Shown here in pieces: positions 1-46,666 of a stretch of 46,666 nt of DNA. The stretch's first letter is position 1, and each line of letters begins with the position of its first letter. Below the pieces are notes generated by a model. It had not been told where the DNA came from. It worked only from the letters and a program-made list of their open reading frames with translations, and ran no database searches. Position numbers and translations under genes: made by a program. Source of the stretch: Comamonadaceae bacterium (GTDB taxonomy: Bacteria > Pseudomonadota > Gammaproteobacteria > Burkholderiales > Burkholderiaceae_C). Location: contig CANHZG010000002.1 of NCBI GenBank assembly GCA_947464995.1, forward strand, positions 1 through 46,666, given 5' to 3'.

Positions 1-2
1 CT

Positions 3-494
3 TCATGGCACAAAGGACTGGCGGTGGCACAAATCAAGGCGGGTTTTTCGGTCGATAACGAAAAGCTCAAACGCTTGGGGGTGGTAGACCCCCGTTCCAA
101 AAACAGCATGGCGCTGTTCAAGTCCGGCGCACTGACCAGTGACGAGCGGCTGTACCTCAGCCTGTGGGGCTCACCCTTGCTCAAAACGGTTTCTATGGAG
201 GCAAAACGAAAAATCGTTACGGCTGGATCGCCGATTGATGAAGCCTATTTCATTATCAGCGGCAGTTTGTTGGCCACGGCGGGTTCGGATATTTACCGAT
301 TGGGGCCGGGTAGCGTGGTCGGTCTGGCCGAGGGAATCGTCAACAAGCCCAGCGCCCTCACTGTGGTGACGGTGTCGCCAGTACAGGCGCACATTATTCC
401 GTTTCACAAAATTGACAACATCATTGCTTTGCTTCCCCTGGAGGTAAAAAGCATTTTGCTCACCATCATTAAAAGAACCTTGGCCTTGCCCTAA
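3..494 (+). CDS. cyclic nucleotide-binding (CNB/Crp-like) domain protein, 5' end probably outside the window
   Basis: Frame is open from the window edge (…SWHKGLAVAQIKAGFSV…). CNB-like beta-roll text 'VTAGSPIDEAYFIISGSLLATAGSDIYRLGPGSVVGLAEGI'; no DNA-binding HTH visible. Confidence 0.7.
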   Translation, partial: SWHKGLAVAQIKAGFSVDNEKLKRLGVVDPRSKNSMALFKSGALTSDERLYLSLWGSPLLKTVSMEAKRKIVTAGSPIDEAYFIISGSLLATAGSDIYRLGPGSVVGLAEGIVNKPSALTVVTVSPVQAHIIPFHKIDNIIALLPLEVKSILLTIIKRTLALP

Positions 495-501
495 AGGCCG
501 C

Positions 502-885
502 ATGGAGCGCGCAGTGAAAGAATTTGACGTTCAGACCTTCCCCGACGGAGAAATGATTTTCAAGGTGGGCGATGTGGCGAGCCACTTGTTTTTTATTCAG
601 TCGGGTGCGGTGGACTTGATTAGCGCGCAAGGCGTGGTGTTCGGCGAAGTTCCCAAAGGGCAATCGTTTGGCGAGGCGGCGATTTTGGCCGGTGGCATTC
701 GCGGCGCGTCCATACGCGCCAAGGGCGAGGTGGTTTGTACGCGGATAGAAGCCGACGTTGCGGCCCAACTGCTCAACGCGCATTCCCCCTTGCTGGTGAC
801 GATATTGGAAGCCTTGCTTTTGCAACAAAGCATGCAAAACAGCTTGCGTCACCCGCAGGATGTTCGGGTGATTGATGCACCCTGA
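502..885 (+). CDS. stand-alone cyclic nucleotide-binding domain protein
   Basis: 'DGEMIFKVGDVASHLFFIQSGAVDLI…QSFGEAAILAGGIRGASIRAKGEV' matches the CNB fold, including a phosphate-binding-cassette-like FGEx(9)RxAS stretch. Confidence 0.8.
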   Translation: MERAVKEFDVQTFPDGEMIFKVGDVASHLFFIQSGAVDLISAQGVVFGEVPKGQSFGEAAILAGGIRGASIRAKGEVVCTRIEADVAAQLLNAHSPLLVTILEALLLQQSMQNSLRHPQDVRVIDAP

Positions 886-1711
886 GGCCGCCTACTTGCG
901 CCTTGCGCAAAACGATTGGCGCGGCTGCTTGGACGATTCTCTGGCCTGGGTTCGGTCTTCTTGGCACGGGGACTGGGTCGGATTGCCGCACTTGCTTGCG
1001 CGCTGTGCGGAATTCTTGGGGCTGCAAGCGTCTCCTATGCGCCCCACGAGCCAGGTGTTGCTAGATGTTGCCCTGGAGGTCGCAAATCGTGTCGAGCGGG
1101 ATGCTGCTTGGGCAGGGGCGGAGCCGGCCTACCACAACCGTCTGCACTTTGCCGATTCACTCACAGCAATCACCGTCCAAACCGCCATCGAGTCCGCGCA
1201 ATCGGGCATCGACGAGCCCGACTGGAAGGCAGCAATGCTGCTGCTTGCGGTAGCGCACGATTACCAGCATCCGGGCAAGGTCAATACCTATGCCAGCGAA
1301 TTGGAGCGATTGACCGTGGAGGCCCTCAAGCCCTTGTTGCACGGCCAACACGTGCCGCCAGAGTGGATTGAGCGCATTGAAACCCTTGTGTTGCGCACGG
1401 ATTTTGCGCTGGTGTCGCAAAACCACCAGCGCGTGCGGGGTGTGCCTTTCTCATGGTGTACCGACTGGGCGACCGTTATATTGAATGAGGCCGATACCTT
1501 GGCCAGTTCTTCCGAGCGATTCGGCCCGGCGCTTGGTGTGGCGCTGGCGGCAGAATGGCAAGCCATTGGTTTTCCCGCCTATGCCGTGGTGGCGACTGCG
1601 CAGGGTCGGCGCGGTTTTTTGGAGCACATTCGTTTTTCCAGCTGCAGCGCAGGTGTATTGGGTGCCCCGCAATGGGTTCAGCGCCAACTCGACGAGCTGG
1701 CCCGGGCGTAA
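875..1711 (+). CDS. 3',5'-cyclic nucleotide phosphodiesterase, class I (PDEase_I/HD)-like
   Basis: Motifs 'YHNRLHFADS' and 'AVAHDYQHPGKVNTYASE' correspond to YHNxxHAxD and HDxxHPGxxN of eukaryotic class I PDEs; later 'LNEADTLAS' resembles the third metal-site region. ATG at 875 overlaps the upstream gene. Confidence 0.72.
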   Translation: MHPEAAYLRLAQNDWRGCLDDSLAWVRSSWHGDWVGLPHLLARCAEFLGLQASPMRPTSQVLLDVALEVANRVERDAAWAGAEPAYHNRLHFADSLTAITVQTAIESAQSGIDEPDWKAAMLLLAVAHDYQHPGKVNTYASELERLTVEALKPLLHGQHVPPEWIERIETLVLRTDFALVSQNHQRVRGVPFSWCTDWATVILNEADTLASSSERFGPALGVALAAEWQAIGFPAYAVVATAQGRRGFLEHIRFSSCSAGVLGAPQWVQRQLDELARA

Positions 1712-1722
1712 CCGCCGCAGGC

Positions 1723-3519
1723 TTAAGGAACCAAAGCCCTGGTGCGTCGGCGCAAGCCAACAAAACCGGTCACCACCAAGGCTAGGGCTAGCAAAATCCA
1801 GGGCAGGGCGGTTTTCATTTTTGGCACTGCGTAGTGCCAAAACGCGTAACGGTGCGCAGTGTTTTCAAGTTCGAAGCCTTCAGGCACCGGCAGCACACCG
1901 TTGTCCTGGGCATACTTTGCGTAGTCTTCTGACATACGGTTGAAGCGCTCCAGTTGGATGTCTTTGAGGTCGCGCGTCTCTCCAGGGTCGACCGACAGGT
2001 CATACAAGTGCCATTGCCCATCGCCCAGGGGAGCAATATTTTTCACCAATTTGTAGTCCCCCTTGAACAGCGCGGCGCTGCCAGCGAGCTCGTAGCCCAA
2101 TGGCTCTTCGGGCCCGTAGACCCGGTCTGTGCGGCCCATTAGCAAAGGCAGCAGGCTGTGGCCCGTGGTGCGTTCCACTGGTTTTCCTTGGTAGGTGCCG
2201 CCGTGCGGCGCGACGCCTGCTGCGTCGAGCAAGGTGGGAACCAGGTCGTTTACGTGGGTCAGCGCGCCCGTCGTTTGGCCCTGCGCCATGCCCGGTAGGC
2301 CGGCAATGATGAGTGGAACGCGCAGACCGCCTTCGCTGGCAAAGTATTTGTAGCCGCTGAAAGGAGAGTTGGTGGCGCTGGCCCAACTCGGTCCGTTGGC
2401 GGAAAAAGTGCCTTTGGCGCCCAGGCCCTCACCGTGCGTCACGTAATTCATGGTGAGCCAGGCTTTGGACAGGGCAATTTTTAGCGGGTTGGCCGGATCG
2501 GACCCGTTGTCCGAGAGGAACACAAAAACGGTGTTCTCGTATTGACCGCTGGCTTTGAGGTGCGCCACCAAGCGGCCCACGTGGAAGTCCATGGCCTGCG
2601 CCATGCCCGCGTAAACCTCCATATGCTGCGCTTGTTCGCGTTGCTGTGCAGGGCTGAGTTGGCCCCAGTCCTGGGTGCTCCTCAAGTCGGCCAACGTGGT
2701 ACCGCTTGGTACCAGACCAAGCGCAGCAGCCCGGTCACGTCGCGCCTGGCGCAAAGCGGTCCAGCCGTCGGCGTACTTGCCGCGGTATTTGTCAATGAAC
2801 TCCCGGGGCGCTTGCAGCGGGATATGGTTGGCCTGAAACCCGATGTAGGCGAAAAATGGCTTTGCGTCTTTGGCGTCTGCGGCTAGGTAGTCCAGGGTTT
2901 TGTCGACAAAGAACTGGGACGAGTAGAAGTCTTTGGGCGGGCTGGCTTCCTGGTCCTGCTCAAACCAATAAGCCTTGTCGTAGAGCAGCATGTAGGTCCG
3001 GTTTTCCCAGTTGTCCGAGCCACTGTCCGCTTGAATAAATGACTTTTCAAAGCCCCGGCTCCCGGGCAACTCTCCAGGGTTCTTGCCCAGATGCCATTTA
3101 CCCGCGATGTAGGTGTGGTAGCCCTTGTCGCGCAGCATGGTGGCCAGGGTCACTACATTGTTATTGAGCACACCGCCATAGCCGGGCTTGCCTTCCTGCG
3201 ACGCGGGCGTGGTCTCTGGCATATTGCCCACACCGTTTCGGTGGCTGTCAACCCCGGTTAGCAGCATCGCTCGGGTGGGCGAGCAGGTCGCAGCAACGTG
3301 GAAATTGGAAAATTTTGCCCCGCGGTGGGCCAGCGCATCGAGGTTAGGGGTGGCAATTTCGCTGCCGAAGGCGCCTACGTCGGTGAAGCCCCAGTCGTCA
3401 GCGACTAACACGACGATGTTGGGTTGGCGCCGGTTGGTGCCGCTAGAACTGCTGTTGCAAACACTGCAAACCAAGCATGCGAGAAGAAGAACTCCGACGC
3501 GCGGAATATTGAAGGCCAT
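1723..3519 (-). CDS. arylsulfatase/sulfatase family protein, exported, C-terminal TM helix
   Basis: 'PNIVVLVADDWGFTDVG' and 'CSPTRAMLLTG' (Cys-type sulfatase signature), FLSDNGSD; N-terminal signal and C-terminal 'ALPWILLALALVVTGFVGLRRRTR'. Confidence 0.92.
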   Translation of the reverse strand: MAFNIPRVGVLLLACLVCSVCNSSSSGTNRRQPNIVVLVADDWGFTDVGAFGSEIATPNLDALAHRGAKFSNFHVAATCSPTRAMLLTGVDSHRNGVGNMPETTPASQEGKPGYGGVLNNNVVTLATMLRDKGYHTYIAGKWHLGKNPGELPGSRGFEKSFIQADSGSDNWENRTYMLLYDKAYWFEQDQEASPPKDFYSSQFFVDKTLDYLAADAKDAKPFFAYIGFQANHIPLQAPREFIDKYRGKYADGWTALRQARRDRAAALGLVPSGTTLADLRSTQDWGQLSPAQQREQAQHMEVYAGMAQAMDFHVGRLVAHLKASGQYENTVFVFLSDNGSDPANPLKIALSKAWLTMNYVTHGEGLGAKGTFSANGPSWASATNSPFSGYKYFASEGGLRVPLIIAGLPGMAQGQTTGALTHVNDLVPTLLDAAGVAPHGGTYQGKPVERTTGHSLLPLLMGRTDRVYGPEEPLGYELAGSAALFKGDYKLVKNIAPLGDGQWHLYDLSVDPGETRDLKDIQLERFNRMSEDYAKYAQDNGVLPVPEGFELENTAHRYAFWHYAVPKMKTALPWILLALALVVTGFVGLRRRTRALVP

Positions 3520-3545
3520 AGGCCGCCATTATTCCTGCATATCGC

Positions 3546-3562
3546 TGCACCCATTGGGTGCA
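3546..3562. promoter_or_regulatory. 17-bp palindrome, possible operator of the sulfatase gene
   Basis: TGCACCCA-T-TGGGTGCA, a perfect 8-bp inverted repeat 27 nt upstream of the sulfatase start codon. Confidence 0.4.
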
Positions 3563-3616
3563 TTACGGCTTTGTCATATTCGCGCCGCCACGTGGCCGGC
3601 AGCGCACACCCGCGTC

Positions 3617-4000
3617 TCAGAGCATGCGGTCTTTGGCTAAGAAATAGGTGCGCGCATAGGCCACCAACTGGCCGTCCGTTGGGTGGTCCACGGTTTCCAC
3701 GCCGACCACCCGGTCGGCCGTTTTTGGGTCGTGGGCATGGATATGTTTCAGCAGCGCCAGCTTGGCCTGGGCTGGGCCGACGATGAGGATTTCTTGTGCA
3801 CCCTGCAAGGCCTCTACGACGGAGTGGTAATAGTCCTTGTCTTCCGGTGCGCGTCCGCTACCCAGAGTTCCCTTGCGGCTGTGCAGCTTGCGGTGGGCAA
3901 GCGTGGGGTGGATGACCGACTTTTCGACGTCGTCTGGGCTGATGTGCATGACATGGGCTTCCGTGTGGTCGATCCAGACCAGAGCATGGTAATGAGACAA
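3617..4000 (-). CDS. small 'translational machinery'/eRF1-like (baeRF-type) conserved protein
   Basis: 'HYHALVWIDHTEAHVMHI…YYHSVVEALQGAQEILIVGPAQAKLALLKHI' resembles bacterial eRF1 domain-2-like proteins. Confidence 0.55.
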   Translation of the reverse strand: MSHYHALVWIDHTEAHVMHISPDDVEKSVIHPTLAHRKLHSRKGTLGSGRAPEDKDYYHSVVEALQGAQEILIVGPAQAKLALLKHIHAHDPKTADRVVGVETVDHPTDGQLVAYARTYFLAKDRML

Positions 4001-4163
4001 AGCGGGCTCCTAAGAAAACGAGATGGATGGCAATAGCATTCATCATGCGCTCGCATCGGGCCGTCGAGGGCCTTGTTGCGTCCGAGCAAAGCGTTCATTC
4101 GCCTTGTCCTGATACAGGTCAATAGGCGCGCTCGTGGGGCTGGCGCGGCCAATCGGACCGGAC

Positions 4164-4177
4164 TTGATTTTGGTCAA
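4164..4177 (+). promoter_or_regulatory. FNR/Anr-like box upstream of the carbonic anhydrase gene
   Basis: TTGAT-TTTG-GTCAA against consensus TTGAT-N4-ATCAA (9/10 half-site positions). Confidence 0.4.
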
Positions 4178-4211
4178 GCCCGGCATATGGATGCGCCCCT
4201 AGACTGGCTCC

Positions 4212-4910
4212 ATGAGTTCAAGCTTTCGCTGCCTGGTTCGGCTTTTTTGTGTTTGGGGCGCTTGCGCTTTTTTTGTGTCGACCTATGCCGCTGGCCTTGG
4301 CCTTTGCACCAGTGGGACGCGGCAATCGCCCATCGACATCACTGGCGCAGTGCGCCAAAACCTCCCCCCGCTGCAATTCGCCTACCGCCCAGAACCCTTG
4401 AAAATTGCCAATGACGGACACACCGTGCGGGTCCGGTTTGGTTTGGGGTCGGAGTTGCATATTGCAAATACGGTCTACCGCCTCCAACAGTTTCACTTTC
4501 ATACCCCAGGGGGCGACCGCATCGGGGGTGAAGAGTTTCCCATGGTGGCGCACCTGCTGCACAAAAGCCCGTCCGGTCAATTGCTTGCGCTGGCCGTACT
4601 GTTTCGCCTTGGCGCCCAGAACCCCACTCTGGACAAGCTGCTGCCCCGCCTGCCCGTCGATGTGGATGGTGACCATGTGGACTCTGACGTAAGTGTCGAT
4701 GCCAGCGCCCTCTTGCCACCCACCCACGGGTACTACCGCTACCTGGGTTCATTGACGGCACCGCCTTGCACCGAGGGCGTGCAATGGATTGTGATGAAAA
4801 CAGCCACCACGCTGTCCGCCGCCCAACTGGCCCAGTACAAAGCCCGGTTTGCCGACAACTCACGCGCCGTACAAGCCATCAACCATCGTACGGTTTATGA
4901 AAGTCCTTAA
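4212..4910 (+). CDS. alpha-type carbonic anhydrase family protein, exported
   Basis: 'GTRQSPIDI', 'NDGHTVRV', 'QFHFHTPGGDRIGGEEFPMVAHLLH', 'YRYLGSLTAPPCTEGVQWIVMK'; N-terminal signal peptide. Confidence 0.9.
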   Translation: MSSSFRCLVRLFCVWGACAFFVSTYAAGLGLCTSGTRQSPIDITGAVRQNLPPLQFAYRPEPLKIANDGHTVRVRFGLGSELHIANTVYRLQQFHFHTPGGDRIGGEEFPMVAHLLHKSPSGQLLALAVLFRLGAQNPTLDKLLPRLPVDVDGDHVDSDVSVDASALLPPTHGYYRYLGSLTAPPCTEGVQWIVMKTATTLSAAQLAQYKARFADNSRAVQAINHRTVYESP

Positions 4911-4938
4911 CGCCACATGTTCAGTGAATGCCTCAACT

Positions 4939-6114
4939 ATGAAAACTGATTCCCGGTGTCTCTTCTGGCTACGGCCTTGGCTGCTTTGCGCGTGTGTTGG
5001 TGTTGGAATGGTTGGCCCGCTGGGGGCAGAAACTTCACAAAAACCGTCCAAAACGACCAAAACGGCAGGCGACGGTGGCGTTGAAGTGGTGGTGACGCAG
5101 GATATGACCGGTGCGGGTCAAGCCTCCAGCGGTGAGATGCTGCCGCCGATACCGCCAGTCACGGGGGACCGCAAGCACCCGGTCGCGTCTTGGGGCAAGC
5201 CCTTGCCCTACCCGATTCTGGTTGCAGACCGTCGCAACAACCGGTTGATCGAAATTGCCCCCAACAAAAAAATCCTGTGGGAGTTTGGCTCACCCAGCTT
5301 GAAACTGTACCGTGGCAACGAGGACGTCAACTTCTCGCCCGATGGTCGGCAGCTGGCCGTGAGCGAGGAAGACAATTTTGATATCCACATCATTGACTTT
5401 GAATCACGCCAAATTACCTGGACTTACGGGGTTCCTGATCGCAAGGGCAGCGCAAACGGACTGCTGAATTATCCGGACGACGCGCACATCCTGGCCGATG
5501 GCAAGTTCCTGATTGCCGACATTCGCAATTGCCGGGTGCTCATCATCGACCCCAAGGACAACCGCATCGTGACCCAGTGGGGCACGCCGGGGAAATGCCG
5601 TCACGACCCCCCCACGCTGTTGGGCTACCCCAACGGGGCTACGCCCATGGACAATGGCGATATCCTGGTCTCCGAGATCGTGGACGCCAAAATCTCGCGC
5701 ATCACGCGTGCAGGCAAGGTGGTTTGGAGCGTCTCGGCGCCCAACATCCGCTACCCCTCGGATGCGTTTCCCACAGTGGACGGCAAGCAGGTCATCGTCG
5801 CAGACTTCTCCAAGCCGGGCCGGGTGGTTATTTTTGATCCGGCGACGCGAAAAATCAGTTGGGAATATTTCGTCAAGGACGGTCCGGGCAGTTTGGACCA
5901 CTGCTCTATCGCCCGCGAGCTGCCCGACACGGGCGATATCTTGGTGGTTGATGACCTCAATGACCGCGTGGTGGTCATTGACCGACAGACCAAACAAATC
6001 ATCTGGCAGTACGGCGAAAAGGGTAAAAAAGGATTCACCCCAGGCCTGCTGCATTATCCCGACGGCGTCGATATCGATGTATTTAGAGACTGGAAAGCGG
6101 CGCCCCGCAAATAG
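4939..6114 (+). CDS. secreted NHL/PQQ-like beta-propeller repeat protein
   Basis: Repeats such as 'ILVADRRNNRLIEIAPNKKILWEFG', 'FLIADIRNCRVLIIDPKDNRIVTQWG', 'ILVVDDLNDRVVVIDRQTKQIIWQYG'; signal peptide after MKTDSRCLF. Start at 4939 preferred over 4849, which would overlap the carbonic anhydrase gene. Confidence 0.75.
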   Translation: MKTDSRCLFWLRPWLLCACVGVGMVGPLGAETSQKPSKTTKTAGDGGVEVVVTQDMTGAGQASSGEMLPPIPPVTGDRKHPVASWGKPLPYPILVADRRNNRLIEIAPNKKILWEFGSPSLKLYRGNEDVNFSPDGRQLAVSEEDNFDIHIIDFESRQITWTYGVPDRKGSANGLLNYPDDAHILADGKFLIADIRNCRVLIIDPKDNRIVTQWGTPGKCRHDPPTLLGYPNGATPMDNGDILVSEIVDAKISRITRAGKVVWSVSAPNIRYPSDAFPTVDGKQVIVADFSKPGRVVIFDPATRKISWEYFVKDGPGSLDHCSIARELPDTGDILVVDDLNDRVVVIDRQTKQIIWQYGEKGKKGFTPGLLHYPDGVDIDVFRDWKAAPRK

Positions 6115-6136
6115 TGTGGCCCCCAGCCGGTGCCGC

Positions 6137-7585
6137 TTACTGGAGTCGTTGGCGGTGACGGGCCATTTGCAGGCGCACCTGCTCGGGCGCAGTGCCACCT
6201 AGGGTGTTGCGGGCATTGAGCGAGCCCGACAGGCTTAGGCACACAAACACATCCTGCCCAATTCCCGCATGGAACTGGCGCAAGGTTTGCAGGGGTAATT
6301 CGGACAAATCCTGGCCCAGGGCCTGCGCCGCTTTGACGGCGTGGGCCACCACTTCGTGGGCATCGCGAAAGGGAAGGCCTTTTTTCACCAGGTAGTCAGC
6401 CAGGTCGGTGGCCGTGGCGTAGCCTTTTTGTACCGCAGCCTGCATGGCGTCGGCATTGACGGTGATGCCACCTTCCTTTTTCCCGGTGGCGGCATTCCAT
6501 TGGCCCCCCACCATCTCGCTGAAAATTCTGAGGGTGTCCTTGAGCGTGTCAACGGTGTCAAACAGGGGCTCTTTATCCTCTTGGTTGTCTTTGTTGTAGG
6601 CCAGTGGCTGCGCTTTCATGAGGGTGATGAGACCCACCAAGTGGCCTACCACGCGCCCGGTTTTGCCGCGTGCGAGCTCCGGCACGTCGGGGTTTTTTTT
6701 CTGCGGCATGATGGAGCTGCCGGTGGTAAAGCGGTCAGCGATGCGGATAAAACCGAAGTTTTGGCTCATCCACAAAATGAGCTCTTCGCTCAAACGGCTG
6801 ATGTGGACCATGCAAATGCTCGCTGCGGCCGTGAATTCAATGGCAAAGTCACGGTCGCTTACGGCGTCCAGGCTGTTTTGGCACACGGCTGGGTGGCCGT
6901 CTTGATCAACCATGCCCAGGCTGCGCGCAACGCGCTCGCGGTCCAGCGGGTAGGTAGTACCCGCCAGTGCGGCGGAACCTAGCGGCAGGCGGTTGACGCG
7001 TTTGCGCACATCGCCCATGCGCTCGGCGTCGCGGGCAAACATTTCCACATAGGCCAGCAGGTGGTGGGCAAAGCTGACCGGCTGGGCCACTTGCAAATGG
7101 GTAAAACCCGGCAGGATGGTTTCGGTATGGGGCTCTGCTACGTCAAGCAGGGACTTTTGCAAGTCGGTTAGTAGCTCGATGATGAGGTCCATCTCGCCGC
7201 GCAACCAAAGGCGCACATCGGTGGCCACCTGGTCGTTGCGGCTGCGCCCGGTGTGCAAGCGCTTGCCCGCGTCGCCCACCAGTTGGGTGAGCCGCGCCTC
7301 GATGTTGAGGTGCACGTCCTCCAGATCAAGCTTCCATTCAAACGCGCCTGCAGTGATGTCGCTTTGGATTTGCGCCATTCCACGGGTAATGGACGCATGG
7401 TCGTCTGCGCTGATGATGCCCTGGTGGCAAAGCATTTCCGCATGCGCCAGGCTTGCGGTGATGTCGGCCTGCCACAGCCGCTTGTCAAAAAACACGCTGG
7501 CCGTGTAGCGCTTGACCAACTCGCTCATTGGTTCAGAAAAAAGCGCCGACCAGGCCTGGGATTTTTTGTCGAGTGGGTTTGTCAT
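6137..7585 (-). CDS. argH: argininosuccinate lyase
   Basis: '[23 protein letters not shown]', '[17 protein letters not shown]'; full length 482 aa. Confidence 0.98.
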
Positions 7586-7773
7586 GGCCCGATTTTATCG
7601 GTCCCACGGCGCGGCAGGCCTTTGGGCGCAGCCGCTGCTTATGGTGGGCACCCCTGCAAGGGGCCGTGGTGAAGCGAACTCAATAGCTGGCACCTGCCCC
7701 TTGGTGGTGGCGCGCCATGCTAGCATTCCCAAAGGCGTCAGGCCCCCCTACTAATTACCAATAGGTTACGACT

Positions 7774-8685
7774 TTGCACCACTTCACTATAGCGACCCGC
7801 GAGAGCCGCCTAGCCCTTTGGCAAGCCGAGCATGTGCAATCCCTGTTGCGCGCGCAGGGCCACACCGTGACGCTCTTGGGCATGACCACCAAGGGCGACC
7901 AAATTTTGGACCGCTCACTGAGCAAAGTGGGCGGCAAAGGGCTTTTTGTCAAGGAGCTGGAAACGGCGTTGGAGGAAGGTCGGGCCGATTTGGCCGTGCA
8001 TTCACTCAAAGACGTACCCATGGAGTTGCCCGCCGGTTTTATTCTGGCCTGTGTCATGGAGCGCGAAGACCCGCGCGACGCCTGGGTTTCAAGCACCTAC
8101 CCCAGCCTGCAGTCGCTGCCCCAGGGTGCGGTGGTGGGCACGTCCAGCCTGCGCCGCGTGGCCCTGCTGCGTGCACTGCGGCCTGACCTGCGGGTTGAAC
8201 CCTTGCGCGGCAATTTGGATACACGGCTGAAAAAGCTCGACAGCGGTTTGTACGACGGCATCGTGCTGGCTGCAGCGGGCTTGAAACGCTTGGGTTTGGG
8301 CGCGCGCATCGCGGAGGTGTTTGAGCCCGACCAGATGCTGCCCGCTGCCGGGCAGGGCGCCTTGGGCATCGAAATTCCCCAGGGTCGCGACGATGTGGCC
8401 CAGGCCCTGGCGCATCTGGTGCACATGCCGACGCTTCTGGCAGTCAGCGCCGAGCGTGCAGTCAGTCGCGTCATGGGCGGCAGTTGCTCGATGCCGCTGG
8501 CGGCCTACGCGACCTTGAACGGCGACGTGCTCCAACTGCGGGCCACTTGGGGCGACCCAGACGGCGTGCATCCCCTGGTGCAGGTGCGGGACCAGGCACA
8601 GGTCTTGGACGCGAACGCAGCGGTGGCTTTGGGCGAGCACGTAGCGCGCGCATTGCAAAGTGCCGTTGACGTGCAGCAGCGCTAG
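7774..8685 (+). CDS. hemC: hydroxymethylbilane synthase (porphobilinogen deaminase), TTG start
   Basis: '[16 protein letters not shown]', 'AVHSLKDVP', '[12 protein letters not shown]'. Confidence 0.97.
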
Positions 8686-8728
8686 GGCACGCAAGCACGG
8701 GGCACCTTGGGTCCGGCCCTGTTTTCCC

Positions 8729-9535
8729 ATGTTCTCTTTACCCCGCGTCATCGTCACCCGCCCGCAGCGTGAAGCACAGGCTTGGGTTGCCAACCTGCGT
8801 TTGCGGGGAATGGATGCGGTGGCCTTGCCGCTGATTTGCATTGGACCTGCGCCGGACCCGGCGGCTTTGCGCCAGGTGTGGGGCACCTTGGACCAGTTTG
8901 ATGCCGTGCTGTTTGTTAGCGGTAATGCAGTGGAGCATTTTTTTGCCCAAAGCCCGATTGGGCTTGCCCACCCGCTGCAAGGCGCCCAGGGCCGCTTGCG
9001 GGCATTTGTGACAGGGCCGGGCAGCCACGCGGCACTGGTGGCCACGGGCGCCAACGCCCAACGGATTGACGCTCCGCCTTTGGAGGGTGGGGCATTTGAC
9101 TCCGAAGCCCTGTGGGAGCAAGTGCGCCACTCCATAGGTCCTGGGTACCGGGTGCTGATCGTGCGCGGCAGCGATGCCGCCACCGGCGCAGGTTCTGAGG
9201 GTGCAGGGCGCGACTGGTTTGGTGAGCAGGCCGCCGCCGCTGGCGCGCAGGTGCAATTTGCAGCTGCTTACACGCGCATTGCGCCGGTATGGACGGATGC
9301 CCAGCGCGCCTGGATCGCGCAGGCTGCCTGTGACGGTTCGGTGTGGCTGCTTAGCAGCAGCCAGGCGCTGAACAATTTGACGGCCTCTTTGCCGGAGCAG
9401 ACCTGGGGTCACGCCAAAGCCGTGGCCACGCATGCGCGCATTGCCGAGGCGGCGCGGCTGGCGGGCTTTGGCACCGTGCGCGAATCAAGTCCCTTGTTGG
9501 CCGATATCACTGCCTCGATAGAATCCTTGGCATGA
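8729..9535 (+). CDS. hemD: uroporphyrinogen-III synthase
   Basis: 'VIVTRPQREAQAWVANLRLRGMDAVALPLI'; lies between hemC and hemX. Confidence 0.92.
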   Translation: MFSLPRVIVTRPQREAQAWVANLRLRGMDAVALPLICIGPAPDPAALRQVWGTLDQFDAVLFVSGNAVEHFFAQSPIGLAHPLQGAQGRLRAFVTGPGSHAALVATGANAQRIDAPPLEGGAFDSEALWEQVRHSIGPGYRVLIVRGSDAATGAGSEGAGRDWFGEQAAAAGAQVQFAAAYTRIAPVWTDAQRAWIAQAACDGSVWLLSSSQALNNLTASLPEQTWGHAKAVATHARIAEAARLAGFGTVRESSPLLADITASIESLA

Positions 9536-10581
9536 CGCCCATCCCAACTGACGCACCGGAGTCCAGCGCCAACTTATCTGCGCCCATTGGGGCATTGCCA
9601 ACGGCGCCAAGCCCCTGGTGGTGGTATGGCACCGCTGCGGTGGCACTGGTCGGCCTGTTATCTACCGGGCTGTTGTGGCAGAAGGTGTTGGGCATGCAAG
9701 AGAGTTTGGCGCGCCAAAGCGCCGAATCGGTCGGGCAGGCCACCCAAGCCGTGGTTGCGGCCCGCCAAGCGCAGGACCTGGCGCTGGAGACAGCGGCCAA
9801 ACTTACCGTCACCCAGGCCAAGCTCAGTGAAGTCACCATGCAGCGCGGCCAGATCGAAGAGCTGATCCAGAGCCTGTCGCGCTCGCGTGACGAAAATTTG
9901 GTGGTGGACATCGAGTCGGCCTTGCTGTTGGCGCAGCAACAAGCGCAACTCACCGGCAGCGTGGCGCCTTTGCTGGCGGCACTCAAAAGTGCCGATTTGC
10001 GTTTGACGCGCGCCGCCCAACCCCGCTTGGCGCCTTTGCAGCGCGCCATCGCCAAAGATGTGGCCCGTATCCAAGCCACGGCCTTGTCGGACACGCCATC
10101 CCTGTTGGTCCAACTCGACGAACTGGCCTTGTTGGCCGACGATCTGCCCATCGCCAATGCCGTTGGGCAAGCGCGCGTGACCGAGCCCCTGGCGCGCAAG
10201 CCTGACGAAGCGGTGTCGCAGTGGTGGTTGCGCATGGGAGTGGAGATTCGGGAGGAGATCAAAAGTTTGGTGCGTGTAAGCCATATTTCTGAGCCCGACG
10301 CGGCGCTTTTGTCGCCGGACCAGTCCTTCTTTTTACGCGAAAACCTCAAGCTACGTATCTTGAATGCGCGCTTGGGGCTCTTGTCCCGTCAAATCGAACC
10401 TGCCCGCGCTGATCTGGCCACGGCGTCGCTGGTGCTGGGGCGCTATTTCGCCCCCGGTTCGCGCAAGACCCAAACCGCCCTAGCGCTGCTCAAGGATGTT
10501 CAGGGCAAGATGCGTGCGCTGGAGCTTCCTCGGGTGGACGAAACCTTGTCCGCGCTGTCCACCGCTGCGGCTGGACGTTAA
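9532..10581 (+). CDS. hemX: HemX-family membrane protein
   Basis: ATGA overlap with hemD; N-terminal TM, coiled coil, 'QWWLRMGVEIREEIKSLVRVSHISEPDAALLSPDQSFFLRENLKLRILNARL'. Confidence 0.9.
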   Translation: MTPIPTDAPESSANLSAPIGALPTAPSPWWWYGTAAVALVGLLSTGLLWQKVLGMQESLARQSAESVGQATQAVVAARQAQDLALETAAKLTVTQAKLSEVTMQRGQIEELIQSLSRSRDENLVVDIESALLLAQQQAQLTGSVAPLLAALKSADLRLTRAAQPRLAPLQRAIAKDVARIQATALSDTPSLLVQLDELALLADDLPIANAVGQARVTEPLARKPDEAVSQWWLRMGVEIREEIKSLVRVSHISEPDAALLSPDQSFFLRENLKLRILNARLGLLSRQIEPARADLATASLVLGRYFAPGSRKTQTALALLKDVQGKMRALELPRVDETLSALSTAAAGR

Positions 10582-10585
10582 ATCA

Positions 10586-11818
10586 ATGCGCGCCGTTCTG
10601 TGGTTGGCGGCGCTTTTTGGCATAGCGTCTGCGAGCGCCCTTTTTTCCTCGGAAAACCCCGGCACGGTGACCTTGTTTTGGCCACCTTACAGAATTGACG
10701 TCTCGCTGAACTTGGCCTTGCTGGCCCTTGCGGCGTGCTTTGTGTTGTTGCACCTGGCCTTGCGCGGCTTCTCCGCATTTGCCAACATCCCGGCCCAGGC
10801 GCGGCGCTGGCGCCTGCAGCAAAAGGAGCGTCTGGTTCAAACCGCGCTGGTGGACGCTTTGATGCATCTGGTGGCCGGACGTTTTGTGCGCTCTCGCAAA
10901 GCCGCTGAGCACGCTATCGCACTCAAATTGGTGCCGGATGCGGAGGACGAGTCGCCCGCGCGCACGGTGCGTCTGCAGTCCATGTTGCACCTGCTGGCGG
11001 CCGAGAATGCCCATGCGCTGCAAGACCGCGTGGTGCGAAACGCTCAGTTTGAAAAAGCCGTCGATGTGTTGGCCCAAACCGACGGATCCGGTGTACGCGA
11101 AGGTTTGTATTTGCGTGCTGCCCGCTGGGCGCTCGATGACCACGACGCCGCATCAGCCATGCAGTGGCTCGATCGCTTACCCCAAGGAGCAGCCCGGCGC
11201 ACGGTGGCCTTGCGTTTGCGTTTTCGGGTGTCACGCATGCAAGGCCAAACGGCTGTTGCGCTGGAAGCGGCGCGTCTGCTGATCAAGCACCGCGCCATTG
11301 CCGCAGCCAGCGGGGTCAGTATCACCCAGGCCCTGGCCTTGGAGCTGCTGTTGGCGGCCAAAGATCCAGCCCAGATCAGCCATGCATGGAGTCAGTTGGA
11401 AGCCTCCGAGCGCGCTTTGCCCGATGTCGCCCTGGGCGCGGCGCGCCATTGGCTGGCCAAAGGCGGTGAGGCCACCCAGTCCAGAGCCTGGTTGCTGCCG
11501 GTATGGGAGCGCATGGTCACTGCCCCCAAAGCGCTGTCGGACGAGCAGCGCCTTCGTTTGGTGCGTGTGTTGGAGGCCGGATTTAGCCAGCAGGACGGCG
11601 CGCCAGACGCCAAGTGGCTCGCACGCATCGAGTCGGCGCAGATGGCCGACCCGCGCAATGCGCTGTTGCAGTACCTCGCTGGTGTGATGTGCGCGCGTCT
11701 GAGCCTGTGGGGAAAAGCCCAACACCTGTTTCGCCAATGCATCGCGGTGTGTGTGGACTTGGAGCTCAAACAGGACGCGCAGCGCGCATTAGACGACGTG
11801 GCCCGACAGCGCGTTTAA
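10586..11818 (+). CDS. hemY: HemY N-terminal domain/TPR protein (heme biosynthesis operon)
   Basis: 'MRAVLWLAALFGIASASALFSSENPGTVTLFWPPYRIDVSLNLALLALAACFVLLHLALR'; TPR-like C-terminus; follows hemX. Confidence 0.9.
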   Translation: MRAVLWLAALFGIASASALFSSENPGTVTLFWPPYRIDVSLNLALLALAACFVLLHLALRGFSAFANIPAQARRWRLQQKERLVQTALVDALMHLVAGRFVRSRKAAEHAIALKLVPDAEDESPARTVRLQSMLHLLAAENAHALQDRVVRNAQFEKAVDVLAQTDGSGVREGLYLRAARWALDDHDAASAMQWLDRLPQGAARRTVALRLRFRVSRMQGQTAVALEAARLLIKHRAIAAASGVSITQALALELLLAAKDPAQISHAWSQLEASERALPDVALGAARHWLAKGGEATQSRAWLLPVWERMVTAPKALSDEQRLRLVRVLEAGFSQQDGAPDAKWLARIESAQMADPRNALLQYLAGVMCARLSLWGKAQHLFRQCIAVCVDLELKQDAQRALDDVARQRV

Positions 11819-11861
11819 GGCCCCGCGCTTGCGAACGCGCGGCCAAAGGGCCTCACCAATA

Positions 11862-11886
11862 AAAAAGGACACCGAGGTGTCCTTTT
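11862..11886. terminator. bidirectional intrinsic terminator between convergent hemY and rne
   Basis: AAAAAGGACAC-CGAG-GTGTCCTTTTT, A/T tracts on both sides. Confidence 0.85.
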
Positions 11887-11916
11887 TCATGGGGCTTGCG
11901 CCCCCGTTGCATGGCT

Positions 11917-14900
11917 TTACACCGGCGTTTTTGGACCCGTGTCCATGGGCACTTCCAGTGTGCGCAGGTCCCGTTTGGTTTCCACCAACACCAGCGCCGA
12001 GTCCTGTACCACCACCGGTGCGGGGCGTTCACGCACGACACGCACGGGCGCCGCTTCAGCCGCAATAGCTGCTTGCACTGCGGCCACACGCGCCGGGTCG
12101 GAATTAACCCATTGCAGCCCCGAGGTTTGTGCGACTGCGTGAAGGTTCTCCACCGGCAAGTCAAATCCATGCACCGTGGGCATGGCGGCTTCTTTGGCCG
12201 CCACTGGGTCGGCAAGGGCTGCGGCCGCAGCAACCGGTGGCACTGGTTCTGGACTGGCGGCTACCGCGCTCGGAGCTGGAGCAACAGCCGCCGGCACCTC
12301 TTGCGGTGCTGATAAGGCGGGTTCGACGGATGCCAGCGCATCAACGGCAGGTGCCGCTGCCACCGCCGCTGGTGCTTGCGTGAAGTACGAGGCGCGCACC
12401 ACGTGCTCAACCTGATCAGGCTCTTGTGCGTCGGCGCCATGGGCGGTGGGGTTCTGCTCTGTGGGTGCCGTGCGCTCGCTGCGCTCACCACGACCACCGC
12501 GGTCGCGGCCGTAGCGGTCTCGCGAGCGGCGTTGGTTGGAGTCTCGGTCTTCCTGGCCATCGCCCGCGGGTGCGCCGTCTGCAGACGTCGGCGCGTCTGT
12601 TGCGGCGCCAGCGTTGTCGCTGTTGCCTTCCTCGGTGCGTGGGCTTCGGTCGTTGCGGCGGCCACGGCCACCGCGTGAGCGGCCTTCGCGGGGTTCGCGC
12701 TCAGCGGGCACGCCGTCGGTTCCGACGGCTTCGCTTGTGGGCTCGGCGCTGCGCTCTTGGCGTTCGCCACCGTCCACACGCTCGTTGCTGCGCTCACCGT
12801 TGCGGCCACGGCCACCACGCTCGCCGCGCGGTGCGCGTTCCTGGCGTGGCGCCTCGGCGTCGGCCACGGTGGCTAACGCGCCTGCTGCGTCCATCTCGGG
12901 GCTGTTGCCCTTGTTTTCTGCGTCAAAGCGATCGCGCTGGGTGCTGCGTTCGCCGCCGCGTTCGCTGCGTTCACCGCCACGACCGCCACGACCAGTGCGC
13001 CCTTCGCTCCGGCCTTCGCCGCGACCATCCGTACGTGGCTCGCCACGGGTGCCATCGGCACGCGGGCCACGGCCCTCGCCGCCGCGTCCACCACGACCAC
13101 CGCGACTGCCGTCGCGGCCACCTTCACGTCCGCCTTCACGGGCCGGTCGGCCGTCGCGGCGTTCCTCGGTATTTACGGGTACGACAGCGGCAGGTGCTGC
13201 CGGTGGGGCACTGGGTGCGCCAAACAGGCTCTTGATCCAGCCAAACAGACCCGTTGGTGCAGCAGCAGCTACGGGAGCGGGTGCCTGAACGGCCACCGGC
13301 ACCGGCTTAGGCGCCTCGACTTTGACCGGCGCCTGGGGGGCCGGTGCGTCGGGCAGCACGCCCTTGATGATGGGAGTTTGCTTGTTAGTGGGCTCTTGGG
13401 AGCGGCGGGTCACGCCGGTGGCCTCTTCCATGTCGTCGGCCATTTTGTAGCTGGCTTCGATGTGGTCCAGGCGCGGGTCGTCGTGCTTGAGGCGCTCGAG
13501 CTTGTAGTTGGGCGTCTCCAGCGTTTTGTTGGGGACCATCAACACGTTGATGCGCTGCTTGAGCTCAATCTTTGCGATTTCGGTGCGCTTTTCGTTCAGC
13601 AGGAAGGAGGCAACTTCGACCGGAACCTGGCACAGCACGGATGCGGTGTTGTCCTTGAGTGACTCTTCCTGGATGATGCGCAGGATTTGCAGCGCGCTGG
13701 ATTCCGTGTCACGGATGTGGCCGGAACCGCCGCAGCGAGGGCAGGGGATGGAGGCGCCTTCGCTGAGCGCAGGGCGCAGGCGCTGGCGGCTCATCTCCAT
13801 CAGGCCAAATTTGCTGATGGTGCCGAACTGCACGCGCGCACGGTCTTGGCTCAGGGCGTCGCGCAGGCGGCTTTCCACCTCGCGGCGGTTGCGGCTTTCT
13901 TCCATGTCGATAAAGTCGATCACGATCAGGCCACCCAAGTCGCGCAGCCTCATCTGGCGCGCCACTTCGTCGGCAGCTTCCAGGTTGGTGCGGGTGGCGG
14001 TTTCTTCAATGTCGCCGCCCTTGATGGCACGTGCCGAGTTCACGTCCACCGAAACCAGGGCCTCGGTGTGGTCGATCACGATGGCGCCGCCGGAGGGCAG
14101 CTGCACCGTGCGGGCGTAGGCCGATTCGATCTGGTGCTCGATCTGGAAGCGGCTAAACAGCGGCGCGTCGTCGCGGTAGCGCTTGACGCGGGCGGCGTGC
14201 TCGGGCATGACGTGGGCCATGAATTGCTGCGCTTGCTCGTACACGTCGTCGGTGTCGATGAGGATGTCGCCAATGTCGTGGTTGAAATAGTCACGGATGG
14301 CGCGAATCACCAGGCTGGATTCCTGGTAAATCAGGTAGGCGCCCTTGCCGCCTTTGGAGGCGCCGTCGATGGCGTTCCAGAGTTTGAGCAGGTAGTTCAG
14401 GTCCCATTGCAGCTCAGGCGCGCTACGGCCAATGCCAGCGGTACGGGCAATGATGGACATGCCGTTGGGGTATTCGAGCTGGTCGAGCGCTTCTTTCAGG
14501 TCCGCGCGGTCATCGCCCTCGATGCGGCGGCTGACACCGCCGCCGCGCGGGTTGTTCGGCATGAGCACCACGTAGCGTCCAGCCAGCGACACAAAGGTGG
14601 TCAGCGCCGCCCCTTTGTTGCCGCGTTCTTCTTTTTCCACCTGCACCAGCAGTTCCTGGCCTTCGCGAATGGCGTCCTGGATGCGGGCGTTGTTGACGGC
14701 CACGCCTTGTTGGAAGTACTGTTTCGAGATTTCCTTGAAGGGCAAAAAGCCGTGACGGTCCTCGCCGTAGTCGACAAAACAGGCTTCAAGCGAAGGCTCT
14801 ACTCGGGTGACCACGGCCTTGTAAATGTTGCCTTTGCGCTGTTCGCGCCCCTCGATTTCGATTTCGTAGTCGAGGAGTTTTTGTCCGTCGACGATCGCCA

Positions 14901-14946
14901 AGCGGCGTTCTTCTGCCTGTGTGGCATTGATTAGCATCCGTTTCAT
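11917..14946 (-). CDS. rne: ribonuclease E
   Basis: '[30 protein letters not shown]', '[23 protein letters not shown]', '[12 protein letters not shown]'; RG/RE-rich C-terminal half. AAGGA spacing favours 14946 over 14955. Confidence 0.97.
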
Positions 14947-14971
14947 GGAGTGCATCCTTTTTCAGTTGTCA

Positions 14972-15262
14972 TCTGCCCAAAATGGGCCAACGATGCCTAG
15001 ACCGAAAAACTGAACTGAGGAGGAATTGCCGGAGAACTTCGACTTACACGAGGTGTCGAAGCGTAGGCGCAGGGATGGGCACGAGGGTCTGGATATGGGT
15101 GCTTATCGTCCGGACTACGGCGCGTGGTGCGCCGAAACCCGCTCGCAATGCCTCCGAAGTGCCAACAAACGGAGCGAAAACGCACCGCAGGCACAGGGTA
15201 ATCAAGGGCATCAACACAAATCTCTCGTTTCATTCCACCCGCAGACCTATGGGGCCTGCGGG
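14972..15262 (-). promoter_or_regulatory. structured long 5' leader of rne (candidate autoregulatory UTR)
   Basis: ~480 nt non-coding gap between divergent rne and rluC with several hairpins (15037-15061 CTTCGAC…GTCGAAG; 15119-15133 GGCGC…GCGCC; 15238-15262 CCCGCAG…CTGCGGG; GCCCA-AAA-TGGGC near the start). Confidence 0.4.
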
Positions 15263-15444
15263 TTTTGGGTATTCCGTATCAGGGGTTCAATTCTTCGGCT
15301 TGACCGTGTTGTGTGCTGGCCATCAACCGCAACTGGCGGGAGATTTGCAAGCAATGCAGCAAGGCGGCATCGACCGGCTAGCGGGGCCTTGGGTAGGGGG
15401 TGGACTAAACTCCAACCAAATCAACCACTTACGGCAAAACGCTA

Positions 15445-16572
15445 GTGAAACACATTATAGGGGCCAAAGCACCGGCGACTTCGGATGGCGCTGGTGCGCC
15501 TGCCGGCGGTGCGGTTCAGTGGCTCACGGTAGAGGAAAACGGCAGCGAGCAACGGCTGGACAACTACCTCATGCGCCAGCTCAAGGGCGTGCCCAAGACC
15601 CATATCTACCGCATCATTCGCAGTGGTGAGGTGCGGGTCAACAAAGGTCGCGCCAGTGCGGATACTCGTTTGCAAATCGGTGATGTGCTGCGCCTGCCGC
15701 CGGTGCGGGTGTCAGAGCGCGCGGCGGACAAGGCGCAGGCGATGACCGATCAGGCGCGCTCAGTACCCGCCAAGCACTTCGAGGTTTTGTTTGAGGATGC
15801 CCACTTTTTGGCCATCGACAAGCCCGCCGGGGTGGCGGTGCACGGTGGCTCGGGCGTGAGTTTTGGCGTGATTGAGCAGTTGCGCATGGCCAGGCCCCAG
15901 GCGCCGCTTCTGGAGTTGGTCCACCGCCTGGACCGCGAAACCAGTGGAATCCTGTTGGTGGCCAAGAAGCGCAGCGCGCTCAAGCACCTGCAAGCCCAGT
16001 TTCGGGACCGAGCGACGGGTAAAACCTATTTGGCGCTGGCTATAGGACGGTGGCCGTCAAATAAGAAGGTGCTGGACAAGCCGCTGCACAAGTACCTGTT
16101 GGACTTGGATTCAGGCCACGGCGAGGGCGAGCGCCGCGTCAAGGTGGTGTCCAAAGACGACCCTGACGGCATGCCTTCACTCACACTGGTCAAAGTTAAC
16201 ACTACCTCGCCCGTGGGCGCCCAGCAGCCGTATTCTTTGCTGGAAGTCACGATCAAGACCGGGCGCACCCACCAAATCCGGGTTCATTTGGCGTCCGAAG
16301 GCATGCCGATCGCCGGCGACGACAAATACGGCGACTTCGAGCGCAACAAGATGCTGGCGCGCGCCGATGGTGGCCTTTCCCTCAAGCGGATGTTTTTACA
16401 CGCCTGGCGGCTACAGTGCGCCCACCCAGGTAGCGGCGAGCGGATGGAACTGCACGCCGCACTGCCCGCCGAATTAACCCAGTTTCTGCACGCCGTTTTG
16501 CCCGAAGCCAAGGCTGCGGGTGCTGCGGCTTTTGTATCTCCCGATTCCCCACTTTCCCATGACCCTGCATAA
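15445..16572 (+). CDS. rluC: 23S rRNA pseudouridine synthase RluC-like, GTG start
   Basis: S4 domain 'QRLDNYLMRQLKGVPKTHIYRIIRSGEVRVNKGR'; 'LVHRLDRETSGILLVAKK'; 'TGRTHQIRVHLASEGMPIAGDDKYG'. Confidence 0.95.
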   Translation: MKHIIGAKAPATSDGAGAPAGGAVQWLTVEENGSEQRLDNYLMRQLKGVPKTHIYRIIRSGEVRVNKGRASADTRLQIGDVLRLPPVRVSERAADKAQAMTDQARSVPAKHFEVLFEDAHFLAIDKPAGVAVHGGSGVSFGVIEQLRMARPQAPLLELVHRLDRETSGILLVAKKRSALKHLQAQFRDRATGKTYLALAIGRWPSNKKVLDKPLHKYLLDLDSGHGEGERRVKVVSKDDPDGMPSLTLVKVNTTSPVGAQQPYSLLEVTIKTGRTHQIRVHLASEGMPIAGDDKYGDFERNKMLARADGGLSLKRMFLHAWRLQCAHPGSGERMELHAALPAELTQFLHAVLPEAKAAGAAAFVSPDSPLSHDPA

Positions 16573-17239
16573 ACCCGCCGCGCGCGAGCGCCGTTTTGAC
16601 CTGATTGCTTTTGATTGGGACGGTACGCTGTTTGATTCGACCGCCTTGATTACCCGCTGCATCCAGTTGGCCGTGGGCGACGTTGGCGGCACCGTACCAA
16701 CTTACCAGCAGGCCTCTTACGTTATTGGCCTGGGCCTGATGCAAGCCCTGGCGCACGCCGCGCCTGATGTGCCCAAAGAAAAATACCCCTTGTTAGGCGA
16801 GCGCTACAAGCACCATTACTCGCTGCACCAGAGCGACATCAGCTTGTTCGACGGCGTGGTGGACATGCTCAGCGATTTGAAGCAACGTCAGCATTTCTTG
16901 ACCGTGGCCACCGGCAAAAGCCGCTGGGGCTTGGACCAAGCGCTGGGCAACGTGGCGCTCAAAGATCTGTTCCATGCATCCCGCACGGCCGACGAGACGG
17001 CGGGCAAACCCCATCCGCGGATGCTGCATGAACTGATGGCCGAAATGGGTGTGGCGCCCGAACGCACCCTGATGGTTGGCGACACCACGCACGATCTGCA
17101 AATGGCCATTAACGCTGGTTGCGCTTCGGTGGGTGTTGGCTACGGCGCACACGACCAGAGTGCGCTAGCGGCCTTGGGGCCGCTTTTTGTCGCCGACTCC
17201 GCCCACCAGCTACGCCAGTGGATGCTGGACCATGCCTGA
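16559..17239 (+). CDS. HAD family hydrolase (phosphoglycolate phosphatase-like)
   Basis: 'FDLIAFDWDGTLFDSTALI', 'TLMVGDTTHDLQMAINAGC'; overlaps the rluC end. Confidence 0.92.
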   Translation: MTLHKPAARERRFDLIAFDWDGTLFDSTALITRCIQLAVGDVGGTVPTYQQASYVIGLGLMQALAHAAPDVPKEKYPLLGERYKHHYSLHQSDISLFDGVVDMLSDLKQRQHFLTVATGKSRWGLDQALGNVALKDLFHASRTADETAGKPHPRMLHELMAEMGVAPERTLMVGDTTHDLQMAINAGCASVGVGYGAHDQSALAALGPLFVADSAHQLRQWMLDHA

Positions 17240-17248
17240 GGTCACGCG

Positions 17249-17623
17249 GTGGGGCAACACGCGACTGCTATAAGCCTGTGCCATTCCACCGATCTGGTGG
17301 ACAGCGGTTTGGCCGTGCCCTTTGAGGTGCTGTACCAAGGCCAAACTTGCTGGGCGTTTGCCATTCGGTTTGAAGGAGTGGCCTATGCCTACCTGAACCG
17401 CTGCGCGCATGTGGCCATGGAGATGGACTTTCAACCCAACCGTTTCTTTGATGCGTCGGGTCGCTGGTTAATTTGTGCCACCCATGGGGCCTTGTATCGC
17501 CCGTCAACTGGCCAATGCGCCAGCGGCCCCTGCCGGGGCGGTTTGGTCAAAATTGCGGTCTCCGAGTCTGGCGACGTGGTCCGCTGGCATACTGGTGCCC
17601 AACTTCAACCTGTAGCTTTTTAA
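17249..17623 (+). CDS. Rieske-type [2Fe-2S] single-domain protein
   Basis: 'CAHVAMEM…FDASGRWLICATHGALYRPSTGQCASGPCRG' (CxH…CxxH). Confidence 0.9.
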   Translation: MGQHATAISLCHSTDLVDSGLAVPFEVLYQGQTCWAFAIRFEGVAYAYLNRCAHVAMEMDFQPNRFFDASGRWLICATHGALYRPSTGQCASGPCRGGLVKIAVSESGDVVRWHTGAQLQPVAF

Positions 17624-17624
17624 T

Positions 17625-18638
17625 ATGACAGAACCCGTATTGTCCGACAAAGCCGACCCAAGCAGCGGTTCAAATGCAGACCGCAGCAGCGCACCAGCGC
17701 AAGCCGGCGCCCCCAGTTGGGAGCGCACGGCTATTGAGCAGTGGGTTGCTGCCACCCTGGTAGAGCAACGCATCGAGCGCCGCTGGAAATACGGCATTCG
17801 GCTGGCTTGGCTGGTCTTTCTTGTGGCGATGGCCTGGTTTGGCGTGGAGCGCGGGGGCGTGCACAGCGCTGACATTACCCAACCGCACACGGCGGTGGTG
17901 GAAATCAAGGGGGAAATTGGCTCGGGCGCTGAGGCCAATGCCGAGTTGGTCGTGTCCTCGATGCGCAGCGCTTTTGAAGACGTAGGCGCGCAGGCGGTAG
18001 TGCTCTTGGTGAATTCCCCCGGCGGCAGCCCCGTCCAGGCGGGCATCATCAATGACGAAATCCGCCGTCTCAAGGGGCTGCACAAAAAGCCGGTTTACGT
18101 TGTGGTGGAGGAGACCTGTGCGTCAGCGGCCTATTACATTGCCGTGGCCGCAGACCAAATTTACGTGGACAAAGCCAGCGTGGTCGGCAGCATCGGCGTA
18201 CTCATGGACGGTTTTGGTTTTACCGGCTTGATGGACAAGCTAGGGGTTGAGCGTCGCCTGATGACGGCGGGTCAAAACAAAGGCTTTTTGGACCCATTTA
18301 GTCCGCAAACCGAAAAGCAACGTGAATTTGCCCAAGCCATGCTAGACCAAATTCACCGCCAGTTTATTTCCGCAGTGAAGGCCGGCCGGGGTGATCGACT
18401 GAAGGAAACGCCAGAGACCTTTAGCGGCTTGTTCTGGACCGGCGAGCAGGCCGTCAAAATGGGGCTGGCCGATCAACTCGGCAACCTGGATTTTGTGGCG
18501 CGCGAGGTGGTCAAGGCGCCGGAGATAGTTGACTATACGCGCCGCGACAATGTAGCCGAGCGTTTGGTGAAGCGCTTTGGCGCGTCGATAGGCGAGTCCA
18601 TGGCCAAGGCGATTTACACCGCACCCGCTCTGCGCTAG
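17625..18638 (+). CDS. S49 family peptidase (signal peptide peptidase SppA-like)
   Basis: 'VLLVNSPGGSPVQAGIINDEIRRL', 'ASAAYYIAVAADQIYVDKASVVGSIGV'. Confidence 0.93.
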   Translation: MTEPVLSDKADPSSGSNADRSSAPAQAGAPSWERTAIEQWVAATLVEQRIERRWKYGIRLAWLVFLVAMAWFGVERGGVHSADITQPHTAVVEIKGEIGSGAEANAELVVSSMRSAFEDVGAQAVVLLVNSPGGSPVQAGIINDEIRRLKGLHKKPVYVVVEETCASAAYYIAVAADQIYVDKASVVGSIGVLMDGFGFTGLMDKLGVERRLMTAGQNKGFLDPFSPQTEKQREFAQAMLDQIHRQFISAVKAGRGDRLKETPETFSGLFWTGEQAVKMGLADQLGNLDFVAREVVKAPEIVDYTRRDNVAERLVKRFGASIGESMAKAIYTAPALR

Positions 18639-19429
18639 GGGCCGATACAAAACACCGTCGGGGTGCCATTGTCCAGCGTCCAACGCCGTTCCTGCCACGT
18701 GGCCATGCTGGCGCTGTAATTGACTGCAGTGTCCAATGTCAAACCGCTGGAGGTGGCCAGTCGGGTGCCCGGCTTGAGGCTGCTTAGCAAGGTTTGCAGC
18801 ACCGCTTGGTTGCGGTAAGGTGTTTCGATGAAAACCTGAGTTTGAAGCGTTTTTAGCGCAACCGCCTCCAAGGCCTGCAGGCGAGAAGCCCGCTCAGCCG
18901 GATCGGTGGGTACATAGCCCACAAATGCAAAACTTTGGCCATTGAGGCCGCTGCATGCCAGAGCCAGTAGCAAGGAAACTGGCCCGACCAGGGGCTTGAC
19001 CTCAACGCCCAGGTCATGTGCAGCACGCACCACCGAAGCGCCGGGATCGGCCACCGCTGGCATGCCCGCTTCGCTGACCAGCCCCATCGCGTGGCCTTCC
19101 AGGGCGGCATCGAGCAAATGGCGGGCGTCAAAATTACCCTGGTGGTCGCCTTTTTTGTGCACCAGACGGGGAAGTTCCAGCAAAATTTGGGACTGGATTG
19201 GCACCCGCAGTGGGCATATTTCCCCGACGCGTTTAAGGTAGGCGCGGGTCGACTTTGCATTTTCGCAAATCCAGTAGTTAAGCGAAGCAGCGATTTCCAG
19301 CGTGCGCATCGGCATGGAAGAAGCCAAATCGCCGGACTCGGAGCAGCCAAAATCCAAGGGCGCTGGAACCAAATACAGGCACCCGCGCGGCCCGGTGGAT
19401 GCGGCGCGTGCTTGCTCGGAAGCGTTCAC
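18635..19429 (-). CDS. SAM-dependent methyltransferase of the tetrapyrrole methylase/RsmI-related family
   Basis: 'CLYLVPAPLD', 'MGLVSEAGMPAVADPGASVVRAAHDLGVEVKPLVGPVSLLLALACSGLNGQSFAFVGYVP'; GTGA overlap with maf. Confidence 0.85.
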   Translation of the reverse strand: MNASEQARAASTGPRGCLYLVPAPLDFGCSESGDLASSMPMRTLEIAASLNYWICENAKSTRAYLKRVGEICPLRVPIQSQILLELPRLVHKKGDHQGNFDARHLLDAALEGHAMGLVSEAGMPAVADPGASVVRAAHDLGVEVKPLVGPVSLLLALACSGLNGQSFAFVGYVPTDPAERASRLQALEAVALKTLQTQVFIETPYRNQAVLQTLLSSLKPGTRLATSSGLTLDTAVNYSASMATWQERRWTLDNGTPTVFCIGP

Positions 19430-20028
19430 AGTGTTCCCATGACAGCAATGCCGGCGCCGCGCAGCATGGCGCACAAGCGGATCAAGGGCAGGCCGATCAG
19501 CGCCGTGGGGTCGTCGTTGCCAATGCTTTCCATCATGGCGATGCCCAACCCTTCGCTCTTAGAGCTTCCGGCGCAATCAAAGGGCTGCTCGTAGCGCAAA
19601 TAGTGGTCGATTTCGGCATCGCTAAAGCAGCGGTATCGCACGTGCACGGGTACCAACGCCTGCGCGCAATAGCCGGTCTGGGCGCATACAACAGCCATGG
19701 CGGTTTGAAACACGACGGTTTGGCCGCGCATTTGTTGCAGTTGTGCTCGGGCGCGTTCAAAGTTGCCTGGCTTTCCCAGCGCGATGCCATGGAGGTCGGC
19801 AACCTGGTCCGATCCGATGACGACGCAATCAGGCCTCAGATCGGAGACCGCGCGCGCCTTGGCCAGCGCTAGGCGGGCGGCGAGTTCAGCTGGTTGTTCA
19901 TTGGCGAACGGTGTTTCTTCAACGCCTGGCGGGACAGTTTCAAACGGCAGGTGCAGGCGCCCCAATAGTTCCTTGCGGTACAACGAGGTCGACGCCAATA
20001 AGAGGGGGCGGTGGGGGGATTCTTGCAT
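19426..20028 (-). CDS. maf: Maf-like nucleotide pyrophosphatase (YceF-type)
   Basis: 'LLLASTSLYRKELLGRLHLPFETVPPGVEE', 'VVIGSDQVADLHG'. Confidence 0.93.
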   Translation of the reverse strand: MQESPHRPLLLASTSLYRKELLGRLHLPFETVPPGVEETPFANEQPAELAARLALAKARAVSDLRPDCVVIGSDQVADLHGIALGKPGNFERARAQLQQMRGQTVVFQTAMAVVCAQTGYCAQALVPVHVRYRCFSDAEIDHYLRYEQPFDCAGSSKSEGLGIAMMESIGNDDPTALIGLPLIRLCAMLRGAGIAVMGTL

Positions 20029-20053
20029 CGTGCGATTCTCTTACACTGCGCGC

Positions 20054-20596
20054 ATGACCGTCGAATTGAATCCCCGTCGCTTGGCAATAGCCCCATTTAC
20101 CCAAACCGCAGCCCGCTTGAGCGGGACCCGCAGCGGGAGTGAATTTGGCCGCTTGCTGCCCGAGGCTGCGGGATCGCCGAGGGTGGGTGAGGTTTTTTTT
20201 GAGGCTTTTGGCCTGCTCAGACCCAACGCGCAAGGCGCAATGTCCCCCTGGATTGGCTTGGCTGCGCATACCACCCTGCCTATGGTTTGCCAGCGTTGCC
20301 TAGAGCCAGTGGACGTTGATATCGATTTTTCGCGGGAGTTTCGGTTTGTTGCCACCGAGGCACAGGCTGAATTGGAGGACGACCAATCCGAGGAGGATGT
20401 ATTGGTTAGTGCCGCCGACTTTGATTTACTGGCTTTGGTGGAAGACGAATTGCTGATGGCGCTGCCCCCCTCGCCTAAACACCAGCAGTGTCCCCACCCC
20501 GTGAAATTGGCGGTGGCTGACAAAGACTTTGTTGTCGCCGAGGAAGTGGTGAACCCCTTTGCGGTGCTTGGGCAGCTAAAGACACCCAAAGCTTGA
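20054..20596 (+). CDS. YceD family (DUF177) protein
   Basis: '[21 protein letters not shown]', '[10 protein letters not shown]'; directly upstream of rpmF. Confidence 0.88.
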
Positions 20597-20622
20597 TGTC
20601 CTTTGGGTGGGGATCCTTGGGC

Positions 20623-20628
20623 TATAAT
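20623..20628 (+). promoter_or_regulatory. consensus -10 element upstream of rpmF
   Basis: Perfect TATAAT ~94 nt before the rpmF start; -35 not convincing. Confidence 0.5.
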
Positions 20629-20721
20629 TGTTGGCTTAGCGTGTTGCGCCTTGTGGCGATGCGTATTCTAGAAAACCCAATAGCGTTGCACCCCCGCAGC
20701 ATTTTTGACCAGGAGCCAACC

Positions 20722-20904
20722 ATGGCAGTTCAGCAAAACAAAAAATCACCGTCCAAGCGCGGAATGCACCGCTCGCACAACGCGCTGGTAGTGCCCGGTA
20801 TTGCAGTAGAGCCCACCACGGGCGAAATTCATTTGCGCCACCACATCAGCCCGACCGGTTTTTACCGTGGTCGCAAGGTCCTAAAGACCAAGTCCGAAGC
20901 CTAA
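20722..20904 (+). CDS. rpmF: 50S ribosomal protein L32
   Basis: '[22 protein letters not shown]…[21 protein letters not shown]'. Confidence 0.98.
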
Positions 20905-20920
20905 AACGTATTTTGGCGTG

Positions 20921-20960
20921 AAGCCCGGAGCTGCATTTCGTGTAGCGTCGGGCTTTTTTT
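20921..20960 (+). terminator. intrinsic terminator between rpmF and plsX
   Basis: AAGCCCG … CGGGCTTTTTTT with inner GCTGCA-TTTCG-TGTAGC pairing. Confidence 0.8.
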
Positions 20961-21010
20961 ACGCCTGAACCACGTATGTTCCTGATGCGACTTTTTGGTT
21001 ACAGAACCGC

Positions 21011-22033
21011 ATGATCACCATCGCGGTGGACTGTATGGGTGGGGATTTTGGCCCGCCGGTTACCTTGCCTGCCTGCGAGCAGTTCTTGCGGGCCCACGCG
21101 GACGCTAGATTGATTCTGGTGGGGTTGCCGGAGGTGTTGGCGAAATTTTCCCACCCACGTGTGACCAAGGTGTATGCCAGTGAAGTGGTGGCCATGGACG
21201 ATGCCCTTGAGGTGGCTTTGCGCAAAAAGAAAGACTCGTCGATGCGCGTGGCCATCGCGTGCGTCAAGGATGGTCAGGCCCAGGCGGCCGTTTCAGCGGG
21301 CAATACCGGTGCTTTGATGGCGATTTCCCGCTACCTGTTGAAAACCCTGGATGGCATTGAGCGCCCCGCGCTCGCTGGTCAAATTCCCAACTCCTTGGGC
21401 CAAGCCACGACCGTGTTGGATTTGGGAGCCAATGTGGACTGCTCGGCTTTGCATCTTTTGCAATTTGCCGTGATGGGCTCAGCTTTGGTGTCCGTCACCA
21501 AAAACGTGGACGCACCTACGGTTGGTTTGTTAAATATTGGTGCAGAACTCATCAAAGGCAATGAGACGATCAAACAGGCCGGAGAGCTATTGCGCAGCGC
21601 GTCTGAGTCGGGGGACCTGAACTTTTATGGCAACGTAGAGGGCAACGACATTTTCAAAGGTACCGTCGACTTGGTGGTCTGTGATGGATTTGTGGGCAAT
21701 GTGGCGTTGAAAGCAAGCGAAGGATTGGCCAGCATGATCGGCGGCTTTCTGAAGGCAGAGTTCTCTCGTAACCTCCTCACCAAACTCGCTGCGGTTGCGG
21801 CGAGCTCGGTTTTGTCGGCATTGAAACGCCGTATTGACCACCGCCGCTATAACGGGGTTGCCCTGCTGGGTTTGCGCGGTTTGGTGTTTAAGAGCCATGG
21901 TTCAGCCGATAAATTGGCGTTTAGCCATGCCTTGGCGCGGGCGTATGATGCGGTGCAGAACAATTTGCTTGAGCGGGTTCAGACCCGTATCGCGCATGCG
22001 GCCCCGCTCTTGGCAGCGGCGGGCGCGCTCTAA
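21011..22033 (+). CDS. plsX: phosphate acyltransferase PlsX
   Basis: '[20 protein letters not shown]', '[35 protein letters not shown]'. Confidence 0.97.
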
Positions 22034-22055
22034 AGGTAGTAGCCCACATTCGTTC

Positions 22056-23033
22056 ATGAGCAGATATTCACGCATCACAGGTACTGGAAGTTACCTCCCC
22101 CCCAAAAGGTTGACCAACGCCGATCTGGTGGCCCGACTGGCCAGCAGCGGAGTAGAAACGTCGGATGAATGGATCGTCGAGCGCAGCGGAATCAGCGCGC
22201 GGCACTTTGCCTCTGACGGCGTATTTTGCAGCGACCTGGCCCTGCAAGCATGCAACAAAGCCCTGGAGGCGGCCCATCGCAAGCCTCAGGACGTCGACCT
22301 CATTATTGTGGCTACCTCAACGCCCGACATGGTTTTCCCGTCGACTGCTTGCATATTGCAGGGGAAGTTGGGGGCGCATGGCGGGGCGGCGTTTGATGTT
22401 CAAGCGGTTTGCAGCGGCTTCATTTACGCCTTGACGGTGGCCGACGCACTGATCAAAACCGGTAGCGCCAAATGCGCTTTGGTGGTGGGCGCCGAGATCT
22501 TCTCCCGCATTCTTGATTTCAAAGACCGTGGCACGTGCGTGCTGTTTGGAGACGGCGCCGGGGCCGTAGTTCTGGAAGCGTCTCAGACGCCTGGAATTTT
22601 GTCCACCGACTTGCACGCAGACGGAAAATACGTGGACCTCTTGTGCGTTCCCGGTCATGTCAATGGGGGAGAAGTGCAGGGCGTTCCTCTGTTGCAGATG
22701 GCTGGACAATCGGTTTTTAAACTTGCGGTTGGGGTCTTGGAAGATGCAGCGCGCGCAGTTTTAGCTAAAGCCGATAAGACCGAGATCGACATTGACTGGC
22801 TCATACCGCACCAAGCCAATATCCGCATCATGCAAAGCACCGCCAAAAAGTTGCAATTGCCCATGGACAAGGTCATCGTCACCGTGGACCAGCATGGCAA
22901 TACGTCGGCTGCGTCCATACCCTTGGCGCTGGACTACGGTGTGCGCAGCGGCAAGGTTCAAGCGGGCCAAACCCTTTTGCTCGAAGGCGTGGGCGGCGGG
23001 TTCACCTGGGGCGCTGTGCTGCTAAACCTGTAG
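22056..23033 (+). CDS. fabH: beta-ketoacyl-ACP synthase III
   Basis: '[20 protein letters not shown]', '[14 protein letters not shown]', '[11 protein letters not shown]'. Confidence 0.97.
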
Positions 23034-23080
23034 CGCATTGAACCCGCGTCATCCCCAATGGCCTATTGCTAAACCATTTC

Positions 23081-24031
23081 ATGAAACCATTTGCATTTAT
23101 TTTTCCAGGACAAGGGTCCCAAGCCGTTGGAATGCTCGACGGTTGGGGTGATCATCCGGTGGTGCACCAAGCGGTATCGGAGGCCTCCGACGCTTTGGGC
23201 GAGGACCTCGCTGCGCTGATCCACCACGGCCCCAAAGAAGCCCTTTCGCTTACTGCCAACACCCAGCCCGTGATGTTGCTCGCGGGCGTTGCGGCCTATC
23301 GGGTTTGGATGGCTGAAGTTGGTGTAGAACCCGATGTGGTGGCAGGCCACTCCTTGGGTGAATACGCAGCTTTGGTCGCCGCGGGCGCGTTGACACTGGC
23401 GCAAGCTACACCGCTGGTGCGTCTGCGTGCTCAGGCGATGCAAGACGCCGTACCAGTAGGGGTGGGTGCCATGGCCGCCGTGCTGGGCATGGATGCGCTA
23501 CGTGTCGAGGTGATTTGTAAGGAAGTAAGCCAGTCGTTTGGAGCCGGTTCGGTCGACGTGGTGGAAGCGGCCAATTTCAACGACCCTGCGCAGACCGTGA
23601 TATCGGGCAGCCGGGCCGGCGTCGACAAGGCATGCGAAGTGCTTAAGGCGCAGGGCGCCAAACGTGCGATTCTTCTGCCTGTGTCAGCGCCATTTCATTC
23701 CTCGTTGATGCGGCCAGCGGCTGAAAAACTCAAGCAAGGCTTAGCTGAAACACAGTTTTCCTCGCCGCGTATCGCGTTGGTTAACAACATTGACGTAGCG
23801 GTAGAGACCGATGTTGCGCGGCTGCGCGACGCCTTGTACCGCCAATCGTTTGGACCCGTGCGCTGGATGCAGAGCGTTCTAGCGATCAAGGCGCGAGGTA
23901 TCGAGCACTTTGTGGAGTGCGGGCCGGGTAAGGTGCTGGCGGGCATGGTCAAGCGTATTGATCCTGCATTGTCGGGTCTGGCTGTTTTTGATCCAGCGTC
24001 TCTCACTGAAACCAAGGAATCGTTGGCATGA
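23081..24031 (+). CDS. fabD: malonyl-CoA:ACP S-malonyltransferase
   Basis: 'FAFIFPGQGSQAVGM', 'VVAGHSLGEYAALVAAGAL'. Confidence 0.97.
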   Translation: MKPFAFIFPGQGSQAVGMLDGWGDHPVVHQAVSEASDALGEDLAALIHHGPKEALSLTANTQPVMLLAGVAAYRVWMAEVGVEPDVVAGHSLGEYAALVAAGALTLAQATPLVRLRAQAMQDAVPVGVGAMAAVLGMDALRVEVICKEVSQSFGAGSVDVVEAANFNDPAQTVISGSRAGVDKACEVLKAQGAKRAILLPVSAPFHSSLMRPAAEKLKQGLAETQFSSPRIALVNNIDVAVETDVARLRDALYRQSFGPVRWMQSVLAIKARGIEHFVECGPGKVLAGMVKRIDPALSGLAVFDPASLTETKESLA

Positions 24032-24774
24032 CGGAAATTGCATTTTCAGGACAGACTGCATTGGTTACCGGTGCGTCGCGCGGGATCGGTGCGGCGATTG
24101 CCTTGGAATTGGCCCGCGAAGGGCTTAAAGTGATTGGAACGGCAACCACGCAGGCCGGCGCCCAGGTAATCGCAGAAGCTCTGGGTGCGTACGATGGATG
24201 TGCCGGGCGTGTACTGGATGTGACCGATGGTGTGGCGACAGAGGCGCTTGTGGACGGGATAGTCAAGGAATTTGGAGGGCTGCAGGTGCTGGTTAACAAC
24301 GCGGGCATTACCCGTGACAACCTGGCTATGCGGATGAAAGACGATGAATGGGACGCCGTTATTGACGCCAACCTCAAAGGCGTATTCCGCATGAGCCGGG
24401 CGGTGATGCGCACCATGATGAAGCAGCGGTATGGGCGAATTGTCAACATCACGTCAGTGGTGGGCGCTTGGGGTAACCCAGGCCAGGCGAATTACGCTGC
24501 TGCCAAGGCCGGAGTGGCCGGCATGACGCGGGCTTTAGCCCGAGAGTTGGGTTCGCGTAACATCACCGTCAACTGTATTGCACCTGGGTTCATAGAAACG
24601 GATATGACCGCAGGCCTAAGCCCTGAACAACAGAAATCGCTGCAAAGCCAGATTCCCTTGGGGCATTTAGGTAAACCCAGTGACATCGCTCATGCAGTGG
24701 CCTACCTAGCCTCGCCCCGAGCTGCCTATGTTACCGGGCAAGAACTGCATGTGAATGGTGGGATGTACATGTAA
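24028..24774 (+). CDS. fabG: 3-oxoacyl-ACP reductase
   Basis: 'ALVTGASRGIGAAIALELA', 'NYAAAKAGVAGMTRALARELGSRNITVNCIAPGFIETDMT'. Confidence 0.97.
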   Translation: MTEIAFSGQTALVTGASRGIGAAIALELAREGLKVIGTATTQAGAQVIAEALGAYDGCAGRVLDVTDGVATEALVDGIVKEFGGLQVLVNNAGITRDNLAMRMKDDEWDAVIDANLKGVFRMSRAVMRTMMKQRYGRIVNITSVVGAWGNPGQANYAAAKAGVAGMTRALARELGSRNITVNCIAPGFIETDMTAGLSPEQQKSLQSQIPLGHLGKPSDIAHAVAYLASPRAAYVTGQELHVNGGMYM

Positions 24775-24845
24775 AGTAGGCTGGATTTTTTGGTCGATGT
24801 GTCCGTGCGGCGGCCCGTGCAAAGAAGCTTTCTTTACACTGGTAA

Positions 24846-25121
<276 letters not shown>

Positions 25122-25129
25122 ATGGCCGT

Positions 25130-25147
25130 GCACTGCGAACGCAGTGC
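25130..25147 (+). other. stem-loop in the acpP-fabF spacer
   Basis: GCACTGC-GAAC-GCAGTGC perfect hairpin without a T-tract. Confidence 0.55.
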
Positions 25148-25273
25148 CCGAAGGAGCGTGGTGCTGGGCTCAGAGGCTTTTGGTCCATGGCCGTAATTGC
25201 CACGTACTAATGGGGTGCAGCTGAGTGGCAGGACTGCGCTTTTGTATTGACGAAACGTTCTTCACAGGTTTTT

Positions 25274-26518
25274 ATGTCCCGTCGTCGAGTGGTAGTTACA
25301 GGTTTAGGCTGCGTTAGTCCCGTTGGAAATACCGTGGATCAAGCATGGGCAAATTTGATTGCCGGTCGGTCCGGTATTGGCCTGATTTCCAAGTTTGATA
25401 CGGCCGCATTTGCCTGCAAAATTGCTGGTGAAGTGCGCGATCTCGACTTGGATAACTACATAAATCCCAAAGAGGCGCGTGCAATGGATAGTTTTATCCA
25501 TTACGGCATCGCCGCTGCAGTACAAGCGGTCCAAGATTCCGGGCTCAAGACAGGTGAGGCGCTGGGAGAAGAAGAGTCTACACGTATCGGATGCGTGATT
25601 GGTTCGGGCATAGGCGGCTTGCCCTTGATTGAAAACACCAATTTGGAGTACACCGCCCGCGGTCCACGCCGTATTTCGCCCTTTTTCGTGCCGGCCTCCA
25701 TCATAAATATGACCGCTGGCCATGTCTCCATGCGCTTTGGCTTCAAAGGTCCCAATATCGCTATTGCCACAGCCTGCACTACGGGCTTGCATTGCATTGG
25801 CGAGGCGGGTCGCATGATCGAGTATGGCGATGCGGATGTCATGGTTGCAGGCGGTTCAGAAGCCACGGTGTCCCCATTGGGCGTGGGTGGGTTTGCCGCG
25901 ATGCGCGCACTAAGCACCCGAAATGACGATCCCGCCACCGCATCACGGCCATGGGATCGGGACCGCGACGGCTTTGTTTTGGGCGAAGGTGGCGGCGTTA
26001 TGGTGCTCGAAGAGTACGAACACGCCAAAGCACGGGGTGCGAAGATATATGCTGAACTCGCGGGCTTTGGTATGAGCGCCGACGCCGGTCACATGACAGC
26101 GCCCAATCTGGATGGCCCGCGCCGGGCCATGGTCAATGCCATGCGCAATGCCGGCGTCAACGCGGATCAAATTGATTATTTGAATGCGCACGGTACATCG
26201 ACCCCCCTGGGCGACATCAACGAGAGCAATGCCATCAAGGCTGCGCTGGGTGCGCACGCGGGGCGCGTGGTAGTGAATTCAACCAAGTCCATGACAGGGC
26301 ATCTATTGGGTGGTGCCGGTGGAATTGAGTCTGTGTTTACCGTTTTGGCCCTGCACCACCAAAAAAGTCCGCCGACCATTAATATTTTTAACCAAGACCC
26401 CGAGTGCGACTTGGACTACTGTGCCAATGTGGCGCGCGACATGCGCATTGACGTGGCCTTGAAGAATAATTTTGGTTTTGGTGGAACCAACGGCGCCTTG
26501 GTGTTCAAGCGCATTTAG
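25274..26518 (+). CDS. fabF: beta-ketoacyl-ACP synthase II
   Basis: '[16 protein letters not shown]', '[18 protein letters not shown]', '[11 protein letters not shown]', '[16 protein letters not shown]'. Confidence 0.98.
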
Positions 26519-26579
26519 ACCCGGCGACCCCATCTGCGCACCGGCCCCCGCAGGTCGTTCTGTACTTTCTGTCCCTCCC

Positions 26580-27026
26580 ATGTATTTCGCGCCCGCCGCA
26601 GCCTATCCGGTGGGTCGTAGCCCGCACCATGCATACGCCATCGGTATCTTGGCTTTTTTGGACTTCGCCACTATCTCGTGGGTTGATCAAAACGGATACT
26701 CGATCGCAGGGGTGCTTGTGACCCTGCTTGCCGCCGCAGCGGTGATTTTTGCCGGTTATTCATGGTGGCACTCAGTTTGCGGGACATTGCGGTGGTCAGG
26801 GCAGCGTTGGCTATGGTCCGGTTGGCCGGGCGCTGGGTCCTTGCAGGTTTTGTGTGTGCTGGACTTGCAAGATTATTGCCTGCTGAGGCTGACCGACAAT
26901 GGCTACGGAAGTTTATGGATTCCTTTGTACGCCAGATCAGGGGACAGGGCGCCCTGGCAGGCTATGCGTCGGGCATTGATGGCCAGCGCCGGTGGAGGGA
27001 ACTTGCTAGAAAATGGCGTCCAATAA
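26580..27026 (+). CDS. YgfX/CptA-like small membrane protein
   Basis: Two hydrophobic segments, then 'GTLRWSGQRWLW…LWIPLYARSGDRAPWQAMRRALM', resembling the YgfX pattern GxLRWxGQxW…LWL…WxxLRRxL. Confidence 0.6.
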   Translation: MYFAPAAAYPVGRSPHHAYAIGILAFLDFATISWVDQNGYSIAGVLVTLLAAAAVIFAGYSWWHSVCGTLRWSGQRWLWSGWPGAGSLQVLCVLDLQDYCLLRLTDNGYGSLWIPLYARSGDRAPWQAMRRALMASAGGGNLLENGVQ

Positions 27027-27116
27027 GGCCTTTTCCGCCGAAGCGAGAATTGTTTTGCCTGGGGTGTTTAATCTTAGCTTTGCGCCCTTATTTGATTGGA
27101 GTTGCTTTTCGCGTTA

Positions 27117-27140
27117 GACCGATGGTGCGATCCATCGGTC
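27117..27140 (+). promoter_or_regulatory. perfect 9-bp inverted repeat upstream of the mucD-like gene
   Basis: GACCGATGG-TGCGAT-CCATCGGTC, ~42 nt before the start codon. Confidence 0.45.
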
Positions 27141-27181
27141 ATGCAAGAGACAATGTCGCGGATTGGTTCAAAGGAGAAATG

Positions 27182-28648
27182 ATGCGGGTATTTGCTGGTT
27201 TCCGTCCGATGGGCGCTCTGTGCGCGCACTTGGGGCTGCTTGTTTTTTCGCTGACACTGCTGCTATCTCCTTGGCAAGTGGCGTCGGCTCAGGCCAGAGC
27301 CCTTCCAGACTTTACCGATTTAGTGGACCAGGTTGGCCCCTCAGTGGTCAACATCCGAACCCTTGAAAAGGTGGCTCCGCGCAGCCAGCAGGGAGGGCCT
27401 GGAGAAGAGGAAATGCGCGAGTTTTTCAAGCGATTTGGCTTGCCCATGCCCAATATGCCGCGCCAGGGCCCACCCTCGAACCGTCCCGCGCCTGATGAAG
27501 AGCAGCCTAAAGGGGTGGGTTCCGGGTTTATTTTCTCGTCCGATGGCTTGATCATGACCAACGCCCATGTGGTCGAAGGGGCCGATGAGGTGTTGGTAAC
27601 GCTCACGGACAAACGGGAATTCAAAGCCAGAATCATCGGCGCGGACAAGCGCAGCGATGTGGCCTTGGTCAAAATTGAGGCCGTCGGACTGCCTGCGGTC
27701 AAAGTAGGTGACGTGAATCGCTTGCGGGTGGGTGAGTGGGTGATGGCGATTGGGTCACCATTCGGACTTGAAAACACGGTAACCGCGGGCATTGTGAGCG
27801 CCAAGCAACGTGACACCGGTGACTTTTTGCCCTTTATCCAAACCGACGTCGCCATTAACCCTGGCAATTCGGGTGGCCCCTTGATCAATATGCGCGGTGA
27901 AGTCGTGGGCATCAATAGCCAGATTTACTCGCGTTCGGGCGGCTTCATGGGGATTTCATTTGCCATTCCCATGGACGAAGCTGTGCGGGTGGTCGACCAA
28001 CTGCGCACTCAGGGGCGTGTGACCCGGGGCCGCATTGGCGTACAGATTGGGCCGGTAAGCAAAGAGGTGGCCGAATCCTTGGGACTGCCTAAAGCCCAAG
28101 GTGCTTTGGTTACCGGGGTGGAGGCGGGGGCTCCGGCTGACAAGGCAGGCATTGAGGCGGGTGACATTATTTTGCGGTTTGACGGCAAGCCCATCGACAA
28201 GTCCGGTGATTTGCCGCGTATCGTAGGCGCCATCAAACCTGGAACCAAGAGCACCGTTACCGTATTGCGGCGCGGAATAAATAAAGATATCAGCGTAACG
28301 GTTGCCGAAATCGAGGCCGATAAACCCGCAGGTAAGGCTGCAGCCCCTGAGCCAAAGCCCAAGGGTGTGGCCATCCAGTCTCTGGGACTGGTGGTGGGTG
28401 AGCTCAGCGACGCGCAAAGAAAAGAGCTCAAACTCAAGTTCGGCGTGCGCATTGAGGTAGCTAGCGAAGCCGCTGCCCGAGCAGGTCTGCGTGAGGGAGA
28501 CATCATTTTGGCCGTCAACAATACGGAAGTCGCCTCAGGCAAAGACCTGGAATCTGTGTTGGCCAAACATGACAAGAGCCGACCTCTTAATGTGTTGTAT
28601 CGCCGTGGAGAGTGGACGCAATTCGCCGTTATCAGGCCGAGCAATTGA
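27182..28648 (+). CDS. Do/DegP/MucD-family periplasmic serine endoprotease
   Basis: Signal peptide; 'GSGFIFSSDGLIMTNAHVVEGADEVLVTL', 'QTDVAINPGNSGGPLIN', two PDZ domains; AAAGGAG ribosome-binding site. Confidence 0.95.
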   Translation: MRVFAGFRPMGALCAHLGLLVFSLTLLLSPWQVASAQARALPDFTDLVDQVGPSVVNIRTLEKVAPRSQQGGPGEEEMREFFKRFGLPMPNMPRQGPPSNRPAPDEEQPKGVGSGFIFSSDGLIMTNAHVVEGADEVLVTLTDKREFKARIIGADKRSDVALVKIEAVGLPAVKVGDVNRLRVGEWVMAIGSPFGLENTVTAGIVSAKQRDTGDFLPFIQTDVAINPGNSGGPLINMRGEVVGINSQIYSRSGGFMGISFAIPMDEAVRVVDQLRTQGRVTRGRIGVQIGPVSKEVAESLGLPKAQGALVTGVEAGAPADKAGIEAGDIILRFDGKPIDKSGDLPRIVGAIKPGTKSTVTVLRRGINKDISVTVAEIEADKPAGKAAAPEPKPKGVAIQSLGLVVGELSDAQRKELKLKFGVRIEVASEAAARAGLREGDIILAVNNTEVASGKDLESVLAKHDKSRPLNVLYRRGEWTQFAVIRPSN

Positions 28649-28963
28649 CGTGTGGCACCGCGCGCGGCCAAAACGCTGGGAAAAGGTGTGCATTTATGAG
28701 GCAAGCCTCCCGCGCGGTGCATCTGTCGGTTGCGTCACCCATCTAACTTTTCGTTAGAATCTGAGGCTTTTCTTGATAGATATTGCAATAAAGCCGCATC
28801 CATAATTCACAGCGTGGGATTTTTGAAAGTAGCCCACATATTATCAACAACGCCAGGGGCTTTTTAAGCTATTTATGTTTATAAGCTGTTGATAAGTGCT
28901 TCCTCTAGACCTATTTGATCGCTTTTTTTGGATTGTTGACCTGTGCTGCACGCACTTTTTGCC

Positions 28964-28969
28964 TACAAT
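28964..28969 (+). promoter_or_regulatory. candidate -10 box of the lepA leader/small RNA
   Basis: TACAAT; nearest TTGACC (28936-28941) is 22 nt away, so the -35 is uncertain. Confidence 0.35.
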
Positions 28970-28976
28970 GAAGTCC

Positions 28977-29041
28977 CAGCTTTCGCAGTTGCCAAAGAAT
29001 GTTGGTTGAGGGCGCGTCGTTTATCCGATGCGCCCTTTTTT
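28977..29041 (+). ncRNA. candidate ~65-nt small RNA or lepA leader attenuator
   Basis: Candidate -10 at 28964 followed by a short non-coding segment and a strong intrinsic terminator hairpin. Confidence 0.4.
29010..29041 (+). terminator. intrinsic terminator 5' of lepA
   Basis: GGGCGCGTCG-TTTATC-CGATGCGCCC (one G-U pair) + TTTTTT. Confidence 0.85.
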
Positions 29042-29082
29042 CTTGTTTCTCTGTTTAATTCTCCGATTCGAATTGTTGCTTG

Positions 29083-30894
29083 ATGAACCACATCAGAAAT
29101 TTCTCCATCATTGCCCACATTGACCACGGCAAATCGACGCTGGCAGACCGGCTTATCCAGCGCTGCGGCGGATTGGAGGAGCGGGACATGCAAGCCCAGG
29201 TGCTTGATTCGATGGATATCGAAAAAGAGCGCGGTATCACCATAAAGGCACAGACCGCAGCCCTGCAGTACAAGGCCTTGGACGGTCAGGTTTACAACCT
29301 CAACCTGATCGACACCCCGGGGCATGTGGATTTTTCATATGAAGTGAGCCGCTCCTTGTCGGCCTGTGAGGGAGCGCTTTTGGTGGTCGACGCCAGCCAG
29401 GGGGTGGAGGCGCAAACCGTAGCCAATTGCTACACGGCGCTAGAACTCGGCGTGGAAGTGGTGCCGGTACTTAACAAGATCGACCTGCCCAATGCGGACC
29501 TGGACAACGCACGCAGCGAGATTGAGGACGTGATCGGCATTGACGCCACCGACGCGATTGCCTGCTCGGCTAAAACGGGGGTGGGCATTGACGAAATCTT
29601 AGAGGCCATTGTTGCGAAAATTCCGCCGCCCAAGGGTAATCCCGAAGGCCCCTTGCGCGCCATGATCATTGACAGCTGGTTTGACGCCTATGTGGGCGTG
29701 GTGATGTTGGTGCGTGTGGTGGACGGTCGTTTGTTGAAGGGCGAGCGCATCAAGATGATGGCCTCAGGCGCCATGTACAACGCCGATAGCCTGGGCGTAT
29801 TTACCCCAGCCAACCAGCCGCGCCAGTCGCTGCAGGCCGGCGAGGTGGGCTACATCATCGCCGGCATCAAGGAATTGCAGGCCGCCAAGGTGGGTGACAC
29901 CGTCACCCTTATCAAACCCGGAACCGGCGGCGCCGCAGCCACCGCCACCGAAGCGCTGCCCGGATTTAAGGAAATTCAACCGCAGGTGTTTGCCGGTCTG
30001 TACCCCACCGAGGCCAGCGAATACGACTCCTTGCGCGACGCGCTGGAAAAACTCAAGCTCAACGACGCGTCGCTGCACTACGAGCCCGAGGTTTCGCAGG
30101 CCCTGGGCTTTGGCTTTAGATGCGGCTTTTTGGGGCTTCTGCACATGGAAATCGTGCAAGAACGCCTCGAGCGCGAGTTTGACCAAGACCTGATTACCAC
30201 CGCGCCCAGCGTGGTCTACGAGGTCATGAAAAACGACGGTGAAGTTCTGATGGTCGAGAACCCGTCCAAGATGCCCGACATCGGCAAGACCGCCGAGATT
30301 CGGGAGCCCATCGTGACGGTTCACCTTTACATGCCCCAGGAGTACGTGGGTGTGGTGATGACGCTGGCCAACCAAAAGCGCGGCATACAGATGAACATGG
30401 CGTACAAGGGGCGCCAGGTGGTGCTGACCTACGAGATGCCATTGGCCGAAATTGTGCTGGACTTCTTTGACAAGCTCAAAAGTGTGAGCCGAGGGTACGC
30501 GTCGATGGACTATGAGTTCAAGGAATACCGGGCGGCCGACGTGGTCAAGGTCGATATCCTGCTCAACTCAGAAAAGGTGGACGCCTTGTCCATCATGTTG
30601 CACCGCTCGCAATCCCAGTACCGCGGGCGCGCGGTGGTAGCCAAGATGCGCGAAATCATCTCGCGCCAGATGTACGACGTGGCGATCCAAGCGGCCATCG
30701 GCTCCAACGTGATTGCGCGTGAGACAATCAAAGCCCTTCGCAAGAACGTGTTGGCCAAGTGCTACGGCGGCGATATTTCGCGCAAGAAAAAACTCCTCGA
30801 GAAACAAAAAGCAGGTAAAAAACGCATGAAACAAATTGGTTCTGTTGAGGTGCCGCAAGAGGCATTTCTGGCGATTTTGCAGGTGGAAGATTGA
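29083..30894 (+). CDS. lepA: elongation factor 4 (LepA)
   Basis: '[25 protein letters not shown]', 'GERKKK'-type C-terminus '[27 protein letters not shown]'. Confidence 0.98.
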
Positions 30895-31859
30895 TGCAGG
30901 CGCTTACCTCTTTGGTCTTGGGCGCCTTTGTTGCCTACGCCGGCTCCTGGTATCTGGGTTGGGTCGATGGGAATTTCGCTTTGCTGCTTTTCATGGCTAG
31001 CGTGGTAACCGGTCTGTATTGGCTGGCTGAGCGGTATTACTTTCTGCCCGGGCGCGTGGCAGCCGCCGACCGATTGCAGAGCGCAGATGCCCAGCGCCGC
31101 GCGGATTTGGCCAAGCAAGGAATCAACCAAGTCGACAGCAGTGTGGCCGAGGCCCGGGCGCGCATCATGGCCCAGCCCTGGTGGCTGGACTGGACCGCCG
31201 GCTTGTTTCCGGTGATTATTTCGGTTTTTTTCTTGCGCTCTTTCATCGTTGAGCCCTTCAAAATCCCCTCGGGCTCGATGATTCCCACGTTGCTGGTTGG
31301 CGACTTGATTTTGGTCAACAAGTTCCATTACGGTCTGCGCTTGCCGGTGCTCAACGCCAAGATCACCGAGGGCGCCAAGCCACAGCGCGGTGATGTGATG
31401 GTGTTTCGCTACCCACCCAAGCCCAGCCTGGACTACATCAAGCGCGTGGTCGGCCTGCCCGGCGACACCGTGGCCTATATCAACAAGCGCCTGACCATTA
31501 ACGGCCAAGTCATTGAGACACAGTCGGTGCCTGAGTTTTTTGACGAAGACGCGATGCGCTACTTCAAACAGTTTGAGGAAAAATTGGGCGCTCAGCCGCA
31601 CCGCTTGCTCAATGACGAGGATCGACCCGCGTTCGTACCCGGCAACGACCGTTTCGCAGGGGCGGAGGTTTGCAATTACACCGTCGAAGGCGTGACCTGC
31701 AAGGTGCCAGAAGGCAGTTATTTCATGATGGGCGATAACCGCGACAACTCGCTGGACTCGCGCTACTGGGGCTTTGTGCCAGACAAAAATATCGTTGGCA
31801 AGGCGTTTTTTGTCTGGATGAACTTTGGCAGCCTCAAACGCATCGGGTCGTTCCACTAA
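30894..31859 (+). CDS. lepB: signal peptidase I
   Basis: 'EPFKIPSGSMIPTLLVGDLILVNKFHYG', 'GDVMVFRYPPKPSLDYIKRVVGLPGD', 'MGDNRDNSLDSRYWG'. Confidence 0.97.
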   Translation: MQALTSLVLGAFVAYAGSWYLGWVDGNFALLLFMASVVTGLYWLAERYYFLPGRVAAADRLQSADAQRRADLAKQGINQVDSSVAEARARIMAQPWWLDWTAGLFPVIISVFFLRSFIVEPFKIPSGSMIPTLLVGDLILVNKFHYGLRLPVLNAKITEGAKPQRGDVMVFRYPPKPSLDYIKRVVGLPGDTVAYINKRLTINGQVIETQSVPEFFDEDAMRYFKQFEEKLGAQPHRLLNDEDRPAFVPGNDRFAGAEVCNYTVEGVTCKVPEGSYFMMGDNRDNSLDSRYWGFVPDKNIVGKAFFVWMNFGSLKRIGSFH

Positions 31860-31877
31860 GCCGATTTGACCCCCGAC

Positions 31878-32558
31878 ATGCACCAGTTGCAGCAGCGCCT
31901 GCAACACGAATTCAAAGACCCCACCCTGCTGGCGCGGGCGCTGACGCACCGCAGCTTTTCCATTGACCATTACGAGCGCCTGGAGTTTCTGGGCGATTCG
32001 GTGCTCAACCTGGCGGTGTCCGACCTGCTGTATTCGCGTTTGAGCGCCTTACCCGAGGGTGATCTCTCACGAATTCGTGCCAACCTTGTGCGCCAGGACA
32101 CGCTGCACAAGCTCGCGGTGGAATTGGGCCTGACCAAGGTGCTGAAGCTGGGGGAGGGCGAAATGCGCTCGGGCGGCCCCAAACGGCCCTCGATTTTGGC
32201 CGATGCGCTCGAAGCCATCATCGGTGCCGTTTATTTGGACGCGGGCTACGCCGTAGCGCAGGCGCTGGTACAGCGGCTATTTCAGGCAGTGGACGTCAAC
32301 CCGCAAATGGATGCCATCGGCAAAGATCCGAAAACCCAGTTGCAAGAGTGGTTGCAAGGGCGCAAACTCAAACTGCCCGAGTACCGCGTGGTCGCGGTGA
32401 TGGGCGCGGCGCACCAGCAAAGCTTTGACGTGGCATGTGAGATTGCCGAGCTGCGCCTCTCCGAACGTGGCATCGGTGGCTCGCGCCGAGCGGCCGAGCA
32501 GGCGGCCGCTGCCGCCATGCTGCAAACCCTACACACCAAGGCTGACCATGACAACTAA
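31878..32558 (+). CDS. rnc: ribonuclease III
   Basis: '[20 protein letters not shown]', '[17 protein letters not shown]'; C-terminal dsRBD. Confidence 0.97.
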
Positions 32559-33603
32559 AAAAACAATGCCTAAGACCCCTGCCCCCCCCGCCCCAGCCAC
32601 CTCAGTCGTTCCCCGCATCGACGATGGCGCCGATTTGGAGAGCATGCTCGAAGGTCTGCTCAAGACCACGCCACGCGTGGCGCCCGGTGCCGCTGTCGCC
32701 CAGGAGGGTGAGCGCTGCGGGCTGGTGGCCATTGTGGGCAAGCCCAATGTGGGCAAGTCCACCCTGATGAACGCCTTGGTGGGGCAAAAAATCAGCATTA
32801 CCTCGCGCAAGGCGCAAACCACGCGTCACCGCATCACCGGCATCCATACCCGCGGTACCACCCAATTTGTGTTTGTCGACACGCCGGGCTTTCAGACCCG
32901 GCACAACAACGCGCTCAACCGCTCGCTGAACAAAACCGTGCTGGGTGCCGTAGGTGATGTGGACCTGATTTTGTTTGTGGTCGAAGCTGGCATGTTTAAC
33001 CAGGCCGATGCCAAAGTGCTGGCGCTCTTGAGCAAAAACGTACCCACGCTCTTGGTGGCCAACAAGCTCGACCAGGTCAATCGCCGCGCTGACATTGCGC
33101 CTTGGCTGCAAGACATGCAGCAACGCCACGCTTTTGCCGAGTTTGTGCCCATGTCGGCCAAAAACGCCAAGGACATTGAGCGCATGCTGGGCATTTGCGA
33201 AAAATACCTGCCCGAGCAAGCCTGGTGGTACGCCGCTGACGAGTTAACCGATCGCAGCGAGAAATTCCTGGCCAGCGAAACCGTGCGCGAAAAGCTGTTT
33301 CGCCTGACGGGCGATGAGCTGCCTTACACCTCCACCGTGGTGATCGACAAGTTTGAAGAAGAGCCGGGCCGGGGCAAGCAAAAACGCCTCTTACGCATTG
33401 CCGCCACCATCGTGGTGGAACGCAATGGCCACAAGGCCATGGTGATTGGCGACAAAGGCGAGCGCATCAAGCGCATCGGCATGGAAACCCGGGTCGAGCT
33501 GGAAAAGCTGCTCGACTGCAAGGTCTTCATCGAAATGTGGGTCAAGGTGCGCTCCGGTTGGGCTGACGACGAAGCGCGCGTGCGCTCGTTTGGTTACGAG
33601 TAA
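32548..33603 (+). CDS. era: GTPase Era with N-terminal extension
   Basis: '[43 protein letters not shown]'; KH domain '[13 protein letters not shown]'; overlaps rnc by 11 nt. Confidence 0.97.
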
Positions 33604-34353
33604 ATGGCCACCCGGCGCATTGCCGACGAGCCCGCGTATGTGCTGCACCGCTACGACTGGAGCGAGTCCAGCCTGATCGTGGAGGTGTTTACCCGCCACC
33701 ACGGGCGCATTGCCCTGGTGGCCAAGGGCGCCAAGCGGCCGAGCTCCAGTTTTCGGCCGATTCTGCTGCCCATGCAGCCTTTGCACCTGGCGTTTGGTGG
33801 CGACGCCGAGATTCGCACCCTCAAAAGTGCCGAATGGCAGGGCGGCCACGTCATGCCCACGGGAGATGCGCTGCTTTCTGGTTACTACCTCAATGAGTTG
33901 CTGCTCACTTTGCTGGCGCGTGACGACCCGCACCCGACGCTGTTTGACGTGTATGCCCGCGTGGTGGAGGTGATCGCCAGCCAGCATGGCGAGGTACTGC
34001 AGGCCGCGTTGCGCACCTATGAGCTGCTGCTGCTGCGCGAAGTGGGACTGTTGCCCCAGCTTGACGTGCAAACGATGACCTTGGGCGCACTGCAGGCCGA
34101 TGGGCGCTATTGCCTGGTGCCCGAAGGCGGCCTGCGCCTGGCCCACGCGGACGACCGGGCCAGTTTGACGGGCGCGCAGTGGACGGATCTGCAGGCAGTA
34201 CTGGCCGATAAAGCGCCGTTTACCAGCACGCTGCGCGCCTGCGCCCAGATGAGCGCCGAGCTCAAGCCCCAGCTGCGTGCGCTGCTGCACTACCATTGCG
34301 GCACCAAGACGCTGCGCACCCGGCAGATGATGATTGATATTCAGTCCCTTTAA
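33604..34353 (+). CDS. recO: DNA repair protein RecO
   Basis: '[38 protein letters not shown]'; directly after era. Confidence 0.95.
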
Positions 34354-34395
34354 CACCCCAGATCACAGTCCTGTATACAGGCCCGACTTGTCGCC

Positions 34396-35154
34396 ATGAA
34401 TACCCACGCAACCGCACTGTCCGTCAATCTGAATAAAGTAGCGTTGGTGCGCAACACCCGCCTCCTTGGCATTCCCAGCGTCACCCGAGCGGCGACCTTG
34501 TGTTTGCAGGCGGGGGCCTCGGGCATCACCGTGCATCCCCGGCCCGACGCGCGCCATATCCGCGCGGGGGACGTGAGTGATCTGGCGCAACTCATGCAGG
34601 CCTGGCCAGACCGGGAGTTCAATATCGAAGGCAACCCGTTTCACAATCTGATGGACGTAGTGGGTGGGTTGGTCGCGCGCAAGCTGCCCGTGCACCAGGT
34701 GACTTTCGTACCCGATGGCGAAGGCCAGTTCACCAGCGACCACGGCTGGAATTTCCCCCAAGACGCCCAGCGCCTGCGCCCCTTGATCGCCCAGGCGCGT
34801 GCCTGGGGTCTGCGGGTGAGCCTGTTCATGGATGCCGAACCTGCTTCCATGGCCGGTGCCCGTGAGGTGGGTGCGCAACGGGTAGAGCTCTATACCGAGC
34901 CATTTGCTGCCGCCTGGGGTGGCCCTAAGCAGGCGGCTCAACTGGATCGCTTTGCCCAATCTGCGCGCGCCGCCCTGAACCTGGGCTTAGGCGTCAACGC
35001 CGGCCACGACCTCAACCTCGACAACCTTGCCGCATTTGCACGCCAGGTGCCGGGTTTGAGTGAGGTCTCGATTGGCCACGCGCTGATTGCCGACGCGCTG
35101 GAGCTAGGGTACGCAGCTGCCGTAGCCGCCTATATTCGATGTTTGCGGCCATGA
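34396..35154 (+). CDS. pdxJ: pyridoxine 5'-phosphate synthase
   Basis: '[15 protein letters not shown]', '[16 protein letters not shown]', '[15 protein letters not shown]'. Confidence 0.97.
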
Positions 35155-35552
35155 TGTACGGCATTGGCACGGATATTTGCGACATCCGGCGCATTCGCGC
35201 CAGCCTGGAGCGCCACGGTGATCGCTTTGCTGCCCGCGTCTTATCAGAACGTGAATTGGCCACCTGGCGCACACGCAGCGCGCGCTGGCCCGAGCGCGGT
35301 GTGCGCTACCTGGCCACGCGCTTTAGTGCCAAAGAGGCGTTTAGCAAAGCCATTGGCTTAGGAATGCGCATGCCCATGAGCTGGCGGTTGTGCGAGATCG
35401 CCAATCTGTCCAGCGGCGCCCCGGTGGTCGTGCTCCATGGCGGCTTGAAATCATGGTTTGAGGCCAAAGGCCTACAAGCCCAAATCACACTGAGCGACGA
35501 GACCGATTACGCGGTCAGCTTTTGCGTGGTCGAAGTTCGCTCGCCCGCGTGA
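35151..35552 (+). CDS. acpS: holo-ACP synthase
   Basis: '[13 protein letters not shown]', '[15 protein letters not shown]'; ATGA overlap with pdxJ. Confidence 0.96.
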
Positions 35553-35593
35553 AACCCGCCTAGCTCCGCATTTTTTGAAACCACGAGTACGCC

Positions 35594-36685
35594 ATGGCAT
35601 TTCACGCGCCCTTGATCATCGACATTGCTGGCACCGCGCTCACTCCCACCGACCGCCAACGCCTGCGCCATCCGCTGGTGGGTGGCCTGATTCTTTTTTC
35701 GCGCAACTGGGAAAGTCGCCTCCAGCTCACCGCGCTGTGCAAAAGCATCAAACGCGTCCGGGCTGACCTGCTGATTTGCGTAGACCACGAGGGCGGACGG
35801 GTGCAACGGTTCAAGAGTGACGGGTTTACCCATCTGCCACCCATGCGCGCATTGGGGGAAAGGTGGCTTGCCCCAACGAAGGCTGGGCGCCCCGGTGGGC
35901 CGCTGGACGCTATTCGCGCTGCCAGCGACTGTGGTTTTGTTTTGGGCTCCGAGTTGCGCGCCTGTGGCGTAGACTTGAGTTTTACGCCGGTGCTTGATCT
36001 GGACTATGGCCAGAGCAGCGTCATCGGAGACCGGGCCTTTGCGCGTGACCCGCGGGTGGTCAGTTTGCTGGCCAAAAGCCTGATGCACGGATTGCTGCAA
36101 AGTGGGTTGGGCAACTGCGGCAAGCATTTCCCCGGCCATGGATTTGTCAAAGCCGACTCGCATGCGGCGGTGCCGTTGGACCGGCGCAGCCTCAAAGCCC
36201 TATTGGCGGACGACGCGGCCCCCTACGGTTGGCTGGGTAACGTGCTGCAAAGCGTGATGCCCGCGCACGTGATTTATCCCAAAGTGGACAGCCGACCGGC
36301 CGGGTTTTCTTCGATGTGGTTACAAGACGTCTTGCGCACGCGATTGGGATTTGAGGGCGCGGTGTTTAGCGACGACCTTTCCATGGCCGGTGCACGGGTC
36401 ATCGAGGGGCAAGCGGTCAGTTACACCCAAGCCGCCATCGCCGCGCTGCAGGCCGGCTGTGACTTGGTGCTGCTGTGCAACCAGTCCCTGCCACAAAGCG
36501 ATGCCCGCGCTCCCTTGGACGAATTGATCGACGGCTTGTCAGAGGCCCACTTCCGAGGGCAGTGGCACGACAGTGAGCGCAGCGAAGAGCGTCGGCGAGC
36601 GTTGCTGCCCAGCGGCCCGGTGCTTGAGTGGGACGCGCTGATGGTGTTACCGGCGTATATGAAGGCTTTGGATGGTTTAATTTGA
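35594..36685 (+). CDS. nagZ: beta-N-acetylhexosaminidase (GH3)
   Basis: 'LVGGLILFSRNWES', 'CVDHEGGRVQRF', 'GNCGKHFPGHG', 'AVFSDDLSMAGA'. Confidence 0.96.
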   Translation: MAFHAPLIIDIAGTALTPTDRQRLRHPLVGGLILFSRNWESRLQLTALCKSIKRVRADLLICVDHEGGRVQRFKSDGFTHLPPMRALGERWLAPTKAGRPGGPLDAIRAASDCGFVLGSELRACGVDLSFTPVLDLDYGQSSVIGDRAFARDPRVVSLLAKSLMHGLLQSGLGNCGKHFPGHGFVKADSHAAVPLDRRSLKALLADDAAPYGWLGNVLQSVMPAHVIYPKVDSRPAGFSSMWLQDVLRTRLGFEGAVFSDDLSMAGARVIEGQAVSYTQAAIAALQAGCDLVLLCNQSLPQSDARAPLDELIDGLSEAHFRGQWHDSERSEERRRALLPSGPVLEWDALMVLPAYMKALDGLI

Positions 36686-36793
36686 GCCTTCCCCGGTGGC
36701 ACATACGCCACGCCAAACCGCGTCGGATTCCCGTGCTACGATTAACGCCTGACGCCGAAAATCTCAGCCCCAGTTCACTTTAGGAACAGAAAA

Positions 36794-36988
36794 ATGAAAA
36801 TGAAATCGTTGATCGCAGCTATCGTATTGGCTGGCGTTGGTGCCCTGTCTTTTGCCCAAAATGATCCTGCACCAGCGGCTCCGCTCAAAGTGGAGAAAGT
36901 CAACAAGAAAAATGCAAAAAAACACGCCCACAAGGTGTCTGTTAAAAAACACAAAGCGGCAAAGCATAAAAAGCAAGCTGCCATGTAA
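36794..36988 (+). CDS. small exported Lys/His-rich protein
   Basis: 64 aa, signal peptide 'MKMKSLIAAIVLAGVGALSFAQ', then a basic tail; AGGAA upstream and an intrinsic terminator downstream. Confidence 0.75.
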   Translation: MKMKSLIAAIVLAGVGALSFAQNDPAPAAPLKVEKVNKKNAKKHAHKVSVKKHKAAKHKKQAAM

Positions 36989-37006
36989 AGCGTTGGCACC
37001 AACCAC

Positions 37007-37034
37007 AAAGGCCTTTTTCCAAGGGCCTTTTTTT
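37007..37034 (+). terminator. intrinsic terminator after the Lys-rich small protein
   Basis: AAAGGCC…GGCCTTTTTTT. Confidence 0.8.
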
Positions 37035-37049
37035 ATGGGCCTGCGCAGA

Positions 37050-37277
37050 TCAGGGTGAGCGGTGCAAACGCGGCGCGGACAGGGCTACGATCTGGTCTGC
37101 CGTGGCCTGGTCAATGTCGCGGTAGGCCGCCATTTGCTTGTTTTTTACCAGCAGGTCGCGCAACTGTTGCACATCCCGCACGCTGGGGGCCACCTTGATT
37201 TGTGCAAGCGCGGCAGACCGGTTGCCCGATTGCACCAGGGCCGCAACTTTTGGGGCCCATGTACTGGGACGCGACAT
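37050..37277 (-). CDS. small hypothetical protein
   Basis: 75-aa ORF filling the gap, divergent from the patatin gene; no domain recognised. Confidence 0.45.
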   Translation of the reverse strand: MSRPSTWAPKVAALVQSGNRSAALAQIKVAPSVRDVQQLRDLLVKNKQMAAYRDIDQATADQIVALSAPRLHRSP

Positions 37278-37342
37278 GGAATCTTTCGTTTAACGATAAA
37301 AGAACGCTATCAATTCTGACACACCGCTCTGGAGGGAGCATC

Positions 37343-38251
37343 ATGCACAACAAACCACTGACCTACGCATGGATAGGGGTCGCCATAGCACTGTCGGGCT
37401 GCGCCAGCGCGCCTGCGCCGCCGCCGGTCGCCGAACTGCCGCTGCCCGTTCCCATCGTCGCGGCCAAGGTGCCGCCGCGTATCGGGCTGGCCCTGGGTGG
37501 CGGGGCAGCCCGCGGATTTGCCCACGTGGGTGTCATTCAGGTGCTCGAAGAAGCGGGTATTCGCCCGACCTTGGTTACAGGCACCTCGGCCGGTAGCTTG
37601 GTTGCTGCCTTGTACGCCAGCGGCAAGACGGGCGCGCAGCTGCAACAGATTGCTGAAACCATGGAAGAGGCCACGATCGCCGACTGGACATTGCAAATCT
37701 TTACCCGTGGCGTCTTGCGTGGCGAGGCATTGGCCAAGTACGTGAACACCCAAGTCGGGCAAAAACCCATCGAAGCCATGGGTTTGCCGCTGGGTATCGT
37801 GGCAACCGATCTCAACAGTGGCAACGATGTGTTGTTTCAGCGCGGAGACACGGGCACGGCGGTGCGGGCTTCGAGCGCGGTGCCCGCGATTTTTCAGCCT
37901 GTGAAAATTGGCGGGCGGGAATACGTGGACGGCGGCTTGGTGGCACCTGTGCCCGTGCGGGCGGCGCGCAAGATGGGTGCGCAATTGGTCGTCGCCGTGG
38001 ACATTTCATCGCCGCCCGAAGCCAGCGCGGCCAACGGGACGCTGGAAATTTTGTTGCAAACCTTCACCATCATGGGAAAAAGCATCAGCACCATTGAGCT
38101 CAAAGATGCCGATGTGCTGGTACGCCCCGCCTTACAAGGGGTCTCGAGCGCCGATTTTGGCGCCCGCAAGCGTTCGATCGAAGCCGGTCGCCAGGCCATG
38201 CTGGCGGCATTGCCTCAGTTGCGTGCTGCGATAGAGGCAAAAACGCACTGA
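37343..38251 (+). CDS. patatin-like phospholipase (RssA-like), putative lipoprotein
   Basis: Lipobox 'ALSGCAS'; 'LALGGGAARGFAHVGVIQVLEEAGI', 'GTSAGSLVAALYASG', 'YVDGGLVAPVPV'. Confidence 0.94.
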   Translation: MHNKPLTYAWIGVAIALSGCASAPAPPPVAELPLPVPIVAAKVPPRIGLALGGGAARGFAHVGVIQVLEEAGIRPTLVTGTSAGSLVAALYASGKTGAQLQQIAETMEEATIADWTLQIFTRGVLRGEALAKYVNTQVGQKPIEAMGLPLGIVATDLNSGNDVLFQRGDTGTAVRASSAVPAIFQPVKIGGREYVDGGLVAPVPVRAARKMGAQLVVAVDISSPPEASAANGTLEILLQTFTIMGKSISTIELKDADVLVRPALQGVSSADFGARKRSIEAGRQAMLAALPQLRAAIEAKTH

Positions 38252-38252
38252 G

Positions 38253-38280
38253 TCGGGGCAAAAAAAAGGCCCCGTTTTGC
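38253..38280 (+). terminator. intrinsic terminator after the patatin gene
   Basis: CGGGGC-AAAAAAAAG-GCCCCGTTTT. Confidence 0.6.
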
Positions 38281-38440
38281 AACGAGGCCTTGAAGGGATC
38301 CCTGAACCCAGAGGTTACGAAAGGACCCGAGGAGACAACGGTTACGAAGCTTTCTCAAACTTCGGAGACTCAACTGTATCAGGGTTTTCCCTTGGAAATG
38401 CCGGTCAATCGAAAAATTGGCCTGACACCCTCTGCGGAAA

Positions 38441-38986
38441 TTAACGCTTCTTGCCGGTAGCTTGTTTCGTAGCGTTGGTTGCAGTAGCGGCAACAGCTTG
38501 GAAATTGGCTTCAGCAACGTCGGTAGCTTGTTTGACAGCTTTTTGGACGGATTCCAAAGCGGTGTTGGCAGCGGAGACTGCGCTCTTCATCACGGCAACA
38601 GCAGACTCCGAACCGGCAGGTGCGTTCTTGGCAGCGCTCTCGACCAAGGATGCGAATTTTTGCTGTGCGTCAGCGGCCTGGGCTTCGACCGACTTGGTGA
38701 ACTCAGCGGTGGCGCCAGTGGCGATGTCGTACAGGTGGCGGCTATAAGCGGCGGTTTTCTCAGCCAAGGGCTGCATCAAACCGGATTGCAGTGCCAGAAG
38801 CTCTTGTGCGTCTTTCACGCTGAGCATGGTTTGGGTATGGCTCGATGCCTCAGCCATAGCTGCTTTGGAAGCAGTGAGGTTGAGTTCAACGAGTTTTTCA
38901 ACGCCTTCGAAAGCCTTGTTGGTCAGGCCAAACAGGGTTTCGATGTTGGATTTGTGGGAAGCGACGACTTGTTCAACGGTAAACAT
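38441..38986 (-). CDS. phaP: phasin family protein (PHB granule-associated)
   Basis: '[67 protein letters not shown]'; GGAG SD upstream. Confidence 0.92.
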
Positions 38987-39065
38987 AAGGGACTCCAAAA
39001 GTTAAAGTTACAAAAATGAGGGTTCAAACACTATCTGCCCCGGTAACCTGACTCGTGTCAGATAT

Positions 39066-39138
39066 GTTGCAGTGCAGCATGAAATGAATTATAGGGGTGG
39101 TTTTGCGTCTTGCAAGTCTTTTTTGTTGCGGTGCAGCA
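39066..39138 (-). promoter_or_regulatory. phasin promoter flanked by two repeat operators (PhaR-like candidates)
   Basis: Minus-strand TTGCAA (39110-39115), 16-nt spacer, TATAAT (39088-39093); 14-mers GTTGCAGTGCAGCA (39066-39079) and GTTGCGGTGCAGCA (39125-39138). Confidence 0.65.
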
Positions 39139-39347
39139 AAAAAGTCACTTTTTTTTAGAAAAGATGTTTTGCAGGGAGGCGCCACAGAGTGGGCAAGCTT
39201 TTTTGCCACTTGCGTACCGGTATGCGCCTCAGTGGTGCTGACCTGCGGTCTGGCATTTGCCTCTGGACGCGAACTGGGGCTGCCGGTGGCACAATGGCCG
39301 CCGTCTGGTCGGGCCCCTGTGCCTGATGGCCCTGATTTCGCGTCTCG

Positions 39348-39788
39348 ATGAGCTCCAAACCGCATAAACCCCACGCCCACGCCCGCAGCGCCTACCGCGT
39401 TTGGCGCAGAATTTCTACGCGCTGGATGGACAACGACGCCTACGGGCACGTGAACAACGTGGTTTATTACAGCTGGTTTGACACTGCGGTGAACGCCTAT
39501 CTGATAGAGCAGGGCGCCCTGGACGTAGTAAATGGCGCCACCATCGGCCTGGTGGTGGAAACCCATTGCAATTATTTCGCGCCCTTGTCTTTCCCGCAGA
39601 CGGTGGACGTGGGCCTGCGCGTTGCACACCGGGGCACGTCGAGCGCGCGCTACGAGCTCGGCATTTTTGGCAGCAGCGATACGGCAGCCGCCCAGGGCCA
39701 CTTTGTTCATGTGTACGTGGATGCGCTCACACGCAAGCCTGCGCCGCTGTCCCCCACCCTTGTTTCTGTATTGGATGCTTTGCTATGA
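39348..39788 (+). CDS. acyl-CoA thioesterase, 4HBT/hotdog family
   Basis: 'RWMDNDAYGHVNNVVYYSWFDTAVNAYL'. Confidence 0.92.
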   Translation: MSSKPHKPHAHARSAYRVWRRISTRWMDNDAYGHVNNVVYYSWFDTAVNAYLIEQGALDVVNGATIGLVVETHCNYFAPLSFPQTVDVGLRVAHRGTSSARYELGIFGSSDTAAAQGHFVHVYVDALTRKPAPLSPTLVSVLDALL

Positions 39789-40495
39789 ATTCAGCCTTGA
39801 CCGACGCCCGCGCCGTGGACGCGGCCATCACCTCGCGCATGTCAACGCGTGCTTTTACCAGCCAAGCGGTGGAAAAGCAGCTGCTCACGCACTTGCTGGA
39901 GGTGGCCAGTCGCTCGCCATCGGGCACCAACACCCAGCCGTGGAGGGTTTATGTGCTGCAAGGCGCCAGCCGCCAAAGCTTGGTGGAGCAGGTTTGCGCC
40001 GCACACGATGCCGTGCGCGCCGACCCGGCGCTGGGGGGCCAGTACGTCGAGGAGTACGACTACTACCCGCAAAAGTGGGTCAGCCCGTATATTGATCGCC
40101 GCCGCGAAAACGGCTGGGGCTTGTATGGCCTCTTGGGCATCGGCAAAGGCGACAAAGACCAGATGCACGCCCAACACCAGCGTAATTACCGCTTTTTTGA
40201 TGCGCCGGTGGGGCTTATGTTTACTGTTGACCGGGTGATGGGCCGTGGATCGTTGGTGGACTACGGAATGTTTTTGCAAAGCATCATGGTGGCGGCGCGC
40301 GGTCATGGTTTGTCGACCTGTCCACAAGCGGCCTGGAACGGCTTTGCCAAAATCATCCTGCCCCACATTGGTGCCGGACCCGACGAAATGCTGGTTTGCG
40401 GCATGGCCCTGGGCTACGCTGACGAGGCCGCCACGGTTAATCGTTTCCATACCCCGCGCGTGCCGGTATCAGCGTTCACCACCTGGCTGGAATGA
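39785..40495 (+). CDS. nitroreductase family protein
   Basis: 'SRMSTRAFTSQAVEKQLLTHLLEVASRSPSGTNTQPWRVYVL', 'MFLQSIMVAARGHGLSTCPQAAW'; ATGA overlap. Confidence 0.94.
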   Translation: MNSALTDARAVDAAITSRMSTRAFTSQAVEKQLLTHLLEVASRSPSGTNTQPWRVYVLQGASRQSLVEQVCAAHDAVRADPALGGQYVEEYDYYPQKWVSPYIDRRRENGWGLYGLLGIGKGDKDQMHAQHQRNYRFFDAPVGLMFTVDRVMGRGSLVDYGMFLQSIMVAARGHGLSTCPQAAWNGFAKIILPHIGAGPDEMLVCGMALGYADEAATVNRFHTPRVPVSAFTTWLE

Positions 40496-40528
40496 CGCCA
40501 GACCCCTTCCACATTTGCAAGTGCCGCC

Positions 40529-41515
40529 ATGATTTCTAACGCCAACAAGCCCCCCGTCCTAGTCACCCGCGCCATATTTCCTGAGGTGATTGCGCGCCTT
40601 GCTGAACATTTCGCGGTCGAGTCCAACCCAGACGACACGCTATGGGACCGTGCTGAGTTGATACGCCGCCTGCAGGGCAAAGTGGGCGTCTTTACTACCG
40701 GTGTGGAGCGCATGGACGCCGAACTGCTGGCTCAATGCCACAGCCTGAAGATTTGCGCCAACATGACCGTGGGCTTCAATAACTTTGACCTGGGCGCCAT
40801 GACCGCTGCGGGCGTTCTGGGCACCAACGCCCCGGACGTGCTGACCGAGACCACTGCCGACTTTGGCTTTGCGCTGCTCATGGCCACGGCGCGGCGGGTG
40901 ACCGAGAGCGAGCATTTTTTGCGCGCTGGCAACTGGACGCGCTGGAGCTATGACATGTTCTCGGGCGCCGAGGTGCACGCCAGCACCCTGGGTATTTTGG
41001 GCATGGGCCGCATTGGGCAGGCCATCGCCCGCCGGGGCGCCCTGGGCTTTGGCATGCAGGTTGTCTATCACAACCGCTCGCCCTTGAGCGCCGCGCTGGA
41101 GCAGGAATGCAAGGCGCGCTATGTAAGCAAAAAAGAATTACTCCAAACCGCCGACCACCTTATGTTGGTGGTGCCCTATAGCGCGGCTTCTCACCATGCC
41201 ATTGGCGCGGCCGAGCTGGCGCTGATGAAACCGACGGCGACGCTCATCAACATCGCGCGCGGTGGCGTGGTGGACGACGCGGCGCTGGCCCAGGCGCTCA
41301 AAAACCGGGTGATTGCGGCGGCCGGTTTGGACGTGTTTGAGGGCGAGCCCAGCGTGCACCCGGCCTTATTGCAAGTGCCCAATGTGGTGCTGACCCCCCA
41401 CATCGCCAGCGCCACCGAAGGCACGCGCCGCGCCATGGCCCAAATGGCGGTCGACAACCTGGTGGGCTATCTGGTGCACGGGCGGGCGGTGACGCCGCTG
41501 AACTCCCCGGTCTGA
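40529..41515 (+). CDS. D-2-hydroxyacid dehydrogenase (GhrB-like glyoxylate/hydroxypyruvate reductase)
   Basis: 'LGILGMGRIGQAIARRGALGFGMQVVYHNRS', 'INIARGGVVDDAALAQAL'. Confidence 0.94.
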   Translation: MISNANKPPVLVTRAIFPEVIARLAEHFAVESNPDDTLWDRAELIRRLQGKVGVFTTGVERMDAELLAQCHSLKICANMTVGFNNFDLGAMTAAGVLGTNAPDVLTETTADFGFALLMATARRVTESEHFLRAGNWTRWSYDMFSGAEVHASTLGILGMGRIGQAIARRGALGFGMQVVYHNRSPLSAALEQECKARYVSKKELLQTADHLMLVVPYSAASHHAIGAAELALMKPTATLINIARGGVVDDAALAQALKNRVIAAAGLDVFEGEPSVHPALLQVPNVVLTPHIASATEGTRRAMAQMAVDNLVGYLVHGRAVTPLNSPV

Positions 41516-41579
41516 TCGCCGACCTCCCGTTGTGTGTGACGGACCGCAATATAGTCTTTGCCTACGAAAGAGGAATGTG

Positions 41580-42602
41580 ATGACAACTTTGAAATCCCTG
41601 CTGGCGCTGCCCATGTTGGCCTGCGCTTTTGCCGCGTCAGCCCAGACGGTGACGCTGAAATTGCACCATTTTTTACCCGCCGGGTCGGCCGCGCAAACCA
41701 TGTTCATCAAGCCCTGGTGCGACCGCATTGCCCAGGAGTCTGGCGACAAGATCAAATGCCAGATTTACCCGTCCATGCAACTTGGCGGCACGCCGCCGCA
41801 GTTGTTTGACCAAGTCAAAGACGGCGTGGTGGATGTGACCTGGACGCTGCTGGGTTATTCGGCTGGACGTTTTCCGCTGGTGGAGGTGTTTGAGTTGCCC
41901 TTCATGATGCAAAGCCCCGAGGCCACCAGCAAGGCCGTGTGGGACTACGTGCAACTCAATGACCTGGGCGAGTTCAAGGACGTGCATCCCCTGGCCTTCC
42001 ATGTGCACGGCGACGGCGTGTTCCATATGGTCAACAAACCAATCAAGGTCATGGCCGACCTGAAGGACCAAAAAGTGCGCGCCCCCACGCGCCAGACCAA
42101 CAAAATGCTCGCGGCCCTGGGCGCCACGCCCGTGGCCATGCCGGTGCCCCAGGTCAGCGAGGCGCTGGCCAAGTCGGTGATTGATGGCGCCTTGGTGCCC
42201 TACGAAGTGGTGCCCGCCGTTAAGATTCAGGAACTGGTGAAGTTCCACTCCGAGACCGATCCGGTCGAGCCCGCGATTTACACATCGGTATTCATCCTGG
42301 CCATGAACAAGGCCAAGTACGAGGGTCTGCCTGCGGAGCTGAAGAAGGTGATTGATGCCAACAGCGGCAAGGCGCTCTCGGGCATGGCCGGTAAAGCTTT
42401 CCTGGCCGCCGACGTAGAAGGCAAAAAGCTCACCACCAAGAACACTACCAACGTCATTCCCAAATCCGAATTAGAGGCTTGGAAAAAAGTCGGCCAAACG
42501 GTGACTGACGGTTGGGTGGCCGACGTCACGGCCAAGGGAGCGAACGGCAAGCAGTTGCTGGAAAGCGCCCGTGCGCTGATTGCCAAGAACACCGACAAGT
42601 AA
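41580..42602 (+). CDS. TRAP transporter solute-binding protein (DctP family)
   Basis: Signal peptide; 'LKLHHFLPAGSAAQTMFIKPWCDRIAQESGDKIKCQIYPSMQLGG', 'KVRAPTRQTNKMLAALGATPVAMP'. Confidence 0.94.
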   Translation: MTTLKSLLALPMLACAFAASAQTVTLKLHHFLPAGSAAQTMFIKPWCDRIAQESGDKIKCQIYPSMQLGGTPPQLFDQVKDGVVDVTWTLLGYSAGRFPLVEVFELPFMMQSPEATSKAVWDYVQLNDLGEFKDVHPLAFHVHGDGVFHMVNKPIKVMADLKDQKVRAPTRQTNKMLAALGATPVAMPVPQVSEALAKSVIDGALVPYEVVPAVKIQELVKFHSETDPVEPAIYTSVFILAMNKAKYEGLPAELKKVIDANSGKALSGMAGKAFLAADVEGKKLTTKNTTNVIPKSELEAWKKVGQTVTDGWVADVTAKGANGKQLLESARALIAKNTDK

Positions 42603-42638
42603 CGCACGTTGCGGCCGGGGCTGGTGTGCCGCGAAGGG

Positions 42639-43195
42639 ATGTCCATGCAAGAAACCGGTTTTTCAAGCGACTCAAGCTTGTCGCCAGACGCTTTTGGCCC
42701 TTATGGACGCAAGCTTTTTTTGGCATGCAGGTGGCTCGCGCTGCTGGGAGGTGCCGTTTTTTTGCTGCTGGTCGCCATGAGCATCGTTAGCATCGTGGGG
42801 CGCAAACTTTTTTCCGCACCGGTGCCGGGAGATGTGGAGATTTTGCAAATGGCGGCGGCTTGTGCCTCGGCCAGTTTTTTTGCTTATTGCCACCTCAACG
42901 CAGGCGATGTGAAGGTGGACTTTTTCACCGCCCGCGCAAGCAGCAAAAGCGTACACCGCCTGGACGCCTTGGGCTCGGGGCTGGTGGGTCTGTTTGGCAG
43001 TGTGGTGACCTGGCGCGCGCTCGAAGGCGCCCTGTCCATCCGCGCAGCCGGTGAAACCAGCATGATTTTGGGCTGGCCCGTGTGGATTGCCCAGATTTTG
43101 ATGGTGCCAGGTTTTGTGTTGCTGGCGCTGGCAGGGTTCTATATGGTTGCGCTGCATCTGCGTCGCAGCGCCTTACCCGCACCGCGAACGTCAGC

Positions 43196-43199
<4 letters not shown>
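42639..43199 (+). CDS. TRAP transporter small permease (DctQ)
   Basis: Four hydrophobic segments; between DctP and DctM. Confidence 0.9.
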
Positions 43200-45738
<2,539 letters not shown>

Positions 45739-45856
45739 GCTGCGCCCATTATTCAGAGCGTGGGAGTGTGTGACATAGCGGTCGGCCATGGGGCGTTGAA
45801 CTCGGCAGTTGGCTCGTCGCCCACGGTTTCTGAACCACAATGCGCTTTTGGAGGGC

Positions 45857-46666
45857 ATGGCTTTGAATGACGCGATGGTTGGAGTGGGCTTGGGTTTGCT
45901 GGTGCTCAACACCGTGCTGGCGCTGTGGGCCTTGCTGCGCCGCAGCGATGGCGCTGGCCCAACGGTGGCAGCCCAGGCGCACGCAGAACTATTGCAAATG
46001 CTGCAGGCCAGCGCCGAACGCATAGACCGACTCGAGCGCGAACTGCGCCGCGAAGTGACCGAATCTGCGCGTGGTGGTCGCCAGGAGTCCGCCCAAAACC
46101 TGGCAACATTTCAGCAAACCCTGACCCAACAAGCCGCTGAGGCCACGCGCACCCAAAACACCCAGATCGACGCCTTTGGTCTGCAACTCGCCGGTTTGCA
46201 AAAGTCGCTCTCTGACACGCTGAGCACGCAGCTTTCCGGCTTGAGCGAATCCAACGCCCGGCGCATTGCCGAGCTCAGCGAAACCAGCGCCCGCACACTC
46301 GCCGAGGTGCGCCAGACGCTGGAGGCCCAGCTCGCCCAGCTGCAAACCACCAACGCGGCCAAGTTGGATGAGATGCGCGCCACGGTGGACGAAAAGCTGC
46401 AAACCACCTTGCAAGCGCGCCTGGGCGCGGGCTTCAAGCAAGTGGCTGACCAGTTGGAACAAGTGCACAAAGGCTTGGGCGAAATGCAAACCCTGGCCCA
46501 GGGCGTGGGCGACCTCAAACACTTGCTCACCAACGTCAAGACGCGCGGCATTTTTGGCGAGGCGCAACTGGCATCGCTGTTGGAGCAGGTGTTTGTGAGC
46601 GAGCAATATGCCGCCCAGGTAGCCACCCGGCCAGGCAGCAAAAACGTGGTGGACTTTGCCATCAAG
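45857..46666 (+). CDS. rmuC: RmuC-family DNA recombination protein, 3' truncated by window end
   Basis: Open frame to the edge: N-terminal TM, long coiled coil, 'LGEMQTLAQGVGDLKHLLTNVKTRGIFGEAQLASLLEQV…KNVVDFAIK'. Confidence 0.92.
   Translation, partial: MALNDAMVGVGLGLLVLNTVLALWALLRRSDGAGPTVAAQAHAELLQMLQASAERIDRLERELRREVTESARGGRQESAQNLATFQQTLTQQAAEATRTQNTQIDAFGLQLAGLQKSLSDTLSTQLSGLSESNARRIAELSETSARTLAEVRQTLEAQLAQLQTTNAAKLDEMRATVDEKLQTTLQARLGAGFKQVADQLEQVHKGLGEMQTLAQGVGDLKHLLTNVKTRGIFGEAQLASLLEQVFVSEQYAAQVATRPGSKNVVDFAIK

Follow-up and report, generated by a model that had tools for sequence, protein, structure and literature searches.

A three-gene cassette at the start of the contig

The stretch of DNA analysed here (the window, 46,666 nucleotides) starts at base 1 of its contig, in a 2.74 Mb, 279-contig, 89% complete genome of a betaproteobacterium. 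Its first 1.7 kb contain three open reading frames on the + strand, which code in order for two proteins with a cyclic-nucleotide-binding (CNB) fold, CNB1 (24–494, 156 aa) and CNB2 (502–885, 127 aa), and for a 278 aa HD protein (875–1711) that we predict to be a class I-like cyclic-nucleotide phosphodiesterase (PDE). The first-pass annotation had described three tightly packed genes at 3–1711, and the packing is indeed tight; the PDE gene starts with an ATG at 875, giving an 11-base overlap with the end of CNB2. CNB1 starts with a GTG at 24, and a likely ribosome-binding site, AAAGGA (12–17, + strand), lies six bases upstream. Because this start, with the same AAAGGA sequence and spacing, is common to four relatives (L009, L011, L012 and L013), the CNB1 gene is most likely complete as 24–494, and we set aside the possibility that it is cut by the contig start.

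Codon comparison with L011 gives dN/dS values of 0.06, 0.17 and 0.14 for CNB1, CNB2 and PDE respectively. All three are under purifying selection and are therefore maintained genes rather than chance frames. Next downstream of PDE is a convergent sulfatase-like gene (1723–3519, - strand), recognised by eye from LVADDWGFTDVG and CSPTRAMLLTG, and a look-alike of alpha-type carbonic anhydrases (4212–4910, + strand; QSPIDITGAV, also by eye) lies further along. As the window begins at contig base 1, the upstream context was read in relatives.

The HD protein resembles class I phosphodiesterases

PDEase_I (PF00233) is the sole Pfam family on the HD protein, with no non-PDE HD family scoring better, and is matched by all nine members of a family alignment (A2). 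The hmmscan match (3.4e-5) covers residues 86–141 only and scores 24.1 bits against a cut-off of 24.8, rising to 25.7 bits when neighbours in the frame are counted; a relative (L045) scores 31.2 bits. The motifs YHNxxHxxD and HDxxHPGxxN noted at first pass are present as YHNRLHFAD (residues 86–94) and HDYQHPGKVN (residues 128–137). The class I signature is H-D-[LIVMFY]-x-H-x-[AG]-x(2)-[NQ]-x-[LIVMFY] (PMC10865986), to which HDYQHPGKVNTY of the window protein (1256–1291, + strand) is a full match. The fit is complete in 7 of 18 family members, and HPG is replaced by HNG or HDG in some of the PDE relatives in A4, an alignment of these 18 diverse sequences.

Alignment with a PDE4D fragment (a letter-for-letter match to PDB 2qyn) pairs Y86-H87-N88, H91, H128-D129, H132, E144 and D207 with the PDE4D YHN, H, HD, H, ENHH and CAD elements. 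Residues H91, H128, D129, H132, E144 and D207 are kept across the A4 sequences except in one truncated copy, and Y86, H128, D129, H132, E144 and D207 were called invariant. The candidate general acid H87 and the candidate metal ligands H91, H128, D129 and D207 are thereby present, and loss of metal ligands, which would have spoken against a PDE, is seen only in the truncated copy. YHNRLH (1130–1147), aligned with PDE4D YHNNIH, carries H87 and H91; the signature carries H128 and D129; E144 (1304–1306) aligns with the Glu of ENHH; and the candidate last ligand D207 (1493–1495) was placed by MAFFT, with NEAD opposite PDE4D CAD (all + strand). Neither hhalign nor MAFFT placed the purine-binding Gln that is invariant in class I enzymes in the window PDE against PDE4D. 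In GRRGFL (1604–1621, + strand), an invariant G-R-x-x-F-L element in A4, Arg245 lies three residues before the Phe, which by pattern only is the position of the Gln in QxxF, and this Arg may replace the purine-binding Gln. Similarity to class I sequences fades beyond residue 141, and the C-terminal half alone gave no credible match in a search of the PDB.

A model of the window PDE predicted from A4 has a mean pLDDT of 93.2. All 50 PDB matches listed by Foldseek with this model are class I PDE catalytic domains, each at probability 1.00, with trypanosomal TcrPDEC1 and human PDE1B at the top and the best nine at E < 0.001 (TM 0.64–0.70 by query length). A search of the PDB with the A4 profile similarly lists 60 matches, all of them class I PDEs, the best being PDE8A (2.5e-8). 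An earlier model from nine close sequences reached a pLDDT of 67.6 and had no PDB match at E < 0.001, and the better model is therefore attributed to the 18 diverse sequences. With class I enzymes alone among the matches listed by both methods, the proposal that the HD protein is a class I PDE is supported by predicted fold and by catalytic residues, and we regard the protein as a divergent, predicted class I-like enzyme.

Two unlike CNB proteins

Pfam cNMP_binding matches both CNB1 (3.6e-7) and CNB2 (6.8e-17), and a Pfam family search found no HTH family on either, in agreement with their initial description as stand-alone CNB proteins. Lacking a C-terminal HTH, neither was accepted as a CRP/FNR transcription factor. 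Both had also been suggested as probable receptors, and here the two differ. CNB2 keeps its pocket: the phosphate-binding cassette FGEAAILAGGIRGAS (667–711, + strand) has the form FGE-x(8)-R, with E58 and R67, and also G57 and A69, invariant in a seven-sequence alignment (A3), and a profile search with it finds regulatory domains of PKG and PKA, the best at 3.9e-26. The pocket Arg is followed by R-(G/S)-A-(S/T), which we take to be CRP- or PKA-like rather than PKG-like. The pocket of CNB1 (GLAEGIVNKPSALTV) is degenerate. Aligned to the second CNB domain (CNB-B) of PKA RI-alpha, it has Leu and Ser at the positions of the pocket Glu and Arg, and these two residues are missing from all seven CNB1 sequences aligned (A1). 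Judged from these alignments, CNB1 is a CNB fold without a cAMP pocket and should not be called a cAMP receptor.

Despite its lost pocket residues CNB1 is better conserved than either CNB2 or PDE, and a structural or signalling partner therefore fits better than decay. There is hardly any match between the profiles of CNB1 and CNB2, and recent duplication was rejected as their origin on these grounds. The two genes are adjacent in G188 (twice), G360, G317, G387 and G225, and in G360 and G193 a single fusion protein of about 405 aa, encoded directly after PDE, combines the two, with a CNB2-like domain whose pocket is intact preceding a CNB1-like domain that lacks the pocket. The second CNB1-CNB2 pair of G188 (L103, 8445–9298, at C10:123 kb) adjoins neither a PDE nor a cyclase, and resembles the window pair more than does the G188 pair near its che cluster.

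The cassette stays together in relatives and is patchily distributed

Six genus relatives keep CNB1, CNB2 and PDE side by side although their flanking genes differ, and this constancy amid changing neighbours argues that the three genes are a unit. PDE is present in 8 of 101 genus-near genomes, and CNB1 is found in six of those eight and in none of the 93 without PDE, leaving out one weak match (2.6e-4) in a PDE-less genome. At the family level CNB1 is found in 13 of 21 PDE-bearing genomes as against 0 of 74 others, again leaving out one weak match in a PDE-less genome. The co-occurrence p values range from 2e-8 to 6e-11, uncorrected for kinship. The co-occurrence in relatives anticipated at first pass is thus borne out. 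One exception within the genus (G021) has a truncated PDE copy; in another (G019, locus L016, 6823–6973) the PDE copy ends beside an apparent start of an IS3-type transposase, at a contig end.

Searches for PDE relatives gave 14 positive genomes of 401 in the family, 8 of 349 in an order-level sample and 1 of 321 in a class-level sample, this one being the window genome itself. The distribution is patchy and, in the samples searched, confined to Burkholderiales. In a phylum-wide sample of 399 genomes, PF00233 exceeds its cut-off in only two, the window genome being one. No relatives were found on plasmids or phages.

Several related neighbourhoods came to light. In family f19, a Popeye-domain protein (matching POPDC1-3 at 5.4e-10) lies about 5 kb from a class I-like PDE (L099 of G639, 4026–4709 and 9103–10044), and L101 (G565) has a similar arrangement; in animals, POPDC proteins act as effectors of cAMP and are linked to PDE4. 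An apparent operon at L048 (G485, 4943–10104) encodes a CHASE2-adenylate cyclase together with a distant PDE relative and a CNB-patatin protein, and a comparable pairing of PDE with a CNB-patatin-like protein occurs in L102 (G721). Weak PDEase_I matches to proteins of about 290–350 aa in six large genomes of genus g591 (L111, L112, L114, L115, L118 and L120) possibly represent another bacterial class I-like group.

A receiver-domain cyclase and chemosensory genes accompany the cassette in relatives

A search for a cyclase just upstream had been suggested at first pass, and relatives do have one, a receiver-domain (REC) adenylate cyclase; none such was found in the window genome. In G042 a REC-Guanylate_cyc protein and a hybrid histidine kinase adjoin the cassette, divergently oriented. 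G225 has, on one strand, CNB1, CNB2, PDE, cytochrome c, MCP, CheA, CheW, CheB, CheR and REC-cyclase. In G387 the REC-cyclase directly precedes PDE, with CheA, CheR and CheB-type genes between it and CNB1-CNB2, and in G360 and G188 the REC-cyclase and MCP, CheW, CheR, CheB and CheA-type genes are within about 20 kb, che gene names beyond L079 (the G225 locus) being assigned partly by eye. In G035 and G024 the REC-cyclase is on a separate contig. L079 also has a Guanylate_cyc-TPR protein (18767–20000, + strand) divergent from CNB1-CNB2-PDE. In G021 the shortened PDE copy directly adjoins, head to head, a cyclase fragment that is the final third of an adenylate cyclase (L017, 9993–10700), as if a rearrangement or misassembly had broken the module.

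The Guanylate_cyc domains of the relatives' cyclases score 2.8e-59 and 2.6e-61, and EKIKT(I/V)GD and YD(I/L)WG contain the Lys and Asp of adenylate-type enzymes; we predict them to be class III adenylate cyclases. Of the 16 PDE-bearing genomes searched with a REC-cyclase profile, 10 give a match at E < 1e-80, as against 0 of 60 PDE-less family members (Fisher 8e-9), counts that ignore kinship and include eight genomes that supplied the search profile, the other two being G317 and G591. This profile search found no REC-cyclase in the PDE-bearing genomes G448, G469 and G262 or in those of f19, and none was found in G038, G011 or the window genome, the last of which shows only a CHASE2-cyclase on contig 93. 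The original idea of a self-contained module therefore fails for the window's own 89% complete assembly. In the window species the REC-cyclase may be encoded in the missing 11% of the genome, or another source of cAMP may be used.

A proposed cAMP pathway and its alternatives

Building on the domain content, motifs, gene order, co-occurrence, CNB fusion and adenylate-type cyclase residues seen in the sequences, we propose a dedicated cAMP pathway in which the three genes supply reception and termination of the signal. It would run from CheA or a histidine kinase to the REC-cyclase, cAMP, the CNB pair and finally PDE, and we think this proposal is probably correct. In relatives with the whole system, we infer that a chemosensory array (MCP, CheW and CheA) or a hybrid histidine kinase would phosphorylate the receiver of the cyclase, and that the receiver-controlled class III enzyme, as its residues suggest, would make cAMP. 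CNB2 would bind this cAMP, with CNB1 as an obligate pocketless partner in contact with it, a role suggested by the pockets, the fusion and the linkage; together they might act like a split two-domain regulatory subunit. The missing HTH points to an output by protein contact rather than DNA binding. PDE, apparently coupled translationally to CNB2, would by its fold and motifs be expected to hydrolyse cAMP and reset the CNB pair.

In a close rival, the CNB pair would serve to regulate PDE itself instead of acting as an effector, such that cAMP bound at CNB2 activates PDE in a feedback reminiscent of the GAF domains of PDE2 and PDE5. This is consistent with the 11-base overlap of CNB2 and PDE in the window, with the position of the CNB2-CNB1 fusion immediately after PDE in G360 and G193, and with the lack of an HTH or other output domain on the CNB proteins, but the second CNB1-CNB2 pair of G188 (C10:123 kb) has no adjoining PDE, and the cyclase and che genes speak for an additional output; we take the feedback arrangement seriously while thinking it rather unlikely. 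It is also unlikely, although conceivable, that the HD protein has the class I fold but acts as a phosphodiesterase on something other than cAMP, for instance cGMP or a non-canonical cyclic nucleotide. An invariant Arg may occupy the site of the purine-holding Gln, the sequence match is limited to the N-terminal half of the domain, and HNG or HDG stands for HPG in some relatives; on the other hand, the linked cyclases have adenylate-type specificity residues, and the CNB2 R-(G/S)-A-(S/T) element is presumably that of a CRP- or PKA-like site and not a PKG-like one.

A catalytically dead PDE serving as a cAMP-binding scaffold could account for the divergence from the Pfam model, the one point in its favour, and is improbable given that H91, H128, D129, H132, E144 and D207 are kept in all 18 sequences bar the truncated copy. 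That the three genes are functionally unrelated chance neighbours is scarcely credible; the flanking genes do vary among relatives, but a constant cassette within varying flanks argues for a unit, as do the co-occurrence (p from 2e-8 to 6e-11, kinship uncorrected) and the CNB fusion.

Relationship to known systems

The window PDE shares with the class I PDEs of PF00233 (PDE1, PDE4, PDE5, PDE7, PDE8, PDE10 and TcrPDEC1) the predicted fold, YHNxxH, HDxxHPGxxN, the metal-ligand positions and an ENHH-like Glu. It differs from them in being bacterial, in having a single domain with no regulatory domain in cis, in having about 50 fewer residues beyond the HD motif, and in that the purine Gln was not located. 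Class I PDEs are listed as eukaryotic in older reviews (PMC4858519); a small number of bacterial and archaeal examples are on record (PMC10865986).

The proposed unit of two CNB proteins, with one intact pocket that aligns with PKA and PKG, recalls the tandem CNB domains of PKA regulatory subunits and PKG, although here the CNBs are on two genes, one is pocketless, and no kinase or inhibitor sequence is seen. CNB2 shares its pocket motif with CRP/FNR regulators, whereas neither CNB protein has their DNA-binding domain. Chemosensory genes also raise cAMP in Pseudomonas aeruginosa, through the Pil-Chp system and CyaB. There, CyaB is a separate membrane cyclase with no known receiver domain, Vfr is the protein that reads the cAMP, and breakdown is by a class III phosphodiesterase, CpdA, whereas the relatives' cyclase contains a receiver of its own and shares its cluster with a class I-like PDE and a CNB pair. 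A class III cyclase is likewise paired with a class I PDE in Marchantia CAPE, a eukaryotic fusion of the two (PMC8115329), although here they are separate bacterial genes. We found no published account of a che-linked receiver cyclase with CNB proteins, or of the combination of REC-cyclase, CNB pair and class I-like PDE, in a search that was thin on subscription journals.

Taken as a whole, the system may be a Burkholderiales cAMP pathway separate from CRP, in which a chemosensory- or kinase-driven REC-cyclase signals to two CNB proteins, one true and one without a pocket, that form a split pair resembling the PKA regulatory subunit, and a class I PDE ends the signal; we advance this broader statement tentatively, as something a little short of an even chance. 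If it is true, cAMP synthesis, reception and breakdown by a class I PDE would be encoded together in a bacterium, in the manner of eukaryotic cAMP signalling, and cAMP would be a direct output of chemosensory input. It would also offer a small, genetically tractable system for studying how cAMP signals stay local and how class I PDEs originated.
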